Assembly (NCBI GenBank): GCA_020628815.1
Contig: JAHDEN010000042.1
Coordinates: 1-39,083, forward strand
Direction: 5' to 3'
Length of the DNA: 39,083 nt
Origin: Chloroflexota bacterium
Lineage (GTDB): Bacteria > Chloroflexota > Anaerolineae > Promineifilales > Promineifilaceae
The notes beneath the pieces were generated by a model. It was not told the origin of the DNA and ran no database searches. It saw only the letters and a program-made list of their open reading frames with translations. Positions 1 through 39,083 of the stretch are shown here, one piece after another. The first letter of the stretch is position 1. The number at the start of each line of letters is the position of its first letter. The translations under genes were made by a program, and so were the position numbers.

Positions 1-707
1 GGGGTGTTTGTCGGCCGAGGGGTTGGGGTTGGAAACGCTTCAGTTGGTTCAGCGTTTGGATCCTCGGTGGGGGCTGGCTCTGTTGGCGCTGCATTTGGAT
101 CTGGGATCGGGGTGATCGAGGGGGTCGGTTCAACCGTGGGTTCCTGGGTTGGAATCGGGGTTGGTAAACCGCCATCATAGAAAGAATACTGCTCACCGAT
201 GGCTGCATCAATATCGGCCGCACTGACGGAAATTCCCCGACTTTCAGCTTCCTGACGTACCAGTTCGGTCGAAATCATCCCTTCAAGGACTCCTTCACCC
301 AACTGCTCATGACCAAATCCGAGCACGCTAATTTGCTGACCAAAGAACTGCTGAATGGTGCGCAAGGTGTTTTGACGCGCATCCTCCTGATCTTCCGCTT
401 CTGCATCGTGGAACAACTCGTAGTTTTCTTCGATGGTAGTGATCCGCTGAGCCCGCTGGAAACGAACCTGATCTTGCCAGTCGGCCATCTGAATTTCTGT
501 GCCATTTACAACGGCAACCGCTTGTCGTGGGACAAAAACAAATTCGATGATTGCACCAATGATGACGATTACAAGAATCAGACCAAGAATCGCTGCGCCA
601 ATAATGCGCATGGTGCGCAGCTGCTGCTCTTGCTGTTTTGCAAAACGCTGCTCACGTCGCTCTTGACGCGTTGTTGTTGGCCGATCTGAATTATCTCTTT
701 TTGCCAT
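1..707 (-). CDS. SurA/PpiC-type membrane-anchored foldase, N-terminal part (cut by window edge)
   Basis: The first 235 codons are present and the 3' end lies off the left edge. The protein starts with a basic, Gln/Arg-rich cytoplasmic tail (residues 1-33). One strong membrane segment follows at about 34-57. Then comes a segment beginning VAVVNGTEIQMADW, which matches the N-terminal helical domain of SurA-like peptidyl-prolyl isomerases, where 'V..VNG..I....' opens the chaperone domain. A Pro/Thr-rich linker begins near residue 185 and runs to the edge; a parvulin (PpiC) domain would be expected beyond it. This suggests an extracytoplasmic folding factor anchored in the membrane. The start is the ATG at 707, preceded by AAGGGA about 11 bases upstream. 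It lies downstream of the rpsF-rpsR terminator, so it should have its own promoter in 708-816. The function is inferred from the N-terminal domain only. Confidence 0.7.
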   Translation of the reverse strand, partial: MAKRDNSDRPTTTRQERREQRFAKQQEQQLRTMRIIGAAILGLILVIVIIGAIIEFVFVPRQAVAVVNGTEIQMADWQDQVRFQRAQRITTIEENYELFHDAEAEDQEDARQNTLRTIQQFFGQQISVLGFGHEQLGEGVLEGMISTELVRQEAESRGISVSAADIDAAIGEQYSFYDGGLPTPIPTQEPTVEPTPSITPIPDPNAAPTEPAPTEDPNAEPTEAFPTPTPRPTNT

Positions 708-816
708 GGCTTAAATTTCCCTTGGATAAATCAAAAAATAAATAATGTTGATTTAGAGGCTTCCCCAGAAAGCTATACCCTAATTATTTCATCCGTTTTT
801 AGGCTGAAATATGAAA

Positions 817-844
817 CCGGGAGAAATGAATTCATTTCTCCCGG
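817..844 (-). terminator. Rho-independent terminator of rpsF-rpsR
   Basis: This is a perfect 28-base palindrome with 14-base arms (CCGGGAGAAATGAA and its complement). It lies 27 bases past the rpsR stop. On the minus strand it is followed by a T-rich run (TTTCATATTT). A hairpin with a small loop would form in the RNA. Confidence 0.75.
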
Positions 845-871
845 TGGGGTACATATATTTGTCTGAAAATA

Positions 872-1192
872 TTAATCTTGTACGAATGCGATCAGCGCCA
901 AGTGACGTGCACGTTTAATTTCACGTGCTAACAAGCGCTGGTGTTTCGCGCACAAACCGTTTAGGCGCATCGGCTTAATACGGCCGTGTGAGGTGATGTA
1001 CTGGCGCAATGATTCTGGGTTTTTGTAGTTAAACTTGATCGTTTTTGCGCAGCGTTTAACACGTTGCACACGTTGGAAACGACGACGATTGCCACCACTG
1101 TGTCCACCGGGACGGCCGCGGCCACCGCTGCCACCGCTGCCACCACCACTTTGGTTACGATTACGATTGTTGAAATTATTCGGCCGGTTCAT
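872..1192 (-). CDS. rpsR: 30S ribosomal protein S18
   Basis: This 106-residue S18 pairs with S6 on the platform of the small ribosomal subunit. The conserved core is visible from about residue 47: CAKTIKFNYKNPESL, then RQYITSHGRIKPMR, then the C-terminal basic helix LCAKHQRLLAREIKRARHLAL. Residues 1-40 are an Asn/Arg/Gly-rich extension (GGGSGGSGGRGRPGG) that is longer than in many S18 proteins and is probably disordered. I chose the ATG at 1192 because AAGGAG lies 10 bases upstream; the in-frame TTG at 1201 sits almost on that ribosome-binding site. The start overlaps the end of rpsF, so translation is probably coupled. No ssb gene lies between rpsF and rpsR, unlike the common rpsF-ssb-rpsR order. 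Confidence 0.95.
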   Translation of the reverse strand: MNRPNNFNNRNRNQSGGGSGGSGGRGRPGGHSGGNRRRFQRVQRVKRCAKTIKFNYKNPESLRQYITSHGRIKPMRLNGLCAKHQRLLAREIKRARHLALIAFVQD

Positions 1193-1499
1193 TTTTAGCA
1201 ATCTCCTTTTTTACAAACAGATACCGCAAGATGCTTTCGTCATATTGCATTTCCCGTTCGATTTCACGGATTTTTGTACCATCGAGTTTGGCTTCAAAAT
1301 GCAGATAGTGTGCATCTTTGTTCCGTTTGATCTCGTATGCAAGCTGACGCTTGCCCCAGGCGTGATACACAGGTTTGGCGTCTTCGCCTTCTCCGTGTGT
1401 CAACGTAGCGGTTAAGTCTTCTACATATTTCGCAACAGCGTCGTTGTCCTGATTAGGCTCAATCAACACGGTCACTTCATATTCACGAATTTGTGACAT
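1176..1499 (-). CDS. rpsF: 30S ribosomal protein S6
   Basis: This 107-residue protein matches S6. It opens with REYEVTVLIEPN, has the central 'WGKRQLAYEIKRNKDAHYLHFEAKLDGTKIREIEREMQYDESILRYLFVK' region (quoted in parts: WGKRQLAYEI, ILRYLFVK), and has the expected length. S6 binds S18 and the central domain of 16S rRNA. The start ATG at 1499 has a strong AAAGGAG site 6-7 bases upstream. Its 3' end overlaps the rpsR start by 17 bases, so the two subunits that form a heterodimer are made from one message. A multi-hairpin leader (1500-1590) precedes it and may bind S6:S18 as feedback control. Confidence 0.95.
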   Translation of the reverse strand: MSQIREYEVTVLIEPNQDNDAVAKYVEDLTATLTHGEGEDAKPVYHAWGKRQLAYEIKRNKDAHYLHFEAKLDGTKIREIEREMQYDESILRYLFVKKEIAKNEPAE

Positions 1500-1590
1500 T
1501 GATTACTCCTTTCCTTGGATCGCCTGAGTAATCTCAGACCTTAGCACCTGAGTGCGCCGTGGCCGACGGTCAGGGGCGGAAGGAAAATTA
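1500..1590 (-). promoter_or_regulatory. Structured leader of rpsF-rpsR, candidate S6:S18 autoregulatory RNA
   Basis: The leader folds into nested helices that I can trace by eye. The outer arms are 1510-1516 with 1580-1586 (AAGGAAA pairing), then 1521-1524 with 1575-1578. Inside are a hairpin 1524-1528/1533-1537 and a second arm 1547-1551/1570-1574 that closes a 4-bp helix 1557-1560/1566-1569. The outer helix uses bases just 5' of and touching the rpsF Shine-Dalgarno. Feedback leaders that bind the S6:S18 pair are known upstream of rpsF in several phyla. I see a structured leader; its identity with that motif is inferred. Confidence 0.45.
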
Positions 1591-1740
1591 AGTGGATTTA
1601 AAGTCATCCCCATCAAGTATGTGGATGCGACTCGTAATTCTAATCAATCAACACCCTGAATTCAACTATTGTAAAGTTTCAGATATTGATTTAATCCATT
1701 CATTCAGACTGAACTTTTAAAACTGGTAATATTGCCAATT

Positions 1741-2502
1741 ATGCCATTACTTACTTGCGATAAATTTGAAATTTCATGGACGAGCAACCGGGTTAAAAGC
1801 AAGCTTGCCATGATCCTTGTTCACGGAGCAGGCGGCCGCCATATCGATTGGCCTAAAGAATTGCGCCACAATCGACTGGTTAAAACACTTTCGGTCGATC
1901 TGCCCGGCCACTTTAAGCTCCAGGGCGATCCGTGCCAAACGATTGAGGAGATGGCCGATGTCATCACATGTTTGGTTGAAGATCAAAAATTGGAAAAGGT
2001 TGTGGTTGTGGGCCACTCAATGGGTGGGCTGATCGCTCAAGAAATCGGTGTTCGGCAGCCAGCTTGGCTAGACAGTCTAATTTTGCTGGGCACTGCACCG
2101 GTTATGCCGGTTCATCCCATCATTTTGGATAATATTTACACAGATTTAGACAAGACGGCCGACTTTATCACCAAATACGCTTGGTCTGGCAAGGGGTACG
2201 GGGTTGTAACCGGTGCTGTGCGCAAGGCTGTGATGGAAAATCGGCCGGAAACGCTGCATGCTGACTTTAGCGCTTGTAGTCAATACGACGTGCGTGAACG
2301 GTTATCTGAAATTCAAGCAGAGACGTTGGTGATTGGCGGGCAACGGGACAAATTTACACCGCTCAAACAAAGCGAATTTATCGTTGAGCAGGTTCCCAAT
2401 GCGAAGCTGCAAGTGATGAAAGCGGCAGGTCATTATATGGCGCAAGAACAACCCTTACAGCTTACAAGGATCATGATCCCTTATTTGAAAAAACGGCTGT
2501 AG
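1741..2502 (+). CDS. Alpha/beta-hydrolase fold protein
   Basis: This 253-residue protein has the alpha/beta-hydrolase landmarks. The oxyanion-hole motif VHGAGG is at about 27-32. The nucleophile elbow GHSMGG puts the catalytic Ser at about residue 93. An acidic residue lies in GGQRDKFTP, and the catalytic His is in AAGHYMAQEQP near the C-terminus. No signal peptide is seen, so it should be cytoplasmic. The substrate cannot be told from sequence; esterase, lactonase and haloperoxidase-like families all share these motifs. The ATG at 1741 was chosen over the in-frame TTG at 1732, and neither has a clear ribosome-binding site. It converges on rdgB with only 11 bases between the stops. Confidence 0.85.
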   Translation: MPLLTCDKFEISWTSNRVKSKLAMILVHGAGGRHIDWPKELRHNRLVKTLSVDLPGHFKLQGDPCQTIEEMADVITCLVEDQKLEKVVVVGHSMGGLIAQEIGVRQPAWLDSLILLGTAPVMPVHPIILDNIYTDLDKTADFITKYAWSGKGYGVVTGAVRKAVMENRPETLHADFSACSQYDVRERLSEIQAETLVIGGQRDKFTPLKQSEFIVEQVPNAKLQVMKAAGHYMAQEQPLQLTRIMIPYLKKRL

Positions 2503-2513
2503 GCACCAGATTT

Positions 2514-3113
2514 TTAAACTAATCGGGTTAAAAACGATTTCAAATTTTCAATCGCTTGCCCTCGATGGCTAATGGGATGTTTCTCTTCCGGCCGTAGCTG
2601 TGCCATTGTTTTCCCCCCTTGTCCATCAGGAATGAAGATCGGGTCATACCCAAAGCCAAAACTCCCTTGTGGAGCTAGGGCAATCTGGCCAGGGCAGACA
2701 CCTTCGGCCGTTTGAATCACATCCCCGTTGCTATCTGCAACGGCAATAACGCACCGAAATCGAGCTGTGCGCTCCGGCTGTGGCACAGACTCTAAGTTTT
2801 TTAACAAGAACAAATATCGCTCTTCATGGGTCATTTCTGGTGATCCATAGCGAGCTGTGTAGAGACCCGGGGCACCGCCCAACGCGTCCACCTCTAAACC
2901 TGAATCGTCAGCCAGAGTAATATGGCCAGCTAATTTGGCCCACTGAGTGGCTTTTAAAATCGCATTTTCGGTAAATGTGCTTCCGGTTTCCTCAACGTCT
3001 AAATCATGGCCCGTATCTTTTTGGCCCAACCATTCAACTTTTAAATCTGTTAATAAGTCGGCAAACTCTTTTACTTTTCCCGGGTTTCCCGTTGCAACTA
3101 GAAGCTGTTTCAT
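2514..3113 (-). CDS. rdgB: XTP/dITP pyrophosphatase (RdgB/HAM1 family)
   Basis: This 199-residue enzyme would hydrolyse non-canonical purine triphosphates such as dITP and XTP to monophosphates, keeping them out of DNA. The family signatures are all present: the N-terminal LVATGNPGKVKEF nucleotide-binding loop, GSTFTENAILKA, the catalytic LADDSGLEVDALGGAPGLY segment, FGFGYDPIF, and the C-terminal ISHRGQA. The length is normal for the family. It is transcribed alone, convergent with the hydrolase gene and divergent from the lipoprotein gene at 3318. Confidence 0.95.
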   Translation of the reverse strand: MKQLLVATGNPGKVKEFADLLTDLKVEWLGQKDTGHDLDVEETGSTFTENAILKATQWAKLAGHITLADDSGLEVDALGGAPGLYTARYGSPEMTHEERYLFLLKNLESVPQPERTARFRCVIAVADSNGDVIQTAEGVCPGQIALAPQGSFGFGYDPIFIPDGQGGKTMAQLRPEEKHPISHRGQAIENLKSFLTRLV

Positions 3114-3317
3114 TTCTTGATAAATCCTTTAGAACCTGTATAACCAAATGCAAACTTGTGTGCTTTAACGCGCATTTTGCAGCAACACAGAGCCTTTTAA
3201 TCTTTTATTTGCACGAGTGAGTTAATTCGTTATTTAAAACTCGTGTCATGCTCGTCATAATCTGGACACTGTCAGATCACTTTGTCACAATTATGCGGCC
3301 GTTCAACAAAGAAGTCC

Positions 3318-4805
3318 ATGAAAAAATATCTGTTCATACTCACGTTTATTACCATATTTTTCCTGAGCGTAGCCTGCGCCAGTCAATCGGTAGAGGAGCA
3401 ACCGGCCGACGAGATTGCTCCGGTTGAAAGTCAGCCCAACGCACAGGTTACTTTAAGCGAGACAAACAGCGCACCTAATCAGCAAATTGTTGTGCAGGGT
3501 CAAGGATTTCCGCCAAACGAAGTGGTGGTGATCTACTATGCTGAAAGCGAGACAAATTTGGGGCCAGCCGTTGCCCAGACAATCAGCAGCCCTATGGGGG
3601 ATTTTCAGCTTGAGCTGTTAACCCCTACATCGTGGCCCGGAGCTGATTTGCGCGGTGAGACTCGCCTGCGTATCGTGGCTGAAACGGCTCAGACCCCTGT
3701 AATGGCCTCTGCACCGATCACGATTGAATATGATGGGGCGATTATCCGTTTTGAGAACACAGCGGCCGGTTATGCGATCGAAATCCCAGATGGATGGGGA
3801 GCAACCGATGACCAGATGACCCCATTGGGAACTGTGATTTTGCTGGGCCCTGAACCGATTTATCCCGGTAGTCCGAGTAACAGCACCATTATTACGGTGG
3901 ATGTGAACCAGCTAGACGAGTTGGGAGCGGCGCAGTCGTTGCTATGTGGTAGCCCCGGTTGTACAGATGAGGTTGTATTTAATCTGACGACCGTGAACGG
4001 CCGAGAGGCAAAGAGTGTCATCATCGGCACAGAAAACACCCCAGATCTTGAGTGGTTTTTTGTGACCCATGAGGATCAGCTCACCTATTTTTCAATCCAT
4101 GATCCCTTAACTTTGGAAACCATCGATGCTTTGGTGCAATCGTTTACCTTGATCGAAAAAGTTGCGGAAACGGCCCAAGACGGTAATCAAGAAGTCGAAG
4201 TTGTGATGAGTGAGGTCGATGTTGCAGATGCTCCTGAAGCGGCTGAGGTTGCTGAAACTGCGGAAGTTGAAGAGCCAACCAGCACTCCCATCTTGATCCC
4301 AACAGATACCCCTGTGCCAACTGAAACACCTACCCCCAGCCCTACCCCATTGCTTCAGCCAACCAATACGCCCGTTGTTTCTCCCACACCAACCGTCGAG
4401 CCTACGGCTACGGTTGATCTAGATCTTGCGGATCCTGCGTCTATTGGACCGTTGCAAACGGTGCTAGATTTGCTCACCATTTTGTCAGTGCGGGCTCAGG
4501 ATCGGGATACATTACTGTACTTTTCTGAATTGGCTCGGGAAGAGCTAAATAATCCCAATGACATTCAAGATTATCTGCAGCTAAGCCGCACCCCTTTTGC
4601 ATTTCAAGTTGAGCGCATTCAAGGGGTAGCGCCGCCGGTTGTACGGGCTACTGTGCAGTTCTTTGTCAACAGCCCGCCCGAAACGATTGATCTGGAAATG
4701 GTGCAAGAGGAAGGGCGTTGGCGAGTTAATGCGGCTCGTTTGGTGGTTGTAGACCCACCACCGGCCGAAGAACCTGAACCTGAAGCTGGTGAAGGTGACG
4801 AATAG
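3318..4805 (+). CDS. Lipoprotein with PsbP-like central region and Thr-Pro-rich linker, function unknown
   Basis: This 495-residue protein begins with a lipoprotein signal ending LSVAC (Cys20), so it should be anchored on the outer face of the membrane. I chose the ATG at 3318 because it gives a proper signal peptide; the upstream ATG at 3282 adds 12 residues without one. Residues about 38-130 look like a small beta domain (APNQQIVVQGQGFPPNEVV). A second module opens with AGYAIEIPDGW, which resembles PsbP/DUF-type domains. An acidic then Thr/Pro-rich linker (TPTPSPTPLLQPTNTP) leads to a C-terminal alpha/beta module (about 385-480) like ketosteroid-isomerase-fold domains. No enzyme motif is recognised. 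A strong hairpin follows the stop. Confidence 0.75.
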   Translation: MKKYLFILTFITIFFLSVACASQSVEEQPADEIAPVESQPNAQVTLSETNSAPNQQIVVQGQGFPPNEVVVIYYAESETNLGPAVAQTISSPMGDFQLELLTPTSWPGADLRGETRLRIVAETAQTPVMASAPITIEYDGAIIRFENTAAGYAIEIPDGWGATDDQMTPLGTVILLGPEPIYPGSPSNSTIITVDVNQLDELGAAQSLLCGSPGCTDEVVFNLTTVNGREAKSVIIGTENTPDLEWFFVTHEDQLTYFSIHDPLTLETIDALVQSFTLIEKVAETAQDGNQEVEVVMSEVDVADAPEAAEVAETAEVEEPTSTPILIPTDTPVPTETPTPSPTPLLQPTNTPVVSPTPTVEPTATVDLDLADPASIGPLQTVLDLLTILSVRAQDRDTLLYFSELAREELNNPNDIQDYLQLSRTPFAFQVERIQGVAPPVVRATVQFFVNSPPETIDLEMVQEEGRWRVNAARLVVVDPPPAEEPEPEAGEGDE

Positions 4806-4814
4806 ACAAACAAA

Positions 4815-4858
4815 AACCGGTATTTTCGACCTTATAAACAAAGTCGAAAATACCGGTT
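4815..4858. terminator. Bidirectional hairpin terminator between convergent genes
   Basis: Perfect 16-bp arms (AACCGGTATTTTCGAC at 4815-4830 and its complement at 4843-4858) enclose a 12-base loop. The hairpin sits between the stops of the lipoprotein gene (+) and the histidine kinase gene (-), and can serve both. The tails are A/T-rich but lack a long T run. Confidence 0.7.
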
Positions 4859-4897
4859 AAACGCAATCATAGCCTGCGTAGAGCTTATATGTTGAGT

Positions 4898-7360
4898 TTA
4901 ATGTGTTAGCGGGATAGAAAAGCGGATGGTTGTCCCGTTTGATGAAGTCTCTTCAACCTCAATCATCCCGTCATGCGCTTCAACCGCCATCTTGCAAAAT
5001 GCTAGCCCCAATCCACTACCGCTTTCATCATGGTCTCCGGTGGCAAATTTTTCAAAGATGTGGGCCGTCAGATTGCTGCTGATGCCAGGGCCGGTATCTT
5101 TAATCCTGACGTCAAGCATTTGCGTCTCACGGTCCGGCGTAATGTTGACAAAAATCGTCCCATTTTCGGGGGTGAACTTGAGCGAGTTTCCAATTAGATT
5201 TTGGAAAACGCGAGAGATCAAGTCTTTGTCTGCATCAACCGTTACCAGACCTTTCAGATCCGTAAAGTTACTCTCTATTTTTACATGCTTTTTGATCGCT
5301 TCAGGCTCCATCAAAAGCATGATTTCTTGAATAGAGGTGCGGATATCAAATATCTCTTTTGAAAGCGGAATTTTTCTGTCTTCTAGCCTGCTAATATCAA
5401 GGATAGCGTTTGCCAACCCTAACATCCGTTCAACTTGAGCTGATGAAATCTCGAGCATTTGGGTTTCTGACTCGCCCAGTTCGTATTGGCTGTTGAGGGT
5501 TTCGGTTAACAACTTGAGCCCGGTATCAAGCATCCAAAGTGGATTTTTAAGGTCGTGAACAATACTGTGCGTTAGGTCATCGCGCATTCGAATCAGTAAT
5601 TTTTCTTCAGTAATGTCGCGGATGATGCTTAAAAAGCCTAAATGCTCATTCTCGCTCATAACGGGCAAGAATGAGATGGTTACAACCTTTGGTCCAAGTT
5701 CGTATTCCTCTGGCTCAGCCAACACCTCAAGTGGGTCTTCTACATCAATGGCTGAAAGATGGGTTGTAAATTGTTGCGCAAAATCGACGTGGCCTGATCG
5801 CAAAAGCGCGTCGCTCAATTTGTAAATTGATTGGCCCAACCACTGCTCAAGAGGGTGTTCTTCGTTGAGCGCAAGCAAACTTTCGGCCGGTTCGTTAATC
5901 AGCAACACTTCTTGCTCTTTGCTGATCATAATAATGCCATCTTTACTCGAGTTGATAATGGCGGCCAAGCGACTTTGTTGCTCAGAAATTTCGTGGAACA
6001 GCTGCGCGTTGGTAATTGCCAGCGATGTGGCTTCAGCCACTGACTCGATCAGTGTTACTTCATCATCTGAAAAGGCATATGGCTTGGCATCCCCAAAGGC
6101 TAAAATGCCTTCGATGCCACCCCGGTTTTGGATTGGCACATACACTTCGCTGCGTGATTTAGGATGCAGAGGCGTATGGGTAGCGAGACCAAGCGTGTTA
6201 ATAATTTCAACCCGCTTGTTTTTAACATACGCTTCTCCGGCCGCAGTTGTGTCATCCAGCGCAATTTTATAGTGGCTGTCTGTGGCAAAAATCCCTTCTC
6301 GGGCGGTTGGAACCAAATATTCGGCCGATTCATCCAGCCGAAACATCGTTGCGGTTGTCCAACCGGTTAGCTCCGTCATCTTTTTCACCGTGCTCAGCTC
6401 AACCGATTCGGGCGTCAGTTTTTGGCTGATCAATTGCAAAATATCATAGAGAGACGTTTGACGGTCTACCATCCGTTTTTGCTCTTCAAAAATTTGTGAA
6501 TTCCGCAACGCCAGGGCGATTTGGCTCGCCGCATCCTGCATTAATTCAAGGTCGTCGTCACGAAAGTGGGTTTTGCGCGGATGGATTAAAGTCAAGATTC
6601 CGGTAACAACCGTTCCGCTATTAATCGGCACACCCAGCACAGATCCCTCTTCATACGGGGCATTCGGCAATGTGATCCAACGTTCGTCGTTGCGGGCGTC
6701 ATTCAAAATAACCGCTTGGCCGGTGCGGAAAATCCAGCTGGCTAGCCCATCACGCATCACCTGCCCCACCAGTTTTTTCGACTCATCCCCTTTATTCGAC
6801 CGTCTTGACAGATAGCTGTTGGTCACCTTGCCATTTGAATCAACCAGAAGCAAACTGCCCACTTCGGCATGGGTGGTTGTGCAGGCGGCATCTAAAATCT
6901 TTTCGAGGGCGACATCAAGTGAGGTTGTAATCGCCGTTGAACGGACCATGCGCAACAAGCGATCAGAAAGGTCTTGCCGGGCAAGAAGCTCTCCCTGAAT
7001 CTCTTGCTGTTTGTTCAGCATGTCTTGCATGAACTTCCCATTGTTCCGCATGTCGGCCGATTGATCTCTAAGAGCTTGAAGCTCTTTTTGTGCCGAGTTG
7101 TAGAGGAAAAATACAAAGCCAAGCAGCAACGATACGATTACAGCGATAATGCTAATAAAGTAGGATGTTAAGGTTTCTGCACCGTTTGAGCTAAATATTT
7201 GGAAGAGTAAGACGGCTAACATTGCGACGAGCGTCGTCCCAACGACATACGGTATGTAGGGTGCCCATGCGTCCCAAAATTGCGCCGGGCCGTCTTGAGC
7301 TAAATCAGGATTGTCTTTAGGCGATTCTATAGGTTGTGATCTGCTGTCAAATTGAGCCAT
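4898..7360 (-). CDS. Membrane-bound sensor histidine kinase with two GAF domains and a PAS domain
   Basis: This 820-residue kinase has two membrane segments (about 35-57 and 65-88) and a short coiled coil. It then has GAF domains at about 134-290 and 305-455, a PAS domain at about 460-585, a HisKA dimerisation helix and a HATPase_c domain. The phospho-acceptor is His602 in IVHDLKNPL. The N box is RVFQNLIGNSLKF, the G1 box KDTGPGIS, and the G2 box SGSGLGLAF. The very short extracytoplasmic loop suggests that sensing is done in the cytoplasm by the GAF and PAS modules; their ligands cannot be predicted. No response regulator is adjacent, so it is an orphan kinase here. The first membrane segment follows a hydrophilic tail of about 30 residues. 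Confidence 0.92.
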   Translation of the reverse strand: MAQFDSRSQPIESPKDNPDLAQDGPAQFWDAWAPYIPYVVGTTLVAMLAVLLFQIFSSNGAETLTSYFISIIAVIVSLLLGFVFFLYNSAQKELQALRDQSADMRNNGKFMQDMLNKQQEIQGELLARQDLSDRLLRMVRSTAITTSLDVALEKILDAACTTTHAEVGSLLLVDSNGKVTNSYLSRRSNKGDESKKLVGQVMRDGLASWIFRTGQAVILNDARNDERWITLPNAPYEEGSVLGVPINSGTVVTGILTLIHPRKTHFRDDDLELMQDAASQIALALRNSQIFEEQKRMVDRQTSLYDILQLISQKLTPESVELSTVKKMTELTGWTTATMFRLDESAEYLVPTAREGIFATDSHYKIALDDTTAAGEAYVKNKRVEIINTLGLATHTPLHPKSRSEVYVPIQNRGGIEGILAFGDAKPYAFSDDEVTLIESVAEATSLAITNAQLFHEISEQQSRLAAIINSSKDGIIMISKEQEVLLINEPAESLLALNEEHPLEQWLGQSIYKLSDALLRSGHVDFAQQFTTHLSAIDVEDPLEVLAEPEEYELGPKVVTISFLPVMSENEHLGFLSIIRDITEEKLLIRMRDDLTHSIVHDLKNPLWMLDTGLKLLTETLNSQYELGESETQMLEISSAQVERMLGLANAILDISRLEDRKIPLSKEIFDIRTSIQEIMLLMEPEAIKKHVKIESNFTDLKGLVTVDADKDLISRVFQNLIGNSLKFTPENGTIFVNITPDRETQMLDVRIKDTGPGISSNLTAHIFEKFATGDHDESGSGLGLAFCKMAVEAHDGMIEVEETSSNGTTIRFSIPLTH

Positions 7361-7550
7361 TAGTAAGGGGGAGAACTAGAACTAGTTGGTTTAAATGGTG
7401 TGCTGACCAAACAAATCTGTGTTTTTAATGACACGGAGGTTAGTACTACAGTCTATGTTAACTAAATCTGGAGCAGAAATAAATATACTTTTGTCCTAGT
7501 AATATCTTAAGCTTATCTTACGGTCATGCTGTGTAGATAAAAACAAAAAA

Positions 7551-7571
7551 GCCCAACTGCATGAGTTGGGC
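7551..7571 (-). terminator. Rho-independent terminator of the aldehyde:ferredoxin oxidoreductase gene
   Basis: An 8-bp hairpin (GCCCAACT/AGTTGGGC) with a 5-base loop is followed on the minus strand by TTTTTTGTTTTT. It lies 33 bases after the stop at 7604. Confidence 0.85.
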
Positions 7572-7603
7572 CTCTTTTTAGGTTGTTTTTCTGCAAACTT
7601 GAT

Positions 7604-9361
7604 TTATTTTGCAATCTCTGCCGGAACACCTTGTGCCGCTACGTTTGACATATCGTCATACATATTGTGCAGATCTGCCCCTTTAAACCGCGCCGTTTGA
7701 TTGGTGGGTTTCAAGGCTTCGTCATAGAAGAATTGTGGCAGGTCGTCATCTGCTTCAACAAAACCGGCATCAACATTGAACTGACGCTCAAGAAGCAGGG
7801 TCTCACGGCCGAGTTCATGGAAAAATGTGGGTGGCACATCAGTTCCTAGCGCATTGTTGATCGCTTCAGCCATGTATGCAACGTTCGGGTTTGTCACAGA
7901 TTTACCAAACACGCACAGTCCAATCGAGTCAACGGCCGCACATGAAATTTGTGACTCCAAGCTACGCTCGATCAATTCGGCCGCATCCTTGTCGCGTGAT
8001 GCATATTTAGGAACATTACCCGTTGTATGGTCAGCGCCTTGGGCCGAAACCATCATCGAGATACCTGTGATTTCGATGACGCGGGGATCATACGCACTGA
8101 TCGCCTGCTTTTTGATACAAGGAATGCGGTGCAAGCCATAGTGTGTACCCACACGGTAGGTGCCTTGTGCCCAAAGCTTTCCTTTTTCGGTGCCTGCTAG
8201 CATCTCGTCAAAGACAGACTGCATAAAATCAACATCGCCAAAATCAGCTAAGCCTGAATCCATTAAGACCGCAATGGTGGCACCTGTTTCGATTGTGTCC
8301 ACACCTAGCTCGTTGCAGTTGTGATTCATAATCGCCAAATTGTCTGGATGGGTTAAACCGCAGTTTGTACCAAGCAGGGCTAACGTTTCATATTCAATGG
8401 GAGAGGTCATTTCCTTCCCATCTGCATCGTAATAGACGTTTGAGCACTGGATGACGCAGCCGGGCATACAGGCATGGGTGTGTTGACCACCACGCGAAAC
8501 GTTTAAGTCACGCACAAACGATCCCCCCATTTGGAAGTTGCCTTCCGCATCAACCGGCTGTGAGCCGAGGGTAAAGTTGTTGGTGGGAATCCCTCCAACT
8601 TCGTTGGTGTAGTCACCCATCGCCATGGTGCCAACCGGGTTGTAAACGGTCTGGATCGCCGTATCTTCGTTGATCCATGAAGCATATTGTTTAACGGCAC
8701 CGAGCGTCTTTTTGCGTTCATGCAGTGGTGGCATTTTATGCAAGTCTATGACAATGGCTTTTACTTTTTTGCTGCCCATGACAGCCCCAACGCCACCGCG
8801 AGCGGCAAGGCGTGACGGCCGATTATCGTTGTCACTCAGGGCGATTCCGCCCAATAGCCCCATGTACTCACCTACGGGGCCGGTTAGCGCTAGGCTTACC
8901 TTTTTGCCGTATTTTTCGTGGAGCATTTCGGCCGCTTCAAAGTTTTTCTTCCCCAAATAAGGTGCCGCATCATCAAACGTGATCGACCCGTCTTTGTGCA
9001 TGTGAATGACGGTCCACTCGTCTGATTGCCCATGTAACGTAAAGCCACAAATTTCAAGCCGCCCCATCGCATATGCAAATGTGCCGCCCCCGTTGGCTTC
9101 TTTAATGCCGCCAGTTAGCGGGCTTTTACACCCCACGCTAAGCCGATTGGCGTTTGACATGGTTGTGCCTGCAAATGGTCCAGCTGAAAAAATGAGCGGA
9201 TTTTCAGGGCCAAGTGGGTCAACTTGAGCCACATTCATTTCGGTTAACTTTTTAGCAATAAGAAAACGACCTGCTTTAACAAGTGCCTCCCCTTGCAAAT
9301 CCTCAGATGCGATCGATTGATCGTTGAGGTTAATGTCTAAATATTTTCTTGAGATGGACAT
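7604..9361 (-). CDS. Aldehyde:ferredoxin oxidoreductase family tungsto/molybdoenzyme
   Basis: This 585-residue protein has the normal length for the AOR family, which oxidises aldehydes to carboxylic acids with ferredoxin using a bis-pterin W or Mo cofactor and one [4Fe-4S] cluster. The N-terminal pterin-binding region contains NANRLSVGCKSPLTGG and a Gly-rich stretch. The cluster cysteines are visible as CMPGCVIQC (about 298, 302, 306) and IGLC (about 483). No signal peptide is seen, so it is cytoplasmic. The start ATG at 9361 has AAGGAA about 9 bases upstream. It is a single-gene transcript with its own terminator. The aldehyde substrate is unknown. The enzyme points to an anaerobic or micro-oxic life with reduced ferredoxin. 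All cluster positions are Cys, with no in-frame TGA. Confidence 0.92.
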   Translation of the reverse strand: MSISRKYLDINLNDQSIASEDLQGEALVKAGRFLIAKKLTEMNVAQVDPLGPENPLIFSAGPFAGTTMSNANRLSVGCKSPLTGGIKEANGGGTFAYAMGRLEICGFTLHGQSDEWTVIHMHKDGSITFDDAAPYLGKKNFEAAEMLHEKYGKKVSLALTGPVGEYMGLLGGIALSDNDNRPSRLAARGGVGAVMGSKKVKAIVIDLHKMPPLHERKKTLGAVKQYASWINEDTAIQTVYNPVGTMAMGDYTNEVGGIPTNNFTLGSQPVDAEGNFQMGGSFVRDLNVSRGGQHTHACMPGCVIQCSNVYYDADGKEMTSPIEYETLALLGTNCGLTHPDNLAIMNHNCNELGVDTIETGATIAVLMDSGLADFGDVDFMQSVFDEMLAGTEKGKLWAQGTYRVGTHYGLHRIPCIKKQAISAYDPRVIEITGISMMVSAQGADHTTGNVPKYASRDKDAAELIERSLESQISCAAVDSIGLCVFGKSVTNPNVAYMAEAINNALGTDVPPTFFHELGRETLLLERQFNVDAGFVEADDDLPQFFYDEALKPTNQTARFKGADLHNMYDDMSNVAAQGVPAEIAK

Positions 9362-9481
9362 AGTGATTTTGTTCCTTGCAAAAAACGGCCGATAGAGTAG
9401 GCCTAGACGTAATTTTAGAGTTGATTAAAAAACGGTCAACTAAATCGCTCAAATTTCTTTTTATCAAGGCTGCTTCAAACA

Positions 9482-11944
9482 CTACCGACCGATAAAAGAC
9501 AAATAGATAATGGCAGGCTCTTCATCCCCGGTTAGCTCAACCGCGCCGATATCGCAGCGGTCATTTCCTGGCCGGCCGATCCCTCGTCCATCTTCATCTG
9601 GGCAGCCATTTGTGTCCCCTTGATTGTAGAGGGGGCTAAGCGGGAGCGGTTTGAGGATTAGGCGGCCGTTGTATTTCCCCATCGTGTTTTGCTCAAGCGG
9701 CCCCAAAAGCGGATCTGTGTCTACCAGATCATTATCCTCACCAATTTGACAAGAGTCATCAAAAGTAAGATTAAAATCGAGCGAAACGATTTTTGCGATG
9801 TTATTGCCCGATGATCCGCTGGCATCACAGCTCGTCATTTTATGCTGACCGATGACCGTGTTGTGCATATAGGTGATCACCGCTTCTGGGTTGTCACCTT
9901 GCCCAGGAAAATCTTGCCAACGATTGCTAAGGCCAAAGACAGAGTCTGCATTTTCCTCATTGGCCGCTAGCGTAACAGAGTTTAGCCACAGCACGCTGTC
10001 TCCGCCTGAAGCCAAGTTGTACACAACCCCATTATTCCCATCGTTTCCGGCAATGGTGACCCCGGTTAGCTCCATGGTGGAGTTCCAGTTGGCGATTCCG
10101 CTAAAAAACGAGCTGGTTGAATTGCTGATGATTTCGCTCGACCGGAGTGTAAAGTCAGCACCTTCGGCCGATTGAACCGCGCCACCCCAACCAAAGTTTG
10201 GAATGCTGGCCTTATTATTGCGGATCAGCAGGTGTTCTCCGGTAAAGGTGCCTTGATTAAGAATCGCACCGCCACCCCGTGTTCCGGTAATCACATTGCC
10301 GCCGGTTAGCAAAAAGCCGGTCATATCAACAACGGCGCCCACCCCAATTTCAAAGATGCGATCATCAAGGGCCGAAGCATCAATAGTGATGACATCTGTG
10401 ATATTCCCCATCAGAGAAAGCTCCCCGATAATATTTAAGTCACCCACTTCGGCACCACCAATCCCTTGAATAGTAAGTGCGATAGGGCCATTGGTAGCGA
10501 ATACGATTTCGTCTCGGCCGGGATGCCGTTCTGCATCCATGATCGCTTCTCGTAGGGAGCAATCTCCGATTTCACATCCGTCAGGGGCAGGGTCATCTGT
10601 TTCAGTAACAATTAGCTGATCCGGTTTGACCTTGATTGTTGAACAAGAATTTTCTGGACAGAAGGTTAAATACTTTTCTGCTTCGTATGCTCCTGCATCA
10701 CATCGATCATCCGTCATGCGTGGCAGTCCCTTCTGGTCAATGTCGATGCAGTCTGCAAAGTTAACGAGCCCAACTGCCCCTGAATCAGGCGTAATCTCAA
10801 AGGTCGGCGTCCGGCCTCCCCAGTATCCAAAATCACCAAGGGACACGGTCGAGCTAACAACATCTGTACTGGTTGAGAAGCAACTTGAATCTGTGGATAC
10901 GTTGTTTCCATTTGATACAAGATCGCCAGAAATGATGTTACAAGCCTGATCTGATCCTGCTGGATGGGTGTTGCCCATAACAATAGTTGCCGTCGAGTTA
11001 AGCGTGCCACCCGAAACAACAACGGTCCCATTTGTACCGTTCATGGTTTGGTTCTGGCTGATGGTTGAAAACCGCATGTCAACCTTTGAATTTGTGCTGG
11101 GGCTTATGGTGCTCGAGATGTAAATCGCGCTGCCACCTTCTGTGTCTGATCCGCTTCCAGTAGGGTTGTTGGCCGAGTTAAAGCCAAGCGTGCTGTTTTG
11201 AATCAGGCTGTTGCCGGTTGAATCGAGGAAAAACAAACCTCCACCGGCCGCTGCTGAGTTATGGCCAACGAACGAAGTCGTCAGCGTAATTTGCCCACCA
11301 GAGATATGAACGCCCCCTCCATGTTCAGAGGCAATATTACTATCAATGATTGAATTTTCGATTATCGCGGCCGCTTGGTCTGCAATCGCAATCCCACCAC
11401 CAGAGCGGGCCGAATTTTGGCTAATATCGACCCCGTCTAGATGTAGTTGGCTGTCTGAGCCACTCACATAAATAGCCCCACCATCCTGGCTGCCAGCATC
11501 GCCGCCCCAAATGGCTAAATTCTTAAGCGTCACATGCGCCCCATCCGTAATTGATAGCACTCTTGTGCGTGAAATAGCTTGGATACTGGACACTGAGTCC
11601 GGGATAAGTCCGATTTTTGTGCGTTGGGCTCCCAACCCAGAGATCGTCACAGATTTACCCAGATCAATGATGAGGGATTGCTCTTCAAGAAAGCCATCTA
11701 AAATAGAAATAATGTCTGAAGAATTAGGCTCAACCGCAGCAATCGCGTCACTTAGTGATTCAAACTCACATCCTGAGCGGCAGACAGTTTTACGCAACGG
11801 ATCATAGCCAGGTCCGCGTGTGGCACCATCATCAGGTATTGGTGGAATGATCGGCCCAGCGTAAGCGTCGGAAAGGCCAAGCGACATAAATAACAATGCC
11901 AAAATTAAGCAGACAAGCCCCATAGGTATGACGAACTTTTTCAT
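9482..11944 (-). CDS. Secreted right-handed beta-helix protein with CSLREAI domain
   Basis: This 820-residue protein has a signal peptide (MKKFVIPMGL... ending near AYAG, residue 30). Two beta-helix modules follow, rich in GGG and N-S-T turns (for example SARSGGGIAIA, EHGGGVHISGG, TRGGGAILNQG). A CSLREAI motif sits at about 462-468 in DGCEIGDCSLREAI, a signature of large surface proteins in Chloroflexota and Planctomycetota. Each module ends with a copy of a CDxGAxE motif (RCDAGAYE near 414-421; RCDIGAVE near the C-terminus). The protein ends in IIYLSFIGR, a hydrophobic stretch followed by Arg. This resembles the short C-terminal YLPLI.R-like tails I recall from exported Chloroflexota proteins. 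It is probably a cell-surface or secreted protein for adhesion or glycan contact; no catalytic motif was seen. Confidence 0.85.
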   Translation of the reverse strand: MKKFVIPMGLVCLILALLFMSLGLSDAYAGPIIPPIPDDGATRGPGYDPLRKTVCRSGCEFESLSDAIAAVEPNSSDIISILDGFLEEQSLIIDLGKSVTISGLGAQRTKIGLIPDSVSSIQAISRTRVLSITDGAHVTLKNLAIWGGDAGSQDGGAIYVSGSDSQLHLDGVDISQNSARSGGGIAIADQAAAIIENSIIDSNIASEHGGGVHISGGQITLTTSFVGHNSAAAGGGLFFLDSTGNSLIQNSTLGFNSANNPTGSGSDTEGGSAIYISSTISPSTNSKVDMRFSTISQNQTMNGTNGTVVVSGGTLNSTATIVMGNTHPAGSDQACNIISGDLVSNGNNVSTDSSCFSTSTDVVSSTVSLGDFGYWGGRTPTFEITPDSGAVGLVNFADCIDIDQKGLPRMTDDRCDAGAYEAEKYLTFCPENSCSTIKVKPDQLIVTETDDPAPDGCEIGDCSLREAIMDAERHPGRDEIVFATNGPIALTIQGIGGAEVGDLNIIGELSLMGNITDVITIDASALDDRIFEIGVGAVVDMTGFLLTGGNVITGTRGGGAILNQGTFTGEHLLIRNNKASIPNFGWGGAVQSAEGADFTLRSSEIISNSTSSFFSGIANWNSTMELTGVTIAGNDGNNGVVYNLASGGDSVLWLNSVTLAANEENADSVFGLSNRWQDFPGQGDNPEAVITYMHNTVIGQHKMTSCDASGSSGNNIAKIVSLDFNLTFDDSCQIGEDNDLVDTDPLLGPLEQNTMGKYNGRLILKPLPLSPLYNQGDTNGCPDEDGRGIGRPGNDRCDIGAVELTGDEEPAIIYLSFIGR

Positions 11945-12672
11945 ATTCTTCTTCTTGCTGGCTTCCCATATTCTCGATCCTCTGAGTAGTTCACTCTCTT
12001 TAAGTTATAGCTAATCCACTTTTGTTTCGGTCCAGTAATAGCTCGAATGCGAAAAACGCAATTTGTTCGGATTTATTGCCTAGGCTGTTACTCTAAAAGT
12101 GTTTAAAGAGTGAGTTGTAAATATGGGAAATCAATTCCTTGGTGTTGAAATAAAATTTCTTTGTTGCAGCGAGATTACCTTTTTACAATATCGTATTATA
12201 GTAGGAGATGGGTACTATTTCAAATGGATGGCTGTGTATTTGCCCCGCTATGAACGAACAAAATATGTTTTTGATGATCTGTTAAAGGGGCGCTTCCATC
12301 CTTTGCCAAAAGGGATAGAGTGGGGTAAGTTTCATAGCTGTATAAACCATGCAGATGTAATGGATTAAAAAGAGTAGAGAAACGGTTAAACATACGTTTT
12401 TCGCGAAGATAATTTTTATCACTCCATACTTGACGTCGAACTTGGTAGCAGATAAGAGATCGTAATTTAAAAATCTCAGAGATATGCGGGGCTTATGGCG
12501 CAATCTCAACCGATTCAAACAAATGTAGAACAAGCGGTATTGCTGGCTGTTTTTGCCTGTTTCACATCTTTTGTTCGGTGAGTTTTAAATTGTTGCTATC
12601 AAAAAAACAGTTATTTAGGGAGCTGTATGAGGAATAAACAAAAGAAGGCATTTCTGTTATAGCGATTGACTC
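11945..12672. other. 728-base gap with no convincing gene
   Basis: The stretch between the divergent beta-helix and pntAA genes is AT-rich and lacks CGGCCG, which is otherwise frequent in coding DNA here. An 81-codon open frame (12123-12368, +) and an 83-codon one on the other strand have no ribosome-binding site and no recognisable motif. It presumably holds promoters for both flanking genes, but I could not place them with confidence. Confidence 0.5.
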
Positions 12673-13797
12673 ATGATCATTTTTATTCAAAAACCAACAG
12701 ATAAATCCGAGAATCGGGCACCGTTGACACCTGCGGCCGCTAAGAAATTGATTGGCTTAGGCTTTTCGATTGATATGCCGGCCGGCACGGGTGAAAAGAG
12801 CGGGCATCCTGATCAGCAGTTTGTTGATGAAGGGGTTTCTATTTCAATCAATCCTGATGAATCATTAGCACAAGCTGATCTTGTTTTTGGCTTAGAGATC
12901 CCAAAAGCTGCTACGTTTAAAAAGATGAAAGACGGCAGCATTTATTTAGGACGCATCGAGCCATTTGGAAACGAAAAGCTTATTAAAGCGGCCGCAAAAG
13001 CAAACATCCGGTTAGTCAGCATGGAGATGATTCCACGCACCACGCTGGCTCAAAAGATGGACATCCTAAGTTCTCAGGCTAACTTAGCCGGGTACCAAGC
13101 TGTTATTACCGGTGCTGCAAGGCTTGATAAAATTTTACCGATGATGATGACCCCGGCCGGAACCATTTCGCCGAGTAAAGTCTTTATTATCGGCGTGGGT
13201 GTGGCAGGTTTGCAGGCGATTGCAACCGCCAAGCGTTTAGGCGCTCGGGTTCAAGCGTTTGACACACGCCCCGTTGTGGAAGAGCAAGTGAAGTCTCTGG
13301 GTGCAAAATTTGTCAAAATCGACTTGGGCGAGACGGGACAAACTGACCAAGGGTACGCCAAAGAATTAACCGAAGAGCAATTGGAACTACAGCGCCAAGG
13401 GATGGCGAAGGTATGTGCTGATTCAGACATCGTGATCACTACGGCTAAACTGTTCGGCCGCAAAGCTCCCATCATTGTAACGGCCGATATGGTTGCCGGG
13501 ATGGCGCCAGGCAGCGTGATTGTTGACCTCGCGGCCGAGACCGGAGGCAACGTAGAAGGGACACAGCTCGACAAAGAGGTTGTGACCGCGAACGGTGTCA
13601 AGATTATCGGTATTGGCAAACTAGAGAATGAGCTACCGACCCATGCAAGCCAAATGTATGCGGCCAATTTAGCCAACTTTACCGAACATTTTTGGGATCA
13701 AGAATCAGGCGAGCTTGTGCTGAACCCAGATGATGAAATTGTGCAGGGATCACTGCTCACCGACAATGGTGAAGTGATTCATCCAACCTTTAAGTAG
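12673..13797 (+). CDS. pntAA: NAD(P) transhydrogenase alpha subunit, soluble NAD(H)-binding part
   Basis: This 374-residue protein is domain I of proton-translocating transhydrogenase, which moves hydride between NAD(H) and NADP(H) using the proton gradient. Family features are the N-terminal RAPLTPAAAKKL segment, NLAGYQAVI, and the Rossmann loop GVGVAGLQAIATAKRLGARV followed by AFDTR. The 'DIVITTAKLFGRKAPIIVT' region and the Gly/Ala-rich mobile loop segment VIVDLAAETGGNVE are also present (short parts quoted). The alpha subunit is split, as in Rhodospirillum-type three-gene systems, with the membrane part encoded next by pntAB. A 91-base gap containing a 10-bp hairpin separates the two. No strong ribosome-binding site precedes the ATG at 12673. 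Confidence 0.95.
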   Translation: MIIFIQKPTDKSENRAPLTPAAAKKLIGLGFSIDMPAGTGEKSGHPDQQFVDEGVSISINPDESLAQADLVFGLEIPKAATFKKMKDGSIYLGRIEPFGNEKLIKAAAKANIRLVSMEMIPRTTLAQKMDILSSQANLAGYQAVITGAARLDKILPMMMTPAGTISPSKVFIIGVGVAGLQAIATAKRLGARVQAFDTRPVVEEQVKSLGAKFVKIDLGETGQTDQGYAKELTEEQLELQRQGMAKVCADSDIVITTAKLFGRKAPIIVTADMVAGMAPGSVIVDLAAETGGNVEGTQLDKEVVTANGVKIIGIGKLENELPTHASQMYAANLANFTEHFWDQESGELVLNPDDEIVQGSLLTDNGEVIHPTFK

Positions 13798-13818
13798 GTA
13801 GATCAGTTGCTCAGTAGA

Positions 13819-13854
13819 TCACTGTTTCAGTTGGAAAACAGACCGAAACAGTGA
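13819..13854 (+). other. Hairpin between pntAA and pntAB
   Basis: 10-bp arms (TCACTGTTTC at 13819-13828, its complement at 13845-13854) enclose a 16-base loop, 22 bases after the pntAA stop. No T run follows. It is therefore more likely an mRNA processing or stability element that adjusts the ratio of subunits than a full terminator. Confidence 0.5.
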
Positions 13855-13888
13855 GAGGCTGACAAACTGAAATCCTAACATATTAAAA

Positions 13889-14191
13889 ATGGAACCAACC
13901 ACACTAATTTTACTATTCTTTATTTTTGTCCTTTCGGCATTTTTGGGATTTGAATTGATCTCTAAAGTCCCTTCTCAGCTGCATACCCCGCTGATGTCTG
14001 GCTCTAACGCGATTTCAGGCATTACGATTGTGGGTGCACTGCTGGCGATCATGCAAAGCAGTGACAGCCAATTTGCAGGCTGGCTCGGATTTGTCGCCTT
14101 GGTCCTCGCGTCTATTAACGTGGTGGGCGGCTACATGGTAACTGACCGCATGTTGGGCATGTTCCGCAAAAAGGAGACTAAGAAAGACTAA
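13889..14191 (+). CDS. pntAB: NAD(P) transhydrogenase alpha subunit, membrane part
   Basis: This 100-residue protein has three to four membrane segments: LILLFFIFVLSAFLGFELI, an ISGITIVGALLAIM stretch, and WLGFVALVLASINVVGGYMV. It ends with a basic tail (MFRKKETKKD). It supplies the alpha-side helices of the proton channel domain. The size and the conserved 'HTPLMSGSNAISGI' region are typical. Its stop overlaps the pntB start in TAATG, so translation is coupled. Confidence 0.93.
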   Translation: MEPTTLILLFFIFVLSAFLGFELISKVPSQLHTPLMSGSNAISGITIVGALLAIMQSSDSQFAGWLGFVALVLASINVVGGYMVTDRMLGMFRKKETKKD

Positions 14192-15579
14192 TGGATCCGA
14201 TATCAATTTTAGTAAACGTCGCATACATTGTGTCTGCGATTTTGTTCATTTACGGCATTCGCATGCTCGGCCGTGCTGAAACTGCCCGCCAAGGGAACTT
14301 GGTTTCGGCCGTGGGTATGTTTTTGGCCGTGATTATGACCCTGATCAACGAAAACCTTGCGGGCAATTTTGGCCTTATCTTTTTAGGTATTTTGATTGGT
14401 GGTGGCATCGGCTACTTTGCCGCCCAACGGGTTGAAATGACCGGTATGCCAGAGCTAGTGGCTCTGTTTAACGGTTTTGGCGGTTTAGCCAGCTTGGCGG
14501 TGGGATGGGCTGAATATCAACGTCTGTTTGAAACCGATGCAACTTCAATCTTCACCTCGATCGTTATTTTTCTAACCGTCTTGATTGGTGGTGTGACTTT
14601 TACCGGCAGTATTTTGGCCTGGGGCAAGCTATCCGGCCGATTTGGTGGGAACAGCACGCTGCCTAATTCTCAGTTTATCAATGTCGCTCTGATCGGGGTT
14701 TTGCTCTTGTGCGGCATCATGCTGGTATTGTTTGGTGCCACAAATGCTGGATACAGCATGTTTATGGCCGTGGTTGTGCTTTCGCTCGTATTTGGTGTAA
14801 CCGGTGTTATGCCGATTGGCGGTGGCGACATGCCGGTTGTGGTCTCGTTGCTTAACAGTTTGTCAGGTTTGGCGGCATCAGCGGCCGGATTTGTGATCGG
14901 GAACAATGTTCTGATCGTGGCTGGCTGTTTGGTCGGCGCCAGCGGTCTGATTTTGACCGTGATCATGTGCCGTGCCATGAACCGCTCACTCGGTAGCGTT
15001 TTGATGGGTGGCTTTGGTGCGACCTCATCTGGTGGTAGCGGCGTAGAAGGGGAGATGAAAGCGGCTAGCGTTGAAGATGCGTACTACGTTCTAGAAGCGG
15101 CCGACAGCGTCATTTTTGTCCCTGGGTATGGGATGGCTGTTGCACAGGCCCAGCATGTGGTTCGTGAGCTAGGAGAAATCCTCGAAGCGAACGGAACTGA
15201 AGTGAAGTACGTTGTGCATCCCGTTGCTGGTCGTATGCCCGGCCACATGAACGTGTTGCTGGCTGAGGCTGATGTTCCTTATGAGCAGCTGGTTGAAATG
15301 GAGGATGTGAATCCAACCATGGAAACGGTTGACGTGGCGATTGTGATCGGTGCGAACGACGTTGTAAACCCGGCCGCTCTCACGGACGAAGGTAGCCCGA
15401 TTTACGGCATGCCGATCATCAAAGTGCATGAGGCTCGGACGGTGTATGCGTTAAAACGTGGACGAGGCAAAGGCTTCTCCGGCATTGTCAACGCGCTGTT
15501 CTTTGGTGACAACACCCGCATGTTGTTCGGTGACGCAAAAGGCACCATGAGCGAGTTGATCGCTCAGTTCAAAGACTAA
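14191..15579 (+). CDS. pntB: NAD(P) transhydrogenase beta subunit
   Basis: This 462-residue protein has eight or nine membrane segments in the first 270 residues, followed by the NADP(H)-binding domain III. The NADP site is seen as VPGYGMAVAQAQ. The downstream signatures VVHPVAGRMPGHMNVLLAEA, VPYEQLVEMEDVN and VIGANDVVNPAA are all conserved. With PntAA and PntAB it forms the membrane proton pump that sets the NADPH/NADH balance. It is the last gene of the operon. A long hairpin (15602-15647) separates it from the convergent FrnE-like gene. Confidence 0.96.
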   Translation: MDPISILVNVAYIVSAILFIYGIRMLGRAETARQGNLVSAVGMFLAVIMTLINENLAGNFGLIFLGILIGGGIGYFAAQRVEMTGMPELVALFNGFGGLASLAVGWAEYQRLFETDATSIFTSIVIFLTVLIGGVTFTGSILAWGKLSGRFGGNSTLPNSQFINVALIGVLLLCGIMLVLFGATNAGYSMFMAVVVLSLVFGVTGVMPIGGGDMPVVVSLLNSLSGLAASAAGFVIGNNVLIVAGCLVGASGLILTVIMCRAMNRSLGSVLMGGFGATSSGGSGVEGEMKAASVEDAYYVLEAADSVIFVPGYGMAVAQAQHVVRELGEILEANGTEVKYVVHPVAGRMPGHMNVLLAEADVPYEQLVEMEDVNPTMETVDVAIVIGANDVVNPAALTDEGSPIYGMPIIKVHEARTVYALKRGRGKGFSGIVNALFFGDNTRMLFGDAKGTMSELIAQFKD

Positions 15580-15601
15580 TTTTGAAGGGATAAAGGCACA
15601 A

Positions 15602-15647
15602 GGCTAAAGGATAAAAGTGTGTGCGAACCAACTTTTATCCTTTAGCC
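15602..15647. terminator. Long hairpin between convergent pntB and FrnE-like genes
   Basis: Perfect 17-bp arms (GGCTAAAGGATAAAAGT at 15602-15618 and its complement at 15631-15647) enclose a 12-base loop, and weaker pairing extends outward on both sides. The arms contain a short word (AAGGATAAA-like) repeated with variations. It can stop transcription from both sides. Confidence 0.6.
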
Positions 15648-15655
15648 CTTACCTT

Positions 15656-16258
15656 TTACTCTTTTTCCTTTTCAAGTACCTGTTCTACAATGTTGCCTAG
15701 CACTTCGTGAGTCTGCGCCCCCGATACATAGTATTTATCCTGAAAAATCATGCCGGGAACCCCTTGAATGCCGTATTCGAACCCTTTGTCGATATCGGCC
15801 GTGACCTGACTGGTCCATGGTTCTGAGTCTAAAGCGTTCAAAAATTCTTCTTTGTCGAGTCCAATTTGACCCGCGATGTCGGCCAATACAACACGATCAT
15901 GGATGTCTTTGGTTTCAACCCAGTAGGCCGTCATTAGGGCTTTGTGATAGGCGGGTCCGGCACCATTGGCTTCAGCATATTTTGCCCCGACTAGGGCGGC
16001 CGTGCTGGTGCCTGAAAAGGTGTTGAAATTGATCTCAACCCCAAAGTCGCGTTCAGCGATTTCGGCCATGCGCGGCCGGGCGGCTAAAATTTTCGCCTGA
16101 TATTCTGGGGAGATGGGGCCAGCTCCGGGCGGCCGGAGCATATAGCTGTGCCATTCAATTTCTACATCATGTGATTCTTCGAGCTGCTCCAAACTGGAGG
16201 CCACGAGGTAGCACCACGGTCAAATATAGTCTGACCAAACGTCGATTTTTACAGTCAT
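15656..16258 (-). CDS. FrnE-like DsbA-family oxidoreductase with in-frame TGA (probable selenoprotein, U-P-W-C)
   Basis: The full reading frame is 200 residues if the TGA at 16220-16222 is read through. The N-terminus MTVKIDVWSDYI, then the TGA at codon 13, then PWCYL, exactly matches the start of the FrnE/2-hydroxychromene-isomerase branch of DsbA thioredoxins (KIDVWSD..CPWCY). The TGA therefore stands in place of the first catalytic Cys. Downstream homology is intact and in the same frame, including the Y-H-KALMTAYWVE-type helix and the cis-Pro loop GVPGMIF with the YYVSGAQ ending. There is no signal peptide, so it should act in the cytoplasm on thiols or disulfides. A 5-bp hairpin with a GTT loop begins 21 bases after the TGA. 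Without readthrough, translation would have to restart at GTG 16204 and lose the active site. Confidence 0.88.
16187..16199 (-). promoter_or_regulatory. SECIS-like hairpin after the in-frame TGA
   Basis: On the minus strand, CTCCA-GTT-TGGAG forms a 5-bp stem with a 3-base loop starting with G. The loop begins 26 bases after the TGA. Bacterial SECIS elements are small hairpins inside the reading frame, with the loop about 16-37 bases after UGA and a G near the loop start. The fit is by distance and shape only. Confidence 0.45.
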
Positions 16259-16288
16259 AAGAACGGTTCCTAGTTTTTGAATCGGTAA

Positions 16289-17056
16289 TTATTGTGGATA
16301 TCCAAGTGCTGATTCCAACACCATATGAATAAACCACAAAATTGGAAGTGCGACTATATCTATAACAATGGTTATAGCAAAGGCCAACATTAAATATCCA
16401 GAAATGTTGTTAAAGACTGCAAATATTGATTGGAAGAAAAGCTGTTGATATCCAAAGTAAATGAGCACCGCCAATAGAATGAGGACAATAAACCCAAACA
16501 TGGGCCATTGCTGGCGATCTGGCCCGCTTGGAAAAATGCTGTTGCCAATGGCAAAGAGCAGATAGATCCATAGCAACGGGTTTTCCGTTTGAGAGATCTG
16601 ATTGATCGCGATTCGTATCGCTTCTGGTGTGGATAGTATTTGGCCACTTTCGGTCATATCGATTTGAAAAACGAAGAAGCTGATCAGTAAAATCACCGCA
16701 GTTCCCACAAAAAAAGGAGCGACTCCGACAAGACTGTCTCGGATTGGGATTCTACTGCGTTGAACTGATTTGGCTGGGGTGACTGATCCTAGTATGACTC
16801 CGCCGGGAACTCGTCTTGGCCGAATAGTAAATCCTACAACCGGAATTAGAAAAAAAACAGCTGCTATTAAATGGGCAAATTCATGCACAAAAGTTCCTGG
16901 GAGAAGAATCCATCCGGACCAAAAGGTGGCTATATCTCTATCTCGTAAAACAAGCGTCGAAATTCCAAAAATAAAATCTTGAGCTTTTATGGACAAGAAA
17001 TTTAGAATGAGAATTGTGATGACAACCCAAAAAAAGGGGCCAATTTGTAGAGTCAT
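16289..17056 (-). CDS. M50-like intramembrane metalloprotease (paralog 1)
   Basis: This 255-residue polytopic protein has about six membrane segments. The zinc motif HEFAH is at about 58-62, within a hydrophobic helix (GTFVHEFAHLIAAVFF). A conserved Asp at about 180 in FPSGPDRQ may be the third zinc ligand, like the LDG/NxxPxxxxDG motif of site-2 proteases. It lacks a PDZ domain. It aligns along its whole length with the next gene (17204-17977), sharing starts of the type xxxIxPxxWVVIT, RDSLVG/RESLIG, TPEAIRIA/TPQALRLA and LLFAIGN/LLFAISN. It lies 31 bases downstream in the same direction, suggesting duplication. The target is unknown. Confidence 0.78.
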   Translation of the reverse strand: MTLQIGPFFWVVITILILNFLSIKAQDFIFGISTLVLRDRDIATFWSGWILLPGTFVHEFAHLIAAVFFLIPVVGFTIRPRRVPGGVILGSVTPAKSVQRSRIPIRDSLVGVAPFFVGTAVILLISFFVFQIDMTESGQILSTPEAIRIAINQISQTENPLLWIYLLFAIGNSIFPSGPDRQQWPMFGFIVLILLAVLIYFGYQQLFFQSIFAVFNNISGYLMLAFAITIVIDIVALPILWFIHMVLESALGYPQ

Positions 17057-17203
17057 GATTTAGTTAATCCAAACTGCCAACAAACTTGGAAATCACTCTG
17101 GTTGAGGGCGTAGAATCCAATTTCAGATAAGCAGGAACTTGAAAAATATGTTGGCTAAATAGGGTGTGTTTCTGAACTGGGGACGGTTTGATTATGTAGT
17201 GGT

Positions 17204-17977
17204 TTAACCGTAGTTGATGTGCCGGCCGAGAATTTTAGTCAGCACAAATTCAAACAGTAAAATGCCAACGATAAACAGTATATCGACAAAAATTGTGATC
17301 GAAAAGGCTAACAGTAGATACCCGGCTAGCTGGTTGACAGGGCCAATAAGCGTATCCCACATGAGCTGCTGGAAGCCGACAACGTAAGCCAAGATGAGCA
17401 AAAAAACGAGAATGAGCCCCATTAACGGCCACGCCTGCCGGTCAGACGGGCTGGGCATCATCGCATTACTAATCGCAAACAGCAGGTAGAGCCAGATCCA
17501 CGCATCGGCCGTGGCAAAGATGTTGCTGGCCGCCAAACGTAACGCCTGAGGGGTGCCGATGATCACCGTTTCGGCCAACGCCTCGGCCTGAAAAATAAAG
17601 TGACCGATCAGCAAAATCGCCCCGATCCCAAACAAAAGTGGTGCGCCACCAATCAGCGATTCACGCACGGGAGCAACCCGTTGGGTTTTGTAGAATTCAA
17701 CATACCCCAGCCGCACTGTGCCGTCAGCCTGCAACGTGGGCCAGACCGAAAACCGGCCGGTGCGCATCCCCAGCACATTGGCCATGATCCAATGGCTCAA
17801 TTCGTGTAGCAAAACACCTGGAAACAAAATAAGGGCATAGAGCATGACCGACCATTGCAGACTGCCGGTGAGTAAATAGGCGATCCCTTGCATGTGTCTG
17901 TGAATCCAGCGCTCGATCAAAAACAAGACGACCAGCGTGATTACGACCCAGATGATTGGTGCAATAGTTGAGTACAT
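17204..17977 (-). CDS. M50-like intramembrane metalloprotease (paralog 2)
   Basis: This 257-residue polytopic protein carries HELSH at about 58-62 in GVLLHELSHWIMANVLG and a second candidate ligand Asp at about 179 in MPSPSDRQAWP. About six membrane segments are visible and there is no PDZ domain. The ATG at 17977 (MYSTIAPIIWVV) was chosen over the GTG at 18013 because it aligns with the start of the paralog at 17056 (MTLQIGPFFWVV). It belongs to a divergent, short M50-like group compared with RseP at 33076. It follows the M32 carboxypeptidase gene, separated by a strong hairpin, so it probably has its own promoter or depends on read-through. Substrate unknown. Confidence 0.78.
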   Translation of the reverse strand: MYSTIAPIIWVVITLVVLFLIERWIHRHMQGIAYLLTGSLQWSVMLYALILFPGVLLHELSHWIMANVLGMRTGRFSVWPTLQADGTVRLGYVEFYKTQRVAPVRESLIGGAPLLFGIGAILLIGHFIFQAEALAETVIIGTPQALRLAASNIFATADAWIWLYLLFAISNAMMPSPSDRQAWPLMGLILVFLLILAYVVGFQQLMWDTLIGPVNQLAGYLLLAFSITIFVDILFIVGILLFEFVLTKILGRHINYG

Positions 17978-18024
17978 TGGGTAATTGTAGCTACTTCTAT
18001 TCAGCACCTCCACTCAGATCAGAA

Positions 18025-18069
18025 ATGTGATGCGTATTGCGTAGAACGTAAACGCAATACGCATCACAT
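18025..18069 (-). terminator. Long hairpin downstream of the M32 carboxypeptidase gene
   Basis: 18-bp perfect arms (18025-18042 and 18052-18069) enclose a 9-base loop, starting two bases past the stop codon. The arm contains the word TGCGT twice (TGCGTATTGCGT). No T run follows, so it may be a repeat-derived terminator or mRNA-end protector. Confidence 0.55.
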
Positions 18070-18070
18070 C

Positions 18071-19585
18071 CTACAATTCGTATAGCTCGCCAAACTTCGC
18101 TTTGGCGTACCGCACAAACGGCTTGTGATCTAACGGCCGGCCGGTTGCCATCGTTACAAGTTCAGGCGGATCATATTTTTTGCCATGCTCATGAATATTT
18201 TTGCCCAGCCAAGCTTTGAGTGGGGCGGTGTCCCCTTTGGCCAACCCCGCTTCAATCGCTGGGTCTTGCTCTTTTGCGGCATCAAGCAGCTGAACCGAGT
18301 AAAAGTTGCCTAAAGCATAGGTGGGGAAGTAGCCATAACTCGGCCGTGTCCAATGAATATCCTGCAAACACCCTTCATTGTCAGTGGGCGGGATGATGCC
18401 TAACATCTCTTCCATCTTGCTGTTCCACGCCTCTGGCACGTCATCGGCTTTTAGCTCGCCATTGATCATCGCCTGCTCTAGCTCAAAACGTAGCATGATG
18501 TGCATGTTATAGGTCAGCTCATCCGCTTCTACCCGAATAAAGGATGGGGAGACTTTGTTGATTGCACGATAAAAGTCTTCGGCCGAACTGCTGCCTAACT
18601 GGCTTGGGAAGGCTGCTTGAAGTTTGTGGAAATGCGCTTGCCAAAATGCCCGGCTGCGGCCAACCAGGTTCTCCATCATGCGGGACTGAGATTCGTGAAT
18701 CCCCATCGTTGTCCCACGGGCCAGAGGGGTGCGCTCAAGCTCGGCCCCAGTCCCTTGCTCGTAGATCGCGTGACCCGTTTCGTGCATCGTGCCAAACAGG
18801 GCGGGTGAAATAAAATCGGGATACCAGCGGGTTGTGATGCGGGCATCGTAGCGGCTAAAGCTGCTGGCAAACGGGTGGGCCGCTGTGCCTAACTCTGCAC
18901 CATGTTCAAAGTTGTAACCAACCGCTTGGGCAAAATAAGGTGCAACCGTTTTTTGAACCTCTACCGGAAAGTTTTGGCGCAATATGCTGTCATCAACTTT
19001 GTCTTGGCGTTCTTTGATTGCGGCAATCAGTGGGGCTGTTTCAGTTCTGATCGCATCGAAAACACGACGCACGTCGGCCGTTTTCATGCCACGTTCAAAC
19101 TGAGATAAAAGCGCGTCATATTTTTCGTCTTCGTAGCCCAAATGCTCCGCTTTTTCTTGCCCCAGTTCAATCGTTTGGGCCAAATAAGGGGCAAATTCTG
19201 CGAAATTATTGCTGGCTCGTGCCGCTTTCCATGCCCCATTCGCCTGTCCTTGGACCTGTGATTCCCGCTGAACATAATCGGCCGGAATTCGTTTTTTCTC
19301 GGCATAGTCTCGGGTTAAAAAGCGGATCAACGATTGCTCCATCGAAGATCTGTCAGACCCTTCGTTCGCTAATTCGTCGGCCGATTTTTCAATCAGCTCA
19401 CCCATCTCATCAGAAACAGAAAGCTCATGCATTAGTTTGCTCACCGTTGTGATTTGTTTTGATCGGATAGATGCCCCAGCACTGGGGGCATTGACTTCCC
19501 GATCCCACGAAAGTAACCAAGTTACTTTTTCTAAGTCATGGATTTCGTTGACTTTTTCAAGTAGCTGTTGAAATTGTTTTCCCAT
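18071..19585 (-). CDS. M32 family metallocarboxypeptidase
   Basis: This 504-residue enzyme matches thermostable carboxypeptidase 1 (Taq type), which removes C-terminal residues from peptides using one metal. The zinc site is HETGH at about 268-272, with the third ligand Glu298 in the family motif HESQSR. Other M32 landmarks are WDRE near residue 27-30 and the DVRITTRW-like segment YDARITTRWYP just before the zinc site. The length is typical and there is no signal peptide, so it should be cytoplasmic. The ATG at 19585 with GGGAAAG upstream was chosen; the TTG at 19618 would add 11 residues not seen in the family. Confidence 0.95.
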   Translation of the reverse strand: MGKQFQQLLEKVNEIHDLEKVTWLLSWDREVNAPSAGASIRSKQITTVSKLMHELSVSDEMGELIEKSADELANEGSDRSSMEQSLIRFLTRDYAEKKRIPADYVQRESQVQGQANGAWKAARASNNFAEFAPYLAQTIELGQEKAEHLGYEDEKYDALLSQFERGMKTADVRRVFDAIRTETAPLIAAIKERQDKVDDSILRQNFPVEVQKTVAPYFAQAVGYNFEHGAELGTAAHPFASSFSRYDARITTRWYPDFISPALFGTMHETGHAIYEQGTGAELERTPLARGTTMGIHESQSRMMENLVGRSRAFWQAHFHKLQAAFPSQLGSSSAEDFYRAINKVSPSFIRVEADELTYNMHIMLRFELEQAMINGELKADDVPEAWNSKMEEMLGIIPPTDNEGCLQDIHWTRPSYGYFPTYALGNFYSVQLLDAAKEQDPAIEAGLAKGDTAPLKAWLGKNIHEHGKKYDPPELVTMATGRPLDHKPFVRYAKAKFGELYEL

Positions 19586-19872
19586 TTTGTCTTTCCCTAT
19601 TCGAAATATTTTCGTCAATTTTATGCAAATGGTGGGGGATAGAAAAGCGATCTATTCAATTGTTTTTACAATACTAAGGAGCGAAGAAAAAAGAAGCGGC
19701 CCGTTTTTCTTTGATGTTTTTCTAGAAATAGGATGGCTGTTTTATTTGCGTAGCTTAGGTTTTATTAGGAATGGGTTTAGACGTGTGCCTTGTGGTGCTG
19801 TTTCAGGTAAAAATCACCCCAGATGCAGCACAACGTGCTAATTCAAACTTCCTTCACGTTACAGACTGTTGA

Positions 19873-21057
19873 ATGATCCGATCTAAAATATTTCTTGCGT
19901 TTATATGCACCATTTTCGGTGCCGTTGTTATTTTGTCAGCCTGCTCGCCTGGTCAAGAAGCTCTTGAAGTAGAAGTTACCCGCTATCAAGTGCTCGAGGT
20001 TCCTATTGTGGAAACCCGATTGGTCGAAGTCACTCGCGAGGTTGAGGTAGAAGTTGAGGTTGAGGTCGAAGTTACCCGAGAAGTTGAAGTTTTACTCCAG
20101 CCCACCCCAGTTAGCGCTCCCGGAACAGCGCAAAATCCGTTCCAGATCATATTTATCCCCTCTTTCCCCGAAACTTTGATAGAGGTGCGCGGCGGCTTTT
20201 TGATCGAGGATTTGGCTGAACAAACCGGCTATCAGTTTGAACTGATTGTGCCTGCGGCCGATGAAGATATCGCCAATGTGGTTTGTTCTCGGCCGGATAC
20301 GGCGATTGCGATGCTGACCCCCCAACAATATGTTGAGGTTCAAGAGGCATGTAACGTTTTTCCAGCTTTGGCCGCCACCAAATTTGGGGTTCCTTTTGAA
20401 TTAGGGATGTTGGTCTCGCGCACATCCAGTGTGATCAATGTCTTTGAAGATATATCGTTCAAGAAAGTTGGTGTGCCCTCATTTGATGATATTTCGACCT
20501 ACCAAATATTTGCGAAAGACATTGAAGAAGCGGGATTGCCAGGTGTTGAATTTGTAGAATACGGCACCAGCACTTCTACCCTCATCGCCTTACTCGAGAA
20601 AGAGATTGATATTGCGGCCGCGATATTTAACCCGCCCATTATGCCAAACGGCAGAGAATCATGGCTCTACGGAGAAGACAGCCCTGAAATTTGGAAAGAA
20701 CTTGGTTCAGCCCCCCGACGGAACCCGATCGGGTTTGTCGAAGTTGCTGGCGGTCCTGCGGCCGGTGGCTATCGGGTGCGAGACTTGCGCGCTTCGATTT
20801 TTGATGATTATGGCGATGTCTTTTCTGAAACTAAAATTTTGCTCCTTTCAGACCCATACCCCAACGATATGATCGCAATTGGCCAAAGCTTTCCGATTTC
20901 CGCTTTTAATCCGGTGCTCAATGGGCTGATCAATCACGCAAATTCAGAGGCGTGTCGCCAATCTATGTGCGCGGCCGATTTTTATCAGTGGGATGGGGTG
21001 CAAACGGTTGATGATGGCTTTTTTAATGTTGTTCGGGAGCTAAACACAAATGATTGA
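19873..21057 (+). CDS. PhnD-like substrate-binding lipoprotein
   Basis: This 394-residue protein has a lipoprotein signal ending LSAC (Cys24). An unusual Glu/Val ladder (about 31-75, with repeats of the type EVEVEVEVTREVEV) forms a stalk typical of Chloroflexota binding proteins. It is followed by a periplasmic-binding-protein-like module starting FQIIFIPSFPE. The features EDLAEQTGYQFEL, VVCSRPDTAIAMLTPQQYV and FKKVGVPSFDDISTYQIF resemble phosphonate/phosphate-type (PhnD) binding proteins. No ABC permease or ATPase is nearby, so a binding or sensing role outside classical uptake is possible. It ends in TGA, the only gene in the window to do so, and overlaps the start of the glycosyltransferase gene in ATGATTGA, so translation is probably coupled. 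Confidence 0.82.
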   Translation: MIRSKIFLAFICTIFGAVVILSACSPGQEALEVEVTRYQVLEVPIVETRLVEVTREVEVEVEVEVEVTREVEVLLQPTPVSAPGTAQNPFQIIFIPSFPETLIEVRGGFLIEDLAEQTGYQFELIVPAADEDIANVVCSRPDTAIAMLTPQQYVEVQEACNVFPALAATKFGVPFELGMLVSRTSSVINVFEDISFKKVGVPSFDDISTYQIFAKDIEEAGLPGVEFVEYGTSTSTLIALLEKEIDIAAAIFNPPIMPNGRESWLYGEDSPEIWKELGSAPRRNPIGFVEVAGGPAAGGYRVRDLRASIFDDYGDVFSETKILLLSDPYPNDMIAIGQSFPISAFNPVLNGLINHANSEACRQSMCAADFYQWDGVQTVDDGFFNVVRELNTND

Positions 21058-21964
21058 TTTGTCTGTCATAATTGTTAGTTGGAACGTACGCAGCTATTTG
21101 GCCGATTGTTTGAGGTCTGTTTTTGCGGAACTTAATCACGCTGGCTTAAATGGGAAAGTCTGGGTTATTGACAATAATTCGACCGATGGAACGGTTGAGA
21201 TGGTTCAAAATCTATTCCCACAAGTCCATCTGATTGTTAACGACAACAATCCCGGATTCGGGGCTGCAAATAATCAAGGGATGGCGGCCGCCAATGAGCA
21301 TGATCCTCGTTTCCACTTTTTGCTTAACCCCGACACGGTTGTACGGCCGGGGGCGATTGGCAAGATGGTTCAATTTATGGACAGCCATCCCGATGTAGGG
21401 ATGAGCGGAGCCCGCTTGGTGTATGGTGACGGCCGTTTCCAACACAGTGCGTTTGAATTTCCTAGATTGGGGCAGCTCTATTTTGATCTATTTCCAGTTC
21501 CTGCTCGATTATACGAGAGCAAAATGAACGGCCGCTATCCACGCAAAATGTATGAGCCAAGCAACAAAGCGTTTAAAGTTGATCATCCTTTAGGGGCCAC
21601 AATGTTGGTACGCCGTGATGTGGCTGAAGCGACCAACGGGTTTGATCAAGCGTTTTTTATGTATTGCGAAGAGCTGGATTGGTGCCGACGGATTCATGAA
21701 GCGGGCTGGAAGATTTATACGGTCCCATCGGCCGAAATTGTCCATTTTGGTGGCGAGAGCACCGGACAGGTGGCGGCTAGGTCGGTCATCAATTTGTGGG
21801 AAAGCCGTGCGCGGTTTTATAAGCGATATTACGGCCGCATGATCAACAAAATGGCAAGCTGGATTGTGTTAGCAGGCATGAAACGGCGCATCAAACAAAC
21901 GGTTGAGCCGGAGCTGGTTCAAGCTTATAAACGGGTAATGTCGATCTGGTCAGCCGTCCCGTAG
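21050..21964 (+). CDS. Family 2 glycosyltransferase (rhamnosyltransferase-like)
   Basis: This 304-residue GT-A enzyme opens with DLSVIIVSWNVRSYL. It has the nucleotide-sugar site DNNSTDGT, the NPGFGAANNQG loop and the metal-binding region FLLNPDTVV, the hallmark of the WbbL/rhamnosyltransferase branch of GT2. The later FMYCEELDWCRRIHEAGW segment is also conserved in that branch. It would add a sugar to a cell-surface glycan at the cytoplasmic side of the membrane. It overlaps the upstream lipoprotein gene by 8 bases. Its TAG stop shares its last base with the target duplication of the MITE-like insertion that follows, so the insertion landed exactly at the gene end. Confidence 0.9.
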   Translation: MIDLSVIIVSWNVRSYLADCLRSVFAELNHAGLNGKVWVIDNNSTDGTVEMVQNLFPQVHLIVNDNNPGFGAANNQGMAAANEHDPRFHFLLNPDTVVRPGAIGKMVQFMDSHPDVGMSGARLVYGDGRFQHSAFEFPRLGQLYFDLFPVPARLYESKMNGRYPRKMYEPSNKAFKVDHPLGATMLVRRDVAEATNGFDQAFFMYCEELDWCRRIHEAGWKIYTVPSAEIVHFGGESTGQVAARSVINLWESRARFYKRYYGRMINKMASWIVLAGMKRRIKQTVEPELVQAYKRVMSIWSAVP

Positions 21965-21972
21965 TCGGTTGA
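21964..21972. repeat. Left copy of a 9-bp target-site duplication
   Basis: GTCGGTTGA occurs here and again at 22222-22230, directly next to the inverted ends of the element between them. Confidence 0.85.
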
Positions 21973-22221
21973 GGGTGCGGTCAAAAAGCGTGGGCAAAGT
22001 TGGATTAGAACGAATCTATCATTGTTTGTTGCCAATTGTGCGTTGCCCATTACCCATTAAAAGTCGCTCTGCTTACCGGGTAAATTCGGTACGTTTGACG
22101 GCCGTGAGTTGGCTTGGCAGGTTTGTTTTTAGCAAAAGTGGCTATCTGCCGGGAATGGGCAATAAACAACGGAGAATGGGCAATGGGCAACAAATCTTCT
22201 CCACAACTTTTGACCGCACCC
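21973..22221. mobile_element. MITE-like non-autonomous insertion, 249 bp
   Basis: The element begins with GGGTGCGGTCAAAA and ends with its exact complement (22208-22221), giving 14-bp terminal inverted repeats. Both ends are flanked by the direct repeat GTCGGTTGA, a 9-bp target-site duplication. Inside lie imperfect inverted copies of the words TTGCCCATT and ATGGGCAAT (left near 22030-22060, right near 22155-22195), so the whole unit can fold into a long imperfect hairpin. It carries no transposase; short open frames in it look accidental. A partner transposase making 9-bp duplications (as IS1- and IS4-type elements do) would be needed elsewhere. It sits right after the glycosyltransferase stop codon. 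Confidence 0.85.
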
Positions 22222-22230
22222 GTCGGTTGA
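22222..22230. repeat. Right copy of the 9-bp target-site duplication
   Basis: GTCGGTTGA matches 21964-21972 without mismatch and follows directly after the right inverted end. Confidence 0.85.
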
Positions 22231-22296
22231 CTAACCCAGCTCCCCAAAAAAACCGTTATTTAAAATGAAATAATAGTGCTTTATGCTTGCAGTCTA

Positions 22297-22326
22297 TTGC
22301 TTGACCATCGCCTGCTCATTTATACT
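22297..22326 (+). promoter_or_regulatory. Candidate promoter for the second glycosyltransferase gene
   Basis: TTGCTT (22297-22302) and TATACT (22321-22326) are separated by 18 bases, about 90 bases before the ATG at 22416. An overlapping TTGACC at 22301 would give a spacer of only 14. The rest of 22231-22415 shows nothing else I can name. Confidence 0.35.
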
Positions 22327-22415
22327 TTTATAGCTTTCGCTTTAGAAGGCGTTTTGACGACAGGGAACCACTACATCAATCTGTTTCTCTCAACACCAAA
22401 GACCGATACGCACAT

Positions 22416-23660
22416 ATGAATTCAGAACAGCACGATAATTGGATCACCGGAGAAGAGTTTATCGCGGGGATGGTGAGCGTCATCATCCCAAATTACAACC
22501 ATGCTCGGTATTTGAGCGATGCGATCGATAGTATCTTGGCCCAAACGTATACCAACTACGAGATATTAGTGATCGATGATGGCTCTACTGATAACAGTCG
22601 TGAGGTTGCCGCCCAATATGGGGACAAAATCAATTATATCTACAAAGATAATGCGGGACTTTCGGCCGCGCGTAATACCGGAATCCGGCGGTCAAATGGG
22701 GAGTTTATTGCGCTTTTAGATGCAGATGACATGTATCAGCCAGAATTTATGCAAACGCTGGTTGGGGTGCTAAAAGCTCGAAAAGAGGTGGATGGGGTTT
22801 ATTGCGGCTACCAGTTTTATACAGATGAAGGTGAGCCGATGTCTCAGATCGAGAATCGAGTTTTTCCCGACGATCAGATGTACAAGACTTTTTGGGGGGC
22901 AAACTACTGGGTCCCTGAATGTGTAATTATGCGGCGTACGTGTTACGAAACGGCCGGTCCTTATGACGAGTCTTTACGGGCTTTAGAAGATTGGGACGTG
23001 TGGCTGCGGATATTGGCCAAACATCGTGTAACTGGCCTGACTGACGTACTTATCCGGCATCGCGCTTTGCCCAACAGCATGTCGTCTGACCCGGTAAAGA
23101 TGAACGACAATCGATTCGCCGTGATGAAAAACCGGTTTGGCACCTTTGAACAGCCCCAGGCTGAATTTGCTCAAGATATAGGCTGGATTTACGGCAATGC
23201 TTACTTCACCGGCGTGATTGAGTATTTGCAGGCTGACGATGAAGAAACCGCGCGTGACATGCTTGAAAAAGCGGTAGCGTGTAATCCAGAAATTATCGAA
23301 GGGGATCAGCTGTTTTACGAGCTGGCGGTTGGCTCGCAACCAAAAGGGGATCGGGGGGATTTAAGCCAGCTAAATCTGGTTGAAAAACAGGTCACTTTGG
23401 ATAAGTTCATCAATCATCTATTTGATTCAGATCTATTAAAACTCAACCAATCCCAACAAGGGCATATGCGCGGCCGTGCTTATTTTAATCTGGCCAAATT
23501 GGCTTATGCGGCCAAAGACAACATACAGGCGCGAAAGTTTTTGACCAAGGCAATCATGACCGATCAAAGTTTTGGGACAAATTCAGAATTTATGGGGTTG
23601 TATGCAAGAACGATAGTAGGCCCCCAGGTTGTTAATCTGTTTAAGCGAGAGGGAGCTTAA
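22416..23660 (+). CDS. Family 2 glycosyltransferase with helical C-terminal extension
   Basis: This 414-residue protein has a GT-A domain at about 20-240. It opens with VSVIIPNYNHARYLSDAI, followed by ILVIDDGSTDNS, AGLSAARNTGI, and the metal-binding LLDADDMY. The segment SLRALEDWDVWLRIL near 190 carries the acceptor-side ED motif. Residues from about 265 to 414 are helical and look TPR-like (RGRAYFNLAKLAYAAKDNIQARKFLTKAI), possibly for protein contacts. It lies after the MITE-like insertion and has a candidate promoter of its own. Its TAA stop shares the four bases TTAA with the stop of the convergent isomerase gene. The donor and acceptor sugars are unknown. Confidence 0.9.
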   Translation: MNSEQHDNWITGEEFIAGMVSVIIPNYNHARYLSDAIDSILAQTYTNYEILVIDDGSTDNSREVAAQYGDKINYIYKDNAGLSAARNTGIRRSNGEFIALLDADDMYQPEFMQTLVGVLKARKEVDGVYCGYQFYTDEGEPMSQIENRVFPDDQMYKTFWGANYWVPECVIMRRTCYETAGPYDESLRALEDWDVWLRILAKHRVTGLTDVLIRHRALPNSMSSDPVKMNDNRFAVMKNRFGTFEQPQAEFAQDIGWIYGNAYFTGVIEYLQADDEETARDMLEKAVACNPEIIEGDQLFYELAVGSQPKGDRGDLSQLNLVEKQVTLDKFINHLFDSDLLKLNQSQQGHMRGRAYFNLAKLAYAAKDNIQARKFLTKAIMTDQSFGTNSEFMGLYARTIVGPQVVNLFKREGA

Positions 23661-24238
23661 ATAACCAGCCCGTTTTCATCCATATATTGGTCGAGCCAAC
23701 TGTGCAAAAGAACCTGATGCGCACATTCAACAATCCCATATGAGTTTGATGGGACGTAAAAATTGAGGATGCCTTTGCTACGGGATTTATTGTCTGCCCC
23801 TTTGCCTGAAAGCGTGATGATGTCTAGCCCTATTTCCTGAGCCACTTCAATCGCTTTCATGATATTGGGCGAATTGCCAGATGAGCTGATGGTGATCAAA
23901 ACGTCGCCGGGGTCTGCAAAGCGGCGCAGCGGAAATGCAAAGACGTTTTCGTATGAGGTGTCGTTGCTGACCGCTGTCATGAGAGATGTTTCATGGAACG
24001 CCTGGGCTCTGATTTGGCCGTTTTTGGCGGCATCGGCCGACATATGGCCTGCCATTTGAGAACTAGCCCCATTGCCAATAAAAAACATGGTGGCATTGTC
24101 TTGTTTTAGTTTTTCGGTGCGTCGGCACCATGCATTCATTGCCGCGCCTGAATCAATGATATTTTGATCGGCATCGGTTGCTTCGCAGTTAACCAAAGAT
24201 TGATAGACGGATGAATTGAATTGTTTGAAAAAGCTCAT
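23657..24238 (-). CDS. SIS-domain protein, sedoheptulose-7-phosphate isomerase (GmhA)-like
   Basis: This 193-residue protein is a single SIS domain. It has FFIGNGASSQMAGHMSAD, the GmhA/DiaA-type phosphosugar loop, then AFHETSLMTAVSNDTSYENVF, then ITISSSGNSPNI. GmhA turns sedoheptulose 7-phosphate into D-glycero-heptose 7-phosphate, the first step of heptose nucleotide synthesis. It lies tail-to-tail with glycosyltransferases, which fits a surface-glycan role. DiaA-like regulators share the fold, and I cannot exclude that role. The final helix ECAHQVLLHSWLDQYMDE is typical of the GmhA group. Confidence 0.85.
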   Translation of the reverse strand: MSFFKQFNSSVYQSLVNCEATDADQNIIDSGAAMNAWCRRTEKLKQDNATMFFIGNGASSQMAGHMSADAAKNGQIRAQAFHETSLMTAVSNDTSYENVFAFPLRRFADPGDVLITISSSGNSPNIMKAIEVAQEIGLDIITLSGKGADNKSRSKGILNFYVPSNSYGIVECAHQVLLHSWLDQYMDENGLVI

Positions 24239-24426
24239 AGTGTTTCGTTTGAGATTGGTTTGATGAAAATGAGAGGTGGTGCCAGAGGTGTCACCATTGA
24301 TTTTAAATTGACTTTAAAATAGTGATATGCTTAAAAAGTACTACGGCTTGCCCCGAAGTTAAAGTCAAAATTACACAGATGCACACATTTTAAGTGAAAG
24401 TGTTGATAATTTGTGCAATAAGCTTG

Positions 24427-25302
24427 TTATGATCGGCGGACTGCAAAGGTGATTGAGTCACCACCGATAAAAATATTTTCTAACGTTGCTGGGAATGGAA
24501 ACCCGTTTATCGCATCAACAACGGTCCGATTGATCATGTTTGTGAGTTGATTCATCGCAAATGGGGGGAGTGCATATCCATTGGCATCGGCCGCCACAAT
24601 GTTCACCGCCAGCTCTCCATTTTGTACATAGGGCTGGACTTGGAGCGAAATATCAGCCGAAATCGGACTCTCGATGCGCCCTTGCAAAAACATCCGGCCG
24701 TCGTCTAAGCGCAGCACGATGTTGTCCATAGGTGGTAGCTCACCCTCTTGCTTCTTAACCAATAGATGGGCGTTTAGGGCCAGATTTATTTCAGTTTCCG
24801 TAAATGTGATCAACATCAACCCGGTCGAGTCTGGGCGGGCAGATTGGACTTTGGTCCACAAATATCGGCCATCGATTCCGGCTGCATCGAGTGTGGCTTT
24901 AGCCTGTTCCGCCCGTTCTTGGGTGTCTACGACGGCCGTCTTCGCCAATTCAATGCCCGCTTCTACGGTGGGGGCTGACTCAGTGGCAAAAATAACAGCC
25001 TGGGTCTGTACGGCCGAGATTGTCGGCGCCGCGTTAGTGGCAAACTCAATCGCCTGCTCCTTAGCTGCCGCAAGCGTAGGTGCCGCATTGGTTGCAAAGT
25101 CTGATCCCTGAGTCTGTAGCGCTTGCAAAGTTGGGGCCGAACTTGTGGCAAACTCGCTGACACGCTCACCGGCCGCCTGTGCGGTTTCAATCCCCCCTTG
25201 TATTTGATCCCGCGAGGGTGGGGTAAGGTTGCAGGCAAAAATAGCGAACAACAGACTAAGCAAACCAAAGATGGGAATATAAAAGCTAGAAGATGATTTC
25301 AT
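24427..25302 (-). CDS. Lipoprotein with four tandem 18-residue repeats, function unknown
   Basis: This 291-residue protein has a lipoprotein signal ending AIFAC (Cys24). Residues 51-122 hold four tandem 18-residue units of the pattern FATxxAPTLxAxxxQAxx (FATSSAPT, FATNAAPT, FATNAAPT, FATESAPT), predicted helical or coiled. A helical stretch to about 147 follows. A C-terminal domain (about 150-291) starts LITFTETEINLALNAHL and includes LRLDDGRMFLQGRIESPISADISLQVQPYV. It looks like a beta-rich lipid-binding or DUF2140-like fold, but I do not recognise it firmly. It is anchored outside the membrane and stands divergent from the zincin gene at 25418. The repeats are nearly identical in their FAT-APT core, a sign of recent duplication. 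Confidence 0.72.
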   Translation of the reverse strand: MKSSSSFYIPIFGLLSLLFAIFACNLTPPSRDQIQGGIETAQAAGERVSEFATSSAPTLQALQTQGSDFATNAAPTLAAAKEQAIEFATNAAPTISAVQTQAVIFATESAPTVEAGIELAKTAVVDTQERAEQAKATLDAAGIDGRYLWTKVQSARPDSTGLMLITFTETEINLALNAHLLVKKQEGELPPMDNIVLRLDDGRMFLQGRIESPISADISLQVQPYVQNGELAVNIVAADANGYALPPFAMNQLTNMINRTVVDAINGFPFPATLENIFIGGDSITFAVRRS

Positions 25303-25417
25303 GTGGTTTATTATTTAGACTAACCGAGTATTAGACCTTGACCGGATTGTTTAAGGCTTTTCCGGTTTATGTTATCCTGTCGGCTCAATTTTTTTTTAAA
25401 CTTAATCAATATTACCT

Positions 25418-27193
25418 ATGAAAAGAAATAGTTTGATCGTTGTGTTAGTCGGTGCGATTGTTGCGTTGGGAGCTGCTACCGCTTGGCTAATGATAGGCCA
25501 GCGTGATCTAGAATCGCAACTAAATTTAAAAGAGACTGAGATTGCGGCCGGAGAATCGACGCTAGTCAGCGTATTTTCTGAACAGCGATCAGCCTCAGAG
25601 CAAGATGCCAATGCGCTCGCGACGGCCGAATCAGAGCTATTTGCTTTACGCTTGTACGCAACCGATGTTGCGCCAGCTCTGCAAACCCAAGAGCCGACCG
25701 ATCCTGTTACCCCCACTCCGCTTGCTGGCCTGCCCCAAGTGCGTATTCGGTTAGGAGAACCTGATCCAATCAAAACTGTTGGGCAACCGATCGAAATTAT
25801 CGCATCGGCCAGTCACCCGGTCGGTATTGCATCGCTTAACATTTTGATTAATGATGAGCTATTGCTGGCTCAGGATCCGTTTGACCCCCGCATGGATATC
25901 GCGGTTGCTGAATGGACTCCCATCGAAACGGGAACCTATGAGATCAAAGCGATTGCCGCAACGATACGCGGCCGGGCTAGTGATCCTGTCATCCTGCAAG
26001 TTGAAGTGATTGAGACCGATGATCCAGAGGTGTTGTTACAAACTCAGCTGCGTTTAATTGAAAAAAACGTACAAACTTTACGTGGTTTAGAGCAACAAGG
26101 GGAGCTAAATATCAACGTGATTGATCGCAACAACCTGCAAGAAAATATCGGAACCGATTTGCTGGGGGAATTTACCCGCGAAGATGCAGAGCTGGACGTT
26201 TTGGTACTTAGTTCTTTTGATTTTATGCCGCGCAACTATCCGCTTTATGATTCGTTGATCGAGCTTTATGGTTTTGTTGTGGCTGGATATTACGATGAGG
26301 AAACAGATTCTCTCTTTGTAATCAGCGATGACAATATGCTGGATGAGGAAGAAAAGTTAACCCATGCCCATGAATATATGCATGCGTTGCAAGATCAGTA
26401 TTTCACGCTGGCTAGCATCCAAAATGGATCATTAGACGCTGATGCCACAATGGCATTGCGCTCTCTTGCAGAAGGGGAGGCGTCTTTGTTGGAATTGGTT
26501 TACCGGAGACAGGGGTATTTAACCGGTGAGCAATCGGCCGACAGTAATCCGGTGTTCTCGTTACCCGAGGCGATTGCGGCCCCCAACTTTGTGGCGAGCC
26601 AGCTGGCTTTTCCATACATTCGCGGCCAAGAATTTTTGCTCCCATTTTTTGAAGAGGATGGTTTTGAAGGCATCAACCAAATTTGGCAGAATCCACCTCG
26701 TTCAACAGAGCAGATTTTGCACCGTGACCGATATTTGGCCGGTGATCAACCGCAGCTTGTAGAACTGCCATCTGACGAAATTTTGGCCGTTTTGGGCGCT
26801 GGCTGGGAGCAGGTGGCTGACGATGTGTTTGGGGAGTTTAATGTGATTGAGTATCTGAGCATTGCGTTGCCAGAAGATCAGGTTAATCCGGCCGCGTTGG
26901 GCTGGGGCGGGGACCGCTATGGTGTTTTCTATAATTCGGCTACGGATGAACGGTTGATGGTTTTAAAAATGGTTTGGGACACACCAACTGACCAATCAGA
27001 ATTTGCTATCGCCTATACCAGCTGGGCTGAATTAGTTTTAGTCCCTGCATCAAATAGCGGTATTGAAGATGGGGGGTGTTGGCAAAATGGGGCAGACACA
27101 CAGTGCCTAATTATTTTGGAAAATGAGATTTATATTACGCGTGCCGAATCAAAAGCGTTGAGCGATAAAATCCTTGAGATATTGATTCGCTAG
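25418..27193 (+). CDS. Membrane-anchored extracytoplasmic zincin-like protein (HEYMH)
   Basis: This 591-residue protein has an N-terminal membrane anchor (about 5-26) and a coiled coil (28-85), then a short Thr-Pro linker. A beta-sandwich, Ig-like domain follows at about 105-200 (VGQPIEIIASASHPVGIASLNI). Next is an alpha/beta region with the zinc motif HEYMH at about 318-322 and a candidate third ligand Glu in SLAEGEASLLE at about 352-354, the spacing expected for a gluzincin-type site. Its C-terminal part (470-591) ends in a compact domain with Cys pair GCWQNGADTQC. I do not recognise a named family. A role as an extracellular peptidase is inferred from the HExxH...E arrangement; the substrate is unknown. 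Confidence 0.75.
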   Translation: MKRNSLIVVLVGAIVALGAATAWLMIGQRDLESQLNLKETEIAAGESTLVSVFSEQRSASEQDANALATAESELFALRLYATDVAPALQTQEPTDPVTPTPLAGLPQVRIRLGEPDPIKTVGQPIEIIASASHPVGIASLNILINDELLLAQDPFDPRMDIAVAEWTPIETGTYEIKAIAATIRGRASDPVILQVEVIETDDPEVLLQTQLRLIEKNVQTLRGLEQQGELNINVIDRNNLQENIGTDLLGEFTREDAELDVLVLSSFDFMPRNYPLYDSLIELYGFVVAGYYDEETDSLFVISDDNMLDEEEKLTHAHEYMHALQDQYFTLASIQNGSLDADATMALRSLAEGEASLLELVYRRQGYLTGEQSADSNPVFSLPEAIAAPNFVASQLAFPYIRGQEFLLPFFEEDGFEGINQIWQNPPRSTEQILHRDRYLAGDQPQLVELPSDEILAVLGAGWEQVADDVFGEFNVIEYLSIALPEDQVNPAALGWGGDRYGVFYNSATDERLMVLKMVWDTPTDQSEFAIAYTSWAELVLVPASNSGIEDGGCWQNGADTQCLIILENEIYITRAESKALSDKILEILIR

Positions 27194-27271
27194 CCATCTG
27201 CTGGTCTACGCGGCTTTGTTAAAAAGAAAACAGAGAACGTAAGAACGGCTGAGATTACTCCGTCTAACATC

Positions 27272-27323
27272 GGTTGAAGGCAGTACTTTTTTTGCTGCTA
27301 AAAACTGATGACGGTCTTCAACC
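27272..27323 (+). other. Hairpin in the leader between the zincin and DsbA-like genes
   Basis: GGTTGAAG (27272-27279) pairs with CTTCAACC (27316-27323), and a small inner GCAG/CTGC stem is possible. It may end the upstream transcript or shape the DsbA leader. Confidence 0.35.
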
Positions 27324-27348
27324 CAAAGCGAATCGTTAGTTGAAATAG

Positions 27349-27372
27349 GAACAGGCTAATTGATCCCTGTTC
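27349..27372 (+). other. Hairpin in the 5' leader of the DsbA-like lipoprotein gene
   Basis: GAACAGG (27349-27355) pairs with CCTGTTC (27366-27372) across a 10-base loop, ending 20 bases before the ATG at 27393. No T run follows directly. Confidence 0.35.
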
Positions 27373-27392
27373 TTCGTTCCCGAGGATAAGAT

Positions 27393-28271
27393 ATGACTAA
27401 AAAAGTAACCGCCATGCTCATCATGGCATTGGCTCTTTTTGCTGTTGTTGCTTGCACCCCTCAAACGGCCGACACCCCTGTAGAAGAGGTCGAGGTGAGT
27501 GAAGAGGTGCAGCAAACTGCAGTCGAAGAGGCCGCAACGGCCGTGCCTGTTGCCGAAGAACCGGCAACGCCAACATCTATACCGGTTGCGACACAGGTTC
27601 CTGAGCCTACTGATGCACCTGAAGAGATTGCAGAAACTGAACCGGAAGCAGAAGCTGAGGCAGATGAAGCTGTAGAAGAGGTTGACGATGATGGGCCAGA
27701 TGATGCCGCTATGGCTGAGTCAGCTCCGGTTCAATTCGGCCGCACCGAGGACGGAGCCTTTTATTATGGCTCACCTACGGCCGAAATTGTTCTGATCGAT
27801 CATTCAGACTTTTTGTGACCGAATTGCCGCTCCCACGTGCAGGGAGTAGAGAAAGAACTTTGGGCCGAATATGTAGAAACCGGTCAAGTTCAGTATATTT
27901 TTTGGCCAGTGATTAATCACGGTCAAGGCAGCTTTAACGCAACATTGGTAATGGAATGTGCCGGACAACAAGATCCCGCATTAGCTTGGAAAGCACACGA
28001 TATTCTGTTCGAAAACTTGTCAGCCTTATACAGCGGCACGCTTGATTTATATTTGAGCATCGCTGAGCAAACTGGACTTGATTTAGACGAATTTCAAACT
28101 TGCTTTGGCAGCGAAGAAGCGATTAATCGTATTCAAGAGTTAGACCAAATCCGACGCGATAAGGGGATTACGGGTCAACCAATCTTTGAATTTGTAGGGA
28201 TAGGCTATTTGATCGGGTCACAGCCGAAAGCGGTTTTTGACGACGCGATTGAAACCGTTATCAATCAATAA
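27393..28271 (+). CDS. DsbA-like thioredoxin lipoprotein with in-frame TGA (probable selenoprotein, U-P-N-C)
   Basis: Read through the TGA at 27816-27818, this gene encodes 292 residues. It has a lipoprotein signal ending VVAC (Cys21) and a Glu/Pro/Thr-rich linker (22-110). A DsbA-like thioredoxin domain starts IVLIDHSDFL, the TGA is codon 142, and PNCRSHVQGVEKELW follows. Related proteins read DFxCPxCRxHV here, so the TGA sits exactly at the first catalytic Cys. Downstream features are continuous in the same frame: GQVQYIFWPVINHGQGS, an AGQQDPALAWKAHDILF helix, and the cis-Pro loop ITGQPIFEFVG with LIGSQP. It should act outside the membrane on disulfides. The ATG has GAGG 8 bases upstream. 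A 5-6 bp hairpin starts 11-12 bases after the TGA. A strong terminator follows the gene. Confidence 0.9.
27829..27847 (+). promoter_or_regulatory. SECIS-like hairpin after the in-frame TGA
   Basis: CTCCC (27830-27834) pairs with GGGAG (27842-27846) around the 7-base loop ACGTGCA; a G-T pair (27829-27847) extends the stem. The loop begins 17 bases after the TGA, inside the window seen for bacterial SECIS elements. SelB binding is inferred, not shown. Confidence 0.5.
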
Positions 28272-28750
28272 AAAGTCGTAGAGACTAGACGTAGCTACAA
28301 TATGAGCCCTTGGTTAACAAATGAGCGTTAACCAAGGGCTTTTTACGTACTGTAATAACTTCCAGTTAAAAGTTAAATAAACGGATCAAAAGGGTCAAGA
28401 AAAGAAAGTTAGAAAGCCTTTTGGTTTAATGTAGCCAGATTGGACTATAAAGTCTGATGATAGGTACTAAATTGCCATATTACCAAGCTCATAATCGATG
28501 ATTAAGTTTACGGAATAACTGATAATAGAAATCGTAATTTGGGTGCATGGCATTCTGTGCCGCTAGATATAGACAAACTAGCAATTATTTTATTAACTGT
28601 ATCTTAGAAATATAAATTCAGTCGTTACCAAATAGTACACGTAACGACTTGTTCTATTGAACTGTGTTCTTGTTGGGCCTTCACTATTAATTTAAATGTG
28701 AATAGGGCTAATTGATCTTATTCACCCATTCATTCCAACAGGAGAATATG
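28272..28750. other. 479-base gap: terminator, AT-rich stretch and one dyad
   Basis: After the DsbA-like gene lies its terminator (28305-28344). About 280 AT-rich bases then show no open frame of interest. A 9-bp dyad AGTCGTTAC/GTAACGACT (28620-28628 and 28641-28649, 12-base loop) lies about 100 bases before the acyltransferase start and could be an operator or weak terminator. Confidence 0.5.
28305..28344 (+). terminator. Rho-independent terminator of the DsbA-like lipoprotein gene
   Basis: 14-bp perfect arms (AGCCCTTGGTTAAC at 28305-28318, complement at 28327-28340) enclose an 8-base loop and are followed by TTTT, 33 bases after the stop. Confidence 0.88.
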
Positions 28751-29221
28751 ATGTCGGAAATTAGAAAATTCACAGCCGGATTAAGAGATGTAACACATGG
28801 CGAGAAGCTGACAATTGTCGAGCCGGTCAATATGTACGGATGTAAATTAGGTGAAGAATGTTTTGTTGGACCATTCGTGGAAATTCAAAACGATGTAGAA
28901 ATAGGCGACCGGACACGCATTCAATCCCACACGTTTGTATGCGAATTGGTCACCATTGGGGCGGATTGCTTTATTGGCCATGGGGTGATGTTTATCAACG
29001 ATCTTTTTGAGTTTGGTGGACCAAACAAAGATCCAAAATTTTGGCGAGAAACTCACATCGGTAACAATGTTTCGATCGGCAGTAATGCGACCATTTTGCC
29101 GGTAGACATTTGTGATAATGTGGTTGTTGGGGCCGGGGCAGTGGTAACAAAAAATATTACCGAACCCGGGATCTATGTGGGCAACCCAGCGGTGCTTTTG
29201 CGAAAAGTAGAGCCGATTTAG
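28751..29221 (+). CDS. Left-handed beta-helix (hexapeptide-repeat) acyltransferase
   Basis: This 156-residue protein is built of hexapeptide turns of the type [LIV]Gxxxx: [48 protein letters not shown], and [17 protein letters not shown] with [12 protein letters not shown]. It ends with the [10 protein letters not shown] closing motif of sugar O- and N-acetyltransferases (WbpD/WlbB/PglD group). The family works as trimers with acetyl-CoA, and the His in IGHG is a candidate catalytic residue. The start is the ATG at 28751 (or the adjacent 28748), placed by AGGAGA just upstream; the open frame begins earlier but without support. It may modify a nucleotide sugar for the glycan made by the nearby glycosyltransferases. 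Its stop overlaps the trmFO stop. Confidence 0.87.
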
Positions 29222-30591
29222 TCGGCCAGGGAAGTTGCTTCAGCAGCTTCCCGATCCCAAGCTAGATTACGACTGCGGGCAAATCGTCTTAACGATGTCA
29301 AAGATTTGTCCGCATAGTACATGTAGCGGTCTTTTTTACCCATTTTCCCCTCAGGGGGTGTAAACAATCCAAAATTCGCCTTCATCGGCTGGAATGTCTT
29401 AGCATCAGCGTGTGTTACGTAATGTGCTAATGCACCTAGCATCGTTTTTGTTGGCAAGATGAGCGGATGCTGCCCCAAAGCCATGCGGGCAACGTTTATC
29501 CCTGCTAGCAAGCCGGTGGCCGCATTGCCCGAATATCCTTCAACACCGGTGATTTGCCCGGCGAAAAACAGGTTGGCCCGCCCGCGATATTGCATGGTTG
29601 GATGGAGCAGCTCGGGTGAGTTGATATAGGTGTTCCGGTGCATTTGCCCAAAGCGGACAAACTCGGCCGTTTCTAAGCCAGGAATCAACTGCAACACTTT
29701 TTCTTGTTGCCCCCACTTTAGATTGGTTTGGAAGCCCACCAAATTAAACAGCGTTCCGGCTACGTTGTCTTGGCGTAGCTGAACCACCGCAAACGGCCGT
29801 TTGTCTGTTCGCGGGTCAATTAGCCCAACCGGCCGCATCGGGCCGTATCTGAGCGAATCTCGCCCCCGTTCCGCGATTACCTCTACCGGCATGCACCCCT
29901 CAAAGAATTTCGCATCCTCTTCTTCAAAGCTTCGTAGCTGAATCCGTTCAGATGAGCCTAAGGCGTCTAAGAAGCGATCATACTCTTCTTCTGTCATTGG
30001 GCAGTTGATGTAGTCCCCATCGTCCTGCTCTCCCTCATCATAGCGAGATTTGCGGAAGGCGATGTCCATGTTGACCGAGTCATGCATCACGATGGGGCTT
30101 AGCGCATCGTAGAAGTAGAGATATTCACGGCCGGTGAGCCGCCCGATATCGGCCGAAAGATCCGGCGATGTCAGCGGCCCCGATGCGATAATGCACGGAC
30201 CATCGGGAATTGTTTTTAGCTCTTGGCGAATGAGATTAATTTTCGGGTTACTTTCGATCTTTTGCGTCACAAGTTCGGCAAACCCATCGCGATCAACGGC
30301 CAACGACGAACCGGCCGGAACCGCAGTTGCATTGGCACACTCAATGATGAGCGATCCCAAGCCACGCATTTCAGCTTTGAGCAGGCCGGGCGCCTTATGC
30401 AAAATCATAGAGCCAAGGGAATTGCTGCAAACCAATTCAGAAAGATGATCTGTTACATGTGCTTCCGTTTTACGTTCCGGTCGCATTTCATACAAATCAA
30501 CGTCCAACCCTAATTTGGCAATTTGCCATGCTGCTTCGGTGCCCGCTAAGCCACCGCCAATAACCGTTATTTTTTGACTGTTTTTACCCAT
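29218..30591 (-). CDS. trmFO: Folate/FAD-dependent tRNA (uracil-54-C5)-methyltransferase
   Basis: This 457-residue enzyme makes ribothymidine at position 54 of tRNA, using methylenetetrahydrofolate and FADH2. The FAD-binding loop [19 protein letters not shown] is at about 10-28, followed by [22 protein letters not shown] and [14 protein letters not shown], all diagnostic of TrmFO. Later signatures include [15 protein letters not shown] [29 protein letters not shown] and the C-terminal [17 protein letters not shown]. The start ATG at 30591 directly follows the stop of the upstream membrane protein gene, so it is the third gene of an operon (HEAT protein, peptidase-MA-like protein, trmFO). Its 3' end overlaps the convergent acyltransferase gene by 4 bases. 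Confidence 0.96.
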
Positions 30592-31878
30592 TTATCGGTT
30601 GAAATCTCCAAGCGTGCGTGTGTTGTCTGTACGGCTCCATAAAACCAGAATAATAATCATGAACAAAGCCACTAAAATGCCGATAGCGATCCAAATGGGT
30701 GATTGGGGATCAGGGAACTGGGGCTGTGTTTGGTTCACCCATTCTTCTGCCAGAGCCTCACCCGATTGCCCCAGCCCTTTCTCAATCGCATCTATGCAAG
30801 ATTCACCGGCCAGAACTTGTTCTAAAACCGCTTCAATTCCGTTTTGACCATTTTTTAGCTCTTGCTCCAGCAAATACCCAATAACCGCATGGCTTTGCGC
30901 ATACCCCCGCAGGGACATTTCTGGCGGCTGGACTGGGAGGTTAACACACATCTCTCGAAAGGGGATAAGCTGGGTTGAATTGTTTACAGTTGAAAGGGAT
31001 TGAGCATAGTTAGAGTTAACCGGCCGTTCAAATTGGGTCGCAAACCCTTCATCCATCCATGCGGGGAATTGTGCGTAAGCGTCACCGGCCGCGCGATAAA
31101 GCAGCAGGTGAGCCAGTTCATGGGGCAGTCGCTGCTGTAAATCTTGGGTTACCTGTTCTCGATTGCTGATCGGCACCATCATCACCCCAATTTCAGGGGT
31201 TGCCTTGCCCACGATCCAATCTAACCCGGTTAAACGTAAGGTGCTTAAAAACTGTTCGCTGCTTGGGTATAAATAAACATCTATCGGTTTAGAGACATCT
31301 GTTTCAGGGGGCAAATAGCTAAGGATTTCCGGCCGACTTTGCTCAAGAATCCCGATCGCCTCTTCAGCAATCTCAACATCTAGCTGATCGCTGTAGACTT
31401 GAATCAACCCATCAGCAGATGTGGTTTGCTGCCATGCGATCGAGTCGTCCACATAAAAGAACTCTTCAGCAGGCAGCGTTATCGGTGCTGATTCCGCAAA
31501 GTGCAGTGTCCAGGTGTAGCGAATGACAGAAAACGGTGGAATCAATTCAGATGCGAGATCAAGTGGAAAATTGAAATTTATCAGATCTCCCAGCTGCGCA
31601 TCAGGATGAACCGGGATAATTTCACCAATCCTCCCTTCACTCCCCACCGCTTCGATATCAATGGTGGCTTCGATTAGTTCTGGATCGTTATGCCAGCAGA
31701 CATGAAATGTAGCGACCTCTGCAAAGTTGACCTCATGGTAAACGCGTAACTCTTCGTCGGCCGAAAAGTCCGGGCAAACAGGATTATCTTGGGCACCGGC
31801 AGGCAGCACCGACACCATCATCCATCCGATTAGGCTTAATATCGAAATTTGGGCCGATGTCCAAAATAATCTTCTCAA
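30592..31878 (-). CDS. Peptidase-MA-like gluzincin, exported and C-terminally membrane anchored
   Basis: This 428-residue protein starts with a signal peptide (to about residue 29, AGA). It ends with a membrane helix (about 395-416, IAIGILVALFMIIILVLW) and a short cytoplasmic tail. The zinc site is HELAH at about 253-257 with Glu277 in the motif WMDEGFA, the usual 'HExxH ... DEG(F/L)A' pattern of the peptidase MA group. The N-terminal half (30-140) looks like a beta domain that may bind substrate. It sits between the HEAT-repeat gene (12 bases upstream) and trmFO (stop and start adjoin). Its target is unknown, and the link with a tRNA enzyme may be only transcriptional. Confidence 0.85.
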   Translation of the reverse strand: MRRLFWTSAQISILSLIGWMMVSVLPAGAQDNPVCPDFSADEELRVYHEVNFAEVATFHVCWHNDPELIEATIDIEAVGSEGRIGEIIPVHPDAQLGDLINFNFPLDLASELIPPFSVIRYTWTLHFAESAPITLPAEEFFYVDDSIAWQQTTSADGLIQVYSDQLDVEIAEEAIGILEQSRPEILSYLPPETDVSKPIDVYLYPSSEQFLSTLRLTGLDWIVGKATPEIGVMMVPISNREQVTQDLQQRLPHELAHLLLYRAAGDAYAQFPAWMDEGFATQFERPVNSNYAQSLSTVNNSTQLIPFREMCVNLPVQPPEMSLRGYAQSHAVIGYLLEQELKNGQNGIEAVLEQVLAGESCIDAIEKGLGQSGEALAEEWVNQTQPQFPDPQSPIWIAIGILVALFMIIILVLWSRTDNTRTLGDFNR

Positions 31879-31890
31879 GTTTCCCTACTA

Positions 31891-32910
31891 TTAATCGTCG
31901 AAATCGAGAGGTCCTTCATCATCCTCATCTTCTTTCCAATCGATTATCGATAGGTCTAAATCTAGACCTATCATCGCCATTTCTTCTAACGCATCTTCAA
32001 TTGCATCCAAAAGGGCTTCATCTTCCTCTTCTTCAGCCATTTGTGAAAGGGTGTCGGTTGCGACCGCGTTGCCGATTAAACCAAGTGACGTGACCGCAGC
32101 CAAACGTACTTCAAGGTCATCATCATCCTGCGCTAATTCAGCAAGCTGGTCCGCCAGTGAACTGTCACCGATGATTCCGGCCGCTTTGGCCGCCTCGCTA
32201 CGCATTTCATTGTCCGGGCTTTCTAGCTCGTTTTGAACGATGGGAACCCACATCGAATCGGCCGAGCGCCCCATCGCAAATATCGCACTGATCTCCATTT
32301 CCGGCACACCACTTTCATACGCATCCCGGATATAGGTTTGAATCTCCGGTAACGATATCGATGATACCGATTCAAGCGAGGCGCGTCGAACCGGAAGCGG
32401 GGTGACCGGATTGGTGATTTGCGCAATCAGGGCTTCAGAAATCGGATCTTCGATATCTGAACTCATTTCGCCCCATTGTGCCATGAGCAAATAGTGGCCC
32501 AGTGATGCGGCCGCACCTGCTCTAACTTTGGTCGCTTTATCATTTTGCATAATCTCGATGATCGGTTGAATCAGACTGATTCTGTCTGAGTCCCAGAGCA
32601 TGTCGAGCGCGGCCAAGCGGACATTTTCACTCTCATCATTTAACAGCTCTGACGCAATCGGGCTGTAATCAACCTGAAAATTGTTTTCAGAAATGTCTGC
32701 CATATTGCGTGCCAGCATATCGCGTCGTTGACTATCGAGAGTCGGCCACAGCTGTTTTAACTCTTCTAAAACGTCTGAGGGCATATCGCTCAAAAGGTAA
32801 TAGGTCGAGACCGAAATGTCTTTATCCGGCTCAGCCAAGTCCTTTAATATTTGTGGGTAATCGGGTGCTTTTGCATCCTTTAGTTCGTCGTTTTCCTGCT
32901 CAAATTCCAT
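31891..32910 (-). CDS. HEAT-repeat protein
   Basis: This 339-residue cytoplasmic protein is all helical. It shows repeated units of the type 'D.VR.AA...LG' such as ESENVRLAALDMLWD, ATKVRAGAAASLGHYL, DNEMRSEAAKAAGIIGD and DDLEVRLAAVTSLGLIGN, roughly from residue 85 to 295. Such units form HEAT or PBS-lyase-like superhelices that hold partner proteins. Both ends are acidic (N-terminal EFEQENDELKDAKAP; C-terminal EDEDDEGPLDFDD). It is the first gene of an operon with the peptidase-MA-like gene and trmFO. It has no catalytic motif, so it may be a scaffold or assembly factor. Confidence 0.85.
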   Translation of the reverse strand: MEFEQENDELKDAKAPDYPQILKDLAEPDKDISVSTYYLLSDMPSDVLEELKQLWPTLDSQRRDMLARNMADISENNFQVDYSPIASELLNDESENVRLAALDMLWDSDRISLIQPIIEIMQNDKATKVRAGAAASLGHYLLMAQWGEMSSDIEDPISEALIAQITNPVTPLPVRRASLESVSSISLPEIQTYIRDAYESGVPEMEISAIFAMGRSADSMWVPIVQNELESPDNEMRSEAAKAAGIIGDSSLADQLAELAQDDDDLEVRLAAVTSLGLIGNAVATDTLSQMAEEEEDEALLDAIEDALEEMAMIGLDLDLSIIDWKEDEDDEGPLDFDD

Positions 32911-32950
32911 AGTAACTTCGTGCCTCCCTCTGATTAAGACATGTCGCCTA

Positions 32951-33000
32951 AAATAAAAAATTCACAGCTGATCTATAAAATGGTAGATCAACTGTGAATT
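32951..33000 (-). terminator. Rho-independent terminator of rseP
   Basis: On the minus strand, 17-bp arms with one G-U pair (32959-32975 and 32984-33000) enclose an 8-base loop and are followed by TTTTTATTTT. It lies 76 bases past the rseP stop. Confidence 0.85.
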
Positions 33001-33075
33001 GTATTCCAATTTCAATTTGAAAACCTTGTGGCCGGTCAACGTCCCGTTGCTAACCTCAAGGATAAGTCTACCAAA

Positions 33076-34161
33076 TTAAGATGGTAGCTGAATCGGGTTA
33101 ATAATGTCCTGGATAATGAGAATGACCATCAATCCTAATAGCAACATCATACCAACTGCGTGAACCAACCCTTCTCGTTCTGGTTCAATGCGTCGGCCGC
33201 GGATCGCTTCAACGAGTACAAACATGATCCGGCCGCCGTCGAGCGCAGGCAGTGGCAACAAGTTTGTCACGCCTAGAGCTAGGCTAATCGCGCCCATCAC
33301 CCACAAAATATCTTGCAAGCGATTCTGCTCAACAGAAGAGCGGGCCGCTTCACCTGCGATTTGGCTGATGCCAACCACGCTGACCATCCGTACTTCGGAG
33401 CTGTCTACTTGGTTGCGGAAATATTTAACCGGCAGGGTAACCATTTCACGTACCAACTGGTAGCTGGTCAATGCACCGGTCCCCAATGCGGGAAGAACAC
33501 CCATCCGGGTCGTTTCTGCTGTTTCAATTTGCCCCATGCGGATACCTAAAGAGCCTTCTCCTTCAGGGGTGTCCTCTGGCAAACGTGGCACGGCCGCAAG
33601 GGTCTGTTCAGATCCATTCCGGTTAATCAGCAAGCTAACTTCGCCACCGGCCGCATTCCGAATCTCTTCAACCAATACCGCATACGTTTCACCAACCGGT
33701 TGGTCATTGATCTCGATCAAAACATCCCCGGTTTGCAAACCAGCGATTTCGGCCGGTGAATTAGGGGCGATATCGTTGATTTCAACTTGCATAACTGCTC
33801 GCGGCAGTGCAAACAATAGCCCGAAAATCAGAATGGTAAAAATAAAATTAAAGACAGAACCAGCTGCCAATGTCACCAAGCGCGCTCGTTTTGAGCTGGC
33901 CGCCAAGCCACCCTCGACAGTTGGGTCATCTTCTCCGGCCGGGCGTACAAAGCCACCCAGTGGAATCCAGCCGATCACATATTCTGTGCCATTCCGTTCG
34001 AATAGTTTGGCAGCAACCGGTGGAAAACCGATCCCAAATTGTAGAACCTTGATTCCGCTTGATTTAGCCGCAATAAAATGGCCTAGCTCGTGAATCAATA
34101 CAATCGGAGTCAGAACCAAAATAAAGCCGCCGATTGCCCAAAGTATATTTGCTAAATTCAT
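33076..34161 (-). CDS. rseP: Site-2 intramembrane metalloprotease RseP
   Basis: This 361-residue M50B protease has the zinc motif HELGH at about 24-28 (LIHELGHFIAAK) and the second site motif NLLPLPALDGGR at about 300-311. One PDZ domain lies between (about 123-195; VEINDIAPNSPAEIAGLQTGDVL in parts), and there are four membrane helices. It would cut membrane-bound anti-sigma factors or signal-peptide remnants within the bilayer. One PDZ domain, rather than two as in E. coli RseP, is usual for many Gram-positive-like lineages. The gene has its own terminator. It is longer than and unlike the two short M50-like paralogs at 16289-17977. Confidence 0.95.
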   Translation of the reverse strand: MNLANILWAIGGFILVLTPIVLIHELGHFIAAKSSGIKVLQFGIGFPPVAAKLFERNGTEYVIGWIPLGGFVRPAGEDDPTVEGGLAASSKRARLVTLAAGSVFNFIFTILIFGLLFALPRAVMQVEINDIAPNSPAEIAGLQTGDVLIEINDQPVGETYAVLVEEIRNAAGGEVSLLINRNGSEQTLAAVPRLPEDTPEGEGSLGIRMGQIETAETTRMGVLPALGTGALTSYQLVREMVTLPVKYFRNQVDSSEVRMVSVVGISQIAGEAARSSVEQNRLQDILWVMGAISLALGVTNLLPLPALDGGRIMFVLVEAIRGRRIEPEREGLVHAVGMMLLLGLMVILIIQDIINPIQLPS

Positions 34162-34462
34162 AAATTTTTGCGTGCCTCAATCTTCAAGGCATCGTCATAA
34201 TGTTTTGATCTGTGAATGTCAAAAGTTCCAATGGCCACCGAAAAATCGGTTTGTATTGCTCATAAATCAGCTAAGTTATCAGATTTATAGGGGAACTGAC
34301 CGGTTTATTATACGTTTTCTTTCTTGTATCCAGACTTTCTCTAATTGCAAGCTTATGGGATTATCGTCCCAACCATTAGACTAAATACCGTTAAAAACAA
34401 AAAAGGCCTAACAAAGCATTCAAGTTTATTAGACCTTTTCTCTTGAGTTTGTTTGCACCGTT
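34162..34462. other. 301-base gap between rseP and tpiA
   Basis: The stretch holds the tpiA terminator (34401-34439) and presumably the rseP promoter. It is AT-rich, has no CGGCCG site, and the small open frame in it has no supporting signal. Confidence 0.5.
34401..34439 (-). terminator. Rho-independent terminator of tpiA
   Basis: On the minus strand, AAAAGGTCTAA pairs (with one mismatch-type wobble) with TTAGGCCTTTT, followed by TTGTTTTT. The loop is 17 bases. It lies 24 bases after the stop. Confidence 0.75.
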
Positions 34463-35215
34463 TTACAGGGCGTTTTTAACCAGTTCTACAAAGGATGGTT
34501 TTAAGCTAGCACCACCAACTAAGGCGCCGTCCACATTTTCCATCGCCATAATGGCTGCGCAGTTTTCCGGTTTTACACTACCGCCATATTGAATGCGTAC
34601 TTGATCGGCCGTTGTTTGGTCGTACAAATCAGCGACAACACCACGAATCGCATCTCCGATAATTGTGTTGATATCGGCCGGTTCAGCCACACGGCCGGTG
34701 CCAATCGCCCAAATCGGTTCATAGGCGATCACAAGTCCTGCTACATCTGCGGCCGAAATACCGTCTAAGGCCCCTTTGATCTGGCTGCCAACAAACGAAA
34801 CCGTTTCACCAGCTTCGTTTTGAGCAAGGCTTTCGCCACAGCAAATGATGGGGGTCAGCCCGGCCGCCAAGGTAGCTTTCGCCTTTTTGTTAACCCCTTC
34901 GTCTGTTTCGCCAAAATACTCCCGTCTTTCAGAATGGCCTAAAATTACATATTGGCAATAGGGGGTCAGCATGTCTGCCGCTAGTTCACCCGTGAACGCA
35001 CCTTTGGCTTCCCAGTGCATATTTTGAGCACCTACACCCACACGGGTGCCAGCCAAAGCATCTGCCACGGCCGGGATAACAATCGCCGTAGGGCAAAACG
35101 CGACATCGACCCCATCAATTTGATCGAGGTCATTTTTAATTCCATTGACAAATTCAACCGCTGATTCTGCGGTCATATTCATTTTCCAGTTTCCAGCAAT
35201 AATTGGTTTACGCAT
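34463..35215 (-). CDS. tpiA: Triosephosphate isomerase
   Basis: This 250-residue (beta/alpha)8 enzyme interconverts dihydroxyacetone phosphate and glyceraldehyde 3-phosphate in glycolysis. Catalytic residues are all visible: Asn9 and Lys11 in AGNWKMN, His94 in ILGHSERRE, and Glu166 in AYEPIWAIGTG. The phosphate-binding YGGSVKPEN and GALVGGASL loops are at the C-terminus. The length is typical. It is a single-gene transcript with its own terminator. In many related genomes it sits near pgk or gap, but not here. Confidence 0.98.
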   Translation of the reverse strand: MRKPIIAGNWKMNMTAESAVEFVNGIKNDLDQIDGVDVAFCPTAIVIPAVADALAGTRVGVGAQNMHWEAKGAFTGELAADMLTPYCQYVILGHSERREYFGETDEGVNKKAKATLAAGLTPIICCGESLAQNEAGETVSFVGSQIKGALDGISAADVAGLVIAYEPIWAIGTGRVAEPADINTIIGDAIRGVVADLYDQTTADQVRIQYGGSVKPENCAAIMAMENVDGALVGGASLKPSFVELVKNAL

Positions 35216-35305
35216 GATGATGTTTAGAGAGGGATGGGTGATTGAGAAGACTCATCGACCCAAAATGATGTGGTTTGATAAAGAGGGAAAGGGGAAATTT
35301 TAATG

Positions 35306-35345
35306 AGCTGATTGACGAGATAAAGCATCATCTCGTCAATCAGCT
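35306..35345 (-). terminator. Hairpin terminator of the recX-rny transcript
   Basis: 16-bp perfect arms (AGCTGATTGACGAGAT at 35306-35321, complement at 35330-35345) enclose an 8-base loop, 13 bases past the rny stop. The minus-strand tail is only mildly T-rich (CATTAAAATTT). Confidence 0.7.
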
Positions 35346-35358
35346 ATCTGTTCAAAAA

Positions 35359-36927
35359 CTACTTCGCAAAATCTACAGAACGGGTTTCACGAATAACGGT
35401 GACTTGGATTTGTCCCGGATACTGCATGCTGTCTTCAATCGTTTTGGCGATATCGCGTGAAAGTCGGATCGATCCCAGATCGTCTACAGTTCCTGGTTTA
35501 ACCAGAACCCGAATTTCTCGGCCGGCCTGCAGAGCGTATGCGCCTTCAACACCGTCAAACGTGGTCGCAATTTCTTCGAGTGTGCGAATCCGTTTGATGT
35601 AATTCTCTGTGCTTTCGCGCCTAGCACCCGGCCGTGCGCCTGAAATCGAGTCAGCAATCTCAACAATAATCGCTTCGACAGACTCTTGCTCAACTTCATG
35701 ATGGTGGGATGCGACCGCATTGACCACCTGTTTGTGCACTTTGAATCGCTTGATAAAGTCGGCACCAATCTGCGCATGGGTTCCTTCTTGCTCATGGTCC
35801 ATCGCTTTACCAATGTCATGTAAAAATGCGCCGATTTTCGACCGCTCAACGTTAGCGCCTAACTCGGCCGCTAAAATCGCTGCTATCGCACTCGCCTCTA
35901 CCGAGTGGCCCAACTGATTTTGGCCGTAAGAAGTTCGGTATTTTAAGCGCCCCATCATTTTGACAATTTCAGGGTGCAAGCCGTGTACATTGGCTTGGAA
36001 GGCCGCTTCTTCACCCGCTTTGCGGATATCTCGGTTTACATCTTTTTGGGCATCAGAAATCAGCTTTTCAATTCGGGCGGGATGGATCCGGCCGTCATTG
36101 ACCAGTTTGCCCAAGGCCCGTCGGGCAACTTCACGTCGGACCGGGTCAAAGCTAGAAACGGTGACAGCTTCGGGGGTATCGTCGACAATCACATCAACTC
36201 CGGCCGCTTGTTCAAAGGCACGGATATTACGTCCATTACGGCCGATGATCCGCCCTTTCATCTCATCCCCTGGCAGTGGCACAACCGCAATTGTGTTTTC
36301 AGATACCTGATCTGTCGCCACGCGTTGCATCGCCTCGGCGATATATTTCCGTGCTTTCTCTTCGGCTTCATCACGTGAGCGTTCTTCAATCTCGCGCATC
36401 AAACGGGCCATATCTTGGCGCACGTCATCTTCTACCGATTTAAGCAGCTCCGCCCGTGCATCGTCTTGCGACATCGCTGCAACTTTCTCAAGCTCAGCCT
36501 GCCGGCTTTCTTGTAACTTCTCAGCGTCATTTAGCAACTTGTCTAACCGGCTTTGGCGTTTGTTTAAGTTCTGATCCCGCGTTTCAATTTTTTGAGTTTG
36601 CTCATCTAAAATCGATTGGCGCCGGTCTAAACGTTCCTCGGTTTTGGCGATATCCCTGTATCGTCTCTCAACCGCCTTTTCCGCCTCTTGCCTGTTTTGT
36701 CGCGTTTCAGTTTTGGCCTGATTTAATATATTGGCCGATTCTTTTTCAGCTTCTTGGCGTAATCGATTCGCATCGTCACGCGCTTGTTGCATCATTTTCT
36801 CATCATTTGGTTTTAACGACGTGCGGTAAAAAACAGTAGCAACCGCAAGTGCAACGATGAGACCGATTACAAACCCAATGATTACAAAAAGCCAAACTGG
36901 ACCCGGCCCACCTTGTGCTAGTATCAT
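35359..36927 (-). CDS. rny: Ribonuclease Y
   Basis: This 522-residue endoribonuclease starts mRNA decay at the membrane. It has an N-terminal anchor (about 11-34), a long coiled coil (40-205) with many QEAEK-like heptads, a KH RNA-binding domain with GRIIGRNGRNIR at about 225-236, and an HD domain with the metal-binding HDIGKAMDHE starting at His370. A later HHEVE adds further metal ligands. Length and order match the family. It starts directly after the recX stop (TAA then ATG), so the two are co-transcribed. Confidence 0.97.
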   Translation of the reverse strand: MILAQGGPGPVWLFVIIGFVIGLIVALAVATVFYRTSLKPNDEKMMQQARDDANRLRQEAEKESANILNQAKTETRQNRQEAEKAVERRYRDIAKTEERLDRRQSILDEQTQKIETRDQNLNKRQSRLDKLLNDAEKLQESRQAELEKVAAMSQDDARAELLKSVEDDVRQDMARLMREIEERSRDEAEEKARKYIAEAMQRVATDQVSENTIAVVPLPGDEMKGRIIGRNGRNIRAFEQAAGVDVIVDDTPEAVTVSSFDPVRREVARRALGKLVNDGRIHPARIEKLISDAQKDVNRDIRKAGEEAAFQANVHGLHPEIVKMMGRLKYRTSYGQNQLGHSVEASAIAAILAAELGANVERSKIGAFLHDIGKAMDHEQEGTHAQIGADFIKRFKVHKQVVNAVASHHHEVEQESVEAIIVEIADSISGARPGARRESTENYIKRIRTLEEIATTFDGVEGAYALQAGREIRVLVKPGTVDDLGSIRLSRDIAKTIEDSMQYPGQIQVTVIRETRSVDFAK

Positions 36928-37566
36928 TTACTTGTCTCCTTCATCTGGTTCTGACCTCCGCTGCCACAGCTCATCAACTACTTCTCTGATTTCGCCATAA
37001 TTAAATCCCCGTCGCTGAAGGTATCCGGACAGTTTTTTGCGAAAGTCCGCTTCTTCATAGCGCATCAAAGATCTAGCTTTCTTTTCTCCGGCCTGCATAG
37101 CAGCGGTCGAGTTATCTAGTTCGCTAAGCAGATCTTGAATAATCTGCTGATCAACCCCTTTTTGACGTAGTTCTTGTTGGAGCAAAGGGATGCCCCGTGG
37201 CTTAAATCTTGCCCGTTGGTCGATCCAATAACGTGCAAAAGCCGTATCATCTAATAATTCAAGTTCGGTTAACCGGGTAACCACGCGCTCTTGGGCTAAA
37301 TCTTCAATCCCTTTTTCGCGCATTCTGTCCTGCACTTCTTTGGTGCTTCGCGGCCGATTCGTAATCAATCGCAGGGCGATTTCTTTACCTCGCTCGTACT
37401 CTTCTTCGTGCAGTAGCGACGTTATCTTTTCGGCCGAGAGTTCTTGACCAATCTTGAGCCAAGCTGCGTTCAGAATTGAAAGACTAAACGCATACTCTCC
37501 ATCCAAAAAAATATTGACCCGATCTTGTCGCCGCTTTTGACCAGTTATGTCTGTAATAGTGGCCAT
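36928..37566 (-). CDS. recX: Regulatory protein RecX
   Basis: This 212-residue protein binds RecA filaments and limits RecA activity. RecX features are the N-terminal beta region VNIFLDGEYAFSL, YERGKEIALRLI, RPRSTKEVQDRM, LLDDTAFARYWIDQRARFKPRGIPLLQQELRQKG and a three-helix-repeat layout (quoted in short parts; the hallmark is FARxWIxxR). The ATG at 37566 was chosen; the TTG at 37602 would add 12 residues without support. It follows recA but is separated by two hairpins, so some read-through or a separate promoter is needed. rny follows with no gap. Confidence 0.92.
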   Translation of the reverse strand: MATITDITGQKRRQDRVNIFLDGEYAFSLSILNAAWLKIGQELSAEKITSLLHEEEYERGKEIALRLITNRPRSTKEVQDRMREKGIEDLAQERVVTRLTELELLDDTAFARYWIDQRARFKPRGIPLLQQELRQKGVDQQIIQDLLSELDNSTAAMQAGEKKARSLMRYEEADFRKKLSGYLQRRGFNYGEIREVVDELWQRRSEPDEGDK

Positions 37567-37865
37567 AAAACAAAAAACCGTGACACAAACGCGCCACGGC
37601 AATAAACACAGATTCTAATCGACCGCCACAAAAATCAGTTTTAGCAAAACAAGCCGTCTATAAATGACGGGAAAACGAGTGCTTTCATGTTGCTGTAAAC
37701 TGTCCGGTATCGCTTTTGAATACCAGACAGCTTAGTTTCTATGGCCTACTTTTCGCCCGACAGATTGGTCTAATCAGGCTGATACCAGCCGATGAATCGG
37801 CTGTTTAATAACCACTGGTGAGTGGGGTAGATTTCCAAATGCGTTTGTTTGCCGAAGGGCAAAGG

Positions 37866-37897
37866 GTTTAAAAATGCTAACAGTAGCATTTTTAAAC
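37866..37897. terminator. Second hairpin downstream of recA
   Basis: 14-bp perfect arms (GTTTAAAAATGCTA at 37866-37879, complement at 37884-37897) close a 4-base loop, just beyond the first recA hairpin. Confidence 0.6.
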
Positions 37898-37901
37898 TGG
37901 C

Positions 37902-37952
37902 CCCAAAAAGATCAAGAACGGCCGGATAGCAGCCGTTCTTGATCTTTTTGGG
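37902..37952 (-). terminator. recA terminator hairpin
   Basis: 21-bp perfect arms (37902-37922 and 37932-37952) enclose a 9-base loop. The stem starts immediately after the recA stop codon. Its outer pairs are AAAAAG/CTTTTT, the classic form that supplies its own T run on either strand. Confidence 0.85.
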
Positions 37953-38969
37953 TTATTCCTCGATTGTTACTTCTAGGGCTGGTAAACCAGCTTCGACACG
38001 AATAAGATTTTCAATCTCATATAGCATCTCTACGTTTTCTTCGAGGTATCTTTTTGCATTTTCACGCCCTTGGCCAAGCAGTTGCTCGCCATAGCGGAAG
38101 AATGCACCACGTTTCGTGATGATTTCATAGGCGGTGCCCAAATCTAAAACGTCACCAGAGCGAGAGATTCCGACATTAAACATGATATCGAATTCAGCTT
38201 CGGTAAACGGTGGGGCCACCTTATTCTTTTTAACCTTTACGCGGGTCCGGTTCCCAACAACGTCCGTTCCGCCTTTAATCGACTGGATACGACGAATGTC
38301 GAGGCGAACAGATGCGTAAAATTTAAGCGCGTTACCACCGCTGGTGGTTTCGGGGCTGCCGAACATAACGCCAATTTTTGAACGGATCTGGTTGGTAAAG
38401 ATGACAACCGTATTGGTTTGTTTGATAACACCTGCTAGCTTACGTAACGCCTGTGACATGAGGCGAGCTTGCAAACCAACGTGTGAATCTCCCATCTCCC
38501 CCTCAATTTCTGCGCGAGGGACCAAGGCCGCAACCGAGTCAATCACAAGTACGTCAATGGTGCCGGAGCGAATTAATGCTTCAGCGATTTCCAGTGCTTG
38601 TTCACCTGTATCTGGTTGCGAAATGTAGAGCTCTTCAACATTAACGCCGATTTTTTCAGCGTAACTGGGGTCTAAGGCATGCTCCATGTCGATAAATGCG
38701 CATACTCCCCCAATCGCTTGTGATTCAGCGATTATATGTTGACATAAGGTTGTTTTACCCGATGATTCCGGGCCGTAAATTTCGATAATACGACCTTTAG
38801 GAATTCCTCCAACGCCTAATGCGATGTCGAGTGAAATAGAACCGGTTGGGATTACGTCTACATCGAGATGGTTTGCATCTCCCAACCGCATAATCGCGTC
38901 ATCACCAAAACGTTTGTGAATGTTAGCGATTGTACTTTCAAGAGTTTTATCTCTTCCGTTATTTGCCAT
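37953..38969 (-). CDS. recA: Recombinase RecA
   Basis: This 338-residue protein forms filaments on single-stranded DNA for homologous strand exchange and for SOS signalling. The Walker A loop GPESSGKTT is at about 66-74 and Walker [11 protein letters not shown] near 140. The L1/L2 DNA-binding loops lie around [19 protein letters not shown] and [22 protein letters not shown] (short parts quoted). The C-terminal tail is short and acidic (LEVTIEE). No intein is present. The start ATG at 38969 has AAGGG about 11 bases upstream. A 10-bp dyad lies 58-109 bases upstream of the gene. Codon choice is ordinary, but the gene has no CGGCCG site, unlike most genes here. Confidence 0.98.
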
Positions 38970-39026
38970 TTTAATATCACAACCCTTTAGCTATGTTAAG
39001 AATTGTGGTCTCCATACATGTTGTGT

Positions 39027-39078
39027 TTAGGCGATCTAATCGAAAAAAGCGTTCAGTTTGCAATTTTGGATCGCCTAA
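39027..39078. promoter_or_regulatory. Dyad upstream of recA
   Basis: TTAGGCGATC (39027-39036) and GATCGCCTAA (39069-39078) are perfect complements 32 bases apart. They could be a pair of half-sites for a regulator of recA or the terminator stem of a gene beyond the edge. No known LexA box was recognised. Confidence 0.35.
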
Positions 39079-39083
39079 TGACT

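Follow-up and report, generated by a model that had tools for sequence, protein, structure and literature searches.

A probable selenocysteine lipoprotein gene of the Rcas_1661 family in a Chloroflexota genome: an in-frame UGA, a covarying hairpin and a predicted Sec-only clade

The gene at positions 27393-28271 of the window, which is the whole stretch of 39,083 nucleotides of Chloroflexota DNA that was analysed (contig JAHDEN010000042.1), is predicted to encode a lipoprotein in which a UGA codon is very likely decoded as selenocysteine (Sec). The resulting UPNC motif would catalyse thiol-disulfide exchange of the DsbA type outside the cytoplasmic membrane. The gene belongs to an already catalogued family of predicted (seleno)lipoproteins and is no new kind. 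Its interest lies in a predicted selenoenzyme that is supported from raw sequence where ordinary gene calling cuts the gene in two, and in several new details. A Sec-only clade is marked by an Arg or Gln that precedes the cis-proline; the window contains another TGA gene (UPWC); and elsewhere in the genome a TGA is found in two further DsbA-like proteins, one of which is fused to a cyclophilin.

The only break in the forward frame 27393-28271 is a single TGA, and the frame is terminated by TAA (Table 1). The sequence-only reading of this DNA had described a signal peptide, a linker, an SDFL-TGA-PNC stretch and a DsbA-like domain in one frame, and this architecture was confirmed. The lipoprotein signal and the linker are followed by IVLIDHSDFL-U142-PNC145-RSHVQG and by the remaining DsbA-type domain including Pro263. 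The TGA, codon 142, stands where the CxxC site has its first Cys. The thioredoxin-type domain begins at about residue 112, and the match to the Pfam family Thioredoxin_4 (PF13462; residues 122-259, E 3.5e-18) spans the TGA; the Pfam family DSBA also matches the read-through protein (E 2.7e-6). The product has the traits of a thioredoxin fold with a helical insert, a CxxC-type site and an invariant Pro263, the predicted cis-Pro. The same reading had placed the protein outside the cytoplasm on a membrane anchor, to which the lipobox pattern points (VVAC, Cys21). A lipobox was found by pattern search in the frames of 27 of the 30 clade members; the three members without a clear lipobox comprise two that are truncated by a contig end and one with a borderline LMAC.

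Table 1 Features of the predicted Sec lipoprotein gene and of the second TGA gene in the window
Feature	Position	Strand	Basis or remark
Sec-lipoprotein gene, NF041057 family	27393..28271	+	292 aa if TGA is read as a residue
Predicted lipoprotein signal peptide, lipobox VVAC	27393..27455	+	Sequence pattern
Cys21 codon, predicted lipidation site	27453-27455	+	Lipobox pattern
Linker, acidic, Pro/Thr-rich	27456..27725	+	Sequence
TGA, residue 142, predicted Sec codon, UPNC nucleophile	27816..27818	+	TGA in 35/35 clade genes listed
Cys145, predicted resolving residue of UxxC	27825..27827	+	Invariant, alignment A3, 27 rows
Predicted bacterial SECIS hairpin	27829..27847	+	Covariation; CGUGC at 27836-27840
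Cys189, predicted second-disulfide partner	27957..27959	+	Invariant
Cys237, predicted second-disulfide partner	28101..28103	+	Invariant
Gln262-Pro263, predicted cis-Pro loop	28176..28181	+	Sec-clade hallmark: Arg/Gln preceding Pro
Second TGA gene, FrnE/DsbA-like, WSDYI-U-PWCYL	15656..16258, TGA 16220-16222	-	Frame and DSBA domain

The family is NCBIfam NF041057, the "Rcas_1661 family thioredoxin-like (seleno)lipoprotein". The read-through product scores 228.2 bits against it (residues 11-288; E 1.1e-67), where the cut-off is 190, and the domain alone scores 210.6 bits. Thus, the gene shows a score above the cut-off, a UxxC motif with TGA at the nucleophile and a lipobox pattern. The near full-length match, the UxxC motif, the lipoprotein nature and the likeness to DsbG are common to the gene and the family, and nothing excludes the gene from it. 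In the accessible text of a 2026 review, NF041057 is listed as "DsbG-like" with UxxC and classified as "Predicted with high confidence", not as "Experimentally verified" (PMC13188914). A DsbG-like UxxC selenoprotein (COG1651) with few members is mentioned in the accessible parts of two earlier studies (PMC1088965; PMC2398784), and the name DsbG-like, again with few members, stands in a table of a third (PMC1794560). A literature search under the names Rcas_1661 and selenolipoprotein found no paper.

The organism appears to possess the machinery for Sec insertion. The assembly to which the window belongs comprises 6.5 Mb in 332 contigs and is 77% complete. A search of this genome for selA, selB, selC and selD, which the sequence-only reading had proposed, yielded whole selC and selD genes, selA in two pieces and part of selB. 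The tRNA-Sec has a score of 70.9 bits and the anticodon TCA, so that a tRNA able to decode UGA, whose absence would have spoken against that reading, is present. The selD gene itself contains an in-frame TGA (SSAGUAAK). The two selA pieces each lie at a contig end and cover profile positions 1-227 and 210-454, and the partial selB (positions 11-324) is close to where a contig of 4.6 kb ends. Moreover, counted by eye, tRNA-Sec was detected at an E-value of 1.8e-11 or better in all 34 genomes with the TGA gene, and 73 of the 298 genomes of the class have no tRNA-Sec match better than 1e-10 (Fisher p 6e-5). This co-occurrence is modest, supporting evidence because tRNA-Sec is common in the class. 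Taken with the Cys found at the aligned position in relatives and with the covarying SECIS-type hairpin described below, the Sec genes strongly support the predicted selenocysteine.

The frame by itself would look identical if UGA were read through in another way, by a near-cognate tRNA such as that for Trp or by a general recoding of UGA. However, UGA also serves as terminal stop, namely in one of the 29 window genes and in 10 of the 30 clade members, and tRNA-Sec, selA, selD and the covarying SECIS-type hairpin are present. Furthermore, four other TGA proteins (SelD, the FrnE-like protein and the products of loci L146 and L147) carry the TGA at the expected Sec or Cys position. We therefore consider such a read-through highly improbable.

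The TGA is conserved far beyond the window. Of the 298 genomes of the class, 270 have matches to the read-through protein, and each of the first 32 matches listed contains exactly one TGA. In the family-model scan, in which eight candidates were scored per genome, at least 43 rows among the matches listed were individually above the NF041057 cut-off across the 298 genomes, 35 with one TGA and eight without a stop. A tally of 48 genomes above the cut-off includes frames that pass only by summing several domains. Further family members may exist because eight candidates per genome were scored and the matches listed are only part of the rows. The 35 one-TGA genes listed belong to 34 genomes, including the genome under study, and in all of them the TGA sits at the nucleophile codon. 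The claim that the TGA is placed exactly at the catalytic codon, and not by chance, is thus borne out by the same codon in 35 genes. Alignment with the Cys homologs, likewise proposed by the sequence-only reading, placed a C at the TGA position. In the other four genomes of the genus, a protein with one TGA was found in every case (85, 72, 47 and 46% identity), and the two closest orthologs (85 and 72% identical) have the TGA at the same codon. A sequencing error is very unlikely because the TGA occupies the same codon in the 35 genes and in these two orthologs. A search of a protein collection returned three matches; TGA-bearing proteins are perhaps stored cut there. The scan of named genomes gave 12 loci, 11 at 26-30% identity and one matching only 14 residues, and could find Cys forms only because the query had C at the Sec position.

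It could be argued that the TGA is a true stop and that the locus is a decayed or split gene, in which a lipoprotein of 141 aa is followed by a non-functional remnant, and standard ORF calling indeed yields the two pieces 27393-27818 and 27837-28271. However, for the part downstream of the TGA, comparison with the ortholog of genome G298 gave a dS of 1.28 and a dN/dS of 0.034; moreover, 35 genes from 11 families have TGA at this codon, and the hairpin covaries. A true stop is therefore extremely improbable. The hairpin is identical in the G298 ortholog and also in that of genome G299, for which the synonymous changes were too many for a dS computation. On the TGA conservation in 35 genes, the low dN/dS and the UGA stops, we rejected a sequencing error, a pseudogene and a general recoding of UGA, and decoding as Sec is the reading that we follow here.

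The hairpin, which has the loop CGU, begins 10 bases past the TGA. The 36 bases from the TGA onward could be aligned without gaps across 30 members, and RNAalifold, to which no structure was supplied, returned a 7-bp stem (14-20/26-32) with the loop CGUG(U/C/A). When the pairs of this named structure were counted, 92.9% of the stem cells were paired as opposed to 34-53% in slid versions, and 53 cells were changed on both sides as opposed to 18.1 in shuffles. The covariation was 0.734 versus 0.252, with compensatory changes in six of the seven pairs. Five clade members outside the hairpin alignment form 6, 7, 7, 7 and 7 of the seven pairs, one of them with the loop CGUUG; the weakest clade member (L039) forms four. 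The hairpin is absent from the same place in 27 Cys domains (1-4 of 7 paired, mean 2.4), and nine domains without the Cys have 1-5 of 7 paired. Among the TGA-bearing domains that do not belong to the clade, 14 form 1-4 of 7 pairs in the CGUG register, and their SECIS was not located in that register. Two further TGA relatives outside the clade form 1/7 (L156) and 6/7 pairs (L154); the hairpin thus also occurs beyond the clade. L086-L097 and L156 may use another SECIS geometry because the CGUG register was found only in L154.

According to the accessible text of the recent review, a bacterial SECIS has a stem of 4-16, a loop of 3-9, a spacing of 16-37, an energy of -7.5 or lower and a G within the first two loop positions (PMC13188914). 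The minimum-energy form of the window hairpin has a 6-bp stem, a 7-nt loop, a spacing of 16 and an energy of -8.6 kcal/mol and thus lies within the published stem, loop size, spacing and energy. The pair 20/26 forms in 27 of 28 distinct rows, and in these a G is found in the first two loop positions. The window alone differs: an A-A mismatch at the top of the stem gives a 7-base loop in which the G is third. When single stretches of 50-91 bases round the TGA were folded, their energies were not significant (z -0.15 to -0.86), unlike the outcome of the comparison across members, and an Rfam search of the window at the gathering threshold gave no match.

A tree was computed from 87 domain rows with the nucleophile masked; in it, a branch with a support of 100/100 separates the Sec type (37 rows from 35 genes, 34 genomes and 11 families) from all other rows. 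The tree label FLU means TGA plus a profile score of more than 195 bits, and the Sec clade was checked against the Cys-side loci because the label itself is defined by TGA and score. There are no Cys forms inside the clade, and all eight above-cut-off loci without a stop fall outside, where mostly multi-domain relatives with alternating TGA and Cys are found. Thus, no Cys form occurs among the 35 genes listed, though Cys paralogs adjoin the gene in some genomes. Every clade member counted has Cys189 and Cys237, and so do the relatives at all places where they could be aligned. Arg or Gln precedes the cis-Pro in all 27 clade members of alignment A3, which comprises the 30 members except L028, L031 and L032 (near copies of L027), and in all 25 members of an overlapping second set. 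Thr stands there in 22 of the 25 aligned Cys domains (27 in all) and in 10 of the 14 TGA domains that fall outside the clade. Because all cases lie in one clade, Sec and Arg/Gln may have become associated in a single event. A Sec-only clade with Arg/Gln-Pro raises the testable question of why selenium persists at an extracytoplasmic disulfide site.

Several loci round the clade are of separate interest. L155 (G248:C540:1-1500), a further member of the Sec type that the tree does not include, scores 185.9 bits, below the cut-off, and has SDFL-U-YTC, Gln-Pro and a hairpin with 6/7 pairs. L058 (G204:C91) has two Sec-clade genes on the same contig, separated by about 7 kb; the loop of the second is CGUUG. 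The loci L086-L097, L154 and L156 are NF041057-like, fall outside the clade and carry the TGA as nucleophile codon in one or two of their domains; several of them have another domain that has lost the CxxC (Ser, Asn).

As to the mechanism, SelB with Sec-tRNA would bind the hairpin and Sec would be inserted at the UGA. The product would then be exported, lipidated at Cys21 and tethered to the membrane via its long flexible linker, as its sequence suggests. By analogy with the family, the selenolate of Sec142 is expected to attack a substrate disulfide and Cys145 to resolve the mixed selenenylsulfide. A membrane partner would recycle the enzyme, a DsbD/CcdA-type reductase more likely than VKOR. 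The former is favoured because all five genomes of the genus have DsbD_TM matches, but just one has VKOR: VKOR had no match in the genome under study, which is 77% complete, nor in three of the four other genomes of the genus.

The direction of the exchange is less certain. The closest solved folds include Bacillus subtilis BdbD, whose active site has Cys where the present gene has TGA/Sec, and Corynebacterium TsdA/DsbA. Together with VKOR above the cut-off in 10 of a searched set of 20 genomes that contains the genome under study, these folds would suit a thiol oxidase like BdbD or DsbA. BdbD (3eu3/3eu4) shares 20% identity with the product. The Corynebacterium diphtheriae enzyme (DsbA/TsdA; 4pwo, 7unn) has CPFC instead of UPNC, and in the printed alignment it has Thr before the cis-Pro where the gene here has Gln, and the second Cys pair is not common to both. 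Against an oxidase speak the Gln/Arg before the cis-Pro and the distribution of VKOR and DsbD_TM in the genus. The oxidase is a serious contender whose chance we put somewhat below even, and a role as reductase or isomerase is weakly preferred. Peroxide turnover is possible for thioredoxin-fold proteins that contain Sec, and a position at the cell surface would suit an enzyme acting mainly as peroxidase or electrophile scavenger. However, the family matches are to thiol-disulfide enzymes only, and the conserved resolving Cys and the cis-Pro fit thiol-disulfide exchange, which makes a peroxidase or scavenger improbable and leaves the DsbA-type exchange as the preferred activity.

Other TGA proteins of the genome have DsbA-like domains as well. 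The second TGA gene of the window encodes a protein with a DSBA domain (E 4.7e-34); we take FrnE to be equivalent to COG2761 for this protein. Its best 13 matches in 40 genomes, including the genome under study, all have one TGA; one of these matches is a 42-residue piece and one also contains a TAG. The product is probably cytoplasmic because no signal peptide was seen in it by eye. With its UPWC motif it resembles the DsbA-like selenoprotein form 1, a UxxC type (PF01323; COG2761 in the accessible part of PMC1088965), which is a family separate from that of the lipoprotein. In some relatives, a candidate hairpin like CUCCA-GUU-UGGAG follows. The DsbA-like protein encoded at L146 (G000:C299:4800-6500) apparently has a single transmembrane segment, and its TGA lies in GDFG-U-PAC. 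L147 (G000:C63:6800-8800) encodes a lipoprotein with a DsbA-like UPGC (TGA) domain followed by a cyclophilin domain (PF00160, 1.9e-44). TGA-bearing matches of a length like that of L147 occur at G298:C1046 and G299:C231 (frames of 460 and 466 aa; compared by length), and no DsbA-like/cyclophilin fusion of this kind was found in the literature among the matches listed.

It is tempting to speculate, with considerable doubt, that the genus has a surface disulfide system based on selenium. At least three anchored TGA proteins with a DsbA fold (the UPNC lipoprotein, the UPAC protein and the UPGC-cyclophilin) might act jointly on extracytoplasmic proteins. In such a system the UPNC clade would be obligately Sec-dependent, with its Arg/Gln tuned to the selenolate, and the SECIS hairpin would have shaped the codons past the active site.

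The gene neighbourhood, as compared in 20 loci and the window, has no general partner gene. In the window, a 591-aa protein with a HAHEYMHALQ stretch is encoded upstream of the Sec gene (25418-27193, forward strand) and has no Pfam match at E 0.001. In three of the 20 loci a methyltransferase, presumably UbiE/MenG-like from the look of its sequence, is located upstream. In five of the 20 loci (L064, L065, L066, L069 and L070), the gene immediately upstream of the Sec lipoprotein gene encodes a two-domain Cys paralog (CPFC/CPYC).
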